Assembly (NCBI GenBank): GCA_016213825.1
Contig: JACQZP010000030.1
Span: 124,001 to 188,000 of the forward strand
Direction of reading: 5' to 3'
Source: Acetobacterium woodii
Lineage (GTDB): Bacteria; Bacillota; Clostridia; Eubacteriales; Eubacteriaceae
DNA length: 64,000 bases
Shown: piece by piece, positions 1 through 64,000 of the stretch
Layout: each line of letters starts with the position of its first letter
Numbering within the stretch: position 1 is the first letter of the stretch
Program-made: the position numbers and the translations under genes
The notes under the pieces: model-generated
Database searches by the model: none
Told to the model about the DNA's origin: nothing
Seen by the model: the letters and a program-made list of their open reading frames with translations, nothing else

Positions 1-2659
1 AAGGTAGCGTAAATCTGAAAATGGCACCGCCGTAACTTTTGTTTGCTGCTTCCATTTTGCCATGGTGAGCGTTGATGATGGATTTGCAGATAGATAAACC
101 AATGCCCATACCCCGGGAGGAATCGGCACTTTGTTTGCCATCAGGGATATAGGATTCAAATATATGCGACAGATGCTGATCACTTAGGCCAGAGCCATTA
201 TCAATCACCTCAAACACGGCATTTTCTGCGGTTTTTTTCACTTCTACCCGGATGGTTGAATCGGCCGAAGAGTGTTTGATGGCATTTTCAAGAAGATTGA
301 TGAGGACTTGTTCAATTAAGGTTCCATCCATTTCGACAACCAGCAATTCTTCTGGAACTGAAACTAATATTTTTTGTGTGGCGAAGCGCTTGCGGATGCG
401 ACTAATCGATTCGGCAACAATTTCTTCGACGGCCTCCGGCGATTTGGTAACCGTCATCGGTCCTTCGCTGATGCGGGTTACCGATAAAAGATTTTCAACC
501 ATTCGAATTAACCATTGCGATTCTTCCTTAATGTTGACGATCAAGGTATCAAGGGTTTCATCATCAAAATTCTTTCGGTTTTCTAAAAGGGCTGAGCTTG
601 ATCCCAAAATACCCGTGAGCGGTGTCCTCAAGTCGTGGGAAATGGCACGAAGCAGATTACTTCGCAATTTTTCTTTTTCAGATTCAATTAACATCCGGCT
701 TTGTTCAGCTGAAAGGTAGTGTCGTTCCAGGGCCATTTCAGCCTGGGAAGCAATCATGCTTAAAAACAGGCGATTATTTTGGTCGAGTTTTCCGTTTGTA
801 CAGGACAGGCCAATCACTCCAAAAACTCTTTTTTCGGAAAAAATCGGCATATAAAAGGCACCCGCACTCGTAAAGGTATCAGTACCCTTGCCAGCACATT
901 TTTTATTGATAAAGGTCCAGTGAGCAATTGCCTTTTCGTCTTCAGACAATAAAAATGAAGCATCCGGGTCATCCAGTGATTGCAAGAAGTTTTCCGGTTT
1001 GCCATTAATCGGATCCTGGGTGTAAAAAATTGCTGAACGTTTGAAAATATCGACCAGATAGTGATTCAGTAACCCCACGGTATTCTGCAGATCTCGGGAT
1101 ACCAACAACTTTTTATTAATCTCATACAGCACTTCTGTTCGATGTTCTCTTTCCACCGAAAATTGCGACTGCTTTTTGATCCGCAATGTCAGTGTGCTGG
1201 TGGTCAATGCAACCAGCAGCATCAGTGAGAAAGCAATCGGTGATCCTCTTTCGATGGTGTGCAAAGAGAAATAGGGAAATGAAAAAAAGAAATTAAAAAG
1301 CAAGACACTTAAAATAGCGGCGGAAATACCATAAATATAACCTGAGGTTACTCTGGAGATGATCAGTACGGATAAGATATAAATCATATTGATGTACTGG
1401 TTCTCAAAACCCAGGGTATGAAGCGCCATCGAAAAGAGCGTAGTTCCGCCGAGTGTTATTATAGTTTTCAAGGCGTCCTGGAACGAGAAACGCATATTTT
1501 CGCCAAATGAAAATCGTTTATATTTCTTTTTCTTGGCTCCGATTGAAGGAAGTTCGCCTGGGATAATATGTATTTCAATACTTGGCAACTGACTGATCAA
1601 TTGATCTTCTAAGCTTGGTTTAAATAGATTTCGAAGGCTTTTTTTGGTTCTGCTTTTTCCGATAATGATATTGGTAATACCAGTGAGTTTGGCATAACGG
1701 GCAATGACAGTCGGTACATCATAACCGCTGAGATTGACAATTTCGGCGCCCATTCGCTCAGCTAAATCGAGATTATCCCGAATACACTGTTTTTCAATAT
1801 CGGGAACATAATCAACCCCCAGGTTTTCAACGTAAACGGCAGTCCAAGGCGCATGAAAAGCTTCCGCGGTCCGCTGGGTCCAGCGGATACACTTAGCCGA
1901 TGAAGGGGAGCTGCTGATACAGACCATCAGTTTTATATTGGCCATTTTCCGGGACAAGCGAGATTCTTTCTGATTGGCATAGCTGATCCGGTTGGCCACT
2001 TTTCGCATGGCGATCTCCCGTAACAGACGTAGGTTTTCTTCGGTTAAAAAAGTATTGATAGGATCATCAGTTAACGTTGAACCATCCATTTTTTGTTTGT
2101 TAAAGCGTTTTAATAATTCTTCTGGTTCAATATCAATTAACTGGATCTTATCAGCATTATTAAAGACGTGATCAGGGATGGTCTCTTTGACCTTTTCTTT
2201 GGTAATGCTTTCAACAATATCCTTCAGACTTTCAAGATGCAGGACATTAACAGTTGTATAAACATCAATGCCGGCATTGAGAAGTTCTTCAATATCCTGG
2301 TAGCGTTTGTTGTTTCGAACGCCCGGCGCATTGGTATGCGCCAAATCATCGACCAGGATTAATTCAGGTTTAAGTTCCAGAGCGGCATCCAAATCAAATT
2401 CTTTAAGGAGGCTGCTTTGATGTTCCAGAATTTTGAGTGGCAATGACTTAAAATCATGCATTAATTCCATGGTCTCTGGTTGGGCATTTTGTTCCACGCA
2501 TCCGATTAAAACGTTCACGCCTCGTTTCATTTGTTCCTGGGCATCGTCAAGCATGGCATAGGTTTTTCCGGAACCTTTGGCATACCCGAAAAAGATTTCC
2601 AGTCGGCCTTTTTTGTTCAGTTCATATTGTGCTTCAAAAGAATTTGAAGGATCAGACAT
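1..2659 (-). CDS. kdpD: KdpD sensor histidine kinase, 3' end cut by window edge
   Basis: Membrane sensor kinase of the Kdp potassium-limitation two-component system. 886 codons are visible and the frame is still open at the left edge inside the last ATP-binding motif (GGAIFRFTLP), so very little is missing; the family is usually 880-900 residues. Order seen: N-terminal KdpD domain with P-loop GYAKGSGKT (residues 25-33), a UspA-like part, a hydrophobic stretch fitting four membrane helices (about 390-490), a GAF-like part, the HisKA box HDLRTPLTG with phospho-acceptor His near 675, and the N-box LLENAIKHSS near 790. The ATG at 2659 is preceded by GGTGG. It is the first gene of a leftward transcript; kdpE is probably next, outside the window (inference). 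Confidence 0.93.
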   Translation of the reverse strand, partial: MSDPSNSFEAQYELNKKGRLEIFFGYAKGSGKTYAMLDDAQEQMKRGVNVLIGCVEQNAQPETMELMHDFKSLPLKILEHQSSLLKEFDLDAALELKPELILVDDLAHTNAPGVRNNKRYQDIEELLNAGIDVYTTVNVLHLESLKDIVESITKEKVKETIPDHVFNNADKIQLIDIEPEELLKRFNKQKMDGSTLTDDPINTFLTEENLRLLREIAMRKVANRISYANQKESRLSRKMANIKLMVCISSSPSSAKCIRWTQRTAEAFHAPWTAVYVENLGVDYVPDIEKQCIRDNLDLAERMGAEIVNLSGYDVPTVIARYAKLTGITNIIIGKSRTKKSLRNLFKPSLEDQLISQLPSIEIHIIPGELPSIGAKKKKYKRFSFGENMRFSFQDALKTIITLGGTTLFSMALHTLGFENQYINMIYILSVLIISRVTSGYIYGISAAILSVLLFNFFFSFPYFSLHTIERGSPIAFSLMLLVALTTSTLTLRIKKQSQFSVEREHRTEVLYEINKKLLVSRDLQNTVGLLNHYLVDIFKRSAIFYTQDPINGKPENFLQSLDDPDASFLLSEDEKAIAHWTFINKKCAGKGTDTFTSAGAFYMPIFSEKRVFGVIGLSCTNGKLDQNNRLFLSMIASQAEMALERHYLSAEQSRMLIESEKEKLRSNLLRAISHDLRTPLTGILGSSSALLENRKNFDDETLDTLIVNIKEESQWLIRMVENLLSVTRISEGPMTVTKSPEAVEEIVAESISRIRKRFATQKILVSVPEELLVVEMDGTLIEQVLINLLENAIKHSSADSTIRVEVKKTAENAVFEVIDNGSGLSDQHLSHIFESYIPDGKQSADSSRGMGIGLSICKSIINAHHGKMEAANKSYGGAIFRFTLP

Positions 2660-2752
2660 ATTTTTTCCACCATTCGTATAAAATCATTTAGGATTAGTTA
2701 TATCATAGTTGTCAGTAAAAAAATATATAAAACGGCTAATATGAATATAATC

Positions 2753-2791
2753 TTTATACGTTAAGGTATTTTCTTTATACAATCTTTATAC
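2753..2791. promoter_or_regulatory. Triple TTTATAC direct repeat, candidate KdpE box
   Basis: TTTATAC occurs exactly at 2753-2759, 2774-2780 and 2785-2791, spaced 21 and 11 bp, that is two turns and one turn of the helix. It lies 94-132 bp upstream of the kdpD start. From memory the E. coli KdpE site also contains TTTATAC followed by a second T-rich half site. Tandem half sites spaced by a helical turn are typical of OmpR-family regulators. Autoregulation of kdpD is inferred. Confidence 0.5.
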
Positions 2792-2958
2792 CAGGTTTGG
2801 TAACAAGCTGTCAATCGAAAAGAACCAACTTTTTCATCGCTGGTGTCAACATTCAGGCGGTTAAATCGATTTAAAAAAAAGCAGTCTATTGTAAAAATCC
2901 GGTTTATTTGATGGATTTATTCTTAATTTTCTTTCACTAATATGGAAGAATGAGGCTC

Positions 2959-2987
2959 TTGTTTATTTAAGACTTAACTGTTATAAT
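2959..2987 (+). promoter_or_regulatory. Sigma-A promoter of the small Cys-rich gene
   Basis: TTGTTT at 2959-2964 and TATAAT at 2982-2987 are separated by 17 bp, about 65 bp upstream of the ATG at 3053. The rest of 2660-3052 holds only the kdpD upstream region and AT-rich sequence. Confidence 0.6.
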
Positions 2988-3052
2988 GGCAAAATCAATA
3001 TTTAAAACACATTTAATTTATGTTTTTAAATTATTAATCAAAAGGAGAGCAA

Positions 3053-3214
3053 ATGGAATCAACTGAGAAAAATACATGTTCTTATTTAAATTGCAGTTTC
3101 AATGTCAGCGGACGATGTCCAGACATGGATGTATTAAAAAATCCCTGGAAAGAAACCGGCTGTATTTTCTATAAAAATAAGAACATTCAGACAGACGATA
3201 AAAAAAGCGAATAA
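3053..3214 (+). CDS. Small Cys-rich protein, 53 aa, unknown function
   Basis: A 53-residue protein with its own promoter, a good ribosome binding site (AAGGAGAG, seven bases before the ATG) and its own terminator. Four cysteines fall in the first 37 residues: C9-X4-C14, then C22 in a GRCPDMD segment and C37 in TGCIFY. The spacing suggests a small metal (Zn or Fe-S) or redox domain. The tail is charged and probably flexible. I do not recognise the family and give no function. The signals on both sides make it a real gene rather than a chance ORF. Confidence 0.7.
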   Translation: MESTEKNTCSYLNCSFNVSGRCPDMDVLKNPWKETGCIFYKNKNIQTDDKKSE

Positions 3215-3221
3215 GCATAAC

Positions 3222-3250
3222 AAAAAAAACGTCGAAAGGCGTTTTTTTTA
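3222..3250 (+). terminator. Terminator after the small Cys-rich gene
   Basis: An A-tract, the short stem ACGTC/GGCGT (one G-U pair) closed by a GAAA loop, and a run of eight T. Confidence 0.65.
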
Positions 3251-3296
3251 TGCTCAAAATTCAGTTATTTTAAAAAGTACTTAAAAAAATTCAATA

Positions 3297-3340
3297 CCGT
3301 TGCATTTGCAACGGCGCAAAGAGAATGCTCCGGATATAAT
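3297..3340 (+). promoter_or_regulatory. hcp promoter with CRP/FNR-type operator at -41.5
   Basis: The perfect inverted repeat CCGTTGCA-TT-TGCAACGG (3297-3314) lies upstream of TATAAT (3335-3340). With a start near 3347 its centre is at about -41.5, the position used by class II CRP/FNR activators. No -35 hexamer is present (the expected position reads CGGCGC), which fits activator-dependent transcription. HcpR, a CRP/FNR-family regulator of hcp genes, is the natural candidate; that name is inferred. Confidence 0.6.
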
Positions 3341-3424
3341 AGCATCATAGAAACGAGGTAGCGATACCAGTTTAGTTTAGAAATAAAAGATCAAAAATAA
3401 ATAAAAATTTTGGAGGATTATCTA

Positions 3425-5140
3425 ATGAGTATGTTTTGTTATCAATGTCAGGAAGCGGCCAAGGGACAAGGCTGTAGTGTTAAAGGTGTTTGTGGGAAAA
3501 ACGAAGAGGTTGCAAAACTTCAGGATTTACTGATTTATACCATTAAAGGAATTTCAGAAATTGTGGTAAAAGGCGAATTGAATGCTAAGGAGCTGGGAGA
3601 TGTTAACCACGAGGTGCTAAGAAGCTTGTTTATGACCATCACCAATGCCAATTTCGATGACGCCGCATTTGTAAAAGAAATAAAGAAAATGACAACCATG
3701 AGAAATCGGTTGCGAGATATGGTGGATGTCGCCAATAAAAAAGACGCCCCCAACTTTTTTCAAAAACTGCTAGGCTTAAAGAAAGAGCAAAAAGGTAAAA
3801 AAATTGCCGTTTCTGAACTTCACGATGCTGCCAGATTTGAAGTGGGTACCAAGGCTGAAATGCTTAAAAAAGCAGCGTCTGTGGGCATACTGGCAACCAA
3901 AAATGAAGATGTCCGCTCATTAAGAGAATTAATCACCTATGGGGTAAAAGGTTTGGCAGCCTATGCTGAACATGCCTTGAATCTTGGCAAAGAAGACGAA
4001 AACTTGTATGCTTTTATATATGAAGCAATGGCAGCAACCCTTAATGATAAACTCAGTGCTGACGATCTGGTGGCCCTTACCTTAAAAACCGGCCAGTTTG
4101 GGGTAACCGTGATGGCACTGCTCGACGAAGCCAATACTTCAAAATATGGCAATCCAGAAATAACTGAAGTTAATATCGGTGTTAAAAAGAATCCGGCGAT
4201 TTTAATCTCCGGTCATGATTTAACCGACCTGGAACAGCTGTTGGAACAAACCAAAGGAACTGGCGTAGATGTCTATACCCATAGTGAAATGCTGCCGGCC
4301 CATTACTATCCAGCCTTTAAGAAATATGACAACTTTGTTGGAAACTACGGAAATGCTTGGTGGAAACAGATCGAAGAATTTGACTCTTTTAACGGACCGA
4401 TTCTTTTTACCACCAATTGTATTGTTCCGCCAAAGAGTGATGAAGTAAAAAAACGTATTTTTACAACCGGTGCTTCCGGCCATCCCGGCTGTACTCATAT
4501 TGATGCAGATGCCAACGGCAAAAAAGACTTTTCGCAGATTATTGAAATGGCCAAACGACTTAAAGCACCAACTGAAATCGAAACCGGAAAAATCGTCGGC
4601 GGTTTTGCCCACGAACAGGTTTTTGCCCTGGCAGACAAGGTTGTCGATGCTGTTAAATCCGGCGCTATTAAAAAATTCTTTGTCATGGCAGGCTGTGATG
4701 GACGGATGAAATCAAGAGATTATTACGGCGATTTTGCCGAACAATTGCCAAAAGATACGGTTATCCTAACCGCCGGCTGTGCAAAATATAAATACAATAA
4801 GCTGGATTTAGGCGACATCGGCGGCATTCCCCGACTACTTGATGCCGGACAGTGCAACGACTCTTATTCACTGGCATTAATCGCCCTGAAATTAAAAGAA
4901 GTATTTGAACTTAATGACATTAACGATTTGCCGATTGCCTATAATATTTCCTGGTATGAACAAAAAGCTGTAATCGTGCTGCTGGCCTTGTTACATCTCG
5001 GTGTCAAGAATATTCATCTAGGACCAACCCTGCCAGCATTCCTTTCAGCTAATGTGGCCAATGTCTTAATTGATAACTTCGGAATCGCCGGAATTGGTTC
5101 TGTTGATGAAGATATCGCATTATTTATGGGAACAAAATAA
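3425..5140 (+). CDS. hcp: Hybrid cluster protein (hydroxylamine reductase)
   Basis: Cytoplasmic Fe-S protein linked to nitrosative stress and NO/hydroxylamine reduction; 571 residues. The N-terminal cluster cysteines are C5-X2-C8-X8-C17-X5-C23 ([15 protein letters not shown]). Hybrid-cluster segments follow in the usual order: [36 protein letters not shown] and [12 protein letters not shown]. The frame can be extended to a TTG at 3410, but GGAGG at 3412-3416 sits correctly for the ATG at 3425, which I chose. No Hcr reductase gene is adjacent, as is common in strict anaerobes. The gene stands alone between its regulated promoter and a strong terminator. Confidence 0.96.
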
Positions 5141-5175
5141 ATCACCAGGATTATTATCAATCACAAGAACACTAT

Positions 5176-5208
5176 AAAAAAGGAGCTGCCATTTGGCAGC
5201 TCCTTTTT
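5176..5208. terminator. Strong bidirectional terminator between hcp and the ZIP gene
   Basis: Stem GGAGCTGCC/GGCAGCTCC with loop ATTT, flanked by A5 and T5. It serves hcp on the plus strand and the converging ZIP gene on the minus strand. Confidence 0.9.
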
Positions 5209-5215
5209 GTTTAAC

Positions 5216-5971
5216 TTAACCAGCCAGATGACTGATGAAAAAAGCGATAAAAAATCCTAAGGCCGTGGCCAGGGCGATGAACCGTCCACCTTCTTCAAAA
5301 GCTTCTGGCATCATGGTGTCGGCCAGCATTGCCAGGATTGCACCAGCTGCTAAGGAGAGAGTTACCGCGATGATCTCCTGAGAGGCATTGCCTAAAATGG
5401 CATAGCCTAAAGCAGAAGCCACGGCCGAGGCTAAAATAGTGATCCCCCAAATTGATAAGATATAAAGGTGGGATTTTCCGGCGCTTTTCATCCCCTGGGC
5501 GCCGGAGATTCCTTCCGGCAGGTTGCTGAGAAAAACGGCGATCATCATACTCACTCCAATACCTTCGCCGGCCGCCAGACCAATGCCAATAGCCAGGGAT
5601 TCGGGAATCCCATCTAAGACCGCGCCAAGTAGGATGGCCGAACCGGAGTTACTGGTCGGGGTGCTGTTTTTGTGGGCCATAATTTTACCATGACCATGTT
5701 TGCGGAAATGTCCGCCGGCATGATCGATTAGATAATCACCGATTACAAATAATAGGGTACCGATTAAGAAACCAATGGAGACAGATACGAAACCACCGGT
5801 TACAAAAGCATGTTCCATCAGGTCGAAGGTCAGGGCGGAGATCATGACGCCAGAGCCAAATGCCATAATTGCCCCTAAGATGTATTTGGGTATTTTCAGA
5901 TACATACCAAAAAGTGCCCCAATAAAAAGGGTAGACCCGCTGATGAAACCAAAGATTGCAGCCATCGCCAT
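5216..5971 (-). CDS. ZIP-family divalent metal transporter (ZupT-like)
   Basis: Predicted inner-membrane importer for zinc or related divalent cations, 251 residues, the usual size for bacterial ZIP proteins. Repeated hydrophobic helices run through the protein. Family signatures are visible: LGAVLDGIPESLAIGIGL, and FLSNLPEGISGAQGMK with the N-x-PEG motif of the metal path. A His-rich cytosolic loop (HAGGHFRKHGHGK) occupies residues 84-96. GGAGG lies nine bases before the ATG at 5971; a second ATG two codons later is possible. It is transcribed convergently with hcp. Substrate not determinable. Confidence 0.85.
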   Translation of the reverse strand: MAMAAIFGFISGSTLFIGALFGMYLKIPKYILGAIMAFGSGVMISALTFDLMEHAFVTGGFVSVSIGFLIGTLLFVIGDYLIDHAGGHFRKHGHGKIMAHKNSTPTSNSGSAILLGAVLDGIPESLAIGIGLAAGEGIGVSMMIAVFLSNLPEGISGAQGMKSAGKSHLYILSIWGITILASAVASALGYAILGNASQEIIAVTLSLAAGAILAMLADTMMPEAFEEGGRFIALATALGFFIAFFISHLAG

Positions 5972-6209
5972 ATCAAAAATCCTCCTTTAGTATATAGATA
6001 GAAAAATCGAAATAAAAACAAGATCAGTTTCATTGAGTTTAACACCGATTTATGATGATTGTCAAATAAAGAATAAAGCATGATTGCGGTCGTGAGTTTG
6101 CGGGGGAAAATATTTGAAACCGTTTATTCTTTTATTATGGCAAAAAGAATGTTAGGATATTAATATGATAAAATCAATATAAAAAAACGCAAAATAAATG
6201 AGGTTAAAA

Positions 6210-7379
6210 ATGAGTGAATTAATCAAAGCGATGGAATCTTGCTTTAATCAGCAAATATATAAAATCATCCTGAGCAAACCGAAAAAAAAATCAGCAGAGA
6301 ATATAATGAGCTATAAAAAAATTACCATCAGCCAGATAAATGCTGATTATCATCTGGAAAAATTTACAGATACTCAGGTTTTTAATGAGAATCTGAATGA
6401 ACAAGCGCTGAAAGATTTTTTGCTGATAGCGCTGGCGGATGATTTCCTGCAATACAATGCCTGGGATCAGCAATATGAATATATTATCCAGGTCAGTAAA
6501 AAAGGGAAGCTCTCAGCATCAAAAAAAACCGTTAAAGAAGCGCCTAAAATGGCAATCAATCACAACCGTGAAAAAAACTATCTCCTTAAAGAAGGGGTTG
6601 TCATTGAGCCGTTGATAGATATGGGGATTTTTACCAAAGAAGGAAAAGTTGTCAACACCATGTATGACAAATTCAAACAGATCAATCGCTTTGTGGAAAT
6701 CATCGATGATGAAATCAAGAATCTTGATCCCGACATACCATTAAATATCATTGACTTTGGCTGTGGAAAATCGTATCTGACCTTTATTTTATACTATTAT
6801 CTCACTGAAATAAAAAAAATGAAGGTACGCATCGTCGGATTGGACTTAAAACAGGATGTCATTGCCCGGTGCAATGAAAGTGCCAGGAAATACGGGTACG
6901 AGCAGCTGTCCTTTGAATTGGGAAACATCCATAGCTACGAAAGTGAGTTTCCCGTGGATATGATTATCACCCTGCATGCCTGTGATACCGCCACTGATTT
7001 TGCTTTATTCAATGCCGTCAAATGGGATGCCAAGCTGATTTTTTCAGTGCCCTGCTGTCAGCACGAGTTAAACGGCCAGATGGAAACCGAAGCGCTGTCA
7101 TTGTTGACTAAATACGGCATTATCAAGGAACGAACGGCAGCCCTGATGACCGATGCCATTAGAGGAAGTCTGCTGGAATATTGTGGTTACAAGGTACAGC
7201 TGCTGGAATTTGTAGATCTGGCCCACACCCCCAAAAATATTTTAATCCGGGCCAGGAAAGCAAAATCGAGTGAAAAAAAGCGGAACGAAGCATTGAATGA
7301 GGTCAATCAGGTGATCCAGACATTCTCGTTCAAACCAACCCTCTATCAACTGTTGGACGCTGAGGGGATGATAAAATAA
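6210..7379 (+). CDS. SAM-dependent methyltransferase (Methyltransf_32-like)
   Basis: 389-residue protein with a class I SAM-binding fold in its second half. Motif I is IIDFGCGKSYLTF near residue 178, followed by the acidic VGLDLKQDV. The catalytic region has TLHACDTATDFAL and FSVPCCQHEL. The LHACD...PCC pair is what I remember for PF13679, a family related to eukaryotic METTL25/RRNAD1; substrate unknown. The first 150 residues form a separate domain, perhaps for binding RNA or protein. GAGG sits just before the second ATG (6210), so I prefer that start over 6198. Monocistronic by appearance. Confidence 0.75.
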   Translation: MSELIKAMESCFNQQIYKIILSKPKKKSAENIMSYKKITISQINADYHLEKFTDTQVFNENLNEQALKDFLLIALADDFLQYNAWDQQYEYIIQVSKKGKLSASKKTVKEAPKMAINHNREKNYLLKEGVVIEPLIDMGIFTKEGKVVNTMYDKFKQINRFVEIIDDEIKNLDPDIPLNIIDFGCGKSYLTFILYYYLTEIKKMKVRIVGLDLKQDVIARCNESARKYGYEQLSFELGNIHSYESEFPVDMIITLHACDTATDFALFNAVKWDAKLIFSVPCCQHELNGQMETEALSLLTKYGIIKERTAALMTDAIRGSLLEYCGYKVQLLEFVDLAHTPKNILIRARKAKSSEKKRNEALNEVNQVIQTFSFKPTLYQLLDAEGMIK

Positions 7380-7482
7380 ATTCTGAAAGTCAATCTGGAA
7401 TAACGATTGTCCAAAATACGGAGTGGTCTCGGTATTTGCAAAAAAGCTCATAAATAATTAATAGCAAAGTAGGTGAAATGCA

Positions 7483-8409
7483 ATGTCTGAACATGATCAC
7501 GAACACAATCATTTAGAAACGGCTCATAACCACGATACATTGAAATTATCTGGTAAAAAAATATTCTGGGTGACCGTTTTAAATGCGACCATTACCATTG
7601 CTGAAATCATCGGCGGTATTTTATCGGGCAGTCTGGCATTATTATCCGATGCCGTTCATAATTTAAGTGATACGGTTGCCATAGCCCTCTCCTACTTGGC
7701 TAATCGTATTGCTCAAAAACCACATGATGAAAAGCGAACATATGGCTATAAACGGGCTGAAATTCTATCCGCATTTGTAAATGCAACCGTGCTATTAGCT
7801 TTGTCTACTGTATTAATCGTTGAAGCAATTAAGCGATGGCAGTCTCCGGAAAACATTGACGGTATCCTAATGATCATTGTGGCATCGATAGGATTGGTAG
7901 CGAACTTTATTTCAGTATTTTTGCTGGAGAAGGATTCCCATGAAAATTTAAACATCAAGTCCAGCTATCTTCATCTGATCAGTGACACGGTATCATCCAT
8001 CGGGGTTCTGGTTGGTGGGATTGCGATTCAGTTATGGAATGTTGTCTGGATCGATCCACTTATTACAGTGTTAATTTCACTATATATTATTAGGGAAACC
8101 TGGCATGTTATCAGAAAAACAGTTGAAATTCTGATGCAATCCTCGGCACCTCTGGATTATGAAGCAATCAAAATCGATATTGAAAAAATTGATAAGGTCA
8201 AGAACCTTCATCATGTTCATTCATGGATGACGAATGAAAAAACGATTTATTTTGAGGCGCATGTTGATATGGAAGATATGCCGTTATCCGAGGTAGAAAC
8301 GATTTATGATAAAATTGAACATTTGCTTCTGGAACATTATGGTATCTGCCATGTGACACTACAGGCAGAAGTTGATAAATGTTGCGATAAACGGCTGTTT
8401 AAAATATAA
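7483..8409 (+). CDS. Cation diffusion facilitator (CzcD-like efflux protein)
   Basis: Membrane antiporter exporting Zn, Cd, Co or similar ions, 308 residues, standard CDF length. The N-terminus is His-rich (MSEHDHEHNHLETAHNHD). Six hydrophobic segments follow; transport-site motifs are LLSDAVHNLSDTVA (HxxxD, helix II) and YLHLISDTVSSIG (HxxxD, helix V). The C-terminal cytoplasmic domain (about 210-308) carries the His residues of the regulatory metal site (HHVHSW) and ends with a CC pair. AGGTG precedes the ATG. Downstream lie a decayed gene and arsC. Confidence 0.92.
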   Translation: MSEHDHEHNHLETAHNHDTLKLSGKKIFWVTVLNATITIAEIIGGILSGSLALLSDAVHNLSDTVAIALSYLANRIAQKPHDEKRTYGYKRAEILSAFVNATVLLALSTVLIVEAIKRWQSPENIDGILMIIVASIGLVANFISVFLLEKDSHENLNIKSSYLHLISDTVSSIGVLVGGIAIQLWNVVWIDPLITVLISLYIIRETWHVIRKTVEILMQSSAPLDYEAIKIDIEKIDKVKNLHHVHSWMTNEKTIYFEAHVDMEDMPLSEVETIYDKIEHLLLEHYGICHVTLQAEVDKCCDKRLFKI

Positions 8410-8450
8410 AGAGATAAAGTTTGAAAGCTATGATAATACGGAACATTAAG

Positions 8451-8560
8451 ATGATCAATATAAAAGCGGGAAGCCAACACCGGCACTGGGCGTAGATGAA
8501 CTGATGAAGTTTTCTGGCAAGATCCCGTCGGTTGAGGAACTGAAAAAATATCTGCAATAA
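8451..8560 (+). pseudogene. Remnant of a thioredoxin-like redox-active disulfide gene
   Basis: The frame ending at 8560 reads KSGKPTPALGVDELMKFSG and then KIPSVEELKKYLQ-stop, which matches the C-terminus of small MTH895/TM0996-type thioredoxin-like proteins (TPALVIDG...SGKIPSVEEIKK). The ATG at 8451 opens in another frame with MINIK, a plausible original N-terminus. The two ends are almost fused, so about 40 codons, including the active-site CxxC, are gone. Such genes often accompany arsenical permease and arsR genes (established association); arsC follows here. Confidence 0.7.
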
Positions 8561-8570
8561 ATAAACTATT

Positions 8571-8605
8571 TAGCCGGTTGGATTAAATCCAACCGGCTAT
8601 TTTTG
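8571..8605. terminator. Bidirectional terminator
   Basis: A near-perfect 14-bp stem (TAGCCGGTTGGATT and its complement) followed by TTTTT. It lies between the remnant and the converging arsC. Confidence 0.9.
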
Positions 8606-8612
8606 AATACAC

Positions 8613-9023
8613 TTAAAATAGGTTAAGTTGATCGCTTTTGATTAGCTCAGCTAGTTTTTTGACATTGGCTTCAATCTGGTCGATAATCGCTATAAATTCC
8701 GTATCGCTTTTCCCACTGGGGTCTTCCAGTCCCCAGTCTTCGACATAGCGGCTAGGCAGGTAGGGGCAGACTACGTTGCAGCCCATTTTGATGACAATAT
8801 CAATCGGCGGAAGTTCGGTTAGTAACTTGGCGTGTTGCGTTGCCTCCATATCAAGATCATATCGTTCTTTCATCAACCGAACGGCATCCTGATTGATTTG
8901 CGGCTTGGTCTCAGTTCCGGCAGAATAGCTTTCAAAAACATCACTGGCAAATTTTTTCCCCAGGGCTTCAGCCATTTGGCTCCGGCAGGAATTATGGACA
9001 CAGACAAAAAGAACTTTAATCAT
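8613..9023 (-). CDS. arsC: Arsenate reductase, thioredoxin-coupled LMW-PTP fold
   Basis: Reduces arsenate to arsenite; 136 residues, typical for the low-molecular-weight phosphatase fold. The P-loop is C8-VHNSC-R14 (CX5R with SQ following). The resolving cysteines are C82 and C86 in KMGCNVVCPYLP, followed by the catalytic DPSGKSD. The close C82/C86 spacing matches the CxxxC form common in clostridia rather than the S. aureus CX6C form. GGAG precedes the ATG. No arsenite permease gene is in the window. It converges on the thioredoxin-like remnant, which would once have been a possible electron donor (inference). Confidence 0.9.
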   Translation of the reverse strand: MIKVLFVCVHNSCRSQMAEALGKKFASDVFESYSAGTETKPQINQDAVRLMKERYDLDMEATQHAKLLTELPPIDIVIKMGCNVVCPYLPSRYVEDWGLEDPSGKSDTEFIAIIDQIEANVKKLAELIKSDQLNLF

Positions 9024-9116
9024 CGTTTAAACTCCTGTCAATAAAGATTTGACTATAATGTTAACACAATCAAAAAATACGAACGAGATAAGTTATGTTA
9101 AATTTAAAAAATAGTT

Positions 9117-9145
9117 TTGACGGTTAGTTTTTAGCATGCTATCAT
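9117..9145 (+). promoter_or_regulatory. Sigma-A promoter of the UroD-like gene
   Basis: TTGACG (9117-9122), 17 bp, TATCAT (9140-9145). ATCATAATAA at 9141 resembles the ATCATATGAA element of the lpdA and arsA promoters at the same distance from the -35 box, but the next copy (9158) is out of register by one base. Confidence 0.55.
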
Positions 9146-9264
9146 AATAACATAGTAAACATATAAGAATTAAATAAAAAATAAAGGTGGTTTCTGAGAT
9201 TGTTCAGAATTTAGAGAAAGAGGTCATTAGATTTCAATCACTAATGTTTTTGCAAGGAGGTTTT

Positions 9265-10134
9265 ATGAAAAAGATACTTGATTTTAACTGCACATTTCTG
9301 GACTTGGCAGGCATACCGCCAGAAATATCAACACAACTGAATTTAACATTTCCAGAAGCATATCAGACGGCTGAAAATATGACAAAGATTGCAGCTTCGA
9401 TTCAGGGATATAAGCAAAACCCATTTTCCATTTTACCATTTTGTCATACTGTCGAAGGCGAAGCTCTCGGAAGTGATGTGAACTATGGCAATGGCGAGGT
9501 GGGACCGCGTGCTAAATCTTATCGGTATGACAAAGCGGAACAGCTGCTGGAATTGCCTGAAATTGATTTTGACAGCGGGCGAATTGCCGAAGTATTGCGA
9601 GCCTGCGAAAATCTGCGAGCAGCGCATCATAATGTCATGTTGGAAATATCAGGTCCCTTTAATATCCTCAATGGGCTTATTGATGCGGGGGTGGTATTAA
9701 AGGCTTTGCGAAAACAACCAGATGTGATGGAACAGGTTTTTGATAAGCTCAGGCGTCAATTGGTGAACTATGTAAAAAAGGCGAAGGAAAGTAAAGTCAA
9801 CATCATTGGCTATGCGGATTCTTCGGGGGGATTAAATATCGTCGGCCCCAAATTTACTGAAACAGTGGTGGAAACATTTACCTATCCGCTACTTAAAGAA
9901 ATTGAGGAAATAATCGATGGGGATATGATTGTTCAGATGTGCCCAAAGACAAGTTTGGCTTTAGTTGGAACTGAGAAGGCAACTTTTAGAAATATTGAGG
10001 TCGAGCCCGGTATTACTTACAATGAAGCGTGCGTAGAAATGATCGGCAAAACAAAATTTGCCGGGCAGATGTGTGTTAAAAACACCGGCTACCAATTGAA
10101 AAGCGGCATTTTTAAAGCAATTGATTTAAAATAG
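9265..10134 (+). CDS. UroD-family protein (corrinoid methyltransferase-like)
   Basis: 289 residues with overall similarity to the uroporphyrinogen decarboxylase / MtaA-CmuA superfamily, which in acetogens mostly move methyl groups to or from corrinoid proteins. Supporting stretches are ISGPFNILNGLIDAG and YADSSGG; MCPKTSLALVG stands where zinc-ligand HxC motifs usually sit, followed by a C-terminal GQMCVKNTGY. It is shorter than true UroD (about 340) and the usual His is not obvious, so activity is uncertain. AAGGAGG directly precedes the ATG at 9265; the frame extends to a GTG at 9187 without a ribosome site. No corrinoid protein gene is next to it. Confidence 0.55.
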   Translation: MKKILDFNCTFLDLAGIPPEISTQLNLTFPEAYQTAENMTKIAASIQGYKQNPFSILPFCHTVEGEALGSDVNYGNGEVGPRAKSYRYDKAEQLLELPEIDFDSGRIAEVLRACENLRAAHHNVMLEISGPFNILNGLIDAGVVLKALRKQPDVMEQVFDKLRRQLVNYVKKAKESKVNIIGYADSSGGLNIVGPKFTETVVETFTYPLLKEIEEIIDGDMIVQMCPKTSLALVGTEKATFRNIEVEPGITYNEACVEMIGKTKFAGQMCVKNTGYQLKSGIFKAIDLK

Positions 10135-10167
10135 TTGTTTTGTTAAAAAGTTAATAATGAAGTTGTG

Positions 10168-10203
10168 AAATAACCATTTGAAAGATTAATGGTTATTTTT
10201 TTA
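10168..10203 (+). terminator. Terminator after the UroD-like gene
   Basis: Stem AAATAACCATT/AATGGTTATTT with a nine-base loop and a T-tract. Confidence 0.8.
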
Positions 10204-10222
10204 CGTTAAAATGAATCAAATA

Positions 10223-10251
10223 TTGACACGCATTATTCACAAGCGTATAAT
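10223..10251 (+). promoter_or_regulatory. Consensus sigma-A promoter of the DGC/lipoyl operon
   Basis: Perfect hexamers TTGACA (10223-10228) and TATAAT (10246-10251) with 17-bp spacing, 49 bp before the first ATG of the operon at 10300-12625. No obvious operator overlaps it. Confidence 0.85.
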
Positions 10252-10299
10252 AAAAATATTAATAAGGAAATAATTATATCATGAAACGAGGTATAAAGA

Positions 10300-10671
10300 A
10301 TGAGTCAAGAGTTACCAGGCTTTATTATGTGTGTTTGTACAGGAAAATGTCCGGGATTTCAAGCTATGGATATTTGGGATTTTATCAATCAGGTGCGGGT
10401 CGAATTACCAGTTGAATATGCCTTTATTCATCCTCAGTTATGTGAAGAAGATGGGGACCGTTTTTTAGCAGATTTTTTGAAGTCCCATCGAAAACTGATC
10501 ATTGGTGCCTGTGCGCCCAACATGCAGCGTAAGATGTTTAAAGATGCGTTTAAAGAAGCGGGACTTAATATTGAAGAAGATGCTGTTATGCTGGATATCC
10601 GGGATATGACGAATGAGCAAGCTTTTGAAGTAGTGGAAAATAAGCTGGAAGAAATGGGATACGAGGTGTAG
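10300..10671 (+). CDS. HdrA N-terminal-like small protein
   Basis: 123-residue soluble protein that resembles only the N-terminal module of heterodisulfide reductase subunit A. The Cys motif CVCTGKCPGF (three Cys, residues 9-15) is followed by a single Cys (HPQLCEEDGD), then IIGACAPNMQRKMFKDAFKEAG, which parallels the HdrA stretch AACTP...F...EAGLN. There is no flavin domain. A Cys set of this kind could ligate an Fe-S cluster. It is the first gene of an operon, followed after two bases by a ferredoxin-like gene, so a small electron-transfer module is likely (inference). Confidence 0.6.
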   Translation: MSQELPGFIMCVCTGKCPGFQAMDIWDFINQVRVELPVEYAFIHPQLCEEDGDRFLADFLKSHRKLIIGACAPNMQRKMFKDAFKEAGLNIEEDAVMLDIRDMTNEQAFEVVENKLEEMGYEV

Positions 10672-10673
10672 TC

Positions 10674-10988
10674 ATGAGTGAATCGACCTTTATGGGCGTG
10701 GAACGGGATCGGATTGATTGGTCTCCCCGAATTGATTTTTTAAAATGTAATGATTGTATGGATTGCGTCGAATTTTGTCCCCACCAGGTTTTTGAAGTGG
10801 ATGAAAATGCCAAACCGAAATTAAAAGTTAAAAACCCCAATAATTGTGTTGTTTTCTGCCGCGCCTGCAGTAAAACCTGCGGTCCCGATGCGATTACCTT
10901 TCCCGATAAAGCCGAAACGACCAAGATGATCAAAGCCATCCGTAAAGCAGAAAAAGCAGCAGAAAAAGAGGTCGAAGCCAATGAGTGA
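10674..10988 (+). CDS. Ferredoxin-like 4Fe-4S protein
   Basis: 104 residues. The first cluster motif is complete: C25-X2-C28-X2... reads LKCNDCMDCVEFCPHQVF. The second is NNCVVFCRACSKTCGPDAIT, giving four more Cys, so two [4Fe-4S] clusters are probable. The C-terminal 30 residues are a charged Lys/Glu/Ala helix. It lies between the HdrA-fragment gene (two-base gap) and the DGC-lipoyl gene (eight-base overlap), implying translational coupling. Likely an electron carrier for that operon. Confidence 0.8.
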   Translation: MSESTFMGVERDRIDWSPRIDFLKCNDCMDCVEFCPHQVFEVDENAKPKLKVKNPNNCVVFCRACSKTCGPDAITFPDKAETTKMIKAIRKAEKAAEKEVEANE

Positions 10989-11829
10989 GACAATTTGTGT
11001 ATTACCCTGTAATGGTTTGGATAAATGCGCCGGGGATTTATCTCGTCGGGCGGCTCTGCAACTGACCCAGTCGGAAGACGTGGAGTTGATCTGTCCGGTT
11101 TTATTAAATCAGAACAAAAGCCGTTACGAAAAAGCCCTGGAAGCTGGGGATTTAACTGTTATTGATGGTTGCAACACCCGCTGTGCCAGCAAACTGGCCG
11201 GAGATTTGGGACTTGCCATTAAAGATAAAGTCAATGTCAGCGAGGTAGCCAAAGCACTGGATATCAAGCTGGGGGTTGAAATTCGGGAAGATCAGGAAAC
11301 ACAGGCTGTGGTTCAGGCTGTGCTGGAAAAAATAAACAGCTCCGTGATTGACCGAGCCGAGTCGGAATTTGTTGAACCGGAATCCATCGACTATAATACC
11401 TTTTCCCATGGCAAGTTTATATTCAAAGTACCAACAGCTAATTATTTTTTCAACGAAAATGATTGTTGGGTGACGGTGTCCGGTAAGTTGGCCAGAATCG
11501 GCGTCAGTGATTATGTCCAGCAGAATTTATCAGATATTCTTTATGTGGATCCACCGGAAATCGGCGATGAATTTGAACAATTTGATGATTTAGGCAGCAT
11601 CGAATCCAGCAAAGCAGTATTTGAGATTATTTCGCCAGTATCCGGTACCGTGGTTGCCGTTAATACCGGGTTAAATGATGCCCCGGAGCTGGTTAACGAA
11701 AGCCCCTATGAAAAGGGCTGGTTAGTGGAAGTACGTCTCAGTGATTTCGAAGAAGATCAGGATCTCCTCCACGATTGCCCGGCCTATTTTGAATTTTTAC
11801 AACGAAAGGTAGCAGAAGTAGATGTCTAA
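10981..11829 (+). CDS. DGC-domain protein fused to a lipoyl H-protein domain
   Basis: 282 residues with two modules. Residues 1-100 are a DGC-type putative zinc-binding domain: LPCNGLDKCAGDLSRRAA, ICPV, then IDGCNTRCASKLA with the family's D-G-C. Residues about 150-275 are a glycine-cleavage H-protein-like lipoyl domain: GKLARIGVSDYVQ, SIESSKAVFEIISPVSG with K211 at the lipoylation position, and LVNESPYEKGWLVEV, all strongly conserved H-protein segments. No P, T or L subunits of glycine cleavage are nearby, so it is not an ordinary GcvH. The lipoyl arm probably carries or reduces a substrate bound by the DGC cysteines (inference). It overlaps both neighbours by eight bases. Confidence 0.85.
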   Translation: MSETICVLPCNGLDKCAGDLSRRAALQLTQSEDVELICPVLLNQNKSRYEKALEAGDLTVIDGCNTRCASKLAGDLGLAIKDKVNVSEVAKALDIKLGVEIREDQETQAVVQAVLEKINSSVIDRAESEFVEPESIDYNTFSHGKFIFKVPTANYFFNENDCWVTVSGKLARIGVSDYVQQNLSDILYVDPPEIGDEFEQFDDLGSIESSKAVFEIISPVSGTVVAVNTGLNDAPELVNESPYEKGWLVEVRLSDFEEDQDLLHDCPAYFEFLQRKVAEVDV

Positions 11830-12223
11830 AATAAAAGTAATTCCCTGCAGTGGGATTGGTAAGGTATTAGGCTTATTAGCCAGAGAATCGGTTTTGATGG
11901 TAACCCAGGAGAAATGTCCCAATGAATCAGAAACACTTTGTTTGGCGCATGTCGTTACGGGGGATGATGAAGTAGTGGCCAAGATAAAAGGGCAACCTTG
12001 TATTACGATGGATGGATGTCCCAAATATTGTGCCAAAAAAAGTGTGGAAGCAGCCGGTGGTGAAGTCGATCACAGTTATAAAGTTCCCGATTTCATGAAA
12101 CCGCATCGCGGCGAAGAACACGGTACTGGCACTTATTTGACAGCGGATGGCTGGAAATTTGCCGAAGAACTCTCGGATATTTTAGCAAAAACAGTCATTG
12201 AAATGCAAGAAGAGGTGAGATAA
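11822..12223 (+). CDS. DGC-domain putative zinc-binding protein
   Basis: 133 residues. Cys motifs typical of the DGC family: IPCSGIGKVLGLLARES near the start, CLAHVV in the middle, then MDGCPKYCAKKSVEAAG. The C-terminus is helical. The function of DGC proteins is unknown; they are thought to bind metal through these cysteines. It overlaps the fusion gene by eight bases and ends immediately before the next paralogue, so the three DGC genes are co-translated. It may act on the same substrate as the neighbouring lipoyl protein (inference). Confidence 0.75.
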   Translation: MSKIKVIPCSGIGKVLGLLARESVLMVTQEKCPNESETLCLAHVVTGDDEVVAKIKGQPCITMDGCPKYCAKKSVEAAGGEVDHSYKVPDFMKPHRGEEHGTGTYLTADGWKFAEELSDILAKTVIEMQEEVR

Positions 12224-12625
12224 ATGATCGTGAATAAAATTGGGGTTATTGGATGTAGTGGAGAAGAATGCTTAGGGGGAACAATTTCCCGTTTGGTGGT
12301 GCGAAAAATGTTGGAAGAACTTCGTCCCGGGATGACCACTTCCTTATGCTTGCCTCTTTTTATTGCAGGAGATGGCGGTGAACGGGAATTTGCAGAGAAA
12401 TACCCGACTATTTCCATTGATGGCTGTTCAAAATGCTGTGCCAAACGGGCCATTGAAAAATACAGTAATGCCGTCGCTGGAAGCATCGATATATCAGAAA
12501 TCATTGGGGAAGATAAAGCGCTCGAAAAACCGTTGTCGACCCGAAATCTGACAGCGGAACATCTCGAATTCGTCAAGCAAACAGCAGAAAAAACGTGTGA
12601 AATCTATGATGGGATTTCATCATAA
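12224..12625 (+). CDS. Second stand-alone DGC-domain protein
   Basis: 133 residues, the last gene of the operon. DGC motifs: VIGCSGEECLGGTISRLV, LCLPLF, and IDGCSKCCAKRAIEK, with a CC pair after the DGC. LCLPLFIAGDGGEREFA matches the LCLGGAFTKDGGQRNLV stretch in the 20276-21187 protein, so the two belong to one subfamily. The ATG follows the upstream TAA directly, with GAGGTGAG as ribosome site. Function unknown; metal or metalloid binding suspected. Confidence 0.75.
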   Translation: MIVNKIGVIGCSGEECLGGTISRLVVRKMLEELRPGMTTSLCLPLFIAGDGGEREFAEKYPTISIDGCSKCCAKRAIEKYSNAVAGSIDISEIIGEDKALEKPLSTRNLTAEHLEFVKQTAEKTCEIYDGISS

Positions 12626-12668
12626 TAAGCAGTGTCGAAGAATATCTGTTTTATCGAAATTAAACGAG

Positions 12669-12713
12669 AAAAAGTCATATTGTCTCAAATGCTGAGTTGA
12701 TATGACTTTTTAT
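12669..12713. terminator. Bidirectional terminator
   Basis: Stem AAAAAGTCATAT/ATATGACTTTTT with an inner hairpin (CTCA/TGAG). It lies between the converging DGC operon and the Fe-S protein gene. Confidence 0.85.
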
Positions 12714-12733
12714 ATTATAAATTTAAAAAACAA

Positions 12734-13279
12734 TCACGCTTCGTCGGTTTCATACCCAAGCAATTGAAGATGGGCTTCCAGGCTTAAATAATTGGGTGCA
12801 TATGCTTCTTCTTTCATGAGGGTGCACTGATGAAGCCGACAGGTGCCTAAGATCAATTTAGATGCAAAAGCCATACAGGAACCCTGACCACAGACCTTAC
12901 AGCCGATCTTTTTTGGCAGCAGTTTGTAAAGCTGAATGGCACTGGGGCGTTCCCGGGTTTCCTCATTGGGCGTGATGTTAGCCCGGTTTTCCCAGGTCTC
13001 ATTGATAAGCTCATGAATGTGATCGATCATTTCGTAACACTGAGATTCATTAGTTAATTGGGTACAGGTGAGACGATCATTGGCAATATTAATAATGTGG
13101 CTGCCAATTTTGTAGGTAAAAGTATGTGCTGATGGTATATAGAGACCAGTTTTTATGACTGTATTCAAATAGGGCATGACTTCAGGAACCGGATGAGTCA
13201 GTTTAGCCCGAAACTTAATCCGACCGCCACCGGTGGTGCAAGGTTTGATATAAACAAGGCTGATTGAAGGTAAATACAT
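12734..13279 (-). CDS. Fe-S domain protein (PF04060-like), unknown role
   Basis: 181 residues. The N-terminal 130 residues contain no motif I can name. The C-terminal part carries a four-cysteine Fe-S domain of the kind found in acetyl-CoA pathway corrinoid proteins and Rnf/NuoI-like proteins: YKLLPKKIGCKVCGQGSCMAFA, with a fourth Cys in the CRLHQC segment. It is translationally coupled to the upstream cysteine desulfurase (TAATG overlap), so it may accept sulfur, help assemble clusters, or bind a product (inference). Confidence 0.65.
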   Translation of the reverse strand: MYLPSISLVYIKPCTTGGGRIKFRAKLTHPVPEVMPYLNTVIKTGLYIPSAHTFTYKIGSHIINIANDRLTCTQLTNESQCYEMIDHIHELINETWENRANITPNEETRERPSAIQLYKLLPKKIGCKVCGQGSCMAFASKLILGTCRLHQCTLMKEEAYAPNYLSLEAHLQLLGYETDEA

Positions 13280-14430
13280 TAGACATTCTCCTTTAAATAT
13301 GATTTTAAGCCATTAACCAGAGCATCAATATGAGCGTACTCATTAAAATAGCCAATGCCGATACGACAGGTACCCCGGGTAACGGTGCCAATCAGACGAT
13401 GAGCACTGGGGGCACAATGCAAACCCGCTCGGATCATCACATGGCATTCCTGATCCAAGAAATAAGCGATTTCTTCCGGGATATGTCCTTCAATGTTAAA
13501 CGGAATGACCCCAACACTTTTGGAAGAATCTTGAGGACCATATAATTCAATTCCAGGAACGGTAGCTAAAGCATTTAGGGCATAGTCCATCAGGGCGTCT
13601 TCTTTGGAACGAATTGTTTCCAGTCCTTCCGATTTTAAAAACGCCAGCGCAGCGCCCAGACCGATAATGCCACTGACATTCATGGTGCCGGCCTCCAGAT
13701 GGTTGGGATAATAATCCGGCTGGTATTCATAGGCTGAGTCACCGCCGGTGCCGCCAGAGATGAGGGGATGGATATCCACATCGCAATTCACGATCAATCC
13801 GCCAGTACCCATTGGTCCTAGTAGGCTTTTATGACCGGTAAAGGCCAACAGATCAATCTGCTGAGCCTGGACATCAATCGGAACAACCCCGGCCGTCTGG
13901 GCGGCATCCACCAGAAAAAGAACTCCTTTTTCATGAGCTAATGCGCCGATCGCGTCAATCGGTTGAATGGTACCCAAGACATTGGAAGCATGGGTGAAGA
14001 CAATCATTTTTGTGTCTGGAGTTAAAGCAGCTGCCACATCGCTGATATCTGTTTCGCCCTGGGCGGTGGCTGGGACGATGGAAATGGAAATGCCCAGATC
14101 CCGCTCCAGCGTTTTTAAACATCGCCAGACAGCGTTGTGTTCCAAAGCGCTGGTGACCACATGATCGCCGGGTTTTAAGATACCCTGAAGAGCCAGGTTT
14201 AAAGATTCGGTAACAGAAGAGGTGAAGACCACAGTTTTGGGATCGGTATGGTTAAAAAGTTTGGCCAGACTTTTTCGGGTCTGATAGACGAGACCATCTG
14301 CCAAAATTGCCTTTTCATAGGAACCGCGACCGGAAGTCCCACCATTATTAACAATATAATCATAAATCGCTTCCGGGACAGCTAATGGTTTAGGAAAGGT
14401 GGTTGCGGCATTATCTAAATAAATATCCAT
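13279..14430 (-). CDS. Cysteine desulfurase family protein, EF2568 type
   Basis: PLP enzyme of aminotransferase class V, 383 residues. Visible: N-terminal YLDNAATTFPKP, the PLP aspartate in FLVDAAQTAGV, the Schiff-base lysine in FTGHKSLLGPMGTGGL, and the catalytic Cys segment IRAGLHCAPSAHRLIGT. The AGLHCAP..AH..IGT tail is what I recall for the EF2568 subfamily (TIGR01977), repeatedly found with selenium-dependent molybdenum hydroxylase genes. It could supply persulfide sulfur or selenide for the molybdenum enzyme 10 kb downstream (inference). First gene of a leftward pair, divergent from lpdA. Confidence 0.85.
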   Translation of the reverse strand: MDIYLDNAATTFPKPLAVPEAIYDYIVNNGGTSGRGSYEKAILADGLVYQTRKSLAKLFNHTDPKTVVFTSSVTESLNLALQGILKPGDHVVTSALEHNAVWRCLKTLERDLGISISIVPATAQGETDISDVAAALTPDTKMIVFTHASNVLGTIQPIDAIGALAHEKGVLFLVDAAQTAGVVPIDVQAQQIDLLAFTGHKSLLGPMGTGGLIVNCDVDIHPLISGGTGGDSAYEYQPDYYPNHLEAGTMNVSGIIGLGAALAFLKSEGLETIRSKEDALMDYALNALATVPGIELYGPQDSSKSVGVIPFNIEGHIPEEIAYFLDQECHVMIRAGLHCAPSAHRLIGTVTRGTCRIGIGYFNEYAHIDALVNGLKSYLKENV

Positions 14431-14586
14431 GAACGTCTCCTTCTATAATCAAATAATAATATGCTTAGTTGTTCTTTTATCATAGACGCTAAAAATAAAT
14501 CCGTCAATAAAATTAACAGGTAGAATTTGGGTTGATAAAAATTCAGATGTTACAAATAGAATTAAAAAAGAGATAAAAAATTACAG

Positions 14587-14652
14587 TTGACAAATTAATC
14601 TGAACGCGATATCGTATGAATAAATAATCATATGAACGGATGTTTATTTGAA
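14587..14652 (+). promoter_or_regulatory. lpdA promoter with 16-bp-phased repeats
   Basis: TTGACA (14587-14592), 17 bp, TATCGT (14610-14615). Copies of an ATCATATGAA-like element start at 14595 (7/10), 14611 (9/10), 14627 (10/10) and 14643 (7/10), exactly 16 bp apart and at offsets 8, 24, 40 and 56 from the -35 box. The arsA promoter has the same arrangement. The second copy overlaps the -10 box, which suggests repression. Confidence 0.6.
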
Positions 14653-14690
14653 GTCTATGCGTACGCTGATCAGATAAAAAGGGAGCAAAA

Positions 14691-16076
14691 ATGAAAATTA
14701 CGATTATCGGTGCTGGCCCGGGGGGGTATGAGGCCGCCATTATGGCTGCTAAATTAGGTGCAGAAGTGACTGTTGTAGAGAAAAAGGAAGTTGGCGGAAC
14801 CTGCCTAAATATTGGTTGTATTCCGACTAAGGCTTTGCTGGCATCGTCAGATGTTTTGACAACCTCATTGGAAGCCGAAAAGTTTGGGGTCTATAATGAT
14901 CATACGACTGCTGATCTAAAACAAATGATTGAACGAAAAGATAAGGTGGTATCCGGTTTAGTTAAGGGAATTGAATTTCTTTTCGAATCGAACCGTGTGA
15001 ATTTGGTTCGCGGTATCGGCAAACTGATCGATTCAAAAACGGTTGAAGTTCGATGCGATGATGGCAGTATTGAAATCCTGGTAAGTGATAAAATATTATT
15101 GGCCACTGGTTCTGCGCCCATCTGTCCGGATATGTTTCAGTATGATGGAGAAAAAGTGGTTACCAGCACCGAAGCATTGGCTTTGACAACACTACCCAAA
15201 TCGATGATTGTTGTTGGTGGTGGTGTTATCGGGTGCGAACTGGGACAATTTTTTAGTCGAATGGGGACGCAGATTACGATTGTGGAAATGGCCGACCAGA
15301 TTTTGAGTTCCGAGGACGGGAGCGTGGCGAAACAACTTTTGCGGCAATTTAAACGGGAAAAAATAAAAGTAATAACAGCCAGCGGTGTTGCTGACGTGAT
15401 GATTCAGGACTCCGGCGTGGTAGTAACATTGACAAATGACAAAACTTTAGCAGCTGATATGATACTGCTTTCCATAGGCCGATCCAGCTATGCTAAAGGA
15501 CTCAATCTGGAAGCAGTCGGAATTAAAACGGACCCCCAGGGCCATATTGAAGTCGACGATACTTTGGAAACCAGTGTCAAAGGGATTTATGCCGTGGGCG
15601 ATCTTATCAACACACCATTTTTGGCGCACGTCGCGTCCAAAGAAGGGATTATTGCTGCCGAAAATATGTTGGGGAAAACTAAAACCGCGGTTCATAAAGC
15701 TATCCCCAGATGTGTGTATACTGATCCCCAGGTCGCTGCTGTTGGGGTAACCGAGAAAGAAGCACAGAAAAGGGGAATCTCATATAAAATCGGCAGTTTT
15801 GATTTTAGAGCATTGGGAAAAGCCCAAATCATCGGGAAAATCCAGGGACAGGTTAAAATCATTGTGGATGAAAAGGATGTGGTGATCGGAGCTTCTATTG
15901 TTGGGCCTGAGGCGACGGATCTGCTGGCAGAGTTAACCATGGCAGTACACCTTGGTTTAACGGCAGAAGTGCTGGGAGATGTGATCCATTCACACCCAAC
16001 CCTGTCCGAAGCCATTATGGAAGCACTTCATGATGTTCATGGGAAATCAATCAATAAAGTATCATTACACTTATAA
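14691..16076 (+). CDS. lpdA: Dihydrolipoamide dehydrogenase
   Basis: FAD enzyme that re-oxidises protein-bound dihydrolipoamide with NAD; 461 residues, normal length. Motifs: FAD-binding GAGPGGYEAA, redox disulfide GGTCLNIGCIP (C-X4-C), NAD-binding GGGVIGCELGQF, the second FAD motif YAVGDLINTP, and the active-site base HSHPTLSEAI. GGGAG precedes the ATG. There are no 2-oxoacid dehydrogenase or glycine cleavage genes nearby. The only lipoyl protein in the window is the DGC-H-protein fusion at 10981, the likely substrate (inference). It shares promoter architecture with arsA. Confidence 0.95.
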   Translation: MKITIIGAGPGGYEAAIMAAKLGAEVTVVEKKEVGGTCLNIGCIPTKALLASSDVLTTSLEAEKFGVYNDHTTADLKQMIERKDKVVSGLVKGIEFLFESNRVNLVRGIGKLIDSKTVEVRCDDGSIEILVSDKILLATGSAPICPDMFQYDGEKVVTSTEALALTTLPKSMIVVGGGVIGCELGQFFSRMGTQITIVEMADQILSSEDGSVAKQLLRQFKREKIKVITASGVADVMIQDSGVVVTLTNDKTLAADMILLSIGRSSYAKGLNLEAVGIKTDPQGHIEVDDTLETSVKGIYAVGDLINTPFLAHVASKEGIIAAENMLGKTKTAVHKAIPRCVYTDPQVAAVGVTEKEAQKRGISYKIGSFDFRALGKAQIIGKIQGQVKIIVDEKDVVIGASIVGPEATDLLAELTMAVHLGLTAEVLGDVIHSHPTLSEAIMEALHDVHGKSINKVSLHL

Positions 16077-16102
16077 ACTTACATTTATAAAATGAAAAAA
16101 AC

Positions 16103-16168
16103 TTGACATGATCACATGAAAGAGTTATCATATGAATACAAAGACATATGATTTGATAATCATATAAG
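16103..16168 (+). promoter_or_regulatory. arsA promoter with 16-bp-phased repeats
   Basis: TTGACA (16103-16108), 17 bp, TATCAT (16126-16131). Elements start at 16111 (ATCACATGAA), 16127 (ATCATATGAA), 16143 (GACATATGAT) and 16159 (ATCATATAAG), exactly 16 bp apart and at the same offsets from the -35 box as in lpdA. Copies two and three also read as the inverted repeat ATCATATG-N10-CATATGAT covering the -10 box and start site, a repressor-like position. Confidence 0.65.
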
Positions 16169-16179
16169 AAAGCAGGATT

Positions 16180-17898
16180 ATGATGTATAAAAATTTTACC
16201 CCCGATACAATTAATTTAACTAAATATTTATTCTATACCGGCAAAGGCGGCGTTGGCAAAACCTCCACCGCCTGTGCAACGGCGGTTAGTCTGGCCGATC
16301 AAGGAAAGAAAGTATTTCTTGTCAGCACCGATCCAGCGTCAAATTTACAGGATGTATTCGAAACCGAATTAACCGGACAGGGAGTACCCATTAAAAACGT
16401 ACCGAATTTAATGGTTGCCAATCTGGATCCAATTCAGGCAGCTGAAGAATATAAGGAATCCGTAGTTGGACCATATCGTGGAAAACTACCCGATGTGGCC
16501 ATTGCCAGTATGGAAGAACAGTTGGCTGGTTCATGTACGGTTGAGATTGCCGCTTTTAACGAATTTTCCCGATTCATTACCGATGAAAAGATGAGCAACG
16601 ATTATGATTACATTATCTTTGATACCGCTCCTACTGGCCATACTCTGCGAATGCTGCAATTGCCATCAGCCTGGGACAGTTTTATTGATGAAAGTACCCA
16701 TGGCGCTTCCTGTTTGGGACAGTTGTCGGGTTTAACCGAACAAAAGAAAATGTACGAAAAAGCAGTCAAAACTCTATCCGATGGGGATATGACCACCCTG
16801 ATTCTGGTTTCCCGTCCAGAACCATCACCATTGGCCGAAGCTGCCAGAGCCTCCCAAGAATTAAAAGAAATTGGGGTGGAAAATCAGATTCTAATTATCA
16901 ATGGTGCCCTTGAAAATTTTGACAAAACCGATGAAATTGCGACAGCTTTCTATAGCAAACAAAAAGATGCCGTCAACAAAATTCCCAATAGTTTAAAGAC
17001 TCTGGACATTTATACTCTGCCGCTGCGCGCCTATAATATTGCCGGCGTGGATAATATTCGTCGCTTATTTACCGAAGATGATGTGCTTGAAGTAGAAAAA
17101 ATTAAAGAAATCAGCGACATGCCCGGTTTGGAAAAACTGGTGAAAGATTTGTATGATTCAAATAAAAAAGTTATCTTCACTATGGGTAAAGGTGGTGTTG
17201 GTAAAACCACTATCGCAGCTGCAATCGCACTGGGTCTTTCAAAAATGGGAAAAAAAGTTTTTTTGACCACCACCGATCCAGCCGGTCATATGAGCGCATC
17301 AACTATGGGCGGTGAAAATATCACTGTCAGTAATATTGATGAAGCCGAAGAACTGCAAAAATATCGGGATGAGGTTCTCGGAAAAGCAAGAGCCGCTAAT
17401 ATGAGTCAGAATGACATTGATTATATTATCGAAGATCTGGAATCTCCCTGTACCCAGGAAATTGCCGTATTCAGAGCCTTTGCTGAACAGGTCGAAAAAG
17501 CTGAAGATGGTGTAGTTGTGATTGATACGGCTCCAACCGGCCATACCTTGTTACTGCTGAACTCCACCGAGAGCTATCATAAAGAAATGCAACGATCCAA
17601 TGCTGACATTCCCGATTCCGTTGTCAACCTGTTGCCACGTCTGCAAAATCAGGCCGAGACAGAAGTTGTTATTGTGGCGTTGCCAGAAGCCACCCCAGTT
17701 TTTGAAGCGCTCCGCTTAGAAGCCGATTTAAAACGTGCCGGCATTATGAACAAATGGTGGGTAATGAACGCCAGTCTTTTGGCCACTGACACCAAGGATC
17801 CTTTCTTACGGGCAAGAGCTAATAACGAAGAAAAATGGATTAAGCGAATCGCTGAAGATACCAAAGGCAATTATGTGGTTATTCCCTGGAAAAAATAA
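16180..17898 (+). CDS. arsA: ArsA-type arsenite/antimonite ATPase
   Basis: Soluble ATPase with two homologous halves, 572 residues, close to E. coli ArsA (583). P-loops are GKGGVGKTS (21-29) and GKGGVGKTT (336-344); the signal sequence DTAPTGHTL occurs in both halves. Cysteines C119 (GSCTVE), C178 (GASCLG) and C424 (SPCTQE) correspond to the three metalloid-binding cysteines C113, C172 and C422 of E. coli ArsA, so As(III)/Sb(III) binding is likely retained. Unusually, no arsB, acr3 or arsD is present in the window; the partners here are HesB-like and XdhC-like genes. Two adjacent ATGs; the first is used here. Confidence 0.9.
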   Translation: MMYKNFTPDTINLTKYLFYTGKGGVGKTSTACATAVSLADQGKKVFLVSTDPASNLQDVFETELTGQGVPIKNVPNLMVANLDPIQAAEEYKESVVGPYRGKLPDVAIASMEEQLAGSCTVEIAAFNEFSRFITDEKMSNDYDYIIFDTAPTGHTLRMLQLPSAWDSFIDESTHGASCLGQLSGLTEQKKMYEKAVKTLSDGDMTTLILVSRPEPSPLAEAARASQELKEIGVENQILIINGALENFDKTDEIATAFYSKQKDAVNKIPNSLKTLDIYTLPLRAYNIAGVDNIRRLFTEDDVLEVEKIKEISDMPGLEKLVKDLYDSNKKVIFTMGKGGVGKTTIAAAIALGLSKMGKKVFLTTTDPAGHMSASTMGGENITVSNIDEAEELQKYRDEVLGKARAANMSQNDIDYIIEDLESPCTQEIAVFRAFAEQVEKAEDGVVVIDTAPTGHTLLLLNSTESYHKEMQRSNADIPDSVVNLLPRLQNQAETEVVIVALPEATPVFEALRLEADLKRAGIMNKWWVMNASLLATDTKDPFLRARANNEEKWIKRIAEDTKGNYVVIPWKK

Positions 17899-17968
17899 AC
17901 GTGTCTGTTTAGACAAATAAAAAACCAAGTTAATTAAATTAAAAAATAAAAACTAGAGGAGAAACAAA

Positions 17969-18247
17969 ATGATTATTACAGACGAAGCAAAAGTGGTATT
18001 GGAAGAAATGTTAAAAGAAAATGGTCAAGATGCACTACAGGCATCGCTTGAACAAAGCTGCTGCGGAACCTCCCTTTATTTTACCTTTACCAATAAAAAA
18101 GCCGATGACCAACCAGTAGTTGTTAATGGCATTAACGTATTGATGGAGGGCGAAGCTGTGCTAAAAACAAATACAGTGACGTTGAAAATCGATGATGAAG
18201 GAAAGTTGACTGTTGAAGATTCAGCTCAGTCATCGGGTTGTTGTTAA
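17969..18247 (+). CDS. HesB/IscA-like small protein
   Basis: 92 residues resembling A-type Fe-S carriers of the HesB-like group. The Cys pair is at 31-32 (QSCCGTSLYFTF) and a second CC ends the protein (SSGCC). The core beta pattern (VVNGINVLMEG...TVTLKIDDEG) fits the fold. Some relatives are selenoproteins; here the positions are ordinary Cys codons and there is no in-frame UGA. It follows arsA by 70 bp with a good GAGGAG site. The Cys pairs suit cluster or metalloid binding, perhaps handing cargo to ArsA (inference). Confidence 0.75.
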   Translation: MIITDEAKVVLEEMLKENGQDALQASLEQSCCGTSLYFTFTNKKADDQPVVVNGINVLMEGEAVLKTNTVTLKIDDEGKLTVEDSAQSSGCC

Positions 18248-18351
18248 TTCAAAAGATCAAATACAGATGTTTTTCATAAAGAAACGAATAAAAATTAAGA
18301 AAATTCAAAAAACTTCCAGAAAAAAATAAAAAGATAAAAATTCACTCAGGT

Positions 18352-18396
18352 AGGGTTGTTTGGGGGTTGTCATCAGGCAACTTAACCAGCAACCCT
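18352..18396 (+). other. Nested-hairpin leader upstream of the XdhC-like gene
   Basis: Outer stem AGGGTTG (18352-18358) / CAACCCT (18390-18396) encloses an inner stem GTTGTC (18366-18371) / GGCAAC (18376-18381) with an ATCA loop; TGG/CCA may add three pairs. There is no T-tract, so it is not an ordinary terminator. It could be a structured 5' leader or a processing site. Confidence 0.35.
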
Positions 18397-18420
18397 TAGC
18401 TTTGATTTGAAAGGAAGAAA

Positions 18421-19245
18421 ATGGATATTTTACAGGAACAGTTGAAAGCAAAAAAAGCAGGACTTGCGTATGCCATCCTAACCGTGGTTGAAACTGAAGG
18501 AACATCGCCCAGTAAAATCGGCAAGAAGATATTTTTGCTTGAAGATGGGTCTGCCATGGGAACCATTGGTGGTGGTGAATTTGAACGTGAGGCGTTAGAA
18601 GACGCAAAAAAGGCCATTAAAGACCGGCAGAGCTATTTTAAGCGCTACGAACACATTCCGACCTATGAAGCGGTTGGTCTGGGATGTACCTTCGCTGTTA
18701 GTTTGTTCGTTGAGGTGGTAAGCCCGCGATTAAAGCTGGTGGTTTGCAATGCTGGTCATGTTGGCAGTGCCGTTTTGCGGTTGGCAAGACTACTTCATTT
18801 TGAGACCATCCTTTTTGATACCCGTCAACCCGAACAGATCCAAGATCAGATTGAACAGGCCGATCAGTTTATTCCTTGTGATGATTTTGAAAAAGCCATT
18901 CTTGAAGCGGATATCCCTGATGGTGCCTACTACGTCTGTTGTGCCTCAACCCATACCCAGGATAAATCGGCCCTTAAAGGTTCATTGCAAAAGAACTTTG
19001 CTTATGTCGGGATGCTGGGGAGCTTTCAAAAAACAAAAGAAATGTATAAGCAATTGGAAGAAGAAGGGATCGCTAGAGACTTGCTTGAACAGGTCCATAC
19101 TCCAATCGGTCTTGATATCTGTGACATGTCACCGGAAGAGGTCGGCTTTTCTATTCTGGCCGAAATTCTGATGATTAAAAATGGTGGCACCGGGAAGCCT
19201 CGTAAAGAGCTTAAACGGAGACCACCTGAAAAAACGAATAAATAA
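18421..19245 (+). CDS. XdhC/CoxI-family molybdenum-enzyme maturation protein
   Basis: 274 residues. The N-terminal XdhC_CoxI domain has VETEGTSPSKIGKKIFL and GTIGGGEFEREAL; the C-terminal Rossmann domain has VVCNAGHVGSAVLRLA and YVGMLGSFQKTKEMYKQL, ending in a Lys/Arg-rich tail. XdhC proteins bind molybdopterin and help insert the sulfurated cofactor into xanthine/aldehyde oxidases. Its place directly behind arsA and a HesB-like gene is odd: the nearest molybdenum enzyme is 5 kb away and has its own XdhC (33643). A role in cysteine-bound sulfur or metalloid handling is possible but unproven. Confidence 0.85.
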   Translation: MDILQEQLKAKKAGLAYAILTVVETEGTSPSKIGKKIFLLEDGSAMGTIGGGEFEREALEDAKKAIKDRQSYFKRYEHIPTYEAVGLGCTFAVSLFVEVVSPRLKLVVCNAGHVGSAVLRLARLLHFETILFDTRQPEQIQDQIEQADQFIPCDDFEKAILEADIPDGAYYVCCASTHTQDKSALKGSLQKNFAYVGMLGSFQKTKEMYKQLEEEGIARDLLEQVHTPIGLDICDMSPEEVGFSILAEILMIKNGGTGKPRKELKRRPPEKTNK

Positions 19246-19315
19246 AAGTTTAAGCGTATTGGGTTATCTTAAATAACTTAACTTATCTATACGAGCACCT
19301 ATAAGAGGAGGAAAA

Positions 19316-19675
19316 ATGACAGTCGTTGAAATACTTAAGGTTTTATCGGATACCAATCGTTTAAGGATTCTTAATCTGTTGTATGCACAGGAGTTGTGTG
19401 TGTGTGAGTTGGAGTATTTATTGGGTATTTCGCAATCCAATTTATCAAAACATCTCCGGTTGATGAGCGATGCCGGTTTTCTGGAAAGCCGTCGGCAAAA
19501 TAAATTTGCTTATTATAAAATAAAAGAGTTGGTTCTGACAGAGCATCCTTTTTTGATTGCTATTTTTGAAACAGAATTAAATAAAGAAGACTTTCTGTTG
19601 GACGAATTAAATAAACTGAGCAAATACCAGGAGAGTGAACTAACCTGCCATAATATAACAGCGTTGATTGTGTAA
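19316..19675 (+). CDS. arsR: ArsR-family repressor with As(III) motif
   Basis: 119-residue winged-helix repressor. The HTH reads LLGISQSNLSKHLRLM. The metalloid-sensing pair ELCVCEL (C28, C30) matches the ELCVCDL motif of E. coli ArsR, where these cysteines bind As(III)/Sb(III). A further Cys lies near the C-terminus. AGGAGG precedes the ATG. It probably controls the island's promoters; whether it or the second ArsR binds the 16-bp-phased repeats is unknown. Confidence 0.88.
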   Translation: MTVVEILKVLSDTNRLRILNLLYAQELCVCELEYLLGISQSNLSKHLRLMSDAGFLESRRQNKFAYYKIKELVLTEHPFLIAIFETELNKEDFLLDELNKLSKYQESELTCHNITALIV

Positions 19676-19735
19676 AGGCGTAATATCTGAAACAGGTCAT
19701 CAAAGAAACAAAATACATAGTCTAGTAATTCCAAG

Positions 19736-19782
19736 AACGTACCGCAAAGTAAGAAGAATCTTACGCTACGGTACGTTTTTTA
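19736..19782 (+). terminator. Terminator after the first arsR
   Basis: Stem AACGTACCG/CGGTACGTT with an inner GTAAG/CTTAC hairpin, followed by T6. Confidence 0.85.
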
Positions 19783-19794
19783 TTTTGAAAATTA

Positions 19795-19876
19795 TTGACA
19801 TGGTATTTCAAATCTGTTAGGATATAAACAAATATTTATATAAGTAGTCATTTATATTGATGGACATTTATATATG
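19795..19876 (+). promoter_or_regulatory. Promoter of the second arsR with phased TTATAT repeats
   Basis: TTGACA (19795-19800), 17 bp, TAGGAT (19818-19823). GATATAAA-like and TTTATAT elements begin at 19819, 19835, 19851 and 19867, again every 16 bp and at offsets 24-72 from the -35 box. CATTTATAT is duplicated exactly (19849 and 19865). This looks like the same operator design as lpdA and arsA with a more diverged core. Confidence 0.5.
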
Positions 19877-19887
19877 GAGGATCATGA

Positions 19888-20226
19888 ATGGAAGAAGTTG
19901 AACGACTGCAACATTATTTTCAAGTGCTAAGTGATGTGAACCGTTTGCGGATTATAAAGTTTATTGATAAAGAAAAACGTTCTGTTTCGGAGATTGTAAA
20001 GAATTCGAGTATGTCACAACCATTGGTATCCCATCATTTAAAAGTATTAAAAAACAGTCACTTAGTTGAAACCCAAAGAGAGGGGCCATTTGTTTTTTAT
20101 CAATTAACAAATCCGAAAATTCTTGATATTTTGGGACTTTTTGAAGAAATGTTGCCAAAAGAAAATCTGGTTTCAGATTTTAGTCCAATGTTTTGCTGCC
20201 CCAGTTGGTGGGGAAATTCTAATTAG
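19888..20226 (+). CDS. Second ArsR-family repressor
   Basis: 112 residues, winged helix with SSMSQPLVSHHLKVLKNSHLV as recognition region. It lacks the CVC motif of the first ArsR and instead ends in SPMFCCPSWWGNSN, a vicinal CC (C103, C104) suited to sensing soft metals or metalloids. Its promoter carries phased repeats, suggesting autoregulation. It starts an operon with the DGC protein at 20276. Confidence 0.87.
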   Translation: MEEVERLQHYFQVLSDVNRLRIIKFIDKEKRSVSEIVKNSSMSQPLVSHHLKVLKNSHLVETQREGPFVFYQLTNPKILDILGLFEEMLPKENLVSDFSPMFCCPSWWGNSN

Positions 20227-20275
20227 TTTAAAAATTTTGAAAAATAAAGAAAAAATTTGAAGGAGGATAATTGAA

Positions 20276-21187
20276 ATGTTGAATGATTTAGAAAAGGAAT
20301 TTGACAATCTGCCAAAGGAAGAAAAGGCTAAAGCGGTTGAACAAATACTGGATCGTTTTATTAAGCATTCAGATGATGCTGAAAAAACTCAGTTGATGAT
20401 GAATGTCATGCCGAAAATGATGGGAAATGAAATGTCGATGATGAAAATAATGTGTCAGCAAATGATGGCTCCGCAAATTGGCAACGCCAAAACCAGCAAC
20501 ACGCATGGTTCTAATTCTTGCTGTAGTGACAAGAATGAATCAATGTTTTCAACAGTAGAAATAAAGAATATTTTTGATGATTGGGTACTTCAGGTTCAAG
20601 AAGAGATAAACAATCTAAGAACTGAAAATAAAGGGATCAGTAAAGAAGAACTTGCCCAAAAAATTAAAATTTCAGTCGAGAGTCTGGAATATTTTATCAA
20701 AGACGACATTGCGAATGAAAATCTAACGAGCTCTGATTTTGAAGTGATAAAAATAGAAAAAATAAATAATATTTGTCCGATGTGTGAGGATTATGCCAAA
20801 GAACAAACCAAAAAACCAGTCGTTATTATGAGTTGTGAGGGGGCTTGCCTCCGTGGTGAAATATCAAGACGGGCAGCCAATCATATTTGCCACGATTTAA
20901 TCCCAGCTAAAACGGTTAGATTATGTCTGGGTGGCGCTTTCACAAAAGACGGCGGCCAAAGAAATTTGGTCAAAAATGCCGAACGGGTTATAGCGCTGGA
21001 AGGTTGTTTCATCAAATGTGCATCACGAATGATCAAAGGCGTCGTTCCTGATGCTGAGCCGGAAGTGATCATCACCGATAAACTCTTTACTTTTGATACA
21101 AATATATTTGGCATTAACGAAATGACCAAAGAAGAAATTCATGATAATTCCCTTGAGGTCGCAAAAAAAATTGTTGAACAATTATAA
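20276..21187 (+). CDS. Multidomain DGC protein with helical N-terminus
   Basis: 303 residues. Residues 1-90 are helical and Met-rich and end in SNSCCSDKNE. Residues about 95-150 include GISKEELAQKIKISVESLEYF, which looks like a helix-turn-helix or small helical domain. Residues about 160-300 form a DGC domain: NICPMCEDYA, VIMSCEGACLRGEISRRAA, LCLGGAFTKDGGQ, and EGCFIKCASRMIKG, where the DGC triplet itself is EGC. It follows the second arsR by 50 bp with AAGGAGG. It could be a metalloid sensor or chaperone; function unknown. Confidence 0.65.
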   Translation: MLNDLEKEFDNLPKEEKAKAVEQILDRFIKHSDDAEKTQLMMNVMPKMMGNEMSMMKIMCQQMMAPQIGNAKTSNTHGSNSCCSDKNESMFSTVEIKNIFDDWVLQVQEEINNLRTENKGISKEELAQKIKISVESLEYFIKDDIANENLTSSDFEVIKIEKINNICPMCEDYAKEQTKKPVVIMSCEGACLRGEISRRAANHICHDLIPAKTVRLCLGGAFTKDGGQRNLVKNAERVIALEGCFIKCASRMIKGVVPDAEPEVIITDKLFTFDTNIFGINEMTKEEIHDNSLEVAKKIVEQL

Positions 21188-21347
21188 AGTGTGTATAATA
21201 AGGAATTTTAATTTCCCAAACCAATTCAACACGATGATTTATTGACAATCACTTGAATTAATGATAAAAATAGTTATATAAATGGCGTAAAAAGTTGACT
21301 GAAACCTGAGGCTTTTGAGAAAATGAATAAGCTATCATTTTAGAAAA

Positions 21348-21923
21348 GTGGTGAAAAAAGTGATTGGTTGTATTTGGGACGAATTTAGTAAGCCGCTAAA
21401 AGGATATATAAAAAAACGTGTCGATAATGAGGAAGATGCCGAAGATATTCTACAGGAAGTCTTTATCAAGATCAATAATAATCTGAAGAATCTCGAAGAT
21501 GAAAAAAAGATTCATGCATGGATCTATACCATCGCCCGGAATGCCATCACTGACTACTATCGAAAAAACAGCAAAAGACCCCAACTCACAGAACTGGATG
21601 AGAATATTTCAGACAACAGCCCGGTGGAATTGACCGCCAACCTGGAAATTGCCGCATGTCTTAAGGGGATGATCAACAACCTGCCTGAGAAATACAAAGA
21701 GACAATTCTACTTTCAGAATTTGAAAAGTTATCCCAGAAAGAAATGAGCGAAAAATTGGGAATGTCCATCTCCGGCGTAAAGTCCCGAGTTCAGCGGGGA
21801 CGAAAAATGCTTAAAGAAATGTTACTGGGATGCTGTCATCTTGAATTTGACAGTCTGGGTCATGTGATTGACTATGAACATAAAGAAAAAAATTGTAGAT
21901 TTTGCAAGAAAAAGGACGTTTAG
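21348..21923 (+). CDS. sigZ: ECF-type RNA polymerase sigma factor SigZ
   Basis: 191 residues. Region 2 contains DNEEDAEDILQEVFIKI and the aromatic WIYTIARNAITDYYRK; region 4 has SQKEMSEKLGMSISGVKSRVQRGRKML. The SigZ-specific tail CCHLEFDSLGHVIDYEHK followed by CRFCKKK (CxxC) is present. Two GTG codons (21348, 21351) and a third at 21360 are possible starts, none with a strong ribosome site, so the start is uncertain and translation may be weak. No anti-sigma gene is adjacent; the Cys-rich tail may itself sense redox or metal (inference). Confidence 0.85.
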   Translation: MVKKVIGCIWDEFSKPLKGYIKKRVDNEEDAEDILQEVFIKINNNLKNLEDEKKIHAWIYTIARNAITDYYRKNSKRPQLTELDENISDNSPVELTANLEIAACLKGMINNLPEKYKETILLSEFEKLSQKEMSEKLGMSISGVKSRVQRGRKMLKEMLLGCCHLEFDSLGHVIDYEHKEKNCRFCKKKDV

Positions 21924-21938
21924 TTGCGTCCTTTTTTT
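21909..21938 (+). terminator. Terminator overlapping the sigZ stop codon
   Basis: AAAAAGGACG/CGTCCTTTTTTT with the TAG stop inside the eight-base loop. Confidence 0.85.
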
Positions 21939-21990
21939 GGTATTACGTCTTTATAGGTAGAAGATATTAAATTAAAAGAGGTGTTTAAAG

Positions 21991-22539
21991 ATGACGAATG
22001 AAAGTAATTCAGGATGTTGTTCAGGAACAACAGGGTGTTGCGGAAGCGTAGAAGAGATAAAAATTATAAGAAACAAAATAACAATTGATTTTCTATATCT
22101 TGATTTGAGTGTCTGTACTCGCTGTCAGGGTACCGAAAATACCCTAGATGAAGCTTTGAAGGAAGTTGCCGCTGTACTTGAAGCAACTGGGACAGAGGTA
22201 CAACTAAACAGAATCCATGTAAATACCAAAGAGTTAGCAGTAACCTATAAATTTCTCAGTTCACCGACAATCCGTGTCAATGGACATGATATTCAGATGG
22301 AATTTAAAGAAAGTATGTGTGAATCCTGTGGTGATTTGTTTGGGGATGTCGTTGACTGTCGCGTTTGGATTTATCAAGGCCAAGAATATAATGTGCCGCC
22401 TAAGGCGATGGTTGTTGAAGGAATCCTTAAGGCAGTCTATGGTGGAAATATAGCTGTTAATGTTGCTGAACAGGAATATGTGATACCTGAAAACTTAAAA
22501 CATTTCTATGATGTTATGGAAAGTAAAAAATTAGATTGA
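21991..22539 (+). CDS. DUF2703 protein, thioredoxin-like Cys-rich
   Basis: 182 residues. A Cys-rich head (SGCCSGTTGCCGS) precedes a thioredoxin-like segment with LSVCTRCQGTENTLDEAL (C42-X2-C45). A second pair lies in SMCESCGDLFGD, where SSPTIRVNGHDI is the cis-Pro-like stretch. I recognise the family as DUF2703, of unknown function and often near arsR genes. The double CC head resembles metalloid-binding tails of ArsD-type proteins, so it may be a metallochaperone or disulfide reductase for this island (inference). Ribosome site AGAGG. Confidence 0.75.
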   Translation: MTNESNSGCCSGTTGCCGSVEEIKIIRNKITIDFLYLDLSVCTRCQGTENTLDEALKEVAAVLEATGTEVQLNRIHVNTKELAVTYKFLSSPTIRVNGHDIQMEFKESMCESCGDLFGDVVDCRVWIYQGQEYNVPPKAMVVEGILKAVYGGNIAVNVAEQEYVIPENLKHFYDVMESKKLD

Positions 22540-22572
22540 TGAAGTTTTTGAGATAACTATAGCAGATGACAT

Positions 22573-22620
22573 AAATACTCAGTGGAATGAGAACTTCCAC
22601 TGGGTATTTATTTATTTTTT
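22573..22620 (+). terminator. Terminator after the DUF2703 gene
   Basis: AAATACTCAGTGGAA/TTCCACTGGGTATTT with a seven-base loop, then a T-rich run. Confidence 0.85.
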
Positions 22621-22793
22621 GAAAAAAAGGTTTAACCAAGAATTGATGGGTAAAAATAATACAGTGTGCGAGTGAAAATGTTAAAAGATGAAGAGTACAA
22701 TGAAAAATGTGGAAAAAATGTAATAAATAAACGCAGAGATAATTAAAAATAACGAAATGGTTAGATAATGGCACAAGTTAAAATAAAATAATG

Positions 22794-22818
22794 TGATCAA
22801 GAAATAATCAATTGATCA
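22794..22818. promoter_or_regulatory. Inverted repeat, candidate activator site for the sigma-54 promoter
   Basis: TGATCAA-N11-TTGATCA (arms 22794-22800 and 22812-22818). The centre is about 135 bp upstream of the predicted start, a usual distance for an enhancer-binding protein. The rest of 22621-22913 is AT-rich with no gene. Confidence 0.4.
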
Positions 22819-22913
22819 AAAGTAGAACAATTATAAAATTAATTAACGCGTAATAATTGAACGATAGCGCTGTGGTTTGAATCAAGAATCCACTTAATTC
22901 GGTTCTTTTTTAA

Positions 22914-22930
22914 TTGGCACGTTTATTGCT
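22914..22930 (+). promoter_or_regulatory. Sigma-54 (RpoN) promoter of the mop locus
   Basis: TTGGCACG-N4-TTGCT is a full match to the -24/-12 consensus. GG (22916-22917) and GC (22928-22929) are separated by exactly ten bases. The predicted start is about 22941, at the first base pairs of the tandem repeat. The gene for a matching activator ends the locus at 38350. Confidence 0.88.
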
Positions 22931-22938
22931 TTATTTAA

Positions 22939-23082
22939 ATGCATGAACAAATGCATGAACAAATGCATGAACAAATGCATGAACAAATGCATGAACAAAT
23001 GCATGAACAAATGCATGAACAAATGCATGAACAAATGCATGAACAAATGCATGAACAAATGCATGAACAAATGCATGAACAA
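22939..23082 (+). repeat. Perfect 12 x 12-bp tandem repeat in the mop leader
   Basis: ATGCATGAACAA is repeated exactly twelve times with no mismatch. It begins at the predicted sigma-54 start site, so it should form the 5' end of the mRNA, followed by 80 nt of unique leader (23083-23162). In frame 1 it reads (MHEQ)12 then NYDHKYSQNH, in frame 2 (MNKC)12; neither has a ribosome site. Each unit contains ATGCAT, a 6-bp palindrome. Copy number can change without changing reading frame. Function unknown; mRNA stability, regulation, or a leaderless His-rich peptide are possibilities. Confidence 0.95.
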
Positions 23083-23162
23083 AATTATGATCACAAGTAT
23101 TCTCAAAATCACACCAGTAGCCTTGCAAAAGTGTGACAGATCAAGCTAATGGAGGAAACAAT

Positions 23163-24185
23163 ATGAAGGTAGTACCTGTTCGTGAATCAGTGGGTATGTT
23201 CCTGGCACATGATATGACCCAGATCATCCCTGGGGAGTTTAAAGGAGCAGCATTTAAGAAGGGGCACATTGTACAGGAAGAAGATATTCCCCGATTATTG
23301 AACATGGGAAAGGAACACATTGCCATTATTGAATTCAATGATGGAACAATCCATGAAGACGACGCGGCCCTGCGATTAGGAAAAGCGGCCGCGGGAATCG
23401 GCGTCGAATACGTCGGCGCATCCGAAGGGAAAGTGACGATGACAGCAACGCAAACGGGATTGCTAAAAATAAATGTGCCAGTTCTCCAGGAGATCAACGA
23501 ACTGGGCGAAATGATGATGGCAACCCTTCATACCGATACCATGGTGACAAAAGGAACCCTGGTCGGCTCGACTCGAATCATCCCGCTTTCCATTGAAAAT
23601 GAGAAGCTGGTTGCGATGGAAGAATTGTGCCAGCAAAGTGAGCCCATTGTGCAAGTGCTGCCGTTAAAAAAATTCAAAGTCGGGGTTGTAACCACTGGCA
23701 ATGAAATATTTTATGGCCGGATCGAAGATAAATTTGGCGATGTGATTAGAGAAAAATTCGCCGAACTTGATTCCTATGTATTTAAACAGGTTTTTTCCCG
23801 GGATGACTCGGGCATGATTGCCCAAAGCATCCTGAACTTAATCGCAGAAGGTGCAGACATCGTCACCGTGACCGGTGGCATGTCGGTGGATCCGGATGAT
23901 GTGACCCCGGAAGGAATTGGCAAAACGGGGGCTAAGTTTGTTTCTTATGGCGCACCCACCTTACCTGGAGCGATGTTTTTACTTTCTTATCTGGGTGACA
24001 TTCCCGTGTTGGGATTACCCGGTTGCATTATGTACAGCCACCGAACCGTTTTTGATTTGGTGGTGCCAAAATTGATGGTCGGCGAAAGATTAACCCCCAA
24101 AGACATCTCCAAACTGGGACACGGCGGACTTTGTTCCACCTGTCCGGAATGTCATTATCCCAATTGCGGGTTTGGCAAAGGTTGA
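23163..24185 (+). CDS. MoeA-like molybdopterin-binding protein
   Basis: 340 residues related to MoeA/MogA molybdopterin-binding proteins; probably inserts molybdenum or matures the cofactor for the aldehyde oxidoreductase behind it. KVGVVTTGNEIFYGRIEDKFGD, TVTGGMSVDPDD and ALPG-like GLPGCIMYSHRTVFD are family signatures. The C-terminus carries GLCSTCPECHYPNCGFGKG, a four-Cys segment not usual in MoeA. GGAGG precedes the ATG at 23163; a GTG ten codons upstream extends the frame without support. First unambiguous gene of the sigma-54 transcript. Confidence 0.85.
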   Translation: MKVVPVRESVGMFLAHDMTQIIPGEFKGAAFKKGHIVQEEDIPRLLNMGKEHIAIIEFNDGTIHEDDAALRLGKAAAGIGVEYVGASEGKVTMTATQTGLLKINVPVLQEINELGEMMMATLHTDTMVTKGTLVGSTRIIPLSIENEKLVAMEELCQQSEPIVQVLPLKKFKVGVVTTGNEIFYGRIEDKFGDVIREKFAELDSYVFKQVFSRDDSGMIAQSILNLIAEGADIVTVTGGMSVDPDDVTPEGIGKTGAKFVSYGAPTLPGAMFLLSYLGDIPVLGLPGCIMYSHRTVFDLVVPKLMVGERLTPKDISKLGHGGLCSTCPECHYPNCGFGKG

Positions 24186-24238
24186 TTTTAGCATCCATAT
24201 AGAGTAATTAGTTTTTAATATTTTAAGGAGGATTTCAC

Positions 24239-26965
24239 GTGGAAAAAAAGACATTGTTCATTAACGGGATTCAAAGGACGGTAATTGTTGATCCAGAAAC
24301 AACTCTGGCAAATTTAATCAGAAAGCAACAGGGTTTAACCGGAACAAAGGTTGGCTGCGGTAAAGCAGAATGCGGCGCCTGTTCAGTTATTTTAAATGGC
24401 AAGGTAGTACGGTCCTGTGTGACCAAAATGAAACGAGTTGACGACGAGTCGGAAATTATCACCATTGAAGGTGTTGGAACGCATGATAACCTGCATCCAC
24501 TGCAATTGGCATGGATGGTCAATGGGGCTGCTCAGTGCGGTTTCTGCTCACCTGGTTTTATTGTTTCGGCTAAAGCGTTGTTGGCAGAAAACGCTAGTCC
24601 AACCAGAGAAGAAGTTCGGGCCTGGTTCCAAAAACATCGAAATGTCTGTCGTTGTACTGGTTATATCCCCATCATTGATGCCGTTATGGATGCTGCAAAA
24701 TTAATGCGTGGCGAAATCAAAAAAGAAGATCTATGGTTCCAGTTAAAAGATGGCGCTTCCATTATGGGATCAAACATGGCTCGTCCCTCAGCACTGGCAA
24801 AAGTTACCGGAACTTGGGACTTTGGTGCCGATTTAGGATTAAAACTGCCTGAAAACACCTTACACATTAAACTGGTTCAGGCTCAGGTGTCTCATGCCAA
24901 TCTTATTTCTGTTGATACCTCAGAAGCAGAAAAAATGGAAGGCGTCTTCAAAGTCATCACCGCTAAAGATGTTCCCGGAACCAATCGTATTAACGGTTTG
25001 GCATTCCCAACAAATTTAGGGGATGGTTTGGAACGTCCGATTTTAAATGACAAAAAAATCTTCCAATATGGGGATGCCATCGCTATGGTATTGGCTGATA
25101 CTCCAGAACAGGCCGAAGCAGCAGCGGCAAAAGTTATTGTCGAAGTTGAAGAATTATTACCTTACATGAGCGCACCGGCTGCTATGGCTGATGATGCGAT
25201 TGAAATTCATCCTGGCACACCAAATATTTATTTCAAAACCAATATCGTTAAAGGCGATGATCCTGCGCCATTAATGGAAAAACTACCAAATGTTATTGAA
25301 GATGACTTCTATGTTGGTCGTCAACCACATTTACCATTAGAGCCAGATGTTGGATTTGCATACTTTGACGAAGAAGATAACCTGATGGTTCATTCCAAGA
25401 GTATTGCCCTTCATTTTCATCAGTTAATGACGGCTGAAGCGATTGGCGTTGATCCAACCAAATATTTTATCGTTCAAAACCCAACCGGCGGAACCTTTGG
25501 TTATAAATTCAGCCCAACCATTGAAGGTTTACTAGGGGTTGCTGCATTGGTGACCAAAAGACCGGTATACTTGGAATTCAACATGTATCAACAGATTACC
25601 TACACCGGAAAACGTTCACCATTCTTTATGAATGTAAAAATGGCTGCCGATGAAAATGGTATCCTGAAAGCAATGGAAACTGACTGGTCAGTAGATCATG
25701 GTCCATATTGCGAATTTGGCGATCTGGTAACCACCCGTGGTTCTCAATTTATCGGCGCTGGTTACAATATTCCCAACATTCGTGGTGAAGGCCGAACCGT
25801 TGCCACCAACCATGCCTGGGGTTCAGCGTTTAGAGGCTATGGCTCGCCACAGAGTTTGTTCGCCTCTGAAACCTTAATTGATATGCTGGCTGCTCAAATG
25901 GGCGAAGATCCATTGGAACTCCGTTATAAAAATGTCTATCGTCAAGGTGATACCACACCACAAGGTTGTGAACCAGATGTTATTGCACTGCCACAGGCCA
26001 TTGATACAATCCGTCCGATTTATCAGGCTGCTAAAGCAAAAGCCGAAGCCCTGAATGCAGCAGGCGGAGACACTAAACATGGCGTTGGAATCTCATTAAA
26101 CATCTATGGTTGCGGTCTTGATGGCCCAGACTCATCAGAAATGTGGGTTGAATTAACCAAAGATGGCGTTACCGTAGGGGATTCATGGGAAGATCATGGC
26201 CAAGGCGCTGATATGGGAACCTTAACATTTGCCCATGAAACGCTAAGACCTTTAGGAATTAAACCAGAACAAATTAAACTGGTTATGAACAATATGAAAC
26301 TGACACCAAACAGTGGACCAGCGGGCGGAAGTCGTTCCAACGTATTAACCGGGAACGCCATCAAAGTGGGTTGTGAAAACTTATTGGCAGCCATGAAAAA
26401 AGCTGATGGTACTTTCAGAACCTATGATGAAATGGTCGCTGAAGACCTACCATTACGTTATGCCGGTGTTTGGACAGCACCTTGTACGGCACCATCAGTA
26501 GAAACCAGCCAGGGAAATCCATTCCCAGTTTACATGTATGGCGTGTTATTGTCAGAAGTTTCTGTTGATACCACTACCGGAAAAACCAATGTAGATAAAT
26601 TGACGCTTGTTTCTGACTGTGGAACCATTACCAACAAAACTGTTCTTGAAGGTCAGTTATGGGGCGGTTTAACTCAGGGGATTGGTTTAGCTTTAAGTGA
26701 AGACTTCGAAGATCTTAAAAAACATACAACCTTAACCGGATGCGGGATTCCGCAAGTGAAGGATGTTCCGGATGAAATTGTCTTGATTCATCAGGAAACA
26801 CCACGACCATTAGGACCATATGGAGCTGCCGGTGCTGGTGAAATGCCATTGTCTGCACCACATGCTTCAATCGCAAATGCGATTTTCAATGCCTGCGGCG
26901 TTCGTATCAAACATTTACCAGCTTATCCAGAAAAAGTACTTGAAGGTTTAGAAGCCTTAAAATAA
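24239..26965 (+). CDS. mop: Molybdenum aldehyde oxidoreductase (Mop type)
   Basis: 908 residues, GTG start behind AAGGAGG. Very similar to the aldehyde oxidoreductase of Desulfovibrio gigas (907 residues) as I remember it. Plant-type [2Fe-2S] cysteines are C40, C45, C48, C60; the second cluster has C100, C103, C137, C139, the same numbers as in D. gigas. The molybdopterin domains show GGTFGYKFSPT, WGSAFRGYGSPQS, and the catalytic glutamate near 868 in GAAGAGEMPLS. All redox parts lie in one chain, with no FAD subunit, so an external acceptor is needed. It oxidises aldehydes to acids, or could run in reverse with low-potential donors. Confidence 0.95.
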   Translation: MEKKTLFINGIQRTVIVDPETTLANLIRKQQGLTGTKVGCGKAECGACSVILNGKVVRSCVTKMKRVDDESEIITIEGVGTHDNLHPLQLAWMVNGAAQCGFCSPGFIVSAKALLAENASPTREEVRAWFQKHRNVCRCTGYIPIIDAVMDAAKLMRGEIKKEDLWFQLKDGASIMGSNMARPSALAKVTGTWDFGADLGLKLPENTLHIKLVQAQVSHANLISVDTSEAEKMEGVFKVITAKDVPGTNRINGLAFPTNLGDGLERPILNDKKIFQYGDAIAMVLADTPEQAEAAAAKVIVEVEELLPYMSAPAAMADDAIEIHPGTPNIYFKTNIVKGDDPAPLMEKLPNVIEDDFYVGRQPHLPLEPDVGFAYFDEEDNLMVHSKSIALHFHQLMTAEAIGVDPTKYFIVQNPTGGTFGYKFSPTIEGLLGVAALVTKRPVYLEFNMYQQITYTGKRSPFFMNVKMAADENGILKAMETDWSVDHGPYCEFGDLVTTRGSQFIGAGYNIPNIRGEGRTVATNHAWGSAFRGYGSPQSLFASETLIDMLAAQMGEDPLELRYKNVYRQGDTTPQGCEPDVIALPQAIDTIRPIYQAAKAKAEALNAAGGDTKHGVGISLNIYGCGLDGPDSSEMWVELTKDGVTVGDSWEDHGQGADMGTLTFAHETLRPLGIKPEQIKLVMNNMKLTPNSGPAGGSRSNVLTGNAIKVGCENLLAAMKKADGTFRTYDEMVAEDLPLRYAGVWTAPCTAPSVETSQGNPFPVYMYGVLLSEVSVDTTTGKTNVDKLTLVSDCGTITNKTVLEGQLWGGLTQGIGLALSEDFEDLKKHTTLTGCGIPQVKDVPDEIVLIHQETPRPLGPYGAAGAGEMPLSAPHASIANAIFNACGVRIKHLPAYPEKVLEGLEALK

Positions 26966-26987
26966 GCAAACTAAGTCTCATTACCAA

Positions 26988-27026
26988 AGGAATTGAAAGC
27001 TTCTAAGCTTTCAATTCCTATTTTAT
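26988..27026 (+). terminator. Terminator/attenuator after mop
   Basis: A perfect 15-bp stem AGGAATTGAAAGCTT with a two-base gap, followed by ATTTTAT. The T-run is short, so read-through into the accessory genes may be partial. Confidence 0.75.
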
Positions 27027-27066
27027 ATTAAACTGTTAATGTTAAAATACAATAGACTTCGGTGTT

Positions 27067-27114
27067 TGTTTCTATGAAATAATTAATGATTATAAAAAAT
27101 TGTTTATAGAAACA
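27067..27114. promoter_or_regulatory. Inverted repeat before the accessory operon
   Basis: TGTTTCTAT (27067-27075) and ATAGAAACA (27106-27114), 30 bp apart. No convincing sigma-A or sigma-54 promoter is visible in 27027-27184, so the genes behind may depend on read-through or on an unrecognised promoter here. Confidence 0.35.
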
Positions 27115-27184
27115 GACATCAGAGTGCGTGCTGTTCGTTGTCTGTGTGTGGCCTATAGTATTGAAGAGAGTTAGGAGATCAACC

Positions 27185-29530
27185 ATGAATTTAGATAAAT
27201 TATTGGAAACCGGGGATCGGTGTATTCATAAGGAACCCCCAACCTGTGTGGCGAATTGTCCGGTTCATCTGGAAATCATTGATTTTTTATCAGAAATAGA
27301 AAAAGGAAATTTCCAGAATGCCTATAAGCTGATGGAAAAGAAAATGCCCTTTCACAAAATTATCGGGCGAATCTGCGATCATCCCTGCGAAGCGCCCTGT
27401 GAAAGAAGCAAGGCTGGTGGTTCCATCCGGATATCGGATCTTGAAAAAGCGGTGCTGGAATACGGCGGCTATAAACCGAAAAAAGTCTGGCCCTTGCCTA
27501 AAAATAAAGGCAAGGTTGCCATTATTGGGGCTGGTTTAAGTGGCTTAACCGCTGCCGTTGATCTTGATAAAAAGGGCTATGTTGTCACGATTTATGAAAA
27601 AACCAATCAATTGGGTGGGCGGCTTTGGGATTGTATCGGCGATTCCCTGACCGAAGCAATGCTGCTGGAAGAATTTAAAGCAGTTGCTGATAAAAAAATG
27701 ACCACTCACTTTGAAACAAATGTGGATAAAAACAGCTTAACGCAATTGCTTACCGAATATGATGCGGTTTATCTGGGAACGTCCGATTGGGAAGAACCAA
27801 TCGAATGGGATCCGATCACCTTCCAGGTGGGAAATTCGACCCTGTTTGTCGGTGGGCGGCTGGTTAACAAAACCGATTCGGTAATTTTGTCAGCCAGCTC
27901 CGGCCGACGGGCCGCCATTTCCATTGAGCGGTACCTGTCAAAGGTATCCCTCACCGATTCCCGCGACCGGGAAGGGGTATTTGAAACACCGCTTCACTTT
28001 GACATCAGTAAAAAAGAACCACTCCCACCCATTGAGAAAACAGTGACGATTTACAGCCAGGAAGAAGCTACGGAAGAAGCCAAACGCTGCTTCAAATGTC
28101 AGTGCCGAAAATGCATTGAGGGATGTGTTCATTTGCGGAAATTTGAGACGTCCCCGGACGCCTATATCCGTCAGATCAATCATAACGAACGGATTATTTT
28201 AGGCACTCATTATGCCAATAAGATGATTAATTCCTGTGCTGAATGCGGTCTCTGTAAGGAAGAATGTTTTTTGGATATCAGCATGAACGATGTTATCCAC
28301 GAAACTCGGGAAAGTATGGTAGAACGAGGAAAGATGCCAGTATCGGCTCATGACTTTGCCTTAAAAGACATGGCTTTTTCCAACAGCTCACGGTTTTCAT
28401 TGGTGCGCAAACAACCCAGTAAAGAAGAATCCAAAGATCTGTTTTACTATCCGTTGATTTCCTTTTCCGATTATGTCAAAGGTTTATACAAGGGCACCGG
28501 AAAAACCGAATATCTCTTCTATCCCGGTTGTCAGTTGCCAGCATCCTATCCGGATGACATCAAAAGCATCTATGAATACCTGGTCGGCCATGTCAAAGGC
28601 GATGTGGGGATCTACCTCGGCTGTTGCGGTGCGCCGGCGGATTGGGCCGGTCAAACGAGCTTAATGAACGAAAATATCGAAGCCATCAAAAAAGTCTGGA
28701 CCGAAATGGAACAACCAACCTTTATCCTGGCCTGCTCCAGTTGCATCCGTATTTTTGAAAAATATTTGCCGGAAATAAAAATCGAATCGCTCTGGGATGT
28801 CTATGTTAGAGAAGGCCTGCCAAACAAAGATCACATTAAAATTCCCCAAACTTTAAGCATCCACGATGCCTGCGGAACCCGGGAAAACAGCGACCTTCAT
28901 GAGAGTGTGCGAAAAATCGTATTAAAACTGGGTTATGGGATTGAGGAACTGGAATACAGCAAAGAAAAAACAAAATGCTGTGGCTATGGCGGACTGGTTT
29001 ATTATGCCAACCGGGAACAGTCCGATGCTTTTATTTCCGAACGAGTCGGTGAAAGTGAAAATGATCTGCTGGTTTACTGTGCCATGTGTAAGGATCTCTT
29101 TGTTGCCGGCGGCAAACGAACCTACCACTTGCTGGATCTGATTTATCCCAAAGATGATGTGGAATCAGCCACCCGCAGAATGCCAACCCTGTCGGAGCGG
29201 CATCAAAATAGAAGTCGGGTGAAACAAATCCTGTTAAAAGAAATATGGCGAGAGGAACCAATGGAAGCAGAAATGGAAGCAGGCTATTCACTGATTATCC
29301 CCGAAGATGTGCAAAAGAAGTTGGAAGACCGTTATATATTATTGGAAGATATTCAAGCGGTTCTAAAAAACGCTGAAGAACAGAACGAGCGTTTCTGTAA
29401 TCCCGAGACCGGGGAGTATCTGGCCAGACTGCGGCGGGAAAACGTCACCTATTGGGTAAAATATCGTAAAGAAGGCGAAGCGTTTCTCTTAACCAGCGTC
29501 TACAGTCATCGCATGGAAATATTGGAATAA
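27185..29530 (+). CDS. Flavin/Fe-S/CCG fusion oxidoreductase
   Basis: 781 residues. Residues 1-100: GltD-like Fe-S head (CVANCPVH, CDHPCEAPCERSKAGG). About 110-300: FAD Rossmann domain, GAGLSGLTAAVDLDKKG, shorter than a full GltD. About 300-420: ferredoxin-type clusters (CFKCQCRKCIEGC; CAECGLCKEEC). About 440-660: HdrB/GlpC-like CCG domains (YPGCQLPASYP, LGCCGAPADW, HDACGTREN, KCCGYGGL). The last 80 residues look like a separate small domain. The ATG at 27185 has AGGAG. It probably shuttles electrons between the aldehyde oxidoreductase and a soluble carrier. I recall such proteins annotated as dicluster-binding and near selenoprotein genes. Confidence 0.75.
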   Translation: MNLDKLLETGDRCIHKEPPTCVANCPVHLEIIDFLSEIEKGNFQNAYKLMEKKMPFHKIIGRICDHPCEAPCERSKAGGSIRISDLEKAVLEYGGYKPKKVWPLPKNKGKVAIIGAGLSGLTAAVDLDKKGYVVTIYEKTNQLGGRLWDCIGDSLTEAMLLEEFKAVADKKMTTHFETNVDKNSLTQLLTEYDAVYLGTSDWEEPIEWDPITFQVGNSTLFVGGRLVNKTDSVILSASSGRRAAISIERYLSKVSLTDSRDREGVFETPLHFDISKKEPLPPIEKTVTIYSQEEATEEAKRCFKCQCRKCIEGCVHLRKFETSPDAYIRQINHNERIILGTHYANKMINSCAECGLCKEECFLDISMNDVIHETRESMVERGKMPVSAHDFALKDMAFSNSSRFSLVRKQPSKEESKDLFYYPLISFSDYVKGLYKGTGKTEYLFYPGCQLPASYPDDIKSIYEYLVGHVKGDVGIYLGCCGAPADWAGQTSLMNENIEAIKKVWTEMEQPTFILACSSCIRIFEKYLPEIKIESLWDVYVREGLPNKDHIKIPQTLSIHDACGTRENSDLHESVRKIVLKLGYGIEELEYSKEKTKCCGYGGLVYYANREQSDAFISERVGESENDLLVYCAMCKDLFVAGGKRTYHLLDLIYPKDDVESATRRMPTLSERHQNRSRVKQILLKEIWREEPMEAEMEAGYSLIIPEDVQKKLEDRYILLEDIQAVLKNAEEQNERFCNPETGEYLARLRRENVTYWVKYRKEGEAFLLTSVYSHRMEILE

Positions 29531-29566
29531 GATGGAAATATTAGAAGATGGAAGTGGAGGAATAAG

Positions 29567-29773
29567 ATGAAACAAGAAGGTGTCGATCAAGTTAAGTGGT
29601 TATGTGATAAATGCCAACGAGAATTGGAATTAGCCAAGGTCAAGGTACGTTATATGGAAGGCAATTTTGAAGTCGATCTGATGAAGTGTCCCACCTGTAA
29701 CCAGGTGTATATCGATGAAACCCTGGCGCTGGGAAAAATGAAGGAAGTTGAAGAAGGACTGGAGGACAAGTAA
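29567..29773 (+). CDS. Small CxxC redox/zinc protein (DVU_1557-like)
   Basis: 68 residues with two CxxC pairs, WLCDKCQREL (N-terminal) and MKCPTCNQVY (C-terminal), joined by a short beta region: a zinc-ribbon or rubredoxin-like knuckle. From memory it matches a family named after Desulfovibrio DVU_1557, found beside aldehyde oxidoreductase genes. It sits 36 bp behind the fusion oxidoreductase and one base before the methyltransferase start codon. Possibly a small electron carrier or a metal donor; no direct evidence. Confidence 0.7.
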   Translation: MKQEGVDQVKWLCDKCQRELELAKVKVRYMEGNFEVDLMKCPTCNQVYIDETLALGKMKEVEEGLEDK

Positions 29774-29774
29774 A

Positions 29775-30491
29775 TTGTCAGGAAATTGTGCCTACGAAAG
29801 TCCGGAGATGACCGAGCTGCTCGGAGAAACGCTGCGGCCGGGAGGATTTGATTTAACCGACAAAGGGGTAAAGTTCTGTGAGTGGACAGCAGCAGATTTA
29901 TTGCTGGATCTGGGCTGCGGACAGGGAGCCACGGTCAGCTACCTCAATCATTCCCATGGACTTAAGGCGATGGGCATTGATCCATCCCGGAAATTGTTGG
30001 ATATTGCCAGGAAAAACAATCCGGATGGGGTCTTTGAAGTTGGCAGCGGTGAAGCCATCCCTTATAAAGACGCTGTCTTTGAGGGCGTGTTATCAGAATG
30101 CACGCTTTCACTGATGTCAGATCGGGTTGCGGCACTAAAAGAAGTTCATCGGGTGCTTAAAAAAGGCGGCAGCTTTTATATCACTGACGTGTATGCCAGA
30201 AACCCGGAGTCTCTGGATCAGCTGAGAAGCCATCAATTTGAGAGTTGTATGCGTGGTTTATATGATTTAAAAGAGCTTGCGGCTGATGTCAAAAAGCTTG
30301 GTTTTGAAGTGTTACTTATAGAAGACCACAGCGAATTGCTTAAACAACTACTGGTGAAAACCATTTTTGAATTCGGCTCTATGAATGCATTCTGGAAAAA
30401 AACCGGTGGTGCCTGTGCAGCAGGATTTCAGGAAGCGTTGAAACCATGTAAACCGGGTTACTATATGATGATCGCGAGAAAGGCGGAATAG
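29775..30491 (+). CDS. SAM-dependent methyltransferase (DVU_1556-like)
   Basis: 238 residues, class I SAM fold: LLDLGCGQGATVSYL, GIDPSRKLLDIARK, SECTLSLMSDRVAALKEVHRVLKKGG. An unusual N-terminal CAYESPEMTELLGETLRPGG precedes the fold. The start is TTG at 29775, nine bases behind GGAGG that lies inside the upstream gene; an upstream TTG (29748) would overlap that gene without a ribosome site. I recall this family as the DVU_1556 or TrsM type, a partner of the radical SAM protein two genes later. The substrate may be a cofactor or peptide of the oxidoreductase system (inference). Confidence 0.75.
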   Translation: MSGNCAYESPEMTELLGETLRPGGFDLTDKGVKFCEWTAADLLLDLGCGQGATVSYLNHSHGLKAMGIDPSRKLLDIARKNNPDGVFEVGSGEAIPYKDAVFEGVLSECTLSLMSDRVAALKEVHRVLKKGGSFYITDVYARNPESLDQLRSHQFESCMRGLYDLKELAADVKKLGFEVLLIEDHSELLKQLLVKTIFEFGSMNAFWKKTGGACAAGFQEALKPCKPGYYMMIARKAE

Positions 30492-30494
30492 AAT

Positions 30495-30962
30495 ATGGAT
30501 GAACTGAAATTTGAACTCTATAAACTGGGAACTGAAGGCTATTGCTGCAGCCAGATTATGCTCAAACTGGCACTGGATATGGAAGAAATTGAAAATGAAG
30601 ACCTGATCCGGGTGATGAATGGTTTGTGCAACGGCATTGGCGGCAATCAGAAAACCTGTGGGGTCTTAACCGGTGGCATTGGCATCATTGGTTTATATGC
30701 TGGAAAAGGCAAAGCCCGGGAGTATACTAAAGATAACTTTGGTGCCATGGTCCGGAAGTATATGGAGTGGTTTGAGGAGCATTTCGAGAGTACTGAATGT
30801 TTGGATCTGATTGGCGTCTACCATTTTACTGATGAAAATAATCAGTCTTATCCGGTGAAATGCGGCGACCTTCTGCAGGAAGGCTTCCAAAAGGTCGTTG
30901 AGATTCTGCAGGAAAACGGTTATACATTTGGCGATAGAGAGCAAATCGGAAAAAATGAATAA
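30495..30962 (+). CDS. C-GCAxxG-C-C family protein (DVU_1555-like)
   Basis: 155 residues. Cys motifs: GYCCSQIML, then GLCNGIGGNQKTCGVLTGGIG, where NGIGG replaces the usual GCAxxG form, and late Cys in STECLDLIG and VKCGDLL. Members of C_GCAxxG_C_C_fam (PF09719) are probable redox or Fe-S-binding helical proteins of unknown role. It lies four bases after the methyltransferase gene and overlaps the radical SAM gene by eight bases, so it is translationally coupled. Confidence 0.75.
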   Translation: MDELKFELYKLGTEGYCCSQIMLKLALDMEEIENEDLIRVMNGLCNGIGGNQKTCGVLTGGIGIIGLYAGKGKAREYTKDNFGAMVRKYMEWFEEHFESTECLDLIGVYHFTDENNQSYPVKCGDLLQEGFQKVVEILQENGYTFGDREQIGKNE

Positions 30963-32325
30963 GAAAAACATGAAGCGGATCATTTCAAGAACCCAAAGCC
31001 TCTGTCCGGTTTGCCTCAAAAAAATAAACGCCATCATTTGGATAAAAAATAACGAAACATACATGGAAAAATCTTGTCAAGAGCATGGCCGTTTTAAATC
31101 ATTGCTCTGGCGTGGCAGCGTACCAATAAACAAATGGGTGCGCAATAAGATTCCTGCCACCATTAAAAACCCTAATACATCAGTGGATAAAGGCTGTCCC
31201 TATGATTGCGGCCTCTGTGCCGACCATCGTCAAAATACCTGCACCGCCCTGATTGAAATTACCCAGCGCTGCAATCTGAGCTGCTCGTTTTGTTTTGCTG
31301 ATGCTCATGGCAAAGTTGTGGATGATCTTTCCCTGGCAACTATTCAGGCCATGTACCAGAGCATTATGGAGACTTCAGGAAATTGCAATATCCAGCTTTC
31401 CGGTGGTGAGCCAACCCTACGGGATGATTTGCCGGCTGTTATCAAGTTAGGCCACGACATCGGTTTTTCCTTTATTCAGATTAATACCAACGGCATTCGT
31501 CTGGGTGAGGACGAAGCCTTTGTCAAACAACTAAAAGAGGCTGGATTAAATTCCGTCTTTCTCCAATTTGACGGAACCAACGATGGGATTTTTGAAAAGC
31601 TCAGAGGCAAGCCGTTACTGGCAACAAAAATAAAAGCCTTGGAAAACTGCCAAAAATACCAGATCGGTGTTGTCCTGGTACCGACGTTAGTGGCTGATGT
31701 CAATGATGACGATTTAGGTAATATCATTGACTTTGCAGTCAGTTGGATACCTACAGTTAAAGGTGTTCATATGCAACCAGCCAGCTATTTTGGCCGCATT
31801 CCCAACCTTCCGGTGGAAGAAAAAAGATTGACTCTGGGTGATGTCATGGATAAAATTGAAAAACAGAACCGTAAAAAAATAAAAACCAGCAATTTCACCC
31901 CACCGGGATGTGAAAATGCCCGGTGCTCTTTTCATGGTAATTATATCTATCAGCAGAATGGTGAACTCATTCCTCTGAACAATTCGTCCGGTTGTTGCGG
32001 AACCGAAAAGGCCGAAGAGGGGGCCAGGAAAACAAAAGCCCATGTTTCCCGAAAATGGTCGGTGAATCAGATGCCGATGGAAATAAATCCAGCAGTGGAG
32101 AAAATTGAAGAAAAATCAAAGGATGCCTGGGATGAAATCCTCGATCGCATCAACCATTATTCTTTTTCACTCTCAGCGATGGCTTTTCAGGACGTCTGGA
32201 ACCTCGATCTGGACCGGGTCAAAGACTGCTGTATCCACGTCGCTACACCAAAAGGCGAGCTCATCCCCTTTTGTATGTACAACCTGACCAATCAGGATGG
32301 TCAATCCTTATACCGAAATCAGTGA
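30955..32325 (+). CDS. trsS: Radical SAM protein (TrsS-like)
   Basis: 456 residues. The radical SAM cluster motif is C106-NLS-C110-SF-C113 within EITQRCNLSCSFCF, followed by LSGGEPTLRDDLP. Ahead of it are CPVC (17-20) and CPYDCGLCADH (81-91), which suggest an additional cluster, as in MJ0619-type enzymes. The C-terminal part has SSGCCGTEKA; in relatives I remember as radical SAM (seleno)protein TrsS a Sec can occur in such a motif, but here both are Cys codons. It starts inside the end of the previous gene (ATGAATAA overlap). Probably modifies a cofactor or protein of the aldehyde oxidoreductase system. Confidence 0.78.
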   Translation: MNKKNMKRIISRTQSLCPVCLKKINAIIWIKNNETYMEKSCQEHGRFKSLLWRGSVPINKWVRNKIPATIKNPNTSVDKGCPYDCGLCADHRQNTCTALIEITQRCNLSCSFCFADAHGKVVDDLSLATIQAMYQSIMETSGNCNIQLSGGEPTLRDDLPAVIKLGHDIGFSFIQINTNGIRLGEDEAFVKQLKEAGLNSVFLQFDGTNDGIFEKLRGKPLLATKIKALENCQKYQIGVVLVPTLVADVNDDDLGNIIDFAVSWIPTVKGVHMQPASYFGRIPNLPVEEKRLTLGDVMDKIEKQNRKKIKTSNFTPPGCENARCSFHGNYIYQQNGELIPLNNSSGCCGTEKAEEGARKTKAHVSRKWSVNQMPMEINPAVEKIEEKSKDAWDEILDRINHYSFSLSAMAFQDVWNLDLDRVKDCCIHVATPKGELIPFCMYNLTNQDGQSLYRNQ

Positions 32326-32333
32326 GGAATCTT

Positions 32334-33659
32334 ATGAAGAAAACACCCATGGAAGACTGGATCATCCAACGAACCAGGATATCAAGCGCTACTCAGGTGG
32401 CATTGGAAGCCTATCAATTAAATAAGCTGATCGAAACCATGAATTATGCCAAACAAAACAGTGTCTTTTATGAAAGGCACTTGGAAGATTTTGAGTGTGA
32501 AGACCTGAAATCCCTGACGGATTTCAAGCAGCTGCCATTTACCCATGCAGCTGATATTAAAGAATCGCCATTTAGCTTTTTATGTGTATCACAGACCAAG
32601 GTAGATCGCATTGTTACCCTGAACACATCGGGGACTAGTGGTAAAAAGAAACGAATTTTTTTCACCAACAACGATCTGCAACAAACCGTAGATTTTTTTA
32701 ATTACGGCATGCGTTCATTAACCGACAGCACCGACCGGGTACTGGTGTTGTTGCCGGGACAAGCCTATGGTACCATTGGTGATCTGCTGCAAAAAGCACT
32801 AAACCAATCCCAAACTGCCTGTACCGTTTTTGGACTGCTCACCGATCTGGAAGCGGTGGAAAAAAGCATTCTGGAAAATGACATCAATTGTATTATCGGG
32901 ATTCCTATCCAGCTCTTGTATCTCAGCCGGATGAAAAGTGAGGCCTTTAAAAAAATAGAAAAAGTATTATTGAGTACCGATTATGTACCCCAGGTTTTAG
33001 TTGATGAATTAAACCAGAAGTTTGACTGCCAGGTCTTTAATCACTACGGTATGACTGAAATGGGTTACGGCGGCGGTGTGGAATGCCAGGCACTTAACGG
33101 CTATCACCTGCGGGAAGGCGATTTATATTTCGAAATCATCGATCCCGATTCCGGACAACCGTTAACAGATGGCGAATACGGCGAAGTTGTCTTTACCACC
33201 TTCAATCGAGAGGCGATGCCCCTGATTCGCTACCGGACTGGCGACATCGGCGCATTTGCCACTGAGCCCTGTGCCTGCGGCACCTTTTTACGCACCCTGA
33301 AAAAGGTCGAAGGACGGCTGGGCAACCGCCTCCAATTGTCAGAAAGCGGATGGTGTGATCTAAAGGTTATGGAAGAGCTAATTCTCGAATTTGAAGAAAT
33401 CATCGACTATCAGGTGATTCTGGAAAACAATGAGGCATTAACCATCAATATAACCCTCTATGATATTGCCAATGAAGATATAATTAGAAAACAAGTGGTA
33501 CAAAAAATTCAAGGATATTTTTTAAAACACTATCAATTACTAATGAATGTAAAAATAAACATCAATTGGGAACAGCGGCCAGATCAGATGATCAACAGCA
33601 TGATTAAACGAAAAATAGTCGACCAGCGAAAGGAAAAGGGAGATGAAGGATTTTTTTAA
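32334..33659 (+). CDS. Adenylate-forming CoA-ligase-like protein (DVU_1553-like)
   Basis: 441 residues resembling phenylacetate-CoA ligases. ATP-binding loop TLNTSGTSGKKKRIFFT, then NHYGMTEMGYGGGVEC and IRYRTGDIGAFA. ACGTFLRTLKKVEGRLGN covers the hinge. It would activate a carboxylate to an acyl-adenylate and perhaps a CoA thioester, so it could convert the acid made by the aldehyde oxidoreductase or supply its substrate (inference). GAGG precedes the ATG at 32334. The conserved position in this gene set suggests a dedicated rather than general role. Confidence 0.78.
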   Translation: MKKTPMEDWIIQRTRISSATQVALEAYQLNKLIETMNYAKQNSVFYERHLEDFECEDLKSLTDFKQLPFTHAADIKESPFSFLCVSQTKVDRIVTLNTSGTSGKKKRIFFTNNDLQQTVDFFNYGMRSLTDSTDRVLVLLPGQAYGTIGDLLQKALNQSQTACTVFGLLTDLEAVEKSILENDINCIIGIPIQLLYLSRMKSEAFKKIEKVLLSTDYVPQVLVDELNQKFDCQVFNHYGMTEMGYGGGVECQALNGYHLREGDLYFEIIDPDSGQPLTDGEYGEVVFTTFNREAMPLIRYRTGDIGAFATEPCACGTFLRTLKKVEGRLGNRLQLSESGWCDLKVMEELILEFEEIIDYQVILENNEALTINITLYDIANEDIIRKQVVQKIQGYFLKHYQLLMNVKININWEQRPDQMINSMIKRKIVDQRKEKGDEGFF

Positions 33660-34683
33660 GACGGTAAAAAGAACACAAAATAATAATGAGAATTTTGTTC
33701 TGGCAACGATTCTGGAGAAGACCGGCTCAGCCCCCAGAAGTGAAGGAGCGAAAATGCTCATCAAACAGGATCTGTCCATCGAAGGAACAATCGGGGGCGG
33801 TTTGGTCGAAGCTTTAGTCATAAAAGCCGCTGCAAAAATTCACCAGGATCGAAAATTTCGTATCGAAGAATTTATGCTTTCAAATAAAGATGCCGCATCA
33901 TTAGGGATGGTTTGTGGCGGTGATGTGAAAATACTATTGGAATACATTGATTGGGAAAATGAAAAATCACGGGGATTTTTTGAGGAAATATCAAATCTTC
34001 ATGAAAAAAAATCAGAGTTTGTTGTGATCACAAAAATTCCGCAAGAAGCGGATAAAGATGCTGAATTGGAAAAATGGGCCTGTACCGAAACCGGTTTTTA
34101 TGGCCGTGAAAGCGATGAAATTTTAAGTCTGATTAAAGAGATCAAAGAGAACTTTTATCAATTAAAGTATAAAGAAGCCTATTTACATGCGAAAGGTTTT
34201 TTTGTGGAACCGATTTTTAATACCGAGAATGTTTGCATTTTGGGCGGTGGACACATTGGTAAGGTACTGGCAGAGCTGTGTAAAAACCTGGGCTTTTATG
34301 TCAGTGTTGTGGACGATCGGGAAGAATTTGCAAACGAAAAACGCTTTAACCATGTGGATGAGGTGGTGGTTGCTCCTGGATTCGAAAACATCACCGATTA
34401 CGTAAAAATTAACGCTCAGTCCTTTGTGATTATTGTGACCAGAGGTCATTCTTATGATAAGGAAGTTTTGGCGCAAATGCTGATGACCGATGCAAAATAC
34501 ATCGGCATGATCGGCAGCAGTAACAAACGCAACCACGTGTACCAATGTCTGTTGGAAGACGGCTTTTCTTTCATCGATCTGGACCGGGTTTACAGCCCCA
34601 TCGGTTTGCCGATCCATGCCGATACACCAGAAGAAATTGCAGTGAGTATTGCGGCCGAAATGATCAAGGTTCGCAGAAGTTAG
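33643..34683 (+). CDS. XdhC-family molybdenum cofactor insertion protein
   Basis: 346 residues, longer than the other XdhC-like protein in the window. N-terminal domain: LEKTGSAPRSEGAKMLI, GTIGGGLVEAL and LGMVCGGDVKILLEYI (the Cys-GGG loop typical of XdhC). C-terminal Rossmann domain: VCILGGGHIGKVLAELC, YIGMIGSSNKRNHVYQCL, SPIGLPIHADTPEEIAVSIAAE. It overlaps the ligase gene by 17 bases. It is the obvious candidate for inserting the sulfurated molybdenum cofactor into Mop. Confidence 0.9.
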   Translation: MKDFFKTVKRTQNNNENFVLATILEKTGSAPRSEGAKMLIKQDLSIEGTIGGGLVEALVIKAAAKIHQDRKFRIEEFMLSNKDAASLGMVCGGDVKILLEYIDWENEKSRGFFEEISNLHEKKSEFVVITKIPQEADKDAELEKWACTETGFYGRESDEILSLIKEIKENFYQLKYKEAYLHAKGFFVEPIFNTENVCILGGGHIGKVLAELCKNLGFYVSVVDDREEFANEKRFNHVDEVVVAPGFENITDYVKINAQSFVIIVTRGHSYDKEVLAQMLMTDAKYIGMIGSSNKRNHVYQCLLEDGFSFIDLDRVYSPIGLPIHADTPEEIAVSIAAEMIKVRRS

Positions 34684-34712
34684 CACTTAATTTAAATCAG
34701 AGGGAAAAATCG

Positions 34713-35837
34713 ATGAAAAAAAATAAATTCGCAGCAATCATTATTGCAGCAGGTTTTTCATCCCGAATGGATGGATTCAAACCGTTGTTGAAATTCGGAA
34801 ACGAAACGGCGGTTGAGAAGGTTGTCAATACCTATCAACAGGCAGGAGTCAATGAGATTATTCTGGTGCTGGGGCACCGGGCTGAAGAGATCACTCCTTA
34901 TTTCAAGCACTTACCCATTAAGTGGGTGATTAATGAGAATTTTAAACAGGGAATGTATACTTCCATTATTAAGGGGGTCTCTCAATTGTCCGAAGCGGTA
35001 GATGCTTTTTTTATCCATCCGGTGGATATTCCCCTTGTAAAACCCCAGTCCATTGAAGGGCTGATGAATTTTTTCGAAAAAACCGAAAAAGGAATCATGT
35101 ATCCCTGCTTTTCTAACAAAAGAGGTCATCCGCCACTAATTCACAGCCGTTATCAAAACCTGATTATTGCCAATCAGGAAGATGGTGGATTAAAGAATTT
35201 ATTGGAAAAATATGAAGTCGATGCCCTTAATCTACCTCTGGCCGACCAGTCGATTTTGATGGACATGGATACCCGATTGGATTATGAAGCCTTACTTGAC
35301 TACGCCAGACAAAATACCCCCAATCCCAATGAATGCGAGGCCCTGTTGGATATTTTCCAAACGCCTGCCAAGGTCAGAAAACATAGCCAAAAAGTTAAAG
35401 AAGTGGCTCTAAAAATTGCAACGCAGTTAACCGATATGGGCGTGGAAATTGATACTGATTCTCTGGCAGCGGCAGCGCTGCTCCATGATATCGTAAAGAC
35501 TGAAAAGTATCATCCCGAGAAGGGGGCTTTGATACTAAAAAAAATGGGGTATGAAAAAATCGGTAACATGATTTTAACTCATATGGATATTGAAGTAGAA
35601 AATAATGATCCCATCAGTGAAAGGGAGATTTTATATTTAGCGGATAAACTGGTCCAAGAAGATCAGTTCGTGAAGCTGAGCATCAGAAAAGCAGAGATTC
35701 AGGAAAAATTCCGATATCAACCGGAAGCGTTGGAAAAAATCAATAAACGCTATCAGGATGCTGAAATGATTATTGAAAAAATTGAAACGGTCACCGGGAA
35801 GGATTTTTGGGATGAACAAAACGATATATCTGGTTAG
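34713..35837 (+). CDS. MobA/MocA-like NTP transferase fused to an HD domain
   Basis: 374 residues. Residues 1-200: nucleotidyltransferase with AAGFSSRMDGFKPLLKFG and FIHPVDIPLVKPQSI, the signature of MobA/MocA enzymes that attach CMP or GMP to molybdopterin. D. gigas Mop uses the cytosine dinucleotide form, so a MocA-like job is likely. Residues about 220-370: an HD phosphohydrolase domain with KHSQKVKEVALKIA and ALLHDIVKTEKYHPEKGA and LTHMDIEVE. The HD may remove a nucleotide or regulate the transferase. I recall this fusion as DVU_1551-like. The ATG at 34713 has AGAGGG; upstream frame extension unsupported. Confidence 0.82.
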   Translation: MKKNKFAAIIIAAGFSSRMDGFKPLLKFGNETAVEKVVNTYQQAGVNEIILVLGHRAEEITPYFKHLPIKWVINENFKQGMYTSIIKGVSQLSEAVDAFFIHPVDIPLVKPQSIEGLMNFFEKTEKGIMYPCFSNKRGHPPLIHSRYQNLIIANQEDGGLKNLLEKYEVDALNLPLADQSILMDMDTRLDYEALLDYARQNTPNPNECEALLDIFQTPAKVRKHSQKVKEVALKIATQLTDMGVEIDTDSLAAAALLHDIVKTEKYHPEKGALILKKMGYEKIGNMILTHMDIEVENNDPISEREILYLADKLVQEDQFVKLSIRKAEIQEKFRYQPEALEKINKRYQDAEMIIEKIETVTGKDFWDEQNDISG

Positions 35838-36405
35838 ACATGGTGAAATTGAGTGGAATAAAGAAAAAGCCTACATCGGACAGATTGATCTCCCCTTGTC
35901 AGAACAGGGTAAAATACAAGCTGCCAAACGCCGTGAATTTTTCGCTGGAATAAATCTTGACAAAGCATATACCAGCCCGTTGAAACGCTGTGTAGCAACT
36001 CTGAACCATGTTCTGGAAAACAGAGCCGTCCCCCGAGAGACCATTGCAGATCTCCAGGAAATCAGTATGGGCGACTGGGAAGGTCGCTCATTTGCCGAGA
36101 TCAAAAGTAAATTTCCCGTCGCCTATGAAAAGCGCGGCCAGGAAATAGCCAGCTTTGCCCCGCCCAATGGCGAAAGCTTTTTAGATCTCCAGCAACGGGT
36201 CATGCCGGCATTTAAAGAAATTGCCGAAAAAGAGGAAGAACATCAAATTATCATTCTGGCCCATGCCGGCGTGATTCGGGTAATCCTGACCAGCATTCTG
36301 GGTTTGACCCTAAACCATATCTTCAACTGGCCAATTCTCTATACCGGTATTTATCAATTATGTTTTGATCAGAACCAGGAAAAGTGGATGTGTAAAAATA
36401 GATGA
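35812..36405 (+). CDS. Histidine phosphatase family protein
   Basis: 197 residues. Catalytic LVRHGEIEWN (His10) and the second His in ILAHAGVIRVIL are present, with SPLKRCVATLNHV between. This superfamily includes CobC-like and phosphoglycerate-mutase-like enzymes. It overlaps the NTP transferase-HD gene by 26 bases. In this operon it may dephosphorylate a cofactor intermediate, acting after the HD domain (inference). Specificity cannot be read from the sequence. Confidence 0.85.
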   Translation: MNKTIYLVRHGEIEWNKEKAYIGQIDLPLSEQGKIQAAKRREFFAGINLDKAYTSPLKRCVATLNHVLENRAVPRETIADLQEISMGDWEGRSFAEIKSKFPVAYEKRGQEIASFAPPNGESFLDLQQRVMPAFKEIAEKEEEHQIIILAHAGVIRVILTSILGLTLNHIFNWPILYTGIYQLCFDQNQEKWMCKNR

Positions 36406-36421
36406 AAAGAGACAGGAACCA

Positions 36422-38350
36422 ATGAATAGAAATGTATATCAAGCACTTATCAAAGAATCAAAGGAACGATGTGCCCTATATGACATTAAAGAAGATCAGG
36501 TTTTCAGTAAAAAAATGATCGACAACTCGGAACTTCAGAAAAAATTTACTGAAAACCGGGATCTCATCCTCACTGCTTCACCTTATATGGAGCACCTGAT
36601 GAGCATCGTCAGGGGAAATAATTTTTTCGTCCTGTTGACGGATAAAGAGGGTTGTATCCTTAACGCCATTGGCGATGAAAAAATATTATCGGAAGCCTTT
36701 GAATTAAAAATGGTCGCCGGTGCCTATATGAATGAAGAGAACATTGGAACCAATGCCATGTCTGTCGTCATCAAATCCGAAGAAGCCATCCAATTGTCTG
36801 GCCAAGATCACTTCATCAAAGCCTATCATCGTTGGACTTGTTCCGGAGCACCCATTAAAGATCCCAATGGTAACCTCATCGGCGCTTTGGATCTCACCGG
36901 TTATTCAGACTCAGTTCATCCCCATACCCTGGGGATGGTTATCGCCGCTTCCAATGCCATCGAAGAAATGTTAAAAGTTAAAGAATATAATCGGCTCCAA
37001 AACATGACCAATAAACATATTAAAACCATTTTCAATTCCATGCCAGTGGCCATCCTCACTTCAGATCTGGACGGAGGCATCAAGATATATAACCAGAAAG
37101 CCATGGATTTATTCGGAAACAAATACAAACAGTTGGCGGCTACCAATGTGGCTGAAATCATTGAAGAATGGGAAAATATTAAAGAAGCCATCCATTCAGA
37201 ACGGCATGTCAATCGGATCATCAACATTAAAGCCTTGCGAAATAACTTTCATTGTCAAATGACGGCCAGTCCCATTTATAACCCGCAGGATGACAGCATC
37301 GAAATTGTCTTTGTCTTAAAAGAAGACCAATCGAAAAAAATTGGCAAAAACGAGCAACCCTACTATACCTTTGATAAAATCATGGGGACGGATAAAGATT
37401 TTGTCAGTACTATTGAGTATGCCAAGAAAATATCAAATAATCGATCCACCATTCTCATTTTAGGGGAAAGTGGCTGTGGCAAAGAAGTCTTTGCCCAAGC
37501 CATTCATAATTTCAGTAAGAGAATGGATGAACCTTTTGTGGCCCTTAATTGTGGGGCCATTCCCAATCAGCTAATTGAGTCCGAACTCTTTGGTTATGAG
37601 GAAGGCGCCTATACCGGTGCTAAAAAAGGTGGTAACATCGGTAAATTTGAACTGGCCAATAACGGCACCATTATGTTGGATGAAATCGGTGAAATGCCTC
37701 TGGATATGCAAACCCGGCTGCTCCGGGTGCTGCAGGAGAACGTGATTACCCGTATCGGCAGCCAGAAATCAATTCCCATTGATGTGCGCATCATTGCAGC
37801 CACCAACAAAGACCTGAAAAAAGAAGTCGAAATGGGACGATTCCGAAAAGATCTGTTTTATCGTCTCAATGTGCTTCCACTTTATTTACCGCCATTGCAG
37901 GAAAGAAGAAGTGATATTCACATTTTGTATCACTATTTTATGAAAAATCTGTCAGCAAAATATGACAAACCGGAATTTCAAATTTCGGAGGAAGCGATGA
38001 TGGTTTTAGAAAATTATAATTGGCCGGGAAATGTCCGGGAACTGGAAAATGTGGTCGAGCTGATGATCAATACCGAATCCTTTCCAACCAAGTACTTTAT
38101 TGAAAATATCAATCAGGAAGCCCGCAGTCAAAACAACTATACCCGGGAACACAGTGCCCTGGATTTTATCGAAGAAAGTCTGGAAACCGTCGATAAGAGC
38201 AAGTTGGATATCTGCTATGTGGAAAAAGAACATATTGCCCGGGTTTTAAAACTATATAAAGGCAATATCAGTCAGGCCGCCAATGCTTTGGGGATTCAGC
38301 GGAATACCCTTTACAGTAAAATCAATAAATATCAGATCGCGATCGATTAA
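36422..38350 (+). CDS. Sigma-54-dependent activator (AcoR-like: GAF-PAS-AAA-HTH)
   Basis: 642 residues. N-terminal GAF-like sensor (about 50-190: NEENIGTNAMSVVIKSEEAIQLSGQ is split over it), PAS domain (about 200-310: FNSMPVAILTSDL), AAA+ domain with Walker A GESGCGKE near 348, sigma-54 contact loop GAYTGA near 395, Walker B MLDEIGEMPL, and a Fis-type HTH (NISQAANALGIQRNTLYSKINKY) at the end. The GAF arrangement matches AcoR-type activators of aldehyde or acetoin metabolism. It is the last gene of the locus and the natural activator of the sigma-54 promoter at 22914; a direct ligand, for example an aldehyde, is inferred. Confidence 0.92.
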   Translation: MNRNVYQALIKESKERCALYDIKEDQVFSKKMIDNSELQKKFTENRDLILTASPYMEHLMSIVRGNNFFVLLTDKEGCILNAIGDEKILSEAFELKMVAGAYMNEENIGTNAMSVVIKSEEAIQLSGQDHFIKAYHRWTCSGAPIKDPNGNLIGALDLTGYSDSVHPHTLGMVIAASNAIEEMLKVKEYNRLQNMTNKHIKTIFNSMPVAILTSDLDGGIKIYNQKAMDLFGNKYKQLAATNVAEIIEEWENIKEAIHSERHVNRIINIKALRNNFHCQMTASPIYNPQDDSIEIVFVLKEDQSKKIGKNEQPYYTFDKIMGTDKDFVSTIEYAKKISNNRSTILILGESGCGKEVFAQAIHNFSKRMDEPFVALNCGAIPNQLIESELFGYEEGAYTGAKKGGNIGKFELANNGTIMLDEIGEMPLDMQTRLLRVLQENVITRIGSQKSIPIDVRIIAATNKDLKKEVEMGRFRKDLFYRLNVLPLYLPPLQERRSDIHILYHYFMKNLSAKYDKPEFQISEEAMMVLENYNWPGNVRELENVVELMINTESFPTKYFIENINQEARSQNNYTREHSALDFIEESLETVDKSKLDICYVEKEHIARVLKLYKGNISQAANALGIQRNTLYSKINKYQIAID

Positions 38351-38370
38351 ATCTGTCAATTAAACCAGTC

Positions 38371-38408
38371 AAAACGCCATTTAGAGTTAATCTTTTAATG
38401 GCGTTTTT
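38371..38408 (+). terminator. Terminator of the mop accessory operon
   Basis: AAAACGCCATT/AATGGCGTTTTT with a 15-base loop. Confidence 0.8.
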
Positions 38409-38569
38409 CCGTGGCTGGTCACTTTAAGTACAAATTCTAATAAAAATTAAATGTAAGATCAGCAAAAAGATGATATAATAAAAAATCAGTTAGAAGATAG
38501 AATGAAAAATAACAATGAATTGACGATATAAAAATAATTGAAAATTTTATAGATGAGGAGGCAAAGAGG

Positions 38570-39688
38570 ATGCTGACAACCTTTATTCATACTGGTGATT
38601 TTCACTTAGGTCGCCCCTTTACCTTTCAACAGCAAGGAAACTACTACGGTAAAAATAAAAGAAAAGAACTATGGAAAGCCTTTGATGATATGATTGCATA
38701 CGCAAAGGAAGAAGAAGTTCCGCTCGTACTCATTGCCGGAGATTTATTTGATAGTGTTAATGTCCTCACCATGGATATAAAAAGAGCCGCGGAGGGTTTT
38801 GCCAGTCTGGAAAAAACCTGGGTAGTTATTATTACCGGAAATCACGATTATCATGGTGACAGCTCACCCTACAAAAAAGTTGAGTGGTCAAGTAATGTTC
38901 ATATCTTCAGAGAAGATGTGTTCCGATCCGTTTACATAAAAGAGTTGAACACCGAAATTTATGGCATGTCCTGGGTTAAAAACGAATACCGGGCGTTTCC
39001 GGAACGATCATTTAATACCATTAAACTTGATGATACTCGGTATAATATTTTAATGGCTCACGGGGAAGTCACCAATCAAAGCCTCTATCTTCCCATTGAT
39101 CTGAGAATGATCGAAAAGAAGGGGTTTAATTTTATTGCTTTGGGACACATCCACAAACCCGGCATCACCCCAGGCGGAGCCGCCTATTGCGGGTCACCGG
39201 TGCCGCTTAATTTTGGCGAAACCGGAGAACGAGGCTTTTTAATCTCTCAGGTGGAATCCGATTATGAAAATCAGACCTATATTACATCCAGTGGCTTTAA
39301 TCCCATTGAATCAAGAAAATACGAAACCATTGAAATTCAGATTGCGCCAGAAGATTCTTATAATGATATAATCGAAAAGGCCATCAACTGCGATACAGAA
39401 AGCAATCGCCGGGAAAATTACTATCGACTTCGTTTTCAGGGATACATCAATCCCGAAATTCAATTGGAATGGATCAACGACGACTTGGAAGAATCGTTTT
39501 ACTATGTCGAAACCGATGTTTCCCAATTAGAGCCGGACATTGATTTGGACTTGCTGATCAAAGAGAATCAAAATAATCCTATTGGTCAACTTTTGGTAGC
39601 TTTGGGAAAGATCGAAGAACCGGAAGTGCGAAAAAAAGCCATCATTTACAGCATTGAAGCAATGATCAGCGAGGGGGTTTTAAAATGA
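38570..39688 (+). CDS. SbcD-like metallophosphoesterase (YhaO type)
   Basis: 372 residues. Calcineurin-like nuclease motifs in order: GDFHLGRPF, IAGDLFDSVN, ITGNHDYHG, LMAHGEV and ALGHIHKPG. These ligate two metals in Mre11/SbcD nucleases. The C-terminal 130 residues are a capping region that would bind the SbcC-like partner. AGGAGG with ATG at 38570. It overlaps the next gene by four bases (ATGA), a typical SbcD-SbcC arrangement; role in DNA end processing is inferred from family. Confidence 0.88.
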   Translation: MLTTFIHTGDFHLGRPFTFQQQGNYYGKNKRKELWKAFDDMIAYAKEEEVPLVLIAGDLFDSVNVLTMDIKRAAEGFASLEKTWVVIITGNHDYHGDSSPYKKVEWSSNVHIFREDVFRSVYIKELNTEIYGMSWVKNEYRAFPERSFNTIKLDDTRYNILMAHGEVTNQSLYLPIDLRMIEKKGFNFIALGHIHKPGITPGGAAYCGSPVPLNFGETGERGFLISQVESDYENQTYITSSGFNPIESRKYETIEIQIAPEDSYNDIIEKAINCDTESNRRENYYRLRFQGYINPEIQLEWINDDLEESFYYVETDVSQLEPDIDLDLLIKENQNNPIGQLLVALGKIEEPEVRKKAIIYSIEAMISEGVLK

Positions 39689-41994
39689 AAATAAAAACCT
39701 TGACGATTAAGGCATTTGGAAAATTTGAAAATAAAACCATCGATTTAGAACCCGGGCTCAACCTGGTTTATGGTAGTAACGAGGCCGGAAAAACGACCAT
39801 TCAGACCTTTATCCAGGGAATGTTTTTTGGCTTTTACAAGCCTTACCGAAAAAAGAAAACTTTCAGCGATGAATATGAAAAATACCTGCCCTGGAACCAG
39901 TTTGATTATAGTGGCTCTCTGGTTTATGAGGTGGATGGGCAGGAAATTCGTTTAGAACGGAATTTTTTAAGAGCTAAAGACAACCTGTTTATTTATGATA
40001 ACACCACCGGTAAAATAATCAATGATCAATTCAAATACGACGGCGTTATCCGCCAGAATCTGCCGTTGGGCAAGCTGGGAATGACTTCGGTAATTTACAA
40101 TAATACCGTTAACATGCGTCAGATTTACAATGACACTGAGTCCGGTGCCCAGGATGAAATCCGGGATTCTTACATGGAGATGCAGAATTCCAGCGGTATT
40201 GAAATTAATTTCAAAGGAATCGTTCGCCGCCTGGAAGAAAAAAAGAACACCATTGGTCGGTCTGGACAAAGTAAGTCTCGGGTTGGCGCTGCCATCCGGG
40301 AGCGGGATGAACTTCGGACCGTGTTAAAAGAAGCCGAAGAAGCATATGCTAAAGTGGCTGAAAACCAAGAAAAGATCACTCTGTATCAAAAGAAAATGAA
40401 ACATATCGAAGCAGAAAATGAGTATTTAACCCAGGAATCAGTGGTTAAGCGAAAAAAAGAATTGCTGCAGTCCTATGAAAAGATTAACAAACTGGAAAAA
40501 GAGAATAATCTGCTGGCGAAAAAAATCAAAGAAGACGAAATATACGAGGGCTTTACTTATAAGACTCTGGAAGGTTTAAAAGCCATTCAAAATCAGGTCG
40601 AGCGATTCAGTGATCAAATGGACTATATTGAGAAGGAAATGGCCGACTCCTCTGAACACCTGAAAACCATCCGCCAAAAAGAAGAATCCAAACGCCGAAC
40701 CATGGCTGGTAACAATCTGGAAAGCATTGCGGAAGATTATGAACTCTTCAAAAAAGAACAAAGTGAAGTGGAAGAGGTTGGGAAGAAAACCAACATTATT
40801 ATCAACGTAGTTTCCGGAACCATAACCCTGTTTGGTATGATCCTTGTGGTATTAGCTAATATGGGTCTGCTGGGAAGTAGTCAGGGTTTGGAAAATTTAT
40901 CGCTGACCATTGGTGTGACAATGGCAATTGTTGGTATTGTGGGACTTAGTTTTGGTATTTCAGCGACGATGAAGAAAAGACGTGTGCTGAAAAATAAAAA
41001 ACTGATTCCAATTCAGGAAGAAATTCTCAGCAAGTATCATCTTAAAGACGCAGTCGGTTTTGATAATTTCTACAAAAAAGCCGTCCGAACCCAAAAAGAA
41101 CTGGAACAGATGCAAAATGAAGGCGAATTGATTATCGTTCAGCTTTCCCGTCATCAGGCTGGTTTTGAAGTTCTTTTCGAACAGCGTCGGGGAATCATGC
41201 GGGATCTGGAAAGAAAACTGGCCGAATATGATGTTGAAGATGTTTCCGAATATGCGGAACGCTGTCAAAAAGGCCAACAATTAGAAGAGTTGAAAATTCG
41301 CTTTAACGGTAATTTACGTCTCCTGGAAAATCTGCTGGAAACTGTCAATGGTGGCAAAACTGATGGCGGACACAGGGTCTGGCAAAAAGCCTCGCCAAAA
41401 TCTGAAGAGCTTTTACGTTTAGGAAAAGAAATAGCCAGACTGGAAGGGGAAAACAATGCCTTAACCGACGGGATTGGTTTGCCGGTAGAAATAAGAGAAA
41501 CCATTAAATCGTTGGATAACCAGATCCAGGCCTGCGATATTGAAATCAAGGCCTGCGACGCTGCCCTTAAAATTCTGGCAACAATCCAGAAAGATTGTCA
41601 TCTGGAATCGGCTCCTGAGTTAAACAAAAACATCGGAAACATTTTAGAATCCATCACCCAGCATTACAAAGGGGTAAAAATTGATGAGTCCATGAAGCTT
41701 AAGGTCGTGGATCCCCAAGGTGGAGATTTCAAAAATGCCGAACAATTAAGTGCCGGTACCATGGATCAGGTTCATTTCGCTTTTCGCTATGGAATTGGCG
41801 ATGTGATCAACCATGAGATGCCTTTTATTTTAGACGAACCCTTTGTCAGATATGATAAACAACGAAAAGCCCAGGCACTTAAACTGCTGTCAGAACTAAG
41901 CAGCAAGCGACAGGTCATTCTTTTCACCTGTGATGATGATGAAGAGATTCAACTTAAAAAGTTAGGTGCTAACTATCATAAAATAACCCTCTAG
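39685..41994 (+). CDS. SbcC/YhaN-like SMC-type ATPase with membrane segments
   Basis: 769 residues. N-terminal Walker A YGSNEAGKTTIQTFI (about 30-44), C-terminal signature EQLSAGTMDQVHFAFR and Walker B MPFILDEPFVRYD. Between them lies a long coiled coil. Two hydrophobic helices (about 370-390 and 410-430: NVVSGTITLFGMILVVLAN and TMAIVGIVGLSFGI) interrupt it, as in YhaN-type rather than classical SbcC. The protein may thus be membrane-tethered. Partner of the upstream nuclease. Confidence 0.85.
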   Translation: MKIKTLTIKAFGKFENKTIDLEPGLNLVYGSNEAGKTTIQTFIQGMFFGFYKPYRKKKTFSDEYEKYLPWNQFDYSGSLVYEVDGQEIRLERNFLRAKDNLFIYDNTTGKIINDQFKYDGVIRQNLPLGKLGMTSVIYNNTVNMRQIYNDTESGAQDEIRDSYMEMQNSSGIEINFKGIVRRLEEKKNTIGRSGQSKSRVGAAIRERDELRTVLKEAEEAYAKVAENQEKITLYQKKMKHIEAENEYLTQESVVKRKKELLQSYEKINKLEKENNLLAKKIKEDEIYEGFTYKTLEGLKAIQNQVERFSDQMDYIEKEMADSSEHLKTIRQKEESKRRTMAGNNLESIAEDYELFKKEQSEVEEVGKKTNIIINVVSGTITLFGMILVVLANMGLLGSSQGLENLSLTIGVTMAIVGIVGLSFGISATMKKRRVLKNKKLIPIQEEILSKYHLKDAVGFDNFYKKAVRTQKELEQMQNEGELIIVQLSRHQAGFEVLFEQRRGIMRDLERKLAEYDVEDVSEYAERCQKGQQLEELKIRFNGNLRLLENLLETVNGGKTDGGHRVWQKASPKSEELLRLGKEIARLEGENNALTDGIGLPVEIRETIKSLDNQIQACDIEIKACDAALKILATIQKDCHLESAPELNKNIGNILESITQHYKGVKIDESMKLKVVDPQGGDFKNAEQLSAGTMDQVHFAFRYGIGDVINHEMPFILDEPFVRYDKQRKAQALKLLSELSSKRQVILFTCDDDEEIQLKKLGANYHKITL

Positions 41995-42004
41995 AAGTAC
42001 AACA

Positions 42005-42032
42005 GCGGGCGGGTGCTACCCGCCCCTACGAA
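42005..42032 (+). repeat. Dispersed palindromic repeat, copy 1 (GGGCGGGT type)
   Basis: GGGCGGGT-GCT-ACCCGCCC (42007-42025) followed by CTACGAA. A second copy in opposite orientation lies at 61343-61368. The remainder of 41995-42156 is AT-rich and holds no gene. Confidence 0.7.
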
Positions 42033-42156
42033 CCGCAATGAGCTACACCAAGCCAAATCAAAATTGCGCAATAACCAAGAAATCGTCATTCAACTAATCA
42101 TATCTAAATTTCTGATAAAGTTTATCCAAAGAAAAATAAAAAATCGACTAAACACC

Positions 42157-42186
42157 TTGCTTTAGATAGTGGAAATCCTTTACAAT
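42157..42186 (+). promoter_or_regulatory. Promoter of the DRTGG-HydS operon
   Basis: TTGCTT (42157-42162), 18 bp, TACAAT (42181-42186). Confidence 0.5.
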
Positions 42187-42220
42187 GATAGTAACAAGTT
42201 TAAATGAAGGAGAAAGTGCT

Positions 42221-42571
42221 ATGAAATTAAGTCAAGTAAGAGACCTTCTCGAAGCTGTTGTGTTGTCAGGGGAAAGCCATCTCGACGATGAAGTTCAGTC
42301 TGGTTTTGGGTGTGATCTCATGAGTGATGTTTTATGCTTTGCCAGAGAAGATGCCATTCTATTAACTGGTCTTGTCAACAAGCAGGTTCTTAACACTGCA
42401 GATATGGCTAACATGAACAGTATTATCTTTGTCAGAAATAAAATGCCAAGTCAGGAAATGATCGCTATGGCAAAAGAAAGAAATCTCCTGGTGATGTCCA
42501 CCAAATATATTCTTTTCGAAAGCTGCGGCATTCTCTATAGCAATGGTCTGAAAGGAGCTCACCTTAGATGA
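42221..42571 (+). CDS. DRTGG-domain protein
   Basis: 116 residues matching the DRTGG fold seen in regulatory parts of phosphotransacetylases and CBS proteins. Recognised by the pattern GCDLMSDVLCFAREDAILLTGLVN and the C-terminal MSTKYILFESCGILY. Ligand unknown, possibly a nucleotide. AAGGAGA and ATG at 42221; 12 codons of upstream frame lack support. It overlaps the next gene by four bases. The pair DRTGG/anti-sigma ATPase recurs upstream of hydrogenase genes in acetogens and Thermotogales (from memory). Confidence 0.75.
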   Translation: MKLSQVRDLLEAVVLSGESHLDDEVQSGFGCDLMSDVLCFAREDAILLTGLVNKQVLNTADMANMNSIIFVRNKMPSQEMIAMAKERNLLVMSTKYILFESCGILYSNGLKGAHLR

Positions 42572-42984
42572 GCTATGAACTTATCTTTGACGTGAAACGC
42601 GGCGATTTTGAAACCGCCGGGGAAGCATCAAGAAAAATCAAACACACCCTTCAACAGTTAGGAATTTCCAATAAAATTATCAGAAAAGTATCCATTGCCG
42701 GCTATGAAGGCGAAATGAATCTAGCCATCCATTCATCTGGCGGTAAAATTATTCTGGAAGTCGGCGAAAAAGAATTGATCTTAACCATCGAGGATGTCGG
42801 CCCGGGAATTCAGGATCTGAACCTGGCCATGACTGAAGGCTGGTCAACTGCCGGTGACGAAGTCAGACAAATGGGTTTTGGTGCCGGAATGGGCTTACCC
42901 AACATGAAGAATAACGCTGATGATTTTGAAATCACTTCAAAAATTGGCGAAGGCACAAAAATTGTCATGAAATTTTTAGTTTAA
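42568..42984 (+). CDS. Anti-sigma/RsbW-like ATP-binding protein
   Basis: 138 residues, HATPase_c_2 fold without a dimerisation domain. Motifs: [13 protein letters not shown] (N-box region), [13 protein letters not shown] (G1), and [20 protein letters not shown] (G2). RsbW-type kinases phosphorylate an antagonist or bind sigma factors; here no antagonist gene is adjacent, and the context suggests signal output from the sensory hydrogenase encoded next (inference). Confidence 0.8.
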
Positions 42985-43003
42985 ACAGAAAGAAGGTAGG
43001 CAT

Positions 43004-44347
43004 ATGGAAAAATTACTTCATTCTGTATACCTTGATGAGGAAAAATGTCTGGGATGTACCACCTGTCTCAGAAGCTGTCCCACTGGAGCCATCAGAGTTC
43101 GAGGTGGAAAAGCAATTATTAATGAGTCGAAATGCATTGATTGTGGCGAGTGTATTCGCATTTGTCCCCATCATGCCAAGCTGGCAAAAACAGATCTCCT
43201 CTCAAAAAAGGAGAATTATAAATATAAGGTCGCCTTGGTGGCACCGGCAATCATCGGTCAATTTAAACCGAAATATTCCATTACGGAGATCCTTTCGGCC
43301 GTTAAAGCCCTTGGTTTTGATGAGGTGGTGGAAGTGGCCTATGGCGCGGAGGTCGTTGGGCAAGCCCTCAAATATGAATACCATGCTAAACGCTATCCCA
43401 AACCATTAATTTCGTCTGCTTGTCCGGCGGTTGTTAAATTGATTCAGGTACGGTTTCCTGAACTCACGGACAACATTTGTCGATTAAAATCACCCATGGC
43501 CATGACCGCCAGACTGGTGCGAAAACGCTTACGCGAAGAAGGTGACTTTAAAAACGACGAAATTGGCGTTTTCTTCATAACCCCCTGTGCGGCAAAAGCC
43601 ACCATGGTTAATAATCCGGCTACCACCGAATATGATAAGTATGATCTGATCGATGGTGCCATTGCCATCAAAGATATTTACAGTGATCTCTCCAGCCATA
43701 TCGGCAACTGCCCGATTCAGGAAGGCATCCATAATACGACTCCCGAATCCTGCTCATGGGCACTTTCAGGCGGTGAAAGTGAATATCTTAAAAATAAAAA
43801 TGTCCTCCATGTCGACGGTATCCAGAACGTCATCAACGTCCTGGAAGAAATCGAATGCGGCAAACTGGATACCATTGAATTTTTCGAAGGTCTGGCCTGT
43901 ATCGGCGGTTGTGTCGGCGGTTGTCTGACGGTAGAAAATAATTATGTCGCCAAAATGTATATTCAGGATCGGGCCAAAAAAATGAAGCAGACATCCATTG
44001 TCCATATGTCAGACGAATATGTAAAAAGCATCTACAACTCCGGCATGATGCACATTAAAGAACGCATTCTGCCAAGAAGTCCGGTTCCCTTGGATCAGGA
44101 CATCAATAAAGCCATTGCCAAAATGAAGCAAATCGAAATACTGGAAGATAAACTTCCCGGTCTGGATTGTGGTTCCTGCGGCGCTCCAGGCTGTCGGGCG
44201 CTAGCCGAAGATATCGTGGCCGGAAAAGCCAAAGAAATCGACTGCGTTTTTGTCTTAAAAGATCGGGTTAGAGATCTCTCTGTTTTAACCAATGAACTAT
44301 TGCAAGTGGAACATCCCACCGAAAAACCTCTGAACAAGAAAGATTAA
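43004..44347 (+). CDS. Sensory-type [FeFe] hydrogenase-like protein (HydS-like)
   Basis: 447 residues. N-terminal two [4Fe-4S] motifs ([22 protein letters not shown]), then an H-cluster domain whose three loops are altered: SSACPAV (137-143) for TSCCPx[10 protein letters not shown] for MPCxxKxxE, and [14 protein letters not shown]. The proton-relay Cys is replaced by Ala while the cluster Cys140 is kept, as known for Thermotoga HydS. The C-terminus has a third Fe-S domain ([10 protein letters not shown]) and no PAS domain. This points to H2 or redox sensing rather than catalysis. Surrounded by signalling-type genes. Confidence 0.85.
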
Positions 44348-44437
44348 CAATTGATCGGTACGATAGTTTGTCAACAACCCGAAAGATTATCAAATCTATT
44401 TTATGGATAACATATGCAAATTTAAAGGAGAATATGA

Positions 44438-44770
44438 ATGAAGGTTAGTGAATTATTAGAAAACAAAGAATTCAAGTGTCTCAATCCCCAGGTAGGAATC
44501 GAAGGGGTGATTAAAAGTGGTTACGTTGGTGATTTATTAAGCTGGGTTATGGCTAATGCTGGCAACGAATGTGCTTGGGTAACGATCCAGACCCATGTCA
44601 ATATCATTGCCGTGGCAACCCTCCTTGAAATGACCTGTGTCATCATTCCCGAAGGCGCCGAAGTGGAAGAAAGTACGCTGGAACGTGCGATCATCGAAGA
44701 CATCCCTATTCTCATTACCGGTCTCAATGCCTATGAAGTCTGTAAAATATTGGGAAACGCCGGCGTATAA
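44438..44770 (+). CDS. Second DRTGG-domain protein
   Basis: 110 residues, DRTGG fold: GYVGDLLSWVMANAGNECAWVTIQTHVNIIAVATLLEM is divided over its core. Paralogous in size and position to the 42221 protein. AAAGGAG precedes the ATG. One base separates it from the PHP gene. Confidence 0.72.
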   Translation: MKVSELLENKEFKCLNPQVGIEGVIKSGYVGDLLSWVMANAGNECAWVTIQTHVNIIAVATLLEMTCVIIPEGAEVEESTLERAIIEDIPILITGLNAYEVCKILGNAGV

Positions 44771-44771
44771 A

Positions 44772-45500
44772 ATGGAAAAGGTAGCCATAGACCTCCACAT
44801 TCACTCAGTCTTGTCTCCATGTGGAGAAGAAGAGATGACTCCCAATAACATTGTCAATATGGCGCTTATCAAAGAACTTGATTTTATTGCCGTAACCGAC
44901 CATAATACCGCCAAGAACTTGCCGGCTGTTATGGCCGTTGCCAAGGAATTAGCAAAAGAACTGGAAAAAGGGATTTGTGTTCTTCCGGGAATTGAAGTCA
45001 CCACCAAAGAAGAAGCTCATATTTTGGCTTATCTGCCAACCTTGGAAGCGGCTATGGAATTGGATAAAATTATTTATGAGCACCTGCCGGATGTGATGAA
45101 TGAAAAAGAATTGTTTGGTCCCCAATACATCATGGACAAAAATGATAACATCATTGGTGAGGTCGATAAGCTGCTTATTTCAGCCACCGATATTGGCGTG
45201 GATCAGCTCTGGCAAATCGTCACGGATCTCGGGGGCGTCATGGTTCCCGCTCATATCGACCGAAAGTCTTATAGCTTGATTGCCTCGCTGGGTTTTATTC
45301 CCCTGGAATTGGATATCAAGACCTGTGAAGTTTCAAAAAAGGAAACTTTCGAGAATGTCTTAAATAACTTTCGGTTCTTTAAAGACTATCAGTTCATTCA
45401 TGGCTCCGATGCCCATCAACTGGAAGACATGGCCGAACGGGAGTATTTTTTAGAACTGCCAGACATGCAGCGGCAAACGCTAATACGCTATTTGGGCTAA
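44772..45500 (+). CDS. PHP-domain phosphoesterase
   Basis: 242 residues. Metal-binding motifs: DLHIHSVLSPCGEEEM, AVTDHNTAKN, LPGIEVTTKEEAHIL, VPAHIDR and IHGSDAHQLEDM. These are the His/Asp/Glu set of the PHP family (phosphoesterases related to PolX and histidinol phosphatase). The start ATG is two bases after the upstream stop. It probably works with the DRTGG pair and sensory hydrogenase in one signalling operon; substrate unknown. Confidence 0.8.
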   Translation: MEKVAIDLHIHSVLSPCGEEEMTPNNIVNMALIKELDFIAVTDHNTAKNLPAVMAVAKELAKELEKGICVLPGIEVTTKEEAHILAYLPTLEAAMELDKIIYEHLPDVMNEKELFGPQYIMDKNDNIIGEVDKLLISATDIGVDQLWQIVTDLGGVMVPAHIDRKSYSLIASLGFIPLELDIKTCEVSKKETFENVLNNFRFFKDYQFIHGSDAHQLEDMAEREYFLELPDMQRQTLIRYLG

Positions 45501-45524
45501 TTGGTCGGTGCGGTAGTTTATCGC

Positions 45525-45562
45525 AAAAGTAGGTGTTAAAAAAAAAACACCTACTTTTTTTG
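45525..45562 (+). terminator. Terminator before the hyd operon
   Basis: AAAAGTAGGTGTT/AACACCTACTTTTTT with an A-rich loop. Confidence 0.85.
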
Positions 45563-45691
45563 TGCAAAATTATTACACTTTATTTAAAAAAAAAACAAAT
45601 GAGTAGAAATTTTACTTCGAAAATCAAAAAAGTTAAAGGTTTTCATTAAATTTTGGTGTAAAAAGAGTAAAAAATTTATCTGTTATTAATA

Positions 45692-45730
45692 TAACGAAAG
45701 ATTTCGTTATGTGTTATAATGACTTCGTTA
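45692..45730 (+). promoter_or_regulatory. hyd operon promoter with TAACGAAA palindrome
   Basis: The perfect palindrome TAACGAAA-GA-TTTCGTTA (45692-45709) lies just upstream of TATAAT (45715-45720) and covers the expected -35 position. A further half site TTCGTTA (45724-45730) lies 21 bp after the second arm, near the start of transcription. No -35 consensus is visible. A dedicated regulator of the hydrogenase is likely; it is not a Rex site. Confidence 0.55.
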
Positions 45731-45786
45731 GAAAATATGCAATCAATGCGTAAAGGTTTGCACGATTTAATTAGGAGGTTTGAAAA

Positions 45787-46257
45787 TTGGCTGAATTAAT
45801 ACCAGTTGAAAATTTGGACGTAGTAAAGGCAATAGTCGCCGAGCACAGAGAAGTACCAGGTTGTTTAATGCAAATTTTGCAAGAAACACAAGAAAAGTAC
45901 GGCTACTTACCACTTGCACTACAGGGAACCATCGCAGATGAGTTAGGGATCCCCTTAACAGAAGTCTATGGTGTGGCAACATTTTATTCGCAATTTACAC
46001 TTACACCAAAAGGAAAATTCAAAATTGGTATCTGTTTGGGAACAGCTTGTTATGTTAGAGGCGCCCAACCAATTATTGACAAAGTTAACGGCATTCTGGG
46101 AACAGCTGTTGGCGACACAACTGAAGATGGAAAATGGTCAGTTGATGCAACACGATGTGTTGGTGCCTGTGGTTTAGCTCCAGTAATGATGATTAACGAA
46201 GAAGTATTTGGACGTTTGACCGTAGATGAAATTCCAGGAATCCTAGAAAAATTCTAG
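45787..46257 (+). CDS. hydC: Bifurcating hydrogenase subunit HydC (NuoE-like)
   Basis: 156 residues, TTG start eight bases behind AGGAGG. Thioredoxin-like [2Fe-2S] subunit: CLGTACYVRGAQ and CVGACGLAPVMMI supply the four Cys; LGIPLTEVYGVATFYSQFTL is the NuoE signature. It passes electrons in the HydABC complex that oxidises H2 while reducing ferredoxin and NAD together. First gene of the operon hydCEDBA. Confidence 0.95.
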   Translation: MAELIPVENLDVVKAIVAEHREVPGCLMQILQETQEKYGYLPLALQGTIADELGIPLTEVYGVATFYSQFTLTPKGKFKIGICLGTACYVRGAQPIIDKVNGILGTAVGDTTEDGKWSVDATRCVGACGLAPVMMINEEVFGRLTVDEIPGILEKF

Positions 46258-46266
46258 TTAACAGTT

Positions 46267-46854
46267 ATGAAAGAATTGTCCCTTCACATATTGGATATTA
46301 CTCAGAATTCCATCAGAGCACAGGCGAAGCTTGTTAGATTAGTGATTATTGAATCCTTGGCAAATAATGAACTCACCATTATCATCGAAGATGATGGATG
46401 TGGAATACCGGCTGATAGGCTTCAGAACATCACCGATCCTTTTGTTACAACCAGAACAACCCGAAGAGTTGGACTGGGTTTATCCCTATTCAAAGCAGCA
46501 GCGGAAGCATGCGGCGGATTTTTCGAGATAAGCTCAACCCCGGGGGTCGGAACAAAAGTGGTTGGAACTTTTATGCGGGATCATATCGACCGTGCACCCC
46601 TTGGGAATATGGCAGATACGATTCTCACCATGGTAATGTCTTTTGGAGAGACTGATCTTAACTATGAACACGACTACAATAACCAACTATTTGTTTTTAA
46701 TACACGTGAAATTAAAGAGATCCTGGATGTCGAATCTTTAAACGAACCGGACATTCTTAATTGGATCCGGGAATTCGTACAAGAGGGTCTTGAAGAAATT
46801 ATGGAGGAAAATATTTATGGCAAAGTCCTTAGCAGAACTAAAAGCGATTCGTGA
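46267..46854 (+). CDS. hydE: HydE, histidine-kinase-like ATP-binding protein of the hyd operon
   Basis: 195 residues. HATPase_c motifs: HILDITQNSIRAQA (N-box), EDDGCGIPADRL (G1), TTRRVGLGLSLFKAAAEACGG (G2). No His phospho-acceptor domain. This gene is embedded in the hydrogenase operon of A. woodii under the name hydE; its protein is not a stable subunit as far as I know. It overlaps hydD by 38 bases. Confidence 0.85.
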   Translation: MKELSLHILDITQNSIRAQAKLVRLVIIESLANNELTIIIEDDGCGIPADRLQNITDPFVTTRTTRRVGLGLSLFKAAAEACGGFFEISSTPGVGTKVVGTFMRDHIDRAPLGNMADTILTMVMSFGETDLNYEHDYNNQLFVFNTREIKEILDVESLNEPDILNWIREFVQEGLEEIMEENIYGKVLSRTKSDS

Positions 46855-47215
46855 TAAAAAATTAAACGAAATCAATTTACGACATGGCAAAAACGGCTAC
46901 CGTGTTGTCGTCGGAATGGCAACTTGTGGCATCGCTGCAGGTGCACGACCAGTAATGGTAAAATTGATGGAAGAAGTGGATTCTAAAGGTTTAGTAGACG
47001 TAACTGTTGCCCAAACCGGATGTATCGGATCATGTCGATTAGAACCAATTGTAGAAGTTTACGATGCCAACAATGACAAAGTAACTTATGTCCATGTAAC
47101 ACCAGAAAAAGTTACAAGAATTGTAGAAGAACACTTGGCTCAAGGCAAAGTGGTTGATGAATATACCATGACTGTGGTTGATGGTAAGGTCATCGATCCA
47201 ACGGTTAAGGGTTAA
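46817..47215 (+). CDS. hydD: HydD, thioredoxin-like [2Fe-2S] protein
   Basis: 132 residues. Cys at GMATCGIAAGA and TGCIGSCRLEPIVEV match the [2Fe-2S] thioredoxin-like fold also found at the N-terminus of HydB. The ATG at 46817 follows ATGGAGGAAAATATTT, giving a GGAGG site; the open frame further upstream belongs to hydE's end. Subunit or accessory of the bifurcating hydrogenase. Confidence 0.9.
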   Translation: MAKSLAELKAIRDKKLNEINLRHGKNGYRVVVGMATCGIAAGARPVMVKLMEEVDSKGLVDVTVAQTGCIGSCRLEPIVEVYDANNDKVTYVHVTPEKVTRIVEEHLAQGKVVDEYTMTVVDGKVIDPTVKG

Positions 47216-47234
47216 TTGAGGAGGAGAAGAGCAG

Positions 47235-49034
47235 ATGGCATATAAACGTTCGCAGATACTGATTTGTGGTGGCACGGGATGTACTTCCTCTGGTTCCATG
47301 GTATTGGTAAAGGAATTAAAAAAAGAACTCGTAAAACACGATATACTTGATGAAGTTGAAGTTGTTGCAACAGGTTGTTTTGGTTTGTGTGAATTGGGAC
47401 CAGTTGTTATTGTTTACCCAGAAGGCACATTCTATAGCCGCGTTGAAGCAGCTGATATTCCTGAATTAGTTGAAGAACACCTTGTTAAAGGTCGTCCACT
47501 GGATCGACTGATCTACACCGAAAAAGGTGATGGACATCATCCACTGTCAATCAACGAATTAGGATTCTTCAAAAAACAAAAACGTATTGCGTTAGCAAAT
47601 TGTGGCGTTATTGACCCAGAAAACATTGATGAATACATTGGTTTTGACGGCTATATGGCACTTGAAAAAGTACTGTTAACCATGACACCAGTTGACGTTA
47701 TCAATGAAGTTAAAGCTTCCGGTCTTCGTGGTCGTGGGGGCGGTGGATTCCCTACCGGTCTTAAATGGCAATTTGCCCATGATGCAGTATCAGAAGATGG
47801 CATAAAATACGTAGCATGTAACGCAGATGAGGGTGACCCAGGCGCGTTCATGGATCGTTCCGTATTAGAAGGTGATCCACATGCATTAATCGAAGCGATG
47901 GCAATTGCAGGTTTTGCAGTTGGCGCAGCTAAAGGTTATGTATATGTTCGTGCTGAGTATCCAATCGCTGTAAACCGTCTGCAAATCGCGATTGACCAGG
48001 CAAAAGAATATGGTTTATTAGGTGAAAACATTTTTGATACTGATTTCGCTTTTGACCTTGAAATTCGTCTTGGCGCCGGCGCTTTCGTATGTGGTGAAGA
48101 AACAGCACTAATGAACTCTATTGAAGGTAAACGTGGTGAACCGCGTCCACGTCCTCCATTCCCAGCAAACAAAGGTTTATTTGGAAAACCAACCGTTTTA
48201 AATAACGTTGAAACATATGCAAATATTCCAGCCATTATCTTAAAAGGCGCAGAATGGTTTGCATCAGTAGGAACCGAAAAATCTAAAGGAACAAAAGTAT
48301 TCGCACTTGGTGGAAAAATCAATAACACCGGTCTTCTCGAAATCCCAATGGGTACAACCCTGCGAGAAATCGTATTTGAAATCGGTGGTGGTATTCCCAA
48401 CGGTAAAGCTTTCAAAGCAGCTCAAACTGGTGGACCATCAGGCGGATGTATCCCTGCTTCTTTATTAGATACAGCAATTGATTATGATAACCTGATCGCG
48501 ATTGGCTCAATGATGGGTTCTGGTGGTTTGATCGTAATGGATGAAGACAACTGTATGGTTGACGTTGCTCGTTTCTTCCTTGACTTTACTCAAGACGAAT
48601 CTTGTGGTAAATGCCCACCTTGCCGTATTGGTACTAAGAGAATGCTTGAAATTCTTGAACGGATCTGTGACGGAAAAGGAATCGAAGGCGACATCGAACG
48701 ATTACAAGAATTGGCAGTCGGTATTAAAGCCTCAGCCCTTTGTGGATTGGGACAAACTGCTCCAAACCCTGTTCTTTCTACCATTCACTATTTCAGAGAT
48801 GAATATGAAGCACATATCAATGATAAAAAATGCCCAGCTGGCGTATGTAAACATTTGTTAGACTTCAAAATTGATGAAAACACTTGTAAAGGTTGTGGTA
48901 TCTGTGCTAAAAAATGCCCAGCTGATGCTATTACTGGCGAAAAGAAGAAACCATACACCATTGATACTGCAAAATGTATAAAATGTGGTGCCTGTATTGA
49001 AGCCTGTCCATTTGGCTCCATTTCCAAGGCTTGA
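47235..49034 (+). CDS. hydB: Bifurcating hydrogenase subunit HydB (NuoF-like, FMN/NAD)
   Basis: 599 residues. N-terminal thioredoxin-like [2Fe-2S] part (ICGGTGCTSSG, ATGCFGLCELGP), NAD/FMN core (GLRGRGGGGFPTGLKW, NADEGDPGAFMDR, GAGAFVCGEETALMNS), the NuoF cluster SCGKCPPCRIGTKRM, and a C-terminal two-cluster ferredoxin domain (CKGCGICAKKCPADAI, CIKCGACIEACPFGSI). It holds the FMN thought to be the bifurcation site. GGAGGAG precedes the ATG. Confidence 0.96.
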   Translation: MAYKRSQILICGGTGCTSSGSMVLVKELKKELVKHDILDEVEVVATGCFGLCELGPVVIVYPEGTFYSRVEAADIPELVEEHLVKGRPLDRLIYTEKGDGHHPLSINELGFFKKQKRIALANCGVIDPENIDEYIGFDGYMALEKVLLTMTPVDVINEVKASGLRGRGGGGFPTGLKWQFAHDAVSEDGIKYVACNADEGDPGAFMDRSVLEGDPHALIEAMAIAGFAVGAAKGYVYVRAEYPIAVNRLQIAIDQAKEYGLLGENIFDTDFAFDLEIRLGAGAFVCGEETALMNSIEGKRGEPRPRPPFPANKGLFGKPTVLNNVETYANIPAIILKGAEWFASVGTEKSKGTKVFALGGKINNTGLLEIPMGTTLREIVFEIGGGIPNGKAFKAAQTGGPSGGCIPASLLDTAIDYDNLIAIGSMMGSGGLIVMDEDNCMVDVARFFLDFTQDESCGKCPPCRIGTKRMLEILERICDGKGIEGDIERLQELAVGIKASALCGLGQTAPNPVLSTIHYFRDEYEAHINDKKCPAGVCKHLLDFKIDENTCKGCGICAKKCPADAITGEKKKPYTIDTAKCIKCGACIEACPFGSISKA

Positions 49035-49053
49035 TGAGGAGGTTAACAGAATA

Positions 49054-50805
49054 ATGAAAGAGATTACTTTTAAAATAAACGGACAAGAATTGACTGTTCC
49101 AGAAGGAACAACTATCTTAGAAGCAGCTAGAACATGCAATATTGACATTCCAACCCTTTGTTACCTGAAAGACGTTAACGAAATTGGTGCATGCCGTATG
49201 TGCTTAGTTGAAATTGCAGGAGCAAGAGCTTTACAAGCCGCTTGTGTTTACCCAGTTGCCAATGGCATCGAAGTATTAACAAACTCTCCAAAAGTAAGAG
49301 AAGCACGACGCGTAAATCTTGAACTGATTCTTTCAAACCATAACAGAGAATGTACTACCTGTGTTCGTAGCGAAAACTGTGAATTACAGTCATTAGCAAC
49401 TGATTTAGGTGTAGCTGAAATTCCTTTTGAAGGCGAAAAATCAGGAAAATTAGTTGATGATAAATCTGACTCAATTGTCCGAGATGAAAGCAAATGTATT
49501 CTTTGTAAGCGATGTGTATCTGTATGTACAAACGTTCAAAATGTTGCTGTTCTTGCTAGCGTAGGTCGTGGATTTACATCACAGGTTCAACCTGTCTTTG
49601 GAAAATCTTTGGCAGATGTTGGCTGTATCCGATGTGGACAATGTATTGTCAATTGCCCAGTTGGCGCTTTAAAAGAAAAATCTGATATTCAGCGTGTTTG
49701 GGATGCAATTGCAGATCCAACCAAAACTGTTATCGTAGAAACAGCACCTGCAGTTCGAGCATCTTTGGGTGAAGAATTCGGATACCCAATGGGAACACCT
49801 GTTACCGATCAAATGGCAGCAGCCCTGAGAAGACTTGGCTTTGATAAAGTATTTGATACCGGCTTCGGTGCAGATGTTACCATTATGGAAGAAGGAACAG
49901 AGTTGCTTGGTCGTGTTACCAACGGCGGCGTTCTGCCAATGATCACATCTTGTTCACCAGGTTGGATTTCATACATCGAAACCTACTACCCAGAATTTTT
50001 ACCACATTTGTCAAGCTGTAAATCACCACAGCAAATTACTGGTGCATTATTAAAAAGCCATTATGCCGAAACAAACGGCATTGACCCTAAAGACATGGTT
50101 GTTGTTTCAGTTATGCCATGTACAGCCAAAAAATACGAACTTAAACGAGAAGAATTAAAAGTTGATGGAATTCCTGATGTTGATATTTCAATCACAACTC
50201 GCGAACTTGCTCGTATGATTAAAGAAGCCAGAATTATCTTTGATAAACTTCCAAAAGAAGATTTTGACGATTACTATGGCGAATACACTGGAGCAGCCGT
50301 TATTTTCGGTGCTACCGGTGGTGTTATGGAAGCTGCAGTACGAACACTTGCTGATATCTTAAACAAAAAAGATATTCAGGAAATTGACTACGAAATGGTT
50401 CGTGGCGTTCAAGGGATCAAAACCGCAACTGTTGATGTAACACCTGATCTGGCTGTTAAATTAGTAGTTGCCAGTGGCGGAAGTAACATTGATAAGGTTA
50501 TGAAACAATTACAAGCCGGCGAATTAGCTGATACCCATTTCATCGAATTGATGGGATGCCCAGGCGGTTGTGTTAACGGTGGCGGTCAATCCATTGTGCC
50601 AGCAAAAGAAAAAATGGATGTTGATATTCGCGCTGAAAGAGCCAAAGCTCTGTATGTTTCAGATGCAAAAATCACAAAATACCGTAAATCACATCAAAGT
50701 CCAGCGGTTATTCGTATTTATGAAGAATATTTGGGCGAACCAAATGGTCATAAATCCCATCACCTGCTTCACACTACTTACTCACAAAAACCAAAATTGG
50801 TTTAA
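49054..50805 (+). CDS. hydA: Bifurcating [FeFe] hydrogenase catalytic subunit HydA
   Basis: 583 residues. N-terminal plant-type [2Fe-2S] (CYLKDVNEIGACRMC), the His-Cys3 cluster (HNRECTTCVRSENC), two [4Fe-4S] (CILCKRCVSVC, CIRCGQCIVNC), then the H-cluster domain: TSCSPGWISYIE, VMPCTAKKYELKREE and MGCPGGCVNGGGQ. The L1 loop reads TSCSP rather than the common TSCCP. The ATG at 49054 has AGGAGG; the 23-codon upstream extension overlaps hydB. Catalyses H2 oxidation/evolution coupled to ferredoxin and NAD. Confidence 0.96.
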   Translation: MKEITFKINGQELTVPEGTTILEAARTCNIDIPTLCYLKDVNEIGACRMCLVEIAGARALQAACVYPVANGIEVLTNSPKVREARRVNLELILSNHNRECTTCVRSENCELQSLATDLGVAEIPFEGEKSGKLVDDKSDSIVRDESKCILCKRCVSVCTNVQNVAVLASVGRGFTSQVQPVFGKSLADVGCIRCGQCIVNCPVGALKEKSDIQRVWDAIADPTKTVIVETAPAVRASLGEEFGYPMGTPVTDQMAAALRRLGFDKVFDTGFGADVTIMEEGTELLGRVTNGGVLPMITSCSPGWISYIETYYPEFLPHLSSCKSPQQITGALLKSHYAETNGIDPKDMVVVSVMPCTAKKYELKREELKVDGIPDVDISITTRELARMIKEARIIFDKLPKEDFDDYYGEYTGAAVIFGATGGVMEAAVRTLADILNKKDIQEIDYEMVRGVQGIKTATVDVTPDLAVKLVVASGGSNIDKVMKQLQAGELADTHFIELMGCPGGCVNGGGQSIVPAKEKMDVDIRAERAKALYVSDAKITKYRKSHQSPAVIRIYEEYLGEPNGHKSHHLLHTTYSQKPKLV

Positions 50806-50830
50806 TTATTTAAAACACGATATAGTCAAT

Positions 50831-50859
50831 AAAAAAGACCCAATAATGGGTCTTTTTTT
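50831..50859 (+). terminator. Terminator of the hyd operon
   Basis: AAAAAAGACCCA-ATAA-TGGGTCTTTTTTT. Confidence 0.92.
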
Positions 50860-50928
50860 ATTGATACAAAAAGCCCATCACCTCCACATCATTATTTAGT
50901 CAAAAATCATTCATTACATCTTTTCTAA

Positions 50929-50968
50929 GGGCGAAGGGCTGTCCTTTGGGTATTATCAATCGCCCATA
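50929..50968 (+). repeat. Diverged copy of the GCGAGGG...TTAATCGCCC repeat
   Basis: GGGCGAAGGGCTGTCC followed by TTTGGGTATTATCAATCGCCC resembles the repeat at 60757-60793 (GGAGCGAGGGTCTGC ... TAGTATTATTAATCGCCC). Confidence 0.45.
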
Positions 50969-51018
50969 CTCACTTTTTATGATATAATAAAATAACATTT
51001 TAATCACAGGAGCGAAAC

Positions 51019-53232
51019 ATGGAAAGCATTAAGGGTACGGTGGAGCACATCGTCTTTAGAAATAGCAATAATGGCTACACTGTAGCTCATTTTGACATCG
51101 ACGGTGATCTGGTAACCGTAGTGGGTAATTTTGACGAACTGAATCATGGGGAATACCTTAAACTGACCGGCTACTGGACCGAACACAAAAATTACGGCGA
51201 TCAGTTTACAATGGAAACTTATGCCATGGAAATTCCCACTTCCACCGAAGGGATCACCCGGTATCTGTCCTCTGGCATCCTTCCTGGCATCGGCGAAAAA
51301 ACGGCCAAAGCCATTGTCGCCCGTTTTGGTGAAGAAACTTTGGATATCCTGGATAACAATCCCGAGCGGCTGTCCGAAATCAAGGGTATCGGCAAGAAAA
51401 CCCTGGAAGGGATCAAAGAGGTGTATCACGAGCAACGGGAAGTCCGGCAGATCATGATCCAGATCCAGGACTATGGCATTTCGGCCAACTGGGCCATGAA
51501 GCTCTACAAGACCTACAAATTTGACACCATTTCGGTTCTCCTTAACAATCCTTATCAAATGATTGATGACATCCGGGGGATCGGGTTTAAAATTGCCGAT
51601 CAAATTGCCAACCATCTGGGATTTGAACTCAATAGCCCTGGGCGTATCCTGGCAGGGATTAATTATTCACTGGGTGAATGCTATAATCGGGGCAATACCT
51701 ATATGACCGAAACCGAACTGATTCAAACCAGTTCCCGAATTTTAGGTGTCGATGAAGATGAAATAAATGCTCAACTGGGCGAACTGGTTTTGTTGGGGCG
51801 AATCATCCAGGAGGATGTCGATGACCAACAGGTTTACTATCCCCGAAACCTCTACGAAGCTGAAGACAACACCGCTCTTTCGATGGCCAGAATCAGCCAG
51901 ATGACCTATAAAATTGCTAATGTTAATATTGAAGAAAAAATTAAGGATTACGAACGGGATATGTCAATTACTCTGGATAACAAACAGCGTGAAGCCATTG
52001 CCGCGGCGATGAACAACGGTGTTATTGTTATTACCGGCGGCCCGGGAACTGGAAAGACCACCATCATCAATGGGATCGTTCGGATCTTTAAAGACCTGGG
52101 TTTAAAAACCGTTCTAGCAGCCCCCACCGGCCGAGCCGCCAAGCGGATTACTGAAACCACTGGCAATGAAGCAAAAACCATCCATCGGCTGCTGGAATAC
52201 GAATATAGCCAGGACGACGATTTCCCCAGTTTTAGCAAAGACGAAACCAACCAACTTGATGTCGACGCCATCATCGTCGATGAATCGTCGATGATTGATA
52301 TTCTGCTGATGGATAGCCTCCTAATGGCCGTTCAGCCCGGCACCCGCCTGATTATGGTAGGGGATGCCGACCAGTTGCCCTCGGTGGGACCCGGTAATGT
52401 TTTAAAGGATATCATTGAAAGCGGCGCCGTTAAGGTGTTGAGCCTGGAGCGGATTTATCGTCAGTCCGAAGAAAGCATGATTTCGGTTAATGCCTTTGAA
52501 ATCAACCAGGGGCGATTTCCCGATATTAATAACGACAGTGATTTTCTGTTTCTCAATAAAAATGATGGTGATAAGCTCCTGCGGGATATTTTAGAGTTAG
52601 TTACGACGCGACTACCTATTGCCAAAGGTTTCGACAGTATTCACGATATTCAGGTAATTTCGCCGATGAAAAACGGCAAAGTGGGGGTTATCAATCTGAA
52701 CCGGGAACTTCAGGCTGTGCTGAATCCGCCCCGAGAAAACGCCGCTCAACGCGAGTTTGGGATGGTGACTTATCGGGAAGGGGATAAGGTCATGCAGATC
52801 AAGAATAATTACCGGATCAAATGGGAAGATACCTATACCATGGAACAAGGCGAAGGAATTTACAACGGCGACATCGGCATTTTGGAAAGCATCAGCAACC
52901 GCGAAAAATCGTTTGCGATTTTATTTAATGACGGCAAGCGGGTAACCTATGATTTTGACCAAATGGACGAAATCACCCACGCCTATGCGATGACCGTTCA
53001 CAAAAGCCAAGGCAGCGAGTTCCCGGTGGTGGTTATGCCCATCGTTGGCGGCCCACCGCTGTTTCTTAACCGTAAACTCCTTTATACCGCCGTTACCCGG
53101 GCAAAAAAACTGTTGATCCTGATGGGCAACCAGTATATGTTCCGGCAGATGATTAAATCGACCGAATCCCAAAACCGCCAAACGGCCCTCCGCGACCGCA
53201 TCATCGCTTACATCAAACACCCGATGGTGTAA
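51019..53232 (+). CDS. recD2: RecD2-type DNA helicase
   Basis: 737 residues, usual RecD2 length, found in bacteria with or without RecBC. N-terminal OB-like region, helix-hairpin-helix repeats (LPGIGEKTAKAIVARFG, IKGIGKKTLEGIKE, IRGIGFKIADQIA), then SF1B helicase motifs: Walker A GGPGTGKTTIING, APTGRAAKRI, Walker B IIVDESSMID, VGDADQLPSVGPGNV, LERIYRQSEESMI and the C-terminal VHKSQGSEFPVV. 5'-3' helicase in DNA repair or replication stress. Transcribed alone. Confidence 0.95.
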   Translation: MESIKGTVEHIVFRNSNNGYTVAHFDIDGDLVTVVGNFDELNHGEYLKLTGYWTEHKNYGDQFTMETYAMEIPTSTEGITRYLSSGILPGIGEKTAKAIVARFGEETLDILDNNPERLSEIKGIGKKTLEGIKEVYHEQREVRQIMIQIQDYGISANWAMKLYKTYKFDTISVLLNNPYQMIDDIRGIGFKIADQIANHLGFELNSPGRILAGINYSLGECYNRGNTYMTETELIQTSSRILGVDEDEINAQLGELVLLGRIIQEDVDDQQVYYPRNLYEAEDNTALSMARISQMTYKIANVNIEEKIKDYERDMSITLDNKQREAIAAAMNNGVIVITGGPGTGKTTIINGIVRIFKDLGLKTVLAAPTGRAAKRITETTGNEAKTIHRLLEYEYSQDDDFPSFSKDETNQLDVDAIIVDESSMIDILLMDSLLMAVQPGTRLIMVGDADQLPSVGPGNVLKDIIESGAVKVLSLERIYRQSEESMISVNAFEINQGRFPDINNDSDFLFLNKNDGDKLLRDILELVTTRLPIAKGFDSIHDIQVISPMKNGKVGVINLNRELQAVLNPPRENAAQREFGMVTYREGDKVMQIKNNYRIKWEDTYTMEQGEGIYNGDIGILESISNREKSFAILFNDGKRVTYDFDQMDEITHAYAMTVHKSQGSEFPVVVMPIVGGPPLFLNRKLLYTAVTRAKKLLILMGNQYMFRQMIKSTESQNRQTALRDRIIAYIKHPMV

Positions 53233-53235
53233 GTA

Positions 53236-53308
53236 GGGTGTGACTTGGGGACGTTACAGATGTCAGCCCGATAGGGATGAAATATGAAATGTCCCCATGT
53301 CACGCCCG
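53236..53308 (+). repeat. Hairpin repeat with GTGACTTGGGGAC arms
   Basis: GGGTGTGACTTGGGGAC (53236-) is complementary (15 of 17) to GTCCCCATGTCACGCCC at the other end, making a large imperfect hairpin. A related element lies at 54176-54244 and a fragment (ATAGGG...GAAATGTCCCCATG) near 61289-61311. Confidence 0.55.
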
Positions 53309-53389
53309 AGCCGAAACCTCATGGCCGGGTGATTCTGTAACATACTGTCTGTCCGAACCTAAACCTAAACGAACCCTGTGAGGTAAATC

Positions 53390-54145
53390 ATGAACCTGAA
53401 GCAAATCCTCCTGACCTTTCTCGAAAACAACCTTTTTCTCAAAAACGGAACCTGTCCGATCTGTGGCAAGGTGCTTTTTGTGACTGACCGATTCTTGTGC
53501 CGACAATGTGAGGATGAACTGCCAATTATCAACAACCCCACCTGCGAAAAATGCGGCCGGCCGATTTTTCGTCAAGATCGTCAATTATGTACGCCCTGTG
53601 CAAAACACAATCTCCCATTTGCCGGCGGTTACGCTCACCTGCGCTATGAAGCTATCGGGAAAAATCTGGTTCATGCCATCAAATTTAAAGACCGTCCTCA
53701 TCTGGGTATCTGGGTCGGCACGCAAATGGGACAAGTTATAGCTAAAAAAAGTTGGGTCAAAGAAATAGACCTGATCATCCCCGTCCCGCTTCATCCCAAT
53801 CGTCTTGAAGAACGGGGTTACAACCAGAGTGAGAAAATAGCTCAAGGCATCATGGAAGCGATCACACAGGCTGGTGTAAATAAAAAAGCGCTGACATTGG
53901 GAAGTCAATATCTCATCCGCAGTCGGGATACCCCTCATCAGATTGGTCAGGGCCGGGAAGAACGATTGCGAAACCTCACTGGGGCGTTTACAGTTAAACA
54001 GATTGAAGCCATTCAAAACAAAACCGTCCTGCTGGTGGATGATGTACTGACCACCGGTGCCACCCTGGCTGAAACCGGTGCCACCCTTTTGGAAGCTGGA
54101 GTTGCGCAGGTCTGCATCGCCACTGTCTGCGCCGTAGCCGAATAA
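53390..54145 (+). CDS. comF: ComF-family phosphoribosyltransferase-like protein
   Basis: 251 residues. N-terminal zinc finger with CPICGK, CRQCEDE, CEKCGR, CTPCAK; C-terminal phosphoribosyltransferase fold with IIPVPLHPNRLEERGYNQSE and the PRPP loop VLLVDDVLTTGATLAE. ComF proteins take part in uptake of single-stranded DNA during competence. Flanked on both sides by dispersed hairpin repeats. Confidence 0.9.
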   Translation: MNLKQILLTFLENNLFLKNGTCPICGKVLFVTDRFLCRQCEDELPIINNPTCEKCGRPIFRQDRQLCTPCAKHNLPFAGGYAHLRYEAIGKNLVHAIKFKDRPHLGIWVGTQMGQVIAKKSWVKEIDLIIPVPLHPNRLEERGYNQSEKIAQGIMEAITQAGVNKKALTLGSQYLIRSRDTPHQIGQGREERLRNLTGAFTVKQIEAIQNKTVLLVDDVLTTGATLAETGATLLEAGVAQVCIATVCAVAE

Positions 54146-54175
54146 CTAGGATATGAAAAGCGATGTTAACGGCAG

Positions 54176-54244
54176 GGGATGACTTGGGACTGATACGACT
54201 GTCAGCCGTCCTTTTTCAGGATGATAGTTGTCGTGTCCCCACGT
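54176..54244 (+). repeat. Second hairpin repeat of the GTGAC-TGGGGAC family
   Basis: GGGATGACTTGGGAC at one end pairs with GTCCCCACGTCATTC at the other; the middle has GACTGTCAGCCGTCC. Related to 53236-53308. Confidence 0.5.
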
Positions 54245-54368
54245 CATTCAAATAAAAGATTCTTAAAAAGACCTGCAAAGGGTCTTTTTTTGTGGCGAAT
54301 CCAGACAAATAATGGTATTATGAAGATGTTATTAAACACAAACAATAAAAAAAGACGAATAAAGAAAA

Positions 54369-54396
54369 AGCACAAGGGGACGGTTTTCTTGTGTCA
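54369..54396 (+). repeat. GCACAAGGGGACGGTT repeat, copy 1
   Basis: GCACAAGGGGACGGTT-TTCTTGTG can fold as a short hairpin. The same core occurs twice at 57016-57087. Such GGGGACGGTTCTTGTG elements are widespread dispersed repeats in many bacteria (from memory). Confidence 0.6.
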
Positions 54397-54426
54397 ACCA
54401 AATAATTTTTACAGAGGAATAACGAT

Positions 54427-55332
54427 ATGAATAATACAATCAAAAACTTGAAAGCCATAATGGCCAGTGAAAATATAAAAGAAAACGAACCCATGAAAAA
54501 CCATACATCATTTAAGGTTGGGGGTCCGGCAGACCTTTTTTTAATGCCCCAATCAAAAGAGGAATTACAAAAAGCGCTGGCAATTTGCAAGGAATCACAA
54601 AAAAACCTCTATATCATGGGTAATGGCAGCAACCTCATCGTGAGAGATGGGGGCTACAGCGGAATCATCATTAATACCAAAGCCTTGAGTCAAGTTAAAA
54701 CGGAAGGGGAAACCCTCATTGCTGAACCGGGAATTAGTCTGAAAGATCTAGCCAACATCGCTCTGGAAAAAAGACTTACTGGCCTGGAATTTGCATCCGG
54801 CATTCCTGGCAGTCTGGGCGGTGCCGTTACCATGAACGCTGGTGCCTATGACGGCGAAATGAAGGGTGTCATTAAAAGCATTCAGGTGATCACCGAAGAC
54901 GGCAGCTTAAAAACCATTCCCAATTCAGAATGTGCTTTTGGATATCGATCCAGTATTCTGCAACAACACAATTGGGTTCTGGTCAGCGTTGAACTGCAAC
55001 TAACAAAAGGCGATTGCCAGGCCATCGAAGAAAAAATGCTGGACTTAAACAACCAAAGACAGACAAAACAACCACTGGAGTATCCCAGTGCTGGCAGCAC
55101 CTTTCGCAGACCAGTCGGCTATTACGCTGGCAAATTGGTTCAAGATGCCGGGTTTAGAGGTTATTCCATCGGTGGAGCCCAGGTATCTGAAAAGCACAGC
55201 GGCTTTGTCATTAACAAAGATGGTGCCACCGCCAGCGACATTCTCAATCTTATTCATGCCATTCAAGCCGGTGTCAAAGAAAAATTTAACGTCGACCTAA
55301 AAACCGAAGTCATCGTCATCGGAAACGACTAG
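54427..55332 (+). CDS. murB: UDP-N-acetylenolpyruvoylglucosamine reductase
   Basis: 301 residues, type II MurB. Reduces UDP-GlcNAc-enolpyruvate to UDP-MurNAc with NADPH and FAD in peptidoglycan synthesis. Motifs: NHTSFKVGGPADLFLMP, MGNGSNLIVRDGGY, EFASGIPGSLGGAVTMNAGAYDGE, FGYRSSIL, AGSTFRRP, and GGAQVSEKHSGFVIN with the catalytic Ser/Glu segment. AGAGGA precedes the ATG. It starts a block with PHP, rapZ, yvcK and whiA. Confidence 0.95.
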   Translation: MNNTIKNLKAIMASENIKENEPMKNHTSFKVGGPADLFLMPQSKEELQKALAICKESQKNLYIMGNGSNLIVRDGGYSGIIINTKALSQVKTEGETLIAEPGISLKDLANIALEKRLTGLEFASGIPGSLGGAVTMNAGAYDGEMKGVIKSIQVITEDGSLKTIPNSECAFGYRSSILQQHNWVLVSVELQLTKGDCQAIEEKMLDLNNQRQTKQPLEYPSAGSTFRRPVGYYAGKLVQDAGFRGYSIGGAQVSEKHSGFVINKDGATASDILNLIHAIQAGVKEKFNVDLKTEVIVIGND

Positions 55333-55339
55333 GAAACCA

Positions 55340-56071
55340 ATGAAAATAACACATGATATGCATACCCATACAACCTATAGTCATGGCAAAAACACCATCG
55401 CAGAGATGGTGGAGCAAGGTCGTAAAATCGGTCTGAAAGCCATTACCATTTCCGATCATGGCCGCAGCCATCCGGTTTTTGGGGTGCGAAAGCGACATTT
55501 TGCAAAAATGCGGGCAGAAATAGATGCCCTTAATAAAAAATACGACGACATCGAGATCTATCTGTCGGTCGAATCCAACATTACCGGGGCAGCCGGCAAC
55601 ATCGATATTAGGGAAGAAGAAAAAAAATATTGCGACTGGATCTCGGCCGGGTACCATTACGGCTATTTCCCAGCCACTATTAAAGATATTTTTGTCTTTG
55701 CGATTCCCAATTATGCTGCTCGGGTACTGCCATTTCTAAGAAAATATGTAATTGATATGAATACCCGTACCTACATAAAAATGATGGAGCAGCATAACAT
55801 CAAACTGATCACCCATCCCGGGGATAAAATGCCCATTAATATCGAACCGGTGGCCAAAGCGGCTGCCGCAAACGGCGTCATTCTAGAGATCAATCCCCGT
55901 CACGATCATTTAAACCCTGAAGAAATTAAAATCGCCATGAAATATCCGGTAGAATTCGCCATTAACAGTGATGCCCACAGCATTCACGCCTTGGGCGACA
56001 TGCGCAACACCCCCGAAACCATCAAAGTCTCGGGTATCCCCATCAGCCGGATCATCAACATCGAAGAATAA
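55340..56071 (+). CDS. PHP-domain phosphatase (YcdX-like)
   Basis: 243 residues. PHP metal motifs: DMHTHTTYSHGKNTIAEM, TISDHGRSHP, VESNITG, SAGYHYGYFP, ITHPGD and INSDAHSIHALGD. Related to YcdX-type zinc phosphatases. Seven bases after murB; no functional link known. Different from the shorter PHP protein at 44772. Confidence 0.85.
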   Translation: MKITHDMHTHTTYSHGKNTIAEMVEQGRKIGLKAITISDHGRSHPVFGVRKRHFAKMRAEIDALNKKYDDIEIYLSVESNITGAAGNIDIREEEKKYCDWISAGYHYGYFPATIKDIFVFAIPNYAARVLPFLRKYVIDMNTRTYIKMMEQHNIKLITHPGDKMPINIEPVAKAAAANGVILEINPRHDHLNPEEIKIAMKYPVEFAINSDAHSIHALGDMRNTPETIKVSGIPISRIINIEE

Positions 56072-56106
56072 CACCCGGGCAACATAGTATTTAAAAGGAG
56101 AAAGTC

Positions 56107-56988
56107 GTGAAAATCATCATCATCACTGGCATGTCAGGAGCCGGAAAATCCCAAGCCATACAAATTCTCGAAGATCTTGGTTTTTTTTGTGTCGAGAACA
56201 TCCCGCCCCAACTCATTGTGACTTTCATCAATTTATGTCAGCAATCAGCAACCGAAATTGAAAAAATAGCGTTGGTAACCGATGTCCGGGGTGACGTCTT
56301 TTTAGAGGGAAAAGAATTCCCATTGGCGGAATACAACGAATATAAGGCCATGAAAGAAGACATTAAACTGATCTTTTTAGATGCCAGAGATGATGTCCTG
56401 GTGTCCCGCTATCAGGAAACCCGGCGTAATCATCCCCTGACCCACACTTCCGGTAATTTATTGGAGGCGATCCAACGGGAACGAAAAAGTTTGGAAAACC
56501 TTCGGGAACTTGCTGATGATGTGATCGATACATCAGATCTGAAAATTAGATTCCTCAAAGAAGAACTTAAAAAATTGGTCGAAAATAATCGTGATGATTC
56601 CAAACCCAAAGTCAAGATATACTCTTTTGGGTTTAAATATGCAAGTCCCATGGGCGCAGATTTTGTTTTCGACGTCCGATTTCTCCCAAATCCCTTCTAT
56701 AAGCAGGAACTCAGGAATTTAACCGGTGAGGATCAGGAAGTCAGAGATTACGTTATGTCTTTTCGGGAAGCGCAGATTTTTTATGATAAATTATTGGATC
56801 TGATGGAATTTGTTATTCCCCAGTTTTCGACCGTATCAAAAAACACTGTCGAAATTGCCATCGGCTGTACGGGTGGTCAACATCGATCCGTCACCTATGC
56901 CTTTCTGTTGAATAAGGCACTAAAAGAAAAAGGCTACGAAACCAGTCTCAAACACCGCGACATTAAAAGAAACCGACTTGACCGTTAG
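56107..56988 (+). CDS. rapZ: RNase adapter / nucleotide-binding protein RapZ (YvcJ)
   Basis: 293 residues. P-loop GMSGAGKSQAIQ at the N-terminus, Walker-B-like VTDVRGD, FLDARDDVLVSRYQETRR, and the C-terminal GCTGGQHRSV segment typical of the family. Start GTG behind AAGGAG. It binds nucleotides; in Gram-positives (YvcJ) it is linked to competence and co-transcribed with yvcK and whiA, as here. Confidence 0.95.
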   Translation: MKIIIITGMSGAGKSQAIQILEDLGFFCVENIPPQLIVTFINLCQQSATEIEKIALVTDVRGDVFLEGKEFPLAEYNEYKAMKEDIKLIFLDARDDVLVSRYQETRRNHPLTHTSGNLLEAIQRERKSLENLRELADDVIDTSDLKIRFLKEELKKLVENNRDDSKPKVKIYSFGFKYASPMGADFVFDVRFLPNPFYKQELRNLTGEDQEVRDYVMSFREAQIFYDKLLDLMEFVIPQFSTVSKNTVEIAIGCTGGQHRSVTYAFLLNKALKEKGYETSLKHRDIKRNRLDR

Positions 56989-57015
56989 AGAATAAGGAAA
57001 CGTTAGGTAGGAAAA

Positions 57016-57087
57016 GCACTAGGGGACGGTTGATCTTGTGCTTTCCTCAATATTTCAATATAAGTGCACAAGAACCGTCCCCTTGTG
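57016..57087 (+). repeat. Facing pair of GGGGACGGTT repeats, copies 2 and 3
   Basis: GCACTAGGGGACGGTTGATC and CTTGTGC (57016-57042) is followed by GCACAAGAACCGTCCCC and TTGTGC (57064-57086): inverted copies of the 54369 element, separating rapZ from yvcK. Confidence 0.65.
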
Positions 57088-57117
57088 CAATAACAACAAA
57101 TATAAGGATGTGATTCC

Positions 57118-58128
57118 ATGGATATGAAAGAATATATAAGGGAGTTTACTTTGAAAGATATTGTAAAAGTGAGAAACCCAAAAGTCGTAGCCATTGGCGG
57201 CGGTACCGGACTATCTGTTATCCTTCGGGGATTAAAGAAATATACCGATAATCTTACTGCCATTGTAACCGTCGGCGATGACGGCGGTGGATCCGGTCAA
57301 CTCAGAGAGGATCTTGGAATTCTCCCGCCTGGCGATATCAGAAGCTGTATCCTGGCGCTGGCAGACGACGAAAATGTCATGCAGGAGTTGTTCAACTATC
57401 GCTTTCCCGGAGGATGTATGGAAGGCCAAAGCTTTGGCAATCTTTTCCTGGCCGCTATGAATGGTATCAGCCACGATTTTTACGACGCCGTGAGACGAAC
57501 CTCGGATGTGCTTCAGATAAAAGGTGAAGTTTTGCCCGTAACCCTGTCCCAAATGGTGTTGATGGCAACCCTGGAAAACGGAGTAGTCATTGAAGGCGAA
57601 TCGGCCATTCCGCTTGCTGTTTTAGAACAGAATAGCCCAATTGCCCAAATATTTTTGAAGCCAAATGATATTAAGCCCCTGCCGGAAACCATTGAAGCCA
57701 TCAGAAACGCTGATATGATTATTATTGGTCCAGGAAGCCTTTACACCAGTGTGATTCCAAATCTGTTGGTTAAAGACGTTGCCAGAGCCATTTATGACAG
57801 CCGAGCCAAGCGTTTTTATATCTGTAACATCATGACCCAGCCCGGAGAAACCGGTAATTATACTCAGGAAGACCATATCCGGACCATTGAAGACCACATG
57901 GATCAGGCTGAAGGGCGACTCTTTGATTACATCGTAGCCAACACCGGTAACCTGCCCAAAAGCATTGAACAAAAATATAGTAAATGCGATGCCGCGGTGG
58001 TCGAATTGGAAAACCATCTGGAAGGTTATGAGTATATTCTGGACGATTATGTTATTATGGAAAACGGCTATGTCCGCCATGATGCCGACCTGCTAGCCCG
58101 CCGCATTTTTGATACCTATATAAAATAG
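57118..58128 (+). CDS. yvcK: YvcK/CofD-like gluconeogenesis factor
   Basis: 336 residues. AIGGGTGLSVILRGLKKYTDNLTAIVTVGDDGGGSGQLRED is divided between residues 21 and 62; later GDIRSCILALADDE, GQSFGNLFLAAM, IGPGSLYTSVIPNLLV and CNIMTQPGET. UDP-sugar-binding regulator required for cell shape and growth on gluconeogenic carbon. The ATG at 57118 follows AAGGATG; a second ATG two codons on is possible. Confidence 0.95.
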   Translation: MDMKEYIREFTLKDIVKVRNPKVVAIGGGTGLSVILRGLKKYTDNLTAIVTVGDDGGGSGQLREDLGILPPGDIRSCILALADDENVMQELFNYRFPGGCMEGQSFGNLFLAAMNGISHDFYDAVRRTSDVLQIKGEVLPVTLSQMVLMATLENGVVIEGESAIPLAVLEQNSPIAQIFLKPNDIKPLPETIEAIRNADMIIIGPGSLYTSVIPNLLVKDVARAIYDSRAKRFYICNIMTQPGETGNYTQEDHIRTIEDHMDQAEGRLFDYIVANTGNLPKSIEQKYSKCDAAVVELENHLEGYEYILDDYVIMENGYVRHDADLLARRIFDTYIK

Positions 58129-58149
58129 AACATTTAATAAGGAGAAGCG

Positions 58150-59190
58150 ATGACATTTTCAGCTATATTAAAAAAAGATCTATCCAAGCTTCCCTTCGGA
58201 TCAAAAGCCTGTCAGCGGGCAGAACTATCTGGAATGATTGGATCGGTGGCAACTATCTCGGTCGATGAAAATGGAGCCTTGGCGATCAGTATCAAAACCG
58301 AAAACCCCTCGGTTGCGGCCAGGTGCTATCAGCTTATGAAAACTTTGTATCAGATTAAACCAAAAATAAAAATAGAAAAAACCAGGAAATTTAAAGAACA
58401 TCGGGCTTATCGGGTGGTGGTTGAAGAACCGTGGACGGCAAAAATAATCTTGGAAGACTGTCAGATTTTAAGCTACAACACGAGTGGCCAGGCTTTTTTT
58501 GCCAATCAGGTGCCGGAAAAATTTAAAAAGCAGACAAACCAGTTAAAAGCTTATATCCGGGGTGCCTTTTTAGGTTGTGGTTCGGTTTCTAATCCTGAAA
58601 AAACCTACCATTTAGAATTGGTCGGCAAGAAGACCCCTTTAACTAACAAAAAAATCGAAAAAAAACCTGAAACAAAAGCTGATGCAAAAATTGAGCGCAG
58701 TCCAACGGTGAACAACGAACAATGTGCCTATCTGCAAAGCATCAAAACCATTCTGGATCAATTTGACATCAAGTCAAATCTCATTCACCGAAAAGCCCAT
58801 TGGGTACTTTACCTCAAAGAAGGCAGCAGTGTAGTCGACTTTCTCAGTGTTATTGGGGCTCATCGGGGTCTTCTGGAAATGGAAAACATTCGGATTGTCA
58901 AAGAAATGCGAAATGATGTTAACCGACAGGTGAATTGTGAAACCGCCAACCTCAATAAAACGATTGTCGCCTCCTACGATCAGATGGCCGATATTATGCT
59001 TATTAAAGATCAATTTGGCTTAAAGAATTTACCCAAAAATCTTTATGATATTGCCGAACTCCGGCTAAACTATCCCGACGCCAGCATCAAAGAGCTGGGC
59101 GAACGCCTGGACCCTCCCGTCGGAAAATCTGGTGTTTATCACCGCTTGAAAAAACTAAACCAGATCGCTGAAGATCTGAAACGAAAATAA
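58150..59190 (+). CDS. whiA: WhiA, DNA-binding regulator
   Basis: 346 residues, slightly longer than usual. N-terminal LAGLIDADG-like domain (RGAFLGCGSVSNPEKTYHLEL) and C-terminal helix-turn-helix (LRLNYPDASIKELGERL, KSGVYHRLKKLNQIA). A Lys/Glu-rich insert near 160-185 (KKIEKKPETKADAKIE) may explain the extra length. WhiA regulates division genes; 21 bp behind yvcK with AAGGAG. Confidence 0.93.
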   Translation: MTFSAILKKDLSKLPFGSKACQRAELSGMIGSVATISVDENGALAISIKTENPSVAARCYQLMKTLYQIKPKIKIEKTRKFKEHRAYRVVVEEPWTAKIILEDCQILSYNTSGQAFFANQVPEKFKKQTNQLKAYIRGAFLGCGSVSNPEKTYHLELVGKKTPLTNKKIEKKPETKADAKIERSPTVNNEQCAYLQSIKTILDQFDIKSNLIHRKAHWVLYLKEGSSVVDFLSVIGAHRGLLEMENIRIVKEMRNDVNRQVNCETANLNKTIVASYDQMADIMLIKDQFGLKNLPKNLYDIAELRLNYPDASIKELGERLDPPVGKSGVYHRLKKLNQIAEDLKRK

Positions 59191-59238
59191 AAAAGCGCCA
59201 GTTAGATGAAAAACTCTTCATCTAACTGGCGCTTTTTG
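59189..59238. terminator. Strong bidirectional terminator
   Basis: AAAAAGCGCCAGTTAGATGAA and its complement form a 21-bp stem with a short loop. It serves whiA and the converging sigma factor gene. Confidence 0.92.
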
Positions 59239-59817
59239 TTAATTCACCAGATCCAACCCAAAATGCGTGCGCAAATCCTGAATCGCCCGTCGGTGTAGCT
59301 TAACCAAACTGTTGGAGCTGACCCCGATGCTGGCAGCAATTTCTCGAAAACTGCGGTTTTTATAATAATGTTCTTCAAGAATCCATCGTTGTCGTTCTCT
59401 AAGCCGGGGTAAATACTGTAGCAACGCCGATAAATCTTCAGCATGAAGATAATCGCCTTCAATATCTGCATCATCAGCCAGTGTATCTAATAAAGAAAAC
59501 GTATCCTTATCGCCAGTTGAAGAATCCAATGAAGATAAATTCTGGTGTCCTTTGGCAACATTGACAAAATAATAAAATAATTCTTTTTTCAAATAGCCAG
59601 AAAAGGGAATACCCAATTGTTCATTAAAAGATTCCACCGAATTGAGCAGAACGACGGTTCCCTCATTTAAATAATCATCAAGAGCATCAGCTTCATAAAC
59701 ATAACGACGAATCATTGACAGCATTAAGGGCCGAAACCCATCAATCAAAGCCAACTGGCACCGGGGGTCTTTTTGCTTGGCTCCCCGAACTAAAAGAACC
59801 ATTTCATTATTTTCCAC
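59239..59817 (-). CDS. Sigma-70-family factor (UviA/TcdR-like size)
   Basis: 192 residues. Region 2: MVLLVRGAKQKDPRCQLALIDGF, RRYVYEADALDDYLNEGTVVL. Region 4 HTH: YYKNRSFREIAASIGVSSNSLVKLHRRAIQDLR. The start is GTG at 59817 behind AGAGGTGAC; 45 further codons of open frame upstream lack support. Size and association with a holin gene recall the UviA/TcdR sigma factors of clostridia that switch on toxin or bacteriocin genes, but no toxin gene is seen here. Last gene of the leftward cluster. Confidence 0.75.
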   Translation of the reverse strand: MENNEMVLLVRGAKQKDPRCQLALIDGFRPLMLSMIRRYVYEADALDDYLNEGTVVLLNSVESFNEQLGIPFSGYLKKELFYYFVNVAKGHQNLSSLDSSTGDKDTFSLLDTLADDADIEGDYLHAEDLSALLQYLPRLRERQRWILEEHYYKNRSFREIAASIGVSSNSLVKLHRRAIQDLRTHFGLDLVN

Positions 59818-60002
59818 ATTGTCACCTCTTTCAATTAAATAGAACATATGTTCGATAACTATTATATATGATTTTAAATCACTTTTCAACCTTTTTATAA
59901 AAATATGAAATGGAAAGGCCGTAAAATATTTCATATTTCGTCCAGGTATCATATTGTAGAAGCGATTATTAATCGCCCGGAAAATCGAAATGCTAGCAGG
60001 CT

Positions 60003-60035
60003 GATTAATAATGCTAAAGTGCAGACCCTCGCTCC
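60003..60035 (-). repeat. Inverted copy of the GGAGCGAGGGTCTGC repeat
   Basis: The complement reads GGAGCGAGGGTCTGCAC and then TTTAGCATTATTAATC, nearly identical to the plus-strand copy at 60757-60793. A partial ATTATTAATCGCCCG copy lies at 59965-59979. These fill most of 59818-60113, which has no gene. Confidence 0.65.
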
Positions 60036-60082
60036 TACGAACCTAAGTTAAGGAGACGCATCGCCTCGTCACTGTCAAACTA

Positions 60083-60110
60083 AAAAAGCGAGGGTTCCCC
60101 CTCGCTCCAC
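60083..60110. terminator. Hairpin after the DUF2922 gene
   Basis: AAAAAAGCGAGGG-TTC-CCCCTCGCT. Read on the minus strand it ends in a T-run, so it can terminate the leftward transcript; it shares the GCGAGGG core of the neighbouring repeats. Confidence 0.6.
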
Positions 60111-60113
60111 AAT

Positions 60114-60338
60114 CTAAACCGTCATTTCGAAATCACTGGTGGTGGTGCTGATCAGCTTACCGCTGACCTTTTTCACCAATGCGATGTTATCCGGTGCAAA
60201 CACATTTTTAGCAAGGATCAAATCCATCGCCGTGTTCAGTTCAGCCTGAGTCACTGCTGGATCAGCATCTGACACAGAAATACTGGAATTTTTACCATCG
60301 GCGCGTTGAAATACCATGGTTGCTTTAATATCTGCCAT
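60114..60338 (-). CDS. DUF2922 small protein
   Basis: 74 residues, beta-rich: KATMVFQRADGKNSSISVSDADPAVTQAELNTAMDLIL is its main body, ending in SKL-type ISTTTSDFEMTV. I recognise DUF2922, usually next to DUF1659 in clostridia and bacilli. GGAGG lies eight bases before the ATG at 60338; a TTG two codons earlier is too close to the site. Function unknown. Confidence 0.8.
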   Translation of the reverse strand: MADIKATMVFQRADGKNSSISVSDADPAVTQAELNTAMDLILAKNVFAPDNIALVKKVSGKLISTTTSDFEMTV

Positions 60339-60378
60339 ATTCAATTACCTCCTTTCTCCAAGATTAAGTGCGGTGTTC

Positions 60379-60603
60379 TTAAACACCGGGAATCAATAGG
60401 GTGCTTTCAACTTTGATTACTTCTTCCATGGTGGGAACCTGCAAACTGGCAAGTGCTTCAGCCACAGCATAAATATCATCATTGGCAGCCGATGCTTTCA
60501 GATTTGAATAAGTCTTGGACTTAATCACTTCTTTACCATCCACCATCCCATAGTTCGAGCGAACTTGGACCTTGTTACTGACAAAATTAGTCGTTACTGG
60601 CAT
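60379..60603 (-). CDS. DUF1659 small protein
   Basis: 74 residues: SNKVQVRSNYGMVDGKEVIK then SKTYSNLKASAANDDIYAVAEAL, and VIKVESTLLIPGV at the end. DUF1659 proteins (YvlD-like size) pair with DUF2922 proteins and are of unknown function. AAAGGAGGT precedes the ATG. Same leftward cluster as holin and sigma genes. Confidence 0.8.
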   Translation of the reverse strand: MPVTTNFVSNKVQVRSNYGMVDGKEVIKSKTYSNLKASAANDDIYAVAEALASLQVPTMEEVIKVESTLLIPGV

Positions 60604-60756
60604 TATGTGTACCTCCTTTCATCTGGTATACTCTATAAATGGAACAAACCCGAAAAAGGTGCCATATAAATTCACAATTAAATCTCAAAATGACAAAACT
60701 CCTCATCCTCATAAATAATTTGAATTTCAATTAAAAAAACCATTTTACGGTGCATC

Positions 60757-60793
60757 GGAGCGAGGGTCTGCTCTTTAGTATTATTAATCGCCC
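60757..60793 (+). repeat. GGAGCGAGGGTCTGC repeat, plus-strand copy
   Basis: GGAGCGAGGGTCTGCTC then TTTAGTATTATTAATCGCCC. With the inverted copy at 60003-60035 it brackets the DUF2922/DUF1659 pair. Confidence 0.65.
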
Positions 60794-60812
60794 GCACCCT
60801 CCTGCACCTAAC

Positions 60813-61211
60813 TCATTCTTCTTCCTGTAATTGTTCCAAAACCTGCTTTAACTTAGCCGGAATGGGAAAATTTAGTTTAGCTAAATTTTCCGTAATGCTG
60901 ATCCCTTCATTGGCGGCATAAAAGAAAATCACCGCAGTCCGCATCGTCGCACCGCCACCTAGTAGATTTTGATCCAGCAGATGCCCCAGGCTAACCATCA
61001 CCAGGATCAGCATTTTTTTCAAAATCCCGATAAAACCAATTTCACTGGATACCTGCCGCAAAACGATTGCTACTAGAATACCAGTCAGGTAATCAATCAG
61101 AATAAAGCCCAGTAAGGTATACAAATACCCATCAAACCCACCTAAAAGAAACCCCAGAACCGATCCGATAACAGCTAAGCACCGGGGCAGATAGTCTAAA
61201 ATTATTTTCAT
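60813..61211 (-). CDS. Phage-type holin (TcdE/BhlA-like, Phage_holin_4_1)
   Basis: 132 residues with three to four hydrophobic segments: CLAVIGSVLGFLLGGFDG, YLYTLLGFILIDYLTGILVAI, ILKKMLILVMVSLGHLLDQ, then MRTAVIFFYAANEGISITEN, which is the signature of the toxin-secretion/phage-lysis holin family. The ATG at 61211 is preferred; the frame extends eight codons to 61235 and the GGAGG lies within those codons, so the start is uncertain. Could release an extracellular protein under control of the nearby sigma factor (inference). Confidence 0.8.
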   Translation of the reverse strand: MKIILDYLPRCLAVIGSVLGFLLGGFDGYLYTLLGFILIDYLTGILVAIVLRQVSSEIGFIGILKKMLILVMVSLGHLLDQNLLGGGATMRTAVIFFYAANEGISITENLAKLNFPIPAKLKQVLEQLQEEE

Positions 61212-61342
61212 TCCACCCGATAAACCTCCTTTCATAAAATTGTGTTACATCAATTAAATGGCAGGAAAACAAAAAAGATGCCACGAGATAGGGTATGAAA
61301 TGTCCCCATGCCATACCTTGGCATCTTTGTCTATTACTAGTT

Positions 61343-61368
61343 AGTAGGGGCGGGTAGTACCCGCCCGC
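61343..61368 (-). repeat. Dispersed palindromic repeat, copy 2 (GGGCGGGT type)
   Basis: GTAGGGGCGGGT-AGT-ACCCGCCCGC is the inverted counterpart of 42005-42032, differing at two or three bases. Confidence 0.7.
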
Positions 61369-61431
61369 AAAAGCAAAAGTATCTTAAATCAGATAACAAT
61401 ATCTGCGTTGCGATAGCATTATATTTGAGAT

Positions 61432-61464
61432 AAAAAAAGACCACTCACAAAGAATGGTCTTAAA
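61432..61464 (-). terminator. Terminator of the PocR-MCP gene
   Basis: AAGACCA/TGGTCTT stem with an 11-base loop; on the minus strand it is followed by T7. Confidence 0.75.
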
Positions 61465-61514
61465 ATTTGTTTGCATTATTATGTAGGGATGATTTGTGAT
61501 CGCTTCACAAAAGT

Positions 61515-62570
61515 CTAGTAGATACTATTTCTCAGATTATTAATCTCAACCTTCAATTTATCTGATATTTGATTGAGCATGGTCAGTTTTTCATTAATTT
61601 CGCTCATAGCCGCCTGATGCTCACCGATAATCTTATAAGATTTGGCAGCCTGAGATTCCACGCTGTTCATGCTTACAACAATGCTGTCCAGGATGCTTTC
61701 GATCTTTTTGGCCGAATCCACACTCATAACCGCCAGTTTTCGGACTTCGTCCGCAACGACGTTAAAGCCCCGTCCAAATTCGCCGGCTCGGGTGGCTTCA
61801 ATTGCCGCATTTAAGCCCAACAGATTGGTTTGGGTGGCAACATCCCGAATAAATTTAAGAATCGAATCGGTTTCCTTAACCTTATTCTTAGAAATAGTGG
61901 AAGATTCCAGCAACTCATCTGAGGCTTTAATCAACGCTTCGATCTGAACTGAGAAGTTATTGACAACATCGGTAACAGAACGGATATTTTCAAACATATT
62001 TTCTGAAATATTCTGGAAGTTTTCTGTTTCATGAACCAGTAACCGATTGTGATGTCCCATTTTTGAAATGGAGTTGGCGAAAACATAGAGCATATCTGCC
62101 GCCGCATTGATTTTATCCCGGGGGACAATGGTTATTTTTCGCAAAGCCGCAATATATTCATCTTCATCCACGCCGATTTCCCGGGCAATTCGTCTGAATT
62201 TATCTTCATCTGGGGGAGCATCAAGAACCTGGCCACCAAGAATAGCGCCGATCTGCACACCGTCCACGACAATTGGTGCTGCAAAATCCACCAGCCCTGC
62301 ATGACATGAATAAACTGCTGGCTTACCAGTATTTCCCGATTTCTTCCCGCCCTCAATATCGCAGGCGATACAGCGTTTGTTACCTTCTGTTGATCCACGG
62401 GTGTATTTCATACAAAAATCAGTAAAATTACTGGGCTCTGTAATGGTACCTTTTACGTTATCCACCGAAACACTGGCCATCCCCAAAGCTTTCGCAAAAC
62501 TATCTTGAAATTGTTGCAAGACATGTAAATCAATGAGCTCATCGACGGTGTAGCTTAATTTCTTTTCCAT
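61515..62570 (-). CDS. Soluble PocR-domain chemotaxis-type signal protein
   Basis: 351 residues without membrane segments. Residues 1-165: PocR sensory domain with [14 protein letters not shown] and [29 protein letters not shown]; the conserved cysteines may bind a ligand, in PocR itself 1,2-propanediol-type compounds. Residues about 190-350: a short MCP signalling coil with [17 protein letters not shown] and [24 protein letters not shown], the CheA/CheW contact tip. No chemotaxis genes are nearby. Ribosome site GGAGG. Confidence 0.9.
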
Positions 62571-62742
62571 TCTAACTCCTCCATAAAAAAAATTATCCCT
62601 TAGACATCATTCAAGTTAATAGTGACATCGTGTACATAAGAAAAAGTAATACTTTCTATATTCCCATAATACTTACATTCTATCACGTCAATTAAAAAAA
62701 GTCACCTATAAACCTTGGCGGCAAGGGGATAAAAATTCGCAC

Positions 62743-63456
62743 CTATTCTGCCTTAAATTTGCTCAACACCCGCCCGGCAATCCGAACCTGATCAAATTCA
62801 CCGGGTACAATTGGCGGATATTTAGAATTAAACGAAATAAATTGATCGTCCCGGTATTGCTTAATGTAACCCTCGCCATTAATTACAATAATTCCCACAT
62901 CACCCTCATCCAGAAGTGTTGCCGGTTCAATGAAGACAATCTCATCCTGATAATAGGCCGGTTCCATACTGTCCCCGGTCACCCGGATCGCATATTTGGC
63001 TCCGGATGGTATTGCTCCAGCGGGAAAGGGCTTAAATTCGTACTGATCTGAATCCAGGTAGCTGCCAATTCCGGCCGAAGCAGGCAGCAAATAAAGGGGC
63101 AGCTCGCGGATCGGAGCAGCTGCGTTATTTTTACTAAGTCGCTTTTCATAGTGCATAAATTGAAGTAGATTTCCATTAAAAAGAGTTTGTCCATCCTCAG
63201 ATAATTGTCGGTACAACGAAATCAGCTGGATTTCCCGGTCCGAGTAGTCAATATCATCCTCTTTTTTAAGCGGTTTTAAATCCAATTGATACCCCAGTGC
63301 TTCAACGACAGCCGTTAAGGTCTCATATTTGGGATTCGTGGTTTCCCCAGATAATAATTTATGAATTGTCGGCAATGGGATGCCAGATTTTTCAGACAAG
63401 ACAACAGCAGTCACCCCAGTTTGTTTTTTTAAATCTCTAATTTTTTCATTGATCAT
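62743..63456 (-). CDS. LexA/CI-like repressor (HTH plus peptidase S24)
   Basis: 237 residues. N-terminal Cro/CI HTH: TGVTAVVLSEKSGIPLPTIHKLLSG. C-terminal S24 domain: PASAGIGSY holds an A-G cleavage-like site, VTGDSMEPAYYQDEIVFIE the catalytic Ser, and NGEGYIKQY the probable Lys. It would self-cleave under DNA damage or another signal. The ATG at 63456 has GAGGTGAG; the frame extends 23 codons without a ribosome site. Its targets are unknown; no prophage is seen. Confidence 0.88.
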   Translation of the reverse strand: MINEKIRDLKKQTGVTAVVLSEKSGIPLPTIHKLLSGETTNPKYETLTAVVEALGYQLDLKPLKKEDDIDYSDREIQLISLYRQLSEDGQTLFNGNLLQFMHYEKRLSKNNAAAPIRELPLYLLPASAGIGSYLDSDQYEFKPFPAGAIPSGAKYAIRVTGDSMEPAYYQDEIVFIEPATLLDEGDVGIIVINGEGYIKQYRDDQFISFNSKYPPIVPGEFDQVRIAGRVLSKFKAE

Positions 63457-64000
63457 GTCACTCACCTCAGCTTCATTATAATGGTTGATGATAAAATTTA
63501 CAATGATATAATCACAAATGATCATAATTTGAAAAAATGAATCAAAAAATAATCTTCTACATGGATAAATATAATTTGTTTACCATAAATTATTATTTAA
63601 AACAAAATCAAAACGATCAGCAGCATTACATTGATAGAGGCGACCAATGATCGTCTGAACTATTTAGCTGTATATTTATATCATTTTCGCTTTATAGCTA
63701 TCCTCAGTTCTTTTAAAGGAAGGAAGCTGTTGCCTGCTTTTTTAAATACACATGTTTCAATAAGTTGTCCGATGTTAAAATTATAAAATAAACGAAAATT
63801 CCAGAAAATTGTATCCAAATATGCTATAATTAATGTAGAAAAAACAAAAAACAGGTGGCACATAAGACGCCACATATTGCAATTCTCCTGATTATCGACG
63901 ATAATAGTGGATGCACTAAAAATTATTTATAAACTATGCAATAAAACGTTTGATTAAAGCGTTAATATAATGTTGGGGGTTATACCTGATGAATCTATTT
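63457..64000 (+). other. Gene-free right end with promoter and possible gene start
   Basis: AT-rich. An extended -10 promoter TGCTATAAT lies at 63822-63830 on the plus strand, followed by a small GTGGC/GCCAC hairpin (63855-63873). An ATG at 63989 behind GGGGG may begin a gene that leaves the window (MNLF visible), but this is too short to name. Short ORFs here look like chance. Confidence 0.3.

Follow-up and report, generated by a model that had tools for sequence, protein, structure and literature searches.

The window, the whole 64,000-nucleotide stretch of Acetobacterium woodii DNA analysed here, contains a molybdenum-hydroxylase gene cluster preceded by a predicted sigma-54 promoter and by twelve identical tandem copies of a 12-bp unit. 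The features considered below are these, in window positions:

22571–22611, + strand: terminator-like stem-loop after the upstream DUF2703 gene, between that gene and the leader (predicted by a consensus scan; 17-pair stem, T tail)
22794–22810, + strand: TGATCAAGAAATAATCA, a UAS-like dyad that departs from the motif at one position and lies 120 bp before the promoter element; 9 of the 11 upstream stretches have a site at −117 to −120
22813–22829, + strand: UAS-like dyad TGATCAAAAGTAGAACA, an exact TGNTC-N7-GANCA; 9 of the 11 upstream stretches have a site at −98 to −101
22914–22930, + strand: sigma-54 −24/−12 element TTGGCACG-TTTA-TTGCT, from direct reading; found in 12 of 12 orthologous loci, this one included
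22939–23082, + strand: 12 exact tandem copies of ATGCATGAACAA, from direct reading, TRF and a genome-wide unit count
22941, + strand: predicted transcription start, 12 nt past the −12 GC, from sigma-54 promoter geometry
23083–23162, + strand: rest of the leader; the last part (about 23134–23162) is conserved in the alignment, with a Shine-Dalgarno sequence GGAGG at 23151–23155
23163–24185, + strand: first gene, a molybdopterin-binding-domain protein (MoCF_biosynth, PF00994; Pfam)
24239–26965, + strand: second gene, a mop-type molybdenum hydroxylase of the aldehyde oxidase/xanthine dehydrogenase family with 2Fe-2S domains
from 27128: third gene, an iron-sulphur/flavin protein
36422–38350, + strand: sigma-54 activator with GAF, PAS, AAA+ (with GAYTGA) and Fis-type HTH (HTH_8) domains; found at this position of the cluster in all 8 relatives read

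The original prediction placed mop directly behind the leader, but the MoCF_biosynth-domain gene comes first and mop second. Between the third gene and the activator we identified seven further same-strand frames. The downstream DNA was read in eight of the 11 relatives that carry the locus, and all eight have a counterpart of each of these frames, a first gene 93–96% identical to the one studied here, and an activator gene 83–99% identical. Upstream of the array, the segment 16180–22539 encodes a DUF2703 protein, assigned by Pfam, together with ArsR-like regulator frames and an ArsA-like ATPase frame whose two halves resemble each other; the ArsA-like and ArsR-like frames were judged from their translations. 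It is perhaps an arsenic or metal response block.

Promoter, upstream dyads and candidate activator

Searches with the intergenic region and gene start against 41 genomes, our own included, returned matches in 16. The collection holds one genome per species and 19 genomes of this genus. We took as orthologous our own locus and those of 11 same-genus relatives (G001–G004, G007–G012 and G018), and excluded the single matches in G005, G014 and G036, both matches in G033, and weaker further loci in G008 (C34), G010 (C1:3128503), G018 (C570) and G003 (C32). Six loci outside the ortholog count (L021, L022, L023, L027, L034 and L035) also entered the locus comparison, which gave no row for L023; nor did it give one for the ortholog in G008 (L020), which was later read by eye. 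The orthologous locus was not found in 7 of the 19 genus genomes, some of which are incomplete, so that the conservation described here holds where the gene was found.

The promoter element carries GG at −24 and GC at −12, 10 bases apart (TTGGCACGTTTATTGCT). Transcription from sigma-54 promoters usually starts about 12 nt downstream of the −12 GC, and the predicted start at about 22941 is the third base of the first array unit. The pattern TTGGCACGNNNNTTGCW occurs three times in the whole genome, and a search across the genus found it in 11 of the 19 genomes, in some cases at another locus. A shorter form with one mismatch allowed was found three times in the window against 1.14 expected, a number reached in 8 of 100 shuffles; taken by itself this window count falls short of significance, and the case for the promoter comes from conservation. 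The element was recovered by pattern at 11 of the 12 loci, in slightly different form in G009 and G011, and appears at the twelfth (G008) as TTGGCACAGTTATTGCG. These sequence comparisons, together with the single gene in the genome that encodes a sigma-54 DNA-binding domain and with the linked activator gene, agree with the original prediction of a sigma-54 promoter starting inside the first unit, and we regard a sigma-54 promoter before the orthologous gene as well supported. Sigma-70-like sites numbered 7 against 4.3 expected (s.d. 1.8); a weak one, with 9 of 12 positions matched, overlaps the array end at 23064–23091 and is a possible other start.

The 11 upstream stretches of 250 bp each contain 25 dyads with at most one mismatch, 7 of them exact, compared with means of 0.5 (maximum 3) and 0.01 (maximum 1), respectively, in dinucleotide shuffles. 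This count is partly circular, because the motif was derived from the sequences on which it was counted, and the exact form matches once in the window (TGATCAAAAGTAGAACA) against 1.15 expected, no more than chance. The positions of the dyads are better evidence than their number, with 22 of the 25 located at −117 to −120, −98 to −101 or −66 to −68. Sigma-54 activator domains match at 13 places in the genome, 10 of them above 200 bits. By its position, the activator at 36422–38350 is the natural candidate regulator and the TGNTC-N7-GANCA dyads its likely sites. The locus and genome thus hold a sigma-54 gene, an activator gene and upstream dyads; that the activator binds these dyads is what we infer from their arrangement.

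A second, similar promoter, TTGGCACGATTATTGCGATA, was observed at G000:C21:110497–110516 (L069); a further sigma-54 activator domain (C21:109242–109739) lies about 0.8 kb away. Its 20 bases are identical in six other genus genomes.

The tandem array and its absence from relatives

A perfect 12 × 12-bp repeat had been reported behind the −24/−12 element, and both direct reading and TRF bear this out. TRF detected a single array in the 64-kb window (22937–23083; period 12, 12.2 copies, 100% match, no indels). All 12 exact occurrences of the unit in the 3.94-Mb genome fall inside the array, and the unit pattern read backwards has zero occurrences in the same 3.94 Mb. A two-unit pattern was absent from the genome_contigs and viral_contigs collections, a search that may omit very near genomes. 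With the unit found nowhere else in the genome and the two-unit pattern unmatched in these collections, we ruled out a dispersed element. Open-licence literature searches found no paper on a ATGCATGAACAA array; a report on A. wieringae (PMC10134865) has a passage on tandem insertion sequences, not on this array.

For comparison we sampled 864,000 bases of the same genome, comprising the window and 40 further stretches, with a 5-kb overlap between two of them. In this sample TRF returned 42 rows, 12 of them with at least three copies, and only the array and one other were fully matched at three or more copies. The array is far beyond chance and an outlier among the sampled repeats of its own genome. 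The other fully matched row is also a 12-bp tandem repeat, with 3.1 copies of TATTAATTTTCG (L223:3493–3529, G000:C4), and a further stretch holds four exact copies of an 18-mer. In 400,000 bases of the relative G010, 3 of 17 TRF rows had at least three copies and none was a perfect short-unit array. Tandem repeats with much larger units were also observed: 471-bp units, about 99% alike, extend over more than 6 kb at the start of G010:C1 (L191:1–6318), and 462-bp units are present in 2.5–2.8 copies, matched at 82–87%, at L082:17313–18590 (G000:C20).

The array is absent from all 11 same-genus relatives with the orthologous locus, and from a sequence point of view it would be dispensable for promoter function in these organisms. 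Counted from the predicted transcription start up to the start codon, leaders are 49–56 nt long in 9 of the 10 relatives that were measured, against 93 nt in G018 and 222 nt in our genome. With a single unit, our leader would measure 90 nt, and in this form it aligns end to end with that of G018, where the stretch beside the remaining unit shows weak similarity to the unit. Over 500 bp of the first gene, the sisters G018 and G010 share 98.0% identity, and each shares 94.4% with our genome. A longer leader may have been present early in this trio and been lost in G010, or it may have originated twice; expansion of the array after the split from G018 and G010 would be the simplest reading of the alignments. 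Among at least 591 matches listed for more distant homologs, we inspected the upstream stretches of 80 loci and found a sigma-54-like site within 400 bp in three (one of them L099, in G007) and no pure array above 2.1 copies.

Probable origin and possible effects of the array

Given these comparisons, we consider it probable that the conserved sigma-54 promoter transcribes the molybdenum-hydroxylase cluster, probably driven through the paired upstream dyads by the activator encoded at the cluster's end, and that a 12-nt stretch at the transcription start was recently expanded in this lineage to 12 copies, most likely by slippage. The expansion would have extended the untranslated leader, from some 90 nt to some 222 nt, and supplied a run of AUGCAU sequences able to pair mutually; at most the array would be a copy-number-dependent modulator of promoter escape or of the stability of the mRNA, and it may be close to neutral. 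The original prediction left a choice between recent expansion and strong selection. Absence from all 11 relatives favours the former, and we find no support for long-term selection. The identity of all twelve copies suggests youth or ongoing homogenisation. As this is one genome of the species, slippage and recency are read from one sequence, and, as the closest relatives share about 94% identity with it over these 500 bp of the first gene, the age implied by 'recent' has only loose bounds. Each unit starts with the palindrome ATGCAT, and single strands of both senses are predicted to form hairpins slightly better than those of shuffles (z = −1.37 and −1.07). The palindrome and the hairpins on both strands may favour slippage, although the hairpins exceed shuffles only modestly.

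Phase-variable (contingency) 5′-leader repeats are defined by variation in copy number and by its effect on expression; one further feature of this kind, a pure tandem repeat in or beside the leader, is present here. The array could be regarded as a working rheostat, in which slippage would vary the copies in the population and the AUGCAU stems at the very 5′ end would, by their number, determine the stability of the mRNA or the escape from the promoter and, through either, how strongly the whole cluster is expressed. We judge this unlikely. The array does sit at the predicted start, and repeats in upstream or leader positions have precedents in hmw1A (PMC8262952) and uspA2 (PMC7302503). The predicted minimum-energy fold of the leader RNA is −64.3 kcal/mol against −52.5 in shuffles (z = −2.62), with 3 of 200 shuffles as good, and the predicted energy of the array falls with copy number in unequal, parity-type steps (−35.2, −37.3, −42.9, −45.0 and −50.6 kcal/mol for 10, 11, 12, 13 and 14 copies). 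On the other side, tandem arrays of shuffled units fold as well as the real one in 15 of 200 cases, and in the centroid structure, competition among many pairing registers leaves the array unpaired. The absence of the array from all relatives also weighs against such a function, and a metabolic cluster would be an atypical contingency locus.

As to the tuning through RNA folding at ATGCAT that was originally suggested, the models predict pairing through AUGCAU, but the computed exposure of the Shine-Dalgarno sequence is independent of the number of copies (0.13–0.15 for 1 to 24 copies; 0.18 without units), so that the model gives no support to translation control by this route. An effect of copy number on mRNA decay or promoter escape may be compatible with the same predictions. 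We hold somewhat more doubtful still the specific proposal that a slippage-prone palindromic 12-bp array lying exactly at a sigma-54 start is an evolvable rheostat, with the number and parity of 5′-terminal AUGCAU stems tuning, in an acetogen, the expression of a whole molybdenum-hydroxylase cluster through the stability of its mRNA or through promoter escape. A known structured leader RNA was rejected, as an Rfam search of 21000–24500 gave no family match at E values up to 1.

It is improbable that the copy number is a product of the assembly, in which a pure array of 144 bp was collapsed or misjudged. The genome is a 37-contig draft that may derive from short reads, and the array length is near common short-read lengths; PMC12817950 reports repeat variation hidden by such reads. 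Both flanks are nevertheless intact and agree with the relatives, and a collapse shortens arrays and does not create them. The draft may still misstate the exact number of copies.

That the array encodes a leader peptide, either (MHEQ)12 with a 17-residue tail or (MNKC)n with a tail, which would control the downstream genes translationally, is very improbable, contrary to a suggestion in the original prediction. Two frames of 65 and 68 amino acids are open through and past the array, the unit length is divisible by three, and a leaderless MNKC start at 22943 is conceivable. Any 12-mer that is stop-free in a frame, however, gives open frames. A Shine-Dalgarno sequence is absent, the MHEQ frame has its first start codon before the predicted transcription start and no Pfam match, and alignment and reading by eye showed no counterpart in the leaders of the 11 relatives; the translatable, conserved leader frame of a peptide attenuator was not found. 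Hardly credible is a role as decoy for the activator, in which the TGAACA of each unit, the right half of the upstream dyad, would be presented 12 times in one orientation: the array contains 12 TGANCA half-sites, but the opposed half TGNTCA occurs zero times, leaving half-sites and no dyad, the 12-bp spacing differs from that of the dyads, and such a four-base core is fairly frequent by chance in a 12-mer.

Slippage expansion beside the conserved promoter is the reading we retain. The array is most likely a young, perhaps neutral expansion next to a well-supported promoter and a candidate member of the 5′-leader tandem repeats.

Comparison with known systems

Contingency loci are usually described in the surface genes of pathogens. 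If the array does tune expression, it would be a contingency-type repeat in the sigma-54 metabolic cluster of an acetogen, away from such genes. Even if it is neutral, it would show that about 130 nt of extra repeat can be tolerated right where transcription from a conserved sigma-54 promoter begins. The array is also a possible strain marker.

For the promoter, the closest counterparts are the aor operons of Clostridium under AorR and sigma-54, which, like our locus, combine a sigma-54 promoter and an activator at an aldehyde oxidoreductase gene with TGT/ACA-type UAS dyads (PMC6615313). The same paper describes TGT/ACA dyads in fifteen activator groups, places most UAS 100–250 bp upstream, and mentions the GAYTGA variant of the contact motif. 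The Clostridium operons are aor-moaD, whereas our cluster encodes a mop-type molybdenum hydroxylase.

For the array, we compared four repeat systems. In Beggiatoaceae, direct repeats of TAACTGA in intergenic DNA are likewise short and lie just 5′ of genes, where a post-transcriptional role was proposed (PMC4679880); this one heptamer recurs in 169 sets, each with two to six copies, in contrast to our single array at a single locus. In Mycobacterium tuberculosis, tandem repeats also precede genes, including glpD2, a gene of glycerol use, but are described as lying in promoters and their variation was measured within populations (PMC12817950). In uspA2 of Moraxella catarrhalis, the number of AGAT repeats affects the mRNA level; as in our locus, the tract lies upstream of the reading frame, but the unit is a tetranucleotide, the product a surface protein and the variation measured (PMC7302503).

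The nearest in kind is hmw1A of Haemophilus influenzae, in which 7-bp repeats downstream of the active promoter P2 set the length of the 5′ leader by their copy number, and more repeats lead to less transcript and protein, by a mechanism that its authors left open (PMC8262952). Both are pure short repeats that set leader length, in our case as predicted. The hmw1A repeats belong to a pathogen adhesin gene and were shown to change in copy number, whereas the array, known from sequence alone, combines a sigma-54 promoter and a palindromic 12-bp unit with a metabolic cluster.
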